NCBI GenBank assembly: GCA_946480245.1
Contig: CAMLIZ010000176.1
Coordinates: forward strand, 1-9,190
Source of the DNA: an uncultured Pseudomonadota bacterium
GTDB taxonomy: Bacteria > Pseudomonadota > Gammaproteobacteria > Burkholderiales > Burkholderiaceae
DNA: 9,190 nucleotides
Reading direction: 5' to 3'
Each line of letters opens with the position of its first letter. Position 1 is the first letter of the stretch. Positions 1 through 9,190 of the stretch are shown here, one piece after another. A program made the position numbers and the translations under genes. Under the pieces are notes generated by a model that saw only the letters and a list, made by a program, of their open reading frames with translations, made no database searches and was not told the DNA's origin.

Positions 1-418
1 GGTCGTCGTCCAGCGTGAACACGTGCTGCGTGCCGGCCTGGAACGCGATGCGGCTCACCCACTGGAAGTGCCTGCGGCTGCACACCACCACGGCGGGCTC
101 GGCGTTGCCCACGAAGTACTCGATCTCGGCGGCCTGGTAGGCGGTGTTCAGCGGCAGGTACACGAAGCCGGCGCGCAACACCGCGAGGTACAGCATCACC
201 GCCTCCACCGATTTCTCCACCTGCACCGCCACGCGCGCGCCGGCGGGCAGCGCCAGCCCCTGCAGCAGGTTGGCGATCATCGCGCTGCCGCGCTCCAGGT
301 CGCGCCACGTGTAGTGCTGCGGCGCGCCGGGGCCGTCGGCGGTTTCGATCGCCCGCGTGTCCAGGTCGGCCGGGAAGTGCGCGCGCAGCGCGGCATAGAG
401 GTTGTGGTTGTCGCTCAT
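1..418 (-). CDS. matB: Malonyl-CoA synthetase (MatB-like acyl-CoA ligase), N-terminal part, cut by the left edge
   Basis: Seen: an open frame of 139 codons from the ATG at 418 to the window edge, with no stop. It holds the N-terminal part of an ANL-superfamily (AMP-forming) acyl-CoA ligase. Residues 67-84 (VEKSVEAVMLYLAVLRAG) and 85-94 (FVYLPLNTAY) match the block characteristic of malonyl-CoA synthetases, as does the following EIEYFVGNAEPAVVVC at 98-113. The P-loop, the A8 motif and the catalytic lysine lie outside the window, so activity cannot be judged. Known of the family: MatB joins malonate (sometimes methylmalonate) to CoA using ATP, in the cytoplasm. The start lies 5 nt after the stop of the crotonase-family gene, so the two are almost certainly cotranscribed and probably translationally coupled. 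Alternative: a ligase for another short acid. The ligase family is secure; the exact substrate is less so. Confidence 0.8.
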   Translation of the reverse strand, partial: MSDNHNLYAALRAHFPADLDTRAIETADGPGAPQHYTWRDLERGSAMIANLLQGLALPAGARVAVQVEKSVEAVMLYLAVLRAGFVYLPLNTAYQAAEIEYFVGNAEPAVVVCSRRHFQWVSRIAFQAGTQHVFTLDDD

Positions 419-423
419 GGGCC

Positions 424-1254
424 TCAGAAGCGCGGCGGGCGCTTTTCGAGAAACGCGGTGATGCCTTCGCGATGCTCGGGATGATCCGCGTAGGCGAAGT
501 GGCGGTGCTGCTCGGCGGCGTCGAGACGGCCTTCGGCGAGCAGCCGCAGGGTGCGCTTGTTCAGCCGCGCGGCATGCGGCGACAGCGCCGCGATGCGCTG
601 CGCCGTGGCTTCTGCCTCCGCGGCCACGACATCGGGCGCCACCACGCGGTGCAGCACGCCGCGCCCCAAGGCCTCGGCGGCGCTCAGCAGGCGCGCTTCG
701 AGCAGCAACTCGCGCAGCACCGGCGCGGGCAGCACGCGCGCCAGCACTTCCATCTCGCCCGGCGCCATCGGGAAGCCCAGGCGCGCGATCGGGATGCCGA
801 AGCGCGCCGACGCGGCGGCGATGCGCAGGTCGCAGCAAGCGGCGATCTCCAGCCCGCCGCCCACGCACGAGCCCTCGATCTGCGCCACCAGCGGGATCTC
901 GCAGGCCAGCAGCGCGGCCAGCGCAGGCGCCACCACCTGCTGGTGATAGTGGCGCAGCGAGGCCTCCTCGAAGCGGAACTGCGGCAGCTCGGCGATGTCG
1001 GCGCCGGCCGCGAAGTGCCCGCCTGCGCCGGCCAGCAGCACGGCGCGTGGCGCCTCGGCTTCGGGCAGCGCCTGCAGGCGCTCGAACAGCGCGCGCAGCT
1101 CGCGCCACATCTGCACGCTGATCGCGTTCTGCTTGCCGGGGTTGTGCAGGGTGACCCGCAGCACGCCGTGCGCATCTGCAGCCTCGCTGTGCACGCGGGC
1201 AGGGTCGGCATGCTGGTCCGTGCTGATGCGCGGGCCCGGGGGCTGGGGGTACAT
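424..1254 (-). CDS. Enoyl-CoA hydratase/isomerase (crotonase) family protein
   Basis: A 276-residue protein of usual crotonase length if started at the ATG at 1254. The frame stays open back to 1407, but that extension lies inside the divergent regulator gene and is unlike the family. The start is not certain: only a weak purine stretch precedes it, and a GTG at codon 21 is possible. Family marks are HFAAGADI at 80-87 and CVGGGLEIAACCDLRIA at 130-146, which form the CoA thioester oxyanion hole. One catalytic glutamate is present (E136 in GGGLE). The second glutamate of classical hydratases, in a QPE motif, is replaced by I156 (GIPI, 153-156). It may therefore not be an ordinary hydratase; isomerase, thioesterase or decarboxylase activity are alternatives in this superfamily. 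It stands directly upstream of the MatB-like ligase, so its substrate may be the acyl-CoA that ligase makes (inference). Confidence 0.85.
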   Translation of the reverse strand: MYPQPPGPRISTDQHADPARVHSEAADAHGVLRVTLHNPGKQNAISVQMWRELRALFERLQALPEAEAPRAVLLAGAGGHFAAGADIAELPQFRFEEASLRHYHQQVVAPALAALLACEIPLVAQIEGSCVGGGLEIAACCDLRIAAASARFGIPIARLGFPMAPGEMEVLARVLPAPVLRELLLEARLLSAAEALGRGVLHRVVAPDVVAAEAEATAQRIAALSPHAARLNKRTLRLLAEGRLDAAEQHRHFAYADHPEHREGITAFLEKRPPRF

Positions 1255-1267
1255 TGTTCGATCCACG

Positions 1268-2743
<1,476 letters not shown>

Positions 2744-2745
2744 CT

Positions 2746-2816
2746 GAAATCCGGACAGTCGTCTTGCGTGTGGACGACAGGGATGTCTGCTCCCCAGACA
2801 CGCCGTTCCGGATTTC
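2746..2816. repeat. Nested inverted repeats able to form a three-way junction
   Basis: A perfect 10-bp inverted repeat, GAAATCCGGA at 2746-2755 and TCCGGATTTC at 2807-2816, encloses two smaller perfect dyads: GTCGTC/GACGAC (2758-2763 with 2773-2778) and TGTCTG/CAGACA (2784-2789 with 2795-2800). As RNA or extruded DNA this forms a three-way junction. It begins 2 nt after the regulator's stop codon and is followed by a weak T-rich stretch (TTTATT, about 2820-2825), so it might end regulator transcription. It may equally be a cluster of protein-binding dyads. The repeats are directly visible; the function is inferred. Confidence 0.75.
2758..2800. promoter_or_regulatory. Candidate upstream activator sites for the sigma-54 activator
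   Basis: Two dyads lie about 75-115 bp upstream of the -24 element: a 6-bp-arm dyad with a 9-nt spacer (2758-2778) and TGTCTGCTCCCCAGACA (2784-2800). Enhancer-binding proteins with Fis-type helix-turn-helix domains usually bind dyads about 80-200 bp upstream of the start point, and the activator gene ends just before them. An AT-richer segment between the dyads and the promoter (about 2811-2845) could allow DNA bending, but no exact IHF consensus was found. The two dyads differ in sequence, so at most one may be the true site. Confidence 0.5.
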
Positions 2817-2873
2817 GCCTTTATTCACGAATTTCGCCGCCTTTTCCGAGGGTTTGCACTGATCCGGTGCGCC

Positions 2874-2888
2874 TGGCACAGGCCTTGC
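2874..2888 (+). promoter_or_regulatory. Sigma-54 (-24/-12) promoter of the transporter/depolymerase operon
   Basis: The sequence TGGCACAGGCCTTGC matches the sigma-54 consensus TGGCAC-N5-TTGC. The invariant GG (2875-2876) and GC (2887-2888) are separated by exactly 10 nt. The predicted start point is near 2900, giving a leader of roughly 50 nt before the binding-protein ATG at 2952. A sigma-54 activator gene ends 130 bp upstream, which makes a chance match unlikely. Confidence 0.85.
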
Positions 2889-2951
2889 GCTGCAGGAGGC
2901 TCGAATCCGGCGGGACGGACCGCCGGGCACACACCACTGGAGACACTCCTC

Positions 2952-4154
2952 ATGCGCATTCCGCGACGTCTGTGCCTTGCCGCCTTGTCGGCGGCCGCCG
3001 TTCTTGCCACCGCTCCCGCCGCCTGGGGCGCCGGCGGCGAGATCCGCATCGCCCACGTGTACAGCAAGACCGGCCCGCTGGAGGCCTACGCCAAGCAGAC
3101 CCAGATCGGCCTGATGATGGGGCTGGAGTACGCCACCGGCGGCACGATGGCGGTCAACGGCAAGAAGCTGGTGGTGATCGAGAAGGACGACCAGGGCAAG
3201 CCCGACGTGGGCAAGAGCCTGCTCGCCGCGGCCTACAGCGACGACAAGGCGGACCTCGCCATCGGCCCCACGGCGTCGAACGTGGCGCTGGCGATGCTGC
3301 CGGTGGCCGAAGAGAACAAGAAGATCCTGCTGGTGGAGCCGGCCGTGGCCGACGCGATCACCGGAGACAAGTGGAACAAGTACATCTTCCGCACCGCGCG
3401 CAACAGCTCGCAGGACGCGATCTCCAATGCCGTGGCGCTGGACAAGCCCGGCGTCACGATCGCCACGCTGGCGCAGGACTACGCGTTCGGCCGTGATGGC
3501 GTCAAGGCGTTCAAGGACGCGCTGAAGACCGCCAAGGTGGTGCACGAGGAGTACCTGCCGCCGGCCACCACCGACTTCACCGCCGGCCTGCAGCACATCA
3601 TCGACGCGCTGAAGGACAAGCCGGGCCGCAAGGTGGTGTGGGTGGTGTGGGCCGGTGCCAACGCGCCGTTCAACAAGATCGCCGACCTGGAGCTGAAGCA
3701 GCGCTACGGCATCGAGCTGTCCACCGGCGGCAACATCCTGCCGGCGATGGCCGCGTACAAGCGCTTCCCCGGCATGGAAGGCGCCACCTACTACTACTTC
3801 GGCATTCCGAAGAACCCGGTCAACGAGTGGCTGGTGGCCAACCACTACAGCCGCTACAAGGTACCGCCCGACTTCTTCACGGCCGGCGGCATGGCGGCGG
3901 GCATCGCGGTGGTGGAGGCGCTCAAGAAGACCGGCGGCGACACCAGCACCAACAAGCTCATCAAGACCATGGAGGGCATGAGCTTCGAGACGCCGAAGGG
4001 CAAGATGACCTTCCGCAAGGAAGACCACCAGGCGATGCAGTCGATGTACCACTTCAAGATCAAGGACGACCCCGCCTTCACCTGGGGCGTGCCGGAGCTG
4101 GTGCACGAGATCAAGCCTGAAGAGATGCAGGTTCCGATCCGCAACCATCGCTGA
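2952..4154 (+). CDS. Periplasmic substrate-binding protein of a Liv/HAAT-type ABC importer
   Basis: A 400-residue type I periplasmic binding protein (Peripla_BP_6 / branched-chain amino acid receptor family). The start is the ATG at 2952, with Shine-Dalgarno GGAGA at 2939-2943. A Sec signal peptide is clear: basic MRIPRR, a hydrophobic stretch at about 8-22, and probable cleavage near AAWGA (23-27). Family landmarks are the first strand IRIAHVYSKTGPLEAYAKQT (31-50), DLAIGPTASNVALAMLPVA (101-119), and a hinge-region aromatic block ATYYYFGIPKN (278-288). It captures the ligand in the periplasm and delivers it to the downstream permeases. The family also binds amides, urea and aromatic or hydroxy acids, and I cannot read the ligand from the residues. 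As first gene after the sigma-54 promoter, followed by a hairpin, it is probably the most abundant product of the operon. The neighbouring PHB depolymerase suggests a hydroxyacid ligand (inference). Confidence 0.92.
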   Translation: MRIPRRLCLAALSAAAVLATAPAAWGAGGEIRIAHVYSKTGPLEAYAKQTQIGLMMGLEYATGGTMAVNGKKLVVIEKDDQGKPDVGKSLLAAAYSDDKADLAIGPTASNVALAMLPVAEENKKILLVEPAVADAITGDKWNKYIFRTARNSSQDAISNAVALDKPGVTIATLAQDYAFGRDGVKAFKDALKTAKVVHEEYLPPATTDFTAGLQHIIDALKDKPGRKVVWVVWAGANAPFNKIADLELKQRYGIELSTGGNILPAMAAYKRFPGMEGATYYYFGIPKNPVNEWLVANHYSRYKVPPDFFTAGGMAAGIAVVEALKKTGGDTSTNKLIKTMEGMSFETPKGKMTFRKEDHQAMQSMYHFKIKDDPAFTWGVPELVHEIKPEEMQVPIRNHR

Positions 4155-4195
4155 TCGCAGGCCGCGCACCGCCACCCGATCGATTCCTAGAACAA

Positions 4196-4213
4196 CCCCC
4201 GGGCACACGGGGG
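4196..4213 (+). other. Intercistronic GC hairpin after the binding-protein gene
   Basis: Arms CCCCCG (4196-4201) and CGGGGG (4208-4213) with a 6-nt loop form a strong hairpin in the 103-bp gap between the binding-protein and depolymerase genes. A TTTT run follows only 10 nt later (4224-4227), so this is not a classical intrinsic terminator. It may act as a partial terminator or as a 3' stabiliser of the binding-protein mRNA, a common way of making more binding protein than membrane components. Confidence 0.6.
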
Positions 4214-4244
4214 CTGGAGGGACTTTTGTGTCCAACCCTTCCAC

Positions 4245-4250
4245 AGGAGA
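4245..4250 (+). promoter_or_regulatory. Ribosome binding site that fixes the depolymerase start
   Basis: AGGAGA lies 7 nt before the ATG at 4258. An in-frame GTG at 4228 would add ten residues ahead of the signal peptide and has no comparable site, so 4258 is preferred. Confidence 0.85.
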
Positions 4251-4257
4251 CAGATCG

Positions 4258-5748
4258 ATGAGGTTCCAACACATCCGATGGCTGGCGGCGGCCGCCGCGC
4301 TGGCGTGCGGCGCCGCCCATGCCGCGTCGGCGCTGCCGCAGCTCAACGTCGACAAGACGAAGATCAGCGTGTCCGGGCTGTCCTCGGGCGGCTTCATGGC
4401 CAACCAGCTCGGCTATGCCTACTCCGCCACCTTCATGGGCGTGGGCGTGTTCGCCGGCGGCCCGTACAACTGCGCCGGCCACAGCAACTACACCGCGTGC
4501 ATGTACAACGCGAGCATCAGCAGCAGCATGCTGAGCACGATGCAGGCCGACATCAACAACTGGAGCGGCACCAGCATCGACAACAAGGCCAACGTGGCCG
4601 GCCAGAAGGTCTACCTGTTCGTCGGCACCAGCGACTACACCGTCGGCCCGAACCCGATGAACGCGGTGAACACGCAGTACCAGAACAACGGCGTCGGTTC
4701 GGGCAACCTGCAGTACGTGCAGCGCGCCAGCACCGCGCACGTGTTCCCCACCGACTTCGACGGCACCGGCGACAACGCCTGCGGCAGCAGCGCCTCGCCC
4801 TACATCGCCAACTGCGGCTACGACGGCGCCAAGGCGGCGTTCACGCAGTTCTACGGCGCCCTGAACGCGCGCAACAACGCACCGGCGGCCAGCAATTACA
4901 TCGAGTTCGACCAGACGCCGTACACCAACAACAACCTCGGCATGGCGGCCACCGGCTGGATCTACGTGCCCGCCAACTGCGCCAGCGGCACGCAATGCAA
5001 GCTGCACGTGGCGCTGCACGGCTGCCTGCAGAACTACGCGACGATCGGCGACAAGTTCATCAAGAACACCGGCTACACGCGCTGGGCCGACACCAACAAC
5101 ATCATCGTGCTGTTCCCGCAGACGAAGGTGGACAACACCAGCCATGCCACCGCGGCCAGCGGCTCGCTGGCCAACGCCAACGGCTGCTGGGACTGGATCG
5201 GCTGGTACGGCAACAACTTCGCGCAGAAGTCCGGCACGCAGATGGCCGCGATCAAGGCGATGGTCGACCGCGTGGCCTCCGGCTCCACCGGTGGCGGGGG
5301 CTCCAGTCTGCCGGCGCCCACCAACGTGAGCGCGAGCAACGCCACCAGCACCAGCATGCAGATCGGCTGGAGCGCGGTGAGCGGTGCCACCGGCTACAAC
5401 GTGTACCGCGGCGGCAGCAAGGTCAACGCGTCCGCCGTCAGCGGCACCAGCTACACCGACAGCGGCCTCAGCCCCGGCACCAGCTACACGTGGACGGTGC
5501 GCGCGGTGGACGGCAATGGCGCCGAGGGCGCAGTGTCGTCACCCGTGACCGCCAGCACCACCGGCAGCGCGGCCGTCTGCTACACGGCGAGCAACTATGC
5601 GCACACCACCGCAGGGCGCGCGCACCAGTCGGGCGGCTACACGTATGCCAACGGCTCCAACCAGAACATGGGGCTGTGGAACACCTACGTGACGACCACG
5701 CTCAAGCAGACCGGCACCAACTACTACGTGATCGGCACCTGCCCATGA
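4258..5748 (+). CDS. phaZ: Extracellular poly(3-hydroxybutyrate) depolymerase, type II catalytic domain, with FN3 and substrate-binding domains
   Basis: A 496-residue secreted serine esterase that hydrolyses short-chain polyhydroxyalkanoate (PHB) to oligomers and monomers outside the cell. Signal peptide at 1-22 (cleavage near AAHA). The catalytic domain spans about 27-340: lipase box GLSSG at 40-44 with nucleophile S42, probable D126 (GTSDYTVG), H161 (TAHVFPTD) and an oxyanion histidine H254 (ALHGC). The lipase box near the N-terminus and the oxyanion His last is the type II order. A Gly/Ser linker (342-350) leads to one fibronectin type III domain (351-434). A C-terminal substrate-binding domain (440-496) carries flanking C441 and C495 and the SNYAHTTAGRAHQSGGY segment (445-461) typical of PHB depolymerases. 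All expected parts are present and length is normal. Its stop overlaps the next gene's start (ATGA), which ties it to the ABC importer. Catalytic residues are assigned by motif, not alignment. Confidence 0.93.
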   Translation: MRFQHIRWLAAAAALACGAAHAASALPQLNVDKTKISVSGLSSGGFMANQLGYAYSATFMGVGVFAGGPYNCAGHSNYTACMYNASISSSMLSTMQADINNWSGTSIDNKANVAGQKVYLFVGTSDYTVGPNPMNAVNTQYQNNGVGSGNLQYVQRASTAHVFPTDFDGTGDNACGSSASPYIANCGYDGAKAAFTQFYGALNARNNAPAASNYIEFDQTPYTNNNLGMAATGWIYVPANCASGTQCKLHVALHGCLQNYATIGDKFIKNTGYTRWADTNNIIVLFPQTKVDNTSHATAASGSLANANGCWDWIGWYGNNFAQKSGTQMAAIKAMVDRVASGSTGGGGSSLPAPTNVSASNATSTSMQIGWSAVSGATGYNVYRGGSKVNASAVSGTSYTDSGLSPGTSYTWTVRAVDGNGAEGAVSSPVTASTTGSAAVCYTASNYAHTTAGRAHQSGGYTYANGSNQNMGLWNTYVTTTLKQTGTNYYVIGTCP

Positions 5749-6524
5749 CCCTGGAAACGCGCGACCTGACGATCCGCTTCGGCGGCCACGTGGCGGTGGA
5801 CCACGTGTCCTGCACCTTCGCGCCGGGCACGCTCACCGCCATCGTGGGCCCCAACGGCGCGGGCAAGACGACGTACTTCAACCTGATCTCCGGGCAGCTG
5901 CCGGCCTCCGAGGGCCAGGTGCTGCTGAACGGGGAGAACCTGTCGTCGCTGCCGGCGCCGCTGCGCACCCGCAAGGGGCTGGGTCGCGCGTTCCAGCTCA
6001 CGCAGCTGTTTCCCAACCTGAGCGTGCAGGAGAACGTGCGCCTGGCGGTGCAGGCCCGGCACGAAGGCCTGCGCCGCTTCGGTGCGCTCGACCTGCTGCG
6101 CGTGTGGCTGGACCGGCGCGACTGGATCGACGAGGCGCGCAGCATCCTCGAGACGGTGCGCCTGTCGACCAAGGCCGACGCGCACGCGGCCAGCCTGCCG
6201 CACGGCGACCAGCGCAAGCTGGAGGTGGCGTTGCTGATCGCGCTCGACCCGCAAGTGTTCATGTTCGACGAACCCACCGCCGGCATGAGTGTGGACGAGG
6301 TGCCAGTGATCCTGGACCTCATCCGCGCGCTCAAGGCCCGGCGCGACCGCACGATCCTGCTCGTCGAACACAAGATGGATGTGGTGCGCGAACTGGCCGA
6401 CCGCATCATCGTGCTGCACAACGGCCAGCTCGTGGCCGACGGCGACCCGGCCGAGGTGATCGCGTCGCCGGTGGTGCAGCAGGCCTACCTGGGCACGGCG
6501 CCGGTCGAGGAGGTGGCGGCATGA
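5745..6524 (+). CDS. LivG-type ABC transporter ATP-binding protein
   Basis: A 259-residue cytoplasmic ATPase that powers the importer as one half of a LivG/LivF heterodimer. Walker A GPNGAGKT at 35-42, Q-loop Q84 (RAFQLTQLFPNLSV), signature LPHGDQRKLE at 151-160, Walker B VFMFDEPTAGM at 171-181 and switch histidine H209 (LLVEHKMDVV) are all intact. The long insert between Q-loop and signature and the TAGM segment are LivG-type. The signature is slightly divergent from LSGGQ, as is usual in LivG. The start is fixed by the 4-bp ATGA overlap with the depolymerase stop; the frame is open far upstream, but that part is only a shadow of the depolymerase gene. Its own stop overlaps the LivF-type start in the same way. 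Confidence 0.95.
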   Translation: MTLETRDLTIRFGGHVAVDHVSCTFAPGTLTAIVGPNGAGKTTYFNLISGQLPASEGQVLLNGENLSSLPAPLRTRKGLGRAFQLTQLFPNLSVQENVRLAVQARHEGLRRFGALDLLRVWLDRRDWIDEARSILETVRLSTKADAHAASLPHGDQRKLEVALLIALDPQVFMFDEPTAGMSVDEVPVILDLIRALKARRDRTILLVEHKMDVVRELADRIIVLHNGQLVADGDPAEVIASPVVQQAYLGTAPVEEVAA

Positions 6525-7267
6525 GCAACATCCTCGAACTCAGCGGCGTGCACACGCACATCGGCGCGTATCACATCCTGCACGGCGTGGACCTTGCCGT
6601 GCCCGAAGGCGAGCTGACGATGCTGCTGGGCCGCAACGGCGCCGGCAAGACGACCACGCTGCGCACGATCATGGGCCTGTGGCAGGCCAGCCAAGGCAGC
6701 GTGCGCTTCCAGGGCCGGCAGATCGGCGGGCCGGGCGGCCAGCAGAGCACACCGCTGATCGCCGAGGGCGGCATCGCCTACGTGCCGGAGAACATGGGCA
6801 TCTTCGGCGACCTTACCGTCAAGGACAACATGGTGCTGGCCGCGCGTCGCGCCCGCACCGCCGACCAGTTGGACACGCAACGGCTCGACTGGATCTTCGG
6901 CCTCTTCCCCGCGTTGCGAAAGTTCTGGCTCTACCCGGCCGGCAAGCTGAGCGGCGGCCAGAAGCAGATGCTCGCCGTGGCGCGCGCGATCGTCGAGCCG
7001 CGCCAGCTGATCCTCGTGGACGAGCCGAGCAAGGGGCTCGCCCCGTCGATCATCCAGAACCTCATCAGCGCCTTCAAGGAGCTGAAGCGCCAGCGCACGA
7101 CGATCCTGCTCGTCGAGCAGAACTTCGCGATGGCCAAGGCGCTGGGCGACCACGTGGCGGTGATGGACGACGGGCGGGTGGTGCACAGCGGCGCGATGGC
7201 GGAGCTGGCGGAGGATGATTCGCTGCAGCAGCGGTTGCTGGGGTTGTCTTTGGGGGCGCATCAGTGA
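6521..7267 (+). CDS. LivF-type ABC transporter ATP-binding protein
   Basis: A 248-residue second ATPase of the Liv/HAAT importer. Walker A GRNGAGKT at 37-44, AYVPENMGIFGDLTV at 86-100 (Q-loop region, where LivF proteins carry VPE), signature LSGGQKQM at 143-150, Walker B LILVDEPSKGLAP at 163-175, and VEQNFAMA at 198-205, where LivF proteins carry Gln in place of the switch His. All motifs are intact. The start codon overlaps the LivG-type stop (ATGA). Downstream the operon is broken by a 322-bp non-coding stretch with a large inverted repeat before the permease genes. Confidence 0.95.
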   Translation: MSNILELSGVHTHIGAYHILHGVDLAVPEGELTMLLGRNGAGKTTTLRTIMGLWQASQGSVRFQGRQIGGPGGQQSTPLIAEGGIAYVPENMGIFGDLTVKDNMVLAARRARTADQLDTQRLDWIFGLFPALRKFWLYPAGKLSGGQKQMLAVARAIVEPRQLILVDEPSKGLAPSIIQNLISAFKELKRQRTTILLVEQNFAMAKALGDHVAVMDDGRVVHSGAMAELAEDDSLQQRLLGLSLGAHQ

Positions 7268-7589
7268 GTCGCGTGTCTTTCGGTTGGCGCGAGCAAAGCT
7301 GCGGGCGGGCCGCCGTCGGGGCTTCATCTGCTTGCCCACGCTGCGCGAGGGTTCCCTGCGATGCTCGGTCTTGTGGCCCGTGGCCGAACTCGCTTCGTTC
7401 GCTTCAACAACTGACCCGCTGGGACTGGTCGAGCGAAGAGAGCGCAGCGAACGAAGCGAGTTTCCCAGCGCGACCTCAGCCCGAGCATCGCAGCGGAGTC
7501 GGCGCCGCAGGCGACGATCGCCCCAGTGTGAGCGCCCGCCGGGTACCGCCTGCCGCGACGCGCCAACCATCGCCAGACCTTCTCACCCA
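7268..7589. other. 322-bp non-coding stretch inside the operon
   Basis: No convincing gene is present. The LivH frame is open backwards through it to 7215, but that translation is Arg/Ser-rich and resembles no permease. The centre holds a large inverted repeat (7356-7493). Its right flank adds a small hairpin, GGCGA-CGA-TCGCC (7510-7522). The left flank (7268-7355) shows no feature I can name. No sigma-54 or clear sigma-70 promoter was found, and no good ribosome binding site before the LivH start. Every other gap downstream of the depolymerase start is an overlap or 13 nt, so this block looks like an insertion. Confidence 0.75.
7356..7493. repeat. Large interrupted inverted repeat, probable extragenic or MITE-like element
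   Basis: Two pairs of perfect arms are nested. CTGCGATGCTCGG (7356-7368) pairs with CCGAGCATCGCAG (7481-7493). AACTCGCTTCGTTCGCT (7387-7403) pairs with AGCGAACGAAGCGAGTT (7446-7462). A third pair, CGCTGGGA (7417-7424) and TCCCAGCG (7463-7470), crosses the second and would make an alternative fold or pseudoknot. From memory, intergenic blocks with a GAACTCGCTTCG...CGAAGCGAGTT core recur in Burkholderiales genomes, which suggests a dispersed repeat family; this needs a genome search. No transposase and no clear target-site duplication are visible. Confidence 0.8.
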
Positions 7590-8621
7590 ATGAGCGCCAC
7601 AACCACCACCCAAGCGCCCACCATGGGCGCCGCGGCCATCCCCAAAGCGCAGTTCGACTGGAAGCCGCTCGGCCTTCTCGCCGCCGTGGCCGTGCTCGCG
7701 TTGCCGCTGGTGGGCAGCGGCTCCACCTGGCTCACGCTCACGCTGGCCGGGCTGGCGATGGGCTTGATCGTGTTCATCATCGCCTCCGGCCTCACGCTGG
7801 TGTTCGGCCTGATGGACGTGCTGAACTTCGGCCACGGCCTGTTCATCGCATTCGGTGCGTTCGTGGCCACCAGCGTGATGGCCGGCATGCACGACTGGGC
7901 CGGGTCATCGTCGCTGCTGTTGAACCTGGGTGCCGTGTTCCTGGCAATGCTGGCCGCGATGGCGGTGACCGCCGCGCTCGGACTGGCGTTCGAGCGCGTG
8001 ATCGTGCGGCCGGTGTACGGCCAGCACCTCAAGCAGATCCTCATCACGATGGGCGGCATGATCGTCGGCGAGGAGTTCATCAAGGTGCTGTGGGGCCCGC
8101 AGCAGATCCCGCTGCCGCTGCCGCCCGCGCTGAGCGGTGCGTTCCTGATAGGCGATGCCGCGGTCGAGAAGTACCGGGTGTTCGCGGTGGTGATCGGCCT
8201 GCTGGTGTTCGCTGCGCTGCTGTGGGTGCTCAACCGTACCAAGCTCGGCCTGCTGATCCGCGCCGGCGTGCAGGACATCGAGATGGTGGAGAGCCTGGGC
8301 TACCGCATCCGGCGCCTGTTCATCGGCGTGTTCATGGCCGGCTCCGCGCTGGCCGGCCTGGGTGGCGTGATGTGGGGGCTGTACCAGCAGAGCGTCACGC
8401 CGCAGATCGGCGGGCAGGTCAACGTGCTGATCTTCATCGTCATCATCATCGGCGGGCTCGGCTCCACCCTGGGCTGCTTCGTGGGGGCACTCGCAGTGGG
8501 GCTGATGGCCAACTACACCGGCTACCTGGCGCCGAAGGTGGCGCTGTTTTCCAACATCGGGTTGATGGTGGCGGTGCTGCTGTGGCGGCCGCGCGGGCTG
8601 TATCCGGTGACGAGCCGCTGA
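7590..8621 (+). CDS. LivH-type ABC transporter permease
   Basis: A 343-residue inner-membrane permease of the Liv/HAAT importer (BPD_transp_2 family), rich in hydrophobic helices: about 27-41, 46-73, 80-99, 109-131, 196-214, 243-263, 276-306 and 316-332. Family marks are GLMDVLNFGHGLFIAFGAFV (73-92), matching the LivH NFAHG segment, FERVIVRPVYG (134-144), and the cytoplasmic coupling stretch RAGVQDIEMVESLGY (224-238). The N-terminus has about 22 extra hydrophilic residues. The ATG at 7590 has no Shine-Dalgarno, and the in-frame ATG at 7623 (codon 12) is no better, so the start is uncertain. The open frame runs further upstream through the inverted repeat, but that part is not family-like. The LivM-type gene starts 13 nt after its stop. 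Confidence 0.92.
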   Translation: MSATTTTQAPTMGAAAIPKAQFDWKPLGLLAAVAVLALPLVGSGSTWLTLTLAGLAMGLIVFIIASGLTLVFGLMDVLNFGHGLFIAFGAFVATSVMAGMHDWAGSSSLLLNLGAVFLAMLAAMAVTAALGLAFERVIVRPVYGQHLKQILITMGGMIVGEEFIKVLWGPQQIPLPLPPALSGAFLIGDAAVEKYRVFAVVIGLLVFAALLWVLNRTKLGLLIRAGVQDIEMVESLGYRIRRLFIGVFMAGSALAGLGGVMWGLYQQSVTPQIGGQVNVLIFIVIIIGGLGSTLGCFVGALAVGLMANYTGYLAPKVALFSNIGLMVAVLLWRPRGLYPVTSR

Positions 8622-8634
8622 GAGGCAGGACGCG

Positions 8635-9190
8635 ATGCTGAACCGCCTGCTCTCCCACGACCTGCCGCGCAGCCGCTGGCTCGCCGTGGCACTGGTGCTC
8701 ATCGTGCTCGGCCTGGCGGTGGCGCCCTTCGCGTTCCCCGGCGCCAAGGCGCTGGGCACGGCGGCCAAGATGCTGGTGTTCATCCTGCTCGTGGCCAGCT
8801 ACGACCTGCTGCTGGGCTACACCGGCATCGTGAGCTTCGCGCACACCATGTTCTTCGGCATCGGTGCGTATGGCGTCGCGATCGCCAGCACGCGCATGGG
8901 CGGTGGCTGGGGCGCGGTGGTGCTGGGGCTCGCGTGTGCGCTGGCGGTGTCGCTGGTGCTGTCGCTGGTGATCGGCCTCTTCTCGCTGCGCGTGAAGGCG
9001 ATCTTCTACGCAATGATCACGCTGGCCGTGGCCGCGGCGTTCCAGACGCTGGCCTCGCAGCTGTCCGATTTCACCGGCGGGGAGGACGGGCTCACCTTCA
9101 GCAACCCCGAGTGGCTGTCGCCCTCGTACGAACCCTTCGACAACCCGGTGCTGGGCGTCACGCTGGACGGCAAGATCTTCTGCTACTACG
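8635..9190 (+). CDS. LivM-type ABC transporter permease, N-terminal part, cut by the right edge
   Basis: 185 codons are open from the ATG at 8635 to the window end. AGGCAGGA just upstream (8623-8630) serves as ribosome binding site. Hydrophobic helices occur at about 15-34, 44-60, 66-86, 92-117 and 122-140. Residues 61-79 (GYTGIVSFAHTMFFGIGAY) correspond to the LivM G-x-S-x-x-H-x-x-FFGIGAY motif, and TGGEDGLT at 147-154 to its conserved T-G-G-x-x-G-L segment. It pairs with the LivH-type protein to form the membrane channel. The C-terminal part lies outside the window, so completeness cannot be judged. Confidence 0.93.
   Translation, partial: MLNRLLSHDLPRSRWLAVALVLIVLGLAVAPFAFPGAKALGTAAKMLVFILLVASYDLLLGYTGIVSFAHTMFFGIGAYGVAIASTRMGGGWGAVVLGLACALAVSLVLSLVIGLFSLRVKAIFYAMITLAVAAAFQTLASQLSDFTGGEDGLTFSNPEWLSPSYEPFDNPVLGVTLDGKIFCYY

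Follow-up and report, generated by a model that had tools for sequence, protein, structure and literature searches.

The question raised by this locus is what a Liv-type ABC importer carries when the gene of a secreted PHB depolymerase lies among its own genes, and whether the two act together. In the window, which is the whole analyzed stretch of 9,190 nucleotides, the gene order is SBP-phaZ-livG-livF-livH-livM, with SBP standing for the binding protein (Table 1). A complete secreted PHB depolymerase gene between the SBP and ATPase genes had been proposed in the sequence-only reading of this DNA, together with an ATGA overlap of the phaZ stop and the ATPase start. Order and domains were confirmed, and the overlap was seen at 5745. 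Because livM continues past the last letter of the window, only part of the operon is contained in it; the operon genes are presumably co-transcribed. For the ligase fragment at the opposite edge, the top NCBIfam model was PRK07514 (malonyl-CoA synthase) with 153 bits, where the cut-off of 558 applies to the whole protein; its start codon, at 391 or 418, is uncertain. RNA families gave no match at gathering cut-offs, and the fold of the SBP-phaZ gap was not unusual (z -1.1).

Table 1. Features of the 9,190-nucleotide window
Feature	Position	Strand	Evidence or remark
AMP-forming acyl-CoA ligase, 5' part, off window edge	2..418	-	PF00501
Enoyl-CoA hydratase family protein	424..1254	-	PF00378, 152 bits
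Sigma-54-dependent activator (PAS-like, AAA+, Fis HTH), start uncertain	1268..2743	+	PF00158, PF02954
Inverted repeat TGTCTG-N5-CAGACA, weak candidate for an activator site	2784..2800		
Sigma-54 -24/-12 promoter TGGCACAGGCCTTGC	2874..2888	+	Perfect match, upstream of SBP
SBP, periplasmic, HAAT type	2952..4154	+	PF13458
phaZ, secreted type-2 short-chain PHA depolymerase + fn3 + C-terminal domain	4258..5748	+	NF050059; 2d80/2d81 PHB depolymerase
livG-type ATPase	5745..6524	+	Start shares ATGA with phaZ stop
livF-type ATPase	6521..7267	+	ATGA overlap with livG at 6521-6524
livF-livH palindromic gap, 322 nt	7268..7589		RNA fold -159.8 kcal/mol, z -2.9
livH-type permease	7590..8621 (start ~7590)	+	PF02653
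livM-type permease, 5' part	8635..9190	+	PF02653

PhaZ scored 378 bits against the type-2 depolymerase model NF050059 (cut-off 280), covering profile positions 1-305 of 305. Ser42 in GLSSG, Asp126 in GTSD and His161 in TAH, which we take to be the catalytic triad, all aligned with 2d80/2d81, Ser42 falling on the serine position that is alanine in 2d81. The N-terminus, MRFQHIRWLAAAAALACGAAHA, was judged by eye to be Sec signal-like, and Sec-like starts were found by a crude script rule in 16 of 20 operonic PhaZ relatives. By score, catalytic residues and secretion signal, PhaZ is, as far as its sequence tells, a complete type-2 extracellular short-chain PHA depolymerase.

The importer belongs to the HAAT (Liv) type, with a PF13458 SBP, two ATPases and two PF02653 permeases (livM partial) in one operon. 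Assignment as a branched-chain amino-acid importer proper was rejected, with 52 bits for the SBP against the PRK15404 cut-off of 477. The same applied to a urea importer, where UrtA, UrtD, UrtE and UrtB reached 60, 203, 204 and 154 bits against cut-offs of 493, 304, 286 and 250. The closest solved chains, 3n0x_A (573 bits) and 3nnd_B (554 bits), matched the SBP over nearly the full length and are titled "possible substrate binding protein of ABC transporter system" in their record. They presumably come from Rhodopseudomonas palustris, and to our knowledge neither a ligand nor a function is known for them. In the accessible part of an R. palustris binding screen (PMC3223731), the 3n0x/3nnd protein was not identified. 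An hhalign comparison of the SBP family with LivJ/LivK gave 24% identity to LivJ over 316 columns. The glutamate of the LivJ GPEG stretch, which we take to be the amino-group ligand, aligned with GGNI in the SBP, so that the acidic position is not kept; this pocket comparison was given little weight because the alignment is shallow.

The recurrence of the arrangement was surveyed in 299 evenly drawn genomes from the family of a Roseateles genome. The SBP was present in 160 of them. Type-2 phaZ gave 71 matches (67 above the curated cut-off), of which 39 start 110-415 bp after the SBP gene on the same strand; contexts were retrieved for 20 of the 32 off-slot matches. The slot lacked phaZ in 121 of the 160 SBP genomes. 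Absence from the operons of most relatives, which the sequence-only reading had named as speaking against its view, is thus literally what was found. That reading had described the depolymerase as "built into" the operon and as sharing a function with the importer. A fixed operon part is rejected, with only 39 of 160 SBP genomes carrying phaZ there. Joint function is strongly supported, since the co-location recurs in relatives: more than half of all phaZ matches are adjacent to the SBP gene, two phaZ clades occupy the one slot, and genes of a 3HB-oligomer hydrolase and, in two distant loci, of 3HB dehydrogenase also accompany the importer. Among the close loci (best 80 of 581 relatives), phaZ filled the slot in 20 of the 78 with livG; L071 and L079, which lack livG, were left out of this count and of the tree label. 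A hand-chosen subset comprised 37 of the 80 genomes (22 without and 15 with phaZ). The slot phaZ genes form two deep, diverged clades; a single clade, and with it a single origin of operonic phaZ, was rejected by the tree test (p-AU 6e-54). Off-operon copies nest within both clades, which makes replacement in place or exit possible.

Other enzymes of polymer breakdown were found at a second fixed place. In 49 of the 160 SBP genomes, a gene for a 3HB-oligomer hydrolase (3HBOH, PF10605), unrelated to phaZ, follows the SBP gene at a distance of 3.6-6.3 kb; these account for 49 of 100 PF10605 matches, all 49 on the same strand, and where loci were read the position is behind livM. The 3HBOH label excludes the window and 11 loci whose downstream end is short. 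The 3HBOH N-terminus was lipobox-like in 21 of 24 proteins, and the rule failed for those of L063 and L070, the two relatives with the most similar context. In L080 and L039 an unrelated PF00135 carboxylesterase with a lipobox-like start (by eye) takes the place of 3HBOH. 3HBOH accompanied phaZ in 21 of 39 operons and occurred in 28 of 121 without it (p 6e-4, kinship ignored); a kinship-aware test gave a median p of 0.5, with too few pairs. Neither enzyme was present in the operons of 93 of the 160 SBP genomes.

Behind livM, directly or after inserted genes, an alpha/beta hydrolase was found in 66 of the 69 loci offering 4 kb or more of room (among the best 80 of 581 relatives) and in 16 of 32 distant loci. 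It is the constant partner, and its place lies outside the window. None of 67 such proteins has a hydrophobic leader, and they look cytosolic. The hydrolase reached no curated NCBIfam cut-off; enol-lactonase models scored higher than the intracellular depolymerase model, all below cut-off. A 3HB dehydrogenase exceeded a cut-off in only two of the 32 distant loci. In L145 it directly precedes the SBP gene (TIGR01963, 370 bits, cut-off 307); in L137 it directly follows livM (PRK13394, 352 bits, cut-off 340; PRK12429, 330 bits, cut-off 258), just under TIGR01963 (303.5 of 307). In the best 80 of 581 relatives, a 3HB-dehydrogenase query gave no match at E 1e-20. Linkage of the importer to PHB or 3HB enzymes was thus seen beyond one genome for phaZ, 3HBOH and 3HB dehydrogenase. 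Distant SBP orthologues also adjoin AMP ligases, enoyl-CoA hydratases, a CoA transferase or a decarboxylase, neighbors that may reflect a broader or a different set of substrates.

The activator's cluster was present in 65 of 81 loci (best 80 of 581 relatives plus the window). A sigma-54 site with at most one mismatch preceded the SBP gene in 61 of 79 scanned loci (78 relatives plus the window), compared with ~1.3% of 789 other genes; L076 was left out of this count (contig edge), and L039 was unscanned with the edge too near. No sigma-70 promoter-like site was found in 2700-9190.

Taken together, we consider it probable that this operon, under sigma-54 control, serves to scavenge extracellular PHB, the importer cargo most likely being PHB breakdown products, either monomer or short oligomers. 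Secreted PhaZ would cut PHB to 3-hydroxybutyrate (3HB) and short oligomers, and in many relatives further trimming would fall to an envelope protein of the 3HBOH family. The product would be captured in the periplasm by the SBP, for which we infer this substrate from gene context, and carried inside by LivH/M/G/F. The cytosolic alpha/beta hydrolase found behind livM in relatives, and presumably encoded there in the organism of the window as well, may cleave whatever dimer or short oligomer is brought in, and a 3HB dehydrogenase would take the monomer onward. In the best reading, importer and hydrolase are the core and phaZ is an exchangeable module. A narrower proposal, tentative and clearly short of an even chance, is an ABC importer dedicated to oligomers of 3HB (the dimer at minimum), where the oligoester would enter intact and be finished by the cytosolic hydrolase; the two phaZ lineages, 3HBOH and the carboxylesterase would then serve as interchangeable front ends to a single conserved core for import.

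The strongest rival, to which we give only slightly less than an even chance, is an importer with a wider cargo class: short acids of the hydroxy, keto or fatty type, such as 3HB, acetoacetate, crotonate and related compounds, each entering as the monomer. Some lineages would then have added phaZ and 3HBOH as mere suppliers, and the alpha/beta hydrolase would act on another compound, e.g. a lactone or thioester. The acyl-CoA ligase, enoyl-CoA hydratase and CoA-transferase neighbors in distant loci, the operons missing both PHB enzymes, and the sub-cut-off leaning of the hydrolase toward enol-lactonases agree with it, but the fact that PHB-specific enzymes were recruited repeatedly, and to fixed places, speaks for 3HB in particular, as do the two 3HB dehydrogenase neighbors. 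This rival overlaps the PHB-scavenging reading if 3HB itself is the cargo, and the two are not exclusive. That phaZ and importer share regulation alone (sigma-54 activator, starvation) around an unrelated amino acid, amide or urea cargo appears unlikely. The promoter match, the Liv-type architecture and the SBP matches to UrtA and LivJ-like models would fit, but those scores are far under their cut-offs, and regulation alone hardly explains why esterases of three unrelated families (secreted or envelope), a cytosolic hydrolase and a 3HB dehydrogenase should gather at the importer; in the shallow alignment, moreover, GGNI stands at the LivJ glutamate. That phaZ landed in a Liv operon by chance, with which the frequently empty slot would agree, is extremely improbable, as a chance or isolated arrangement is contradicted by the survey, where phaZ matches from two clades gather at one place.

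If the scavenging reading is true, a candidate importer present in 160 of 299 family genomes would close a gap in the picture of how bioplastics are broken down, transporters now labelled "branched-chain amino acid" would in many cases be re-annotated, and an uptake module for engineered plastic upcycling would be at hand. In Phaeobacter, fitness studies reportedly identified an L-lactate HAAT transporter, an example of short hydroxy acid uptake through a Liv-type system; we know of no link between it and polymer degradation. The hbtABC system of Ruegeria pomeroyi (SPO2571-2573) is presumably of the TRAP type. According to the accessible part of its description (PMC10130141), it takes up 3HB and is the only confirmed bacterial 3HB uptake system; it has three genes compared with five importer genes here, and no depolymerase is described with it there. 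As far as the available portions of two papers go, uptake of released products by extracellular PHB degraders is little described (PMC10130141, PMC13101487), and in the latter, a 2026 paper on mcl-PHA, passive diffusion is proposed for longer PHA products. The accessible part of the GapMind paper (PMC9007349) yielded no lactate or 3HB HAAT transporter. The present arrangement was not found in the open-licence papers searched, in agreement with the earlier view that PHA products have no well-described HAAT importer of their own. With LivJ/LivK-LivHMGF of E. coli (HAAT), the operon shares the five-component architecture and the domain families, but it additionally carries a secreted depolymerase. 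Extracellular PHB degradation by PhaZ and PhaY (3HB-oligomer hydrolase) involves the same two enzyme families as found here. Import of intact oligomers, if it occurs, would resemble polysaccharide and peptide importers, where chains shortened outside the cell are imported and the breakdown is finished inside.

The sequence-only reading had placed a type-2 PHB depolymerase gene (phaZ) between the genes for the periplasmic substrate-binding protein (SBP) and the ATPases of a HAAT-type importer, and this order was borne out. The phaZ product reached 378 bits against the curated type-2 model (cut-off 280), and the PHB depolymerase chains 2d80 and 2d81 were its best solved relatives. The reported overlap of the phaZ stop with the ATPase start (ATGA) was confirmed for phaZ/livG, and a second ATGA overlap was found at livG/livF. 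Coverage of the operon ends inside livM; the places of the 3-hydroxybutyrate (3HB)-oligomer hydrolase (3HBOH) and of an alpha/beta hydrolase would lie beyond the window end. Both are carried by L063 and L070, the loci nearest in context, whose phaZ catalytic domains are 77% and 82% identical to that of the window. The livF-livH gap, variable among relatives, forms a long hairpin fold (−159.8 kcal/mol, z −2.9) and includes an inverted repeat of 17 nt, of which no exact copy occurred in the 171 loci fetched.

Features of the window in gene order
Feature	Position (nt)	Strand
Acyl-CoA ligase, partial	left end of window	minus
Enoyl-CoA hydratase	right of the partial acyl-CoA ligase	minus
Sigma-54 activator		plus
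Perfect TGGCAC-N5-TTGC site, beginning 78 nt ahead of the SBP start	2874-2888	
HAAT-type SBP	2952-4154	plus
PHB depolymerase (phaZ)	4258-5748	plus
Liv ATPase (livG)		plus
Liv ATPase (livF)		plus
livF-livH gap, 322 nt	7268-7589	
LivH		plus
LivM, truncated	from 8635	plus

A scan of contigs from one genome per species confirmed at least 581 SBP relatives, and among the best 80, kept as loci, phaZ stood between SBP and livG in 20 of the 78 having livG. Because selection by the SBP was to be avoided, 299 genomes were drawn evenly from the family of the Roseateles locus L001. The type-2 phaZ model gave 71 matches in 66 of these genomes (E up to 1e-60; 67 matches above the curated cut-off), and the SBP was present in 160 (E at most 1e-100). 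In 39 genomes phaZ started 110-415 bp past the SBP gene on the same strand; of the other matches, 9 were at different positions in genomes with the SBP and 23 in genomes that lack it. The check for conservation in relatives gave a divided answer: the arrangement recurs, with 39 of the 71 phaZ matches, and 39 of the 48 in SBP genomes, adjacent to the SBP, but it occurs in only 39 of the 160 SBP genomes. For 37 genomes, selected from those of the 80 loci, exactly one type-2 match above the cut-off was found in each of the 15 with operonic phaZ, and any type-2 match in 3 of the 22 others. In L091 and L096, from genomes without this SBP, phaZ directly adjoins 3HBOH.

A tree of 41 phaZ catalytic domains (20 operonic, the window's and 20 off-operon, with long branches among the off-operon rows) separated the operonic copies well into a window group of 8 rows and an Acidovorax-type group of 13, and some off-operon copies nested within both. 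A single group of all operonic phaZ was rejected (p-AU 6e-54). Mapped on a quickly built SBP tree in which many branches are weak, the phaZ and 3HBOH labels each required at least 11 changes, gains or losses. Judged from the phylogeny, the same slot between SBP and livG was filled by phaZ more than once. A second Liv-type cluster, with ATPases about 40% identical, follows the first in six loci (L018, L022, L041, L044, L050, L054). In L083, away from this SBP family, such a cluster is flanked by 3HBOH on one side and by phaZ and a sigma-54 activator gene on the other. A tandem SBP duplicate precedes the operon in L013, L017, L057 and genomes G097, G164 and G321.

The 3HBOH family (PF10605; 1050 bits for the L001 copy) was found behind livM in 24 of the 69 loci, from the best 80 of at least 581 relatives, that had at least 4 kb past livM. 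The 299-genome draw held 100 matches in 94 genomes: 49 followed the SBP gene on its own strand at a distance of 3.6-6.3 kb, 16 were at other positions in SBP genomes, and 35 came from genomes lacking the SBP. Operonic 3HBOH was commoner with phaZ (21/39) than without it (28/121; Fisher p 6e-4, kinship ignored); a test that allowed for kinship, with too few pairs, gave a median p of 0.5. By a crude script rule, 21 of the 24 operonic copies have a lipobox-like N-terminus, which was not found in L012, L063 and L070. In L080 and L039 the 3HBOH place, between livM and the hydrolase, is taken by a carboxylesterase of the unrelated family PF00135; by eye, its start looks lipobox-like. In eight loci, all phaZ-positive (L004, L015, L030, L047, L051, L053, L056, L057), an additional binding-protein gene lies between 3HBOH and the alpha/beta hydrolase; the one examined (L004) belongs to PF13458.

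The constant partner of the importer is the alpha/beta hydrolase of ~280 residues. In 66 of 69 loci it follows livM, either directly or after 3HBOH or further inserted genes. GTSMGG, CGH and several Asp were invariant in 8 of 8 aligned sequences, and no hydrophobic stretch was seen in any of 67 leaders. No curated NCBIfam model reached its cut-off, and the nearest solved relatives, 3bwx ('alpha/beta hydrolase') and 4ose ('putative hydrolase'), have names no more specific. The tie of a predicted cytosolic esterase to the importer would point to a cargo that enters the cell with an ester bond intact.

The 300 nt ahead of the SBP gene were scanned for a −24/−12 site with at most one mismatch in the window and 78 relatives, L076 being left out as an edge artefact. 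Such a site was found in 61 of these 79 sequences and in 17 of 19 phaZ-carrying relatives. For comparison, ~1.3% of the 789 other genes on the plus strand had one, and shuffling gave ~1.3 of 80. Of 14 scanned loci without an activator gene on the fetched DNA, 11 were without the site and three had it (L005, L045, L067). Further upstream genes were a member of a chemotaxis-receptor cluster (identity from one examined member, L002) between activator and SBP in L009, L011, L014, L038, L042, L050 and L061, a TonB receptor cluster in 9 loci, and TctA and TctC (tripartite tricarboxylate transporter) close to the operon, accompanied by a two-component sensor, in about 20 of 80 loci, mostly upstream of the activator.

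In a phylum draw of 398 genomes, the SBP query found distant relatives in 23 (E up to 1e-90); in a class draw of 289, a Mariluticola SBP query found them in 12 (E up to 1e-130). The plasmid of Mariluticola halotolerans (L145, NZ_CP090961) has the order sigma-54 regulator (sharing 49% identity with that of the window), 3HB dehydrogenase (TIGR01963, 370 bits, cut-off 307), SBP, ATPases, permeases and alpha/beta hydrolase. Another 3HB dehydrogenase lies directly past livM in L137 (PRK13394, 352 bits, cut-off 340; PRK12429, 330, cut-off 258; TIGR01963, 303.5, just below its cut-off), and L129, L135 and L147 gave weaker short-chain dehydrogenase matches. In the 80 loci, the 3HB-dehydrogenase query had no match at E 1e-20. 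In L085, an off-slot phaZ locus, a 3HB dehydrogenase gene lies ~7 kb from phaZ (PRK13394, 398 bits, cut-off 340). As fetched, 16 of 32 distant loci carry an alpha/beta hydrolase behind livM (3/16 in L126-L141, 5/6 in the plasmid records L142-L147, 8/10 in L160-L169), partly of another subfamily (22-25% identical). Further distant loci instead have acyl-CoA ligase, enoyl-CoA hydratase and MaoC genes, CoA transferase or decarboxylase, neighbours that fit an organic-acid cargo and do not single out 3HB.

The operon is real, recurrent and modular, and most likely serves PHB utilization, as judged from gene content. Context support from several unrelated enzyme families makes PHB breakdown products the most likely cargo. 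Operonic phaZ, 3HBOH or both occur in 67 of the 160 SBP genomes; the 93 with neither count against such a cargo, as do the variable neighbours of distant SBP orthologues and the lack of a 3HB-dehydrogenase match in the 80 loci. The constant alpha/beta hydrolase favors oligomers, and the monomer-making envelope hydrolases favor 3HB itself. In the proposed route, PhaZ would act outside the cell and the oligomer hydrolase or carboxylesterase, where present, in the envelope; SBP and LivHMGF would import the product, which would pass to the cytosolic alpha/beta hydrolase and then to 3HB dehydrogenase.

Liv-type lactate importers are known. The present system is a HAAT importer, probably with a new cargo class. 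That no well-described HAAT importer is known to be dedicated to PHA products agrees with paper searches in an open-licence library, where none of the titles and abstract openings found connected PHB depolymerase or the uptake of 3HB oligomers to a Liv-type importer. One paper names hbtABC as the sole 3HB uptake system confirmed in bacteria (PMC10130141), and another proposes diffusion for mcl-PHA products (PMC13101487).
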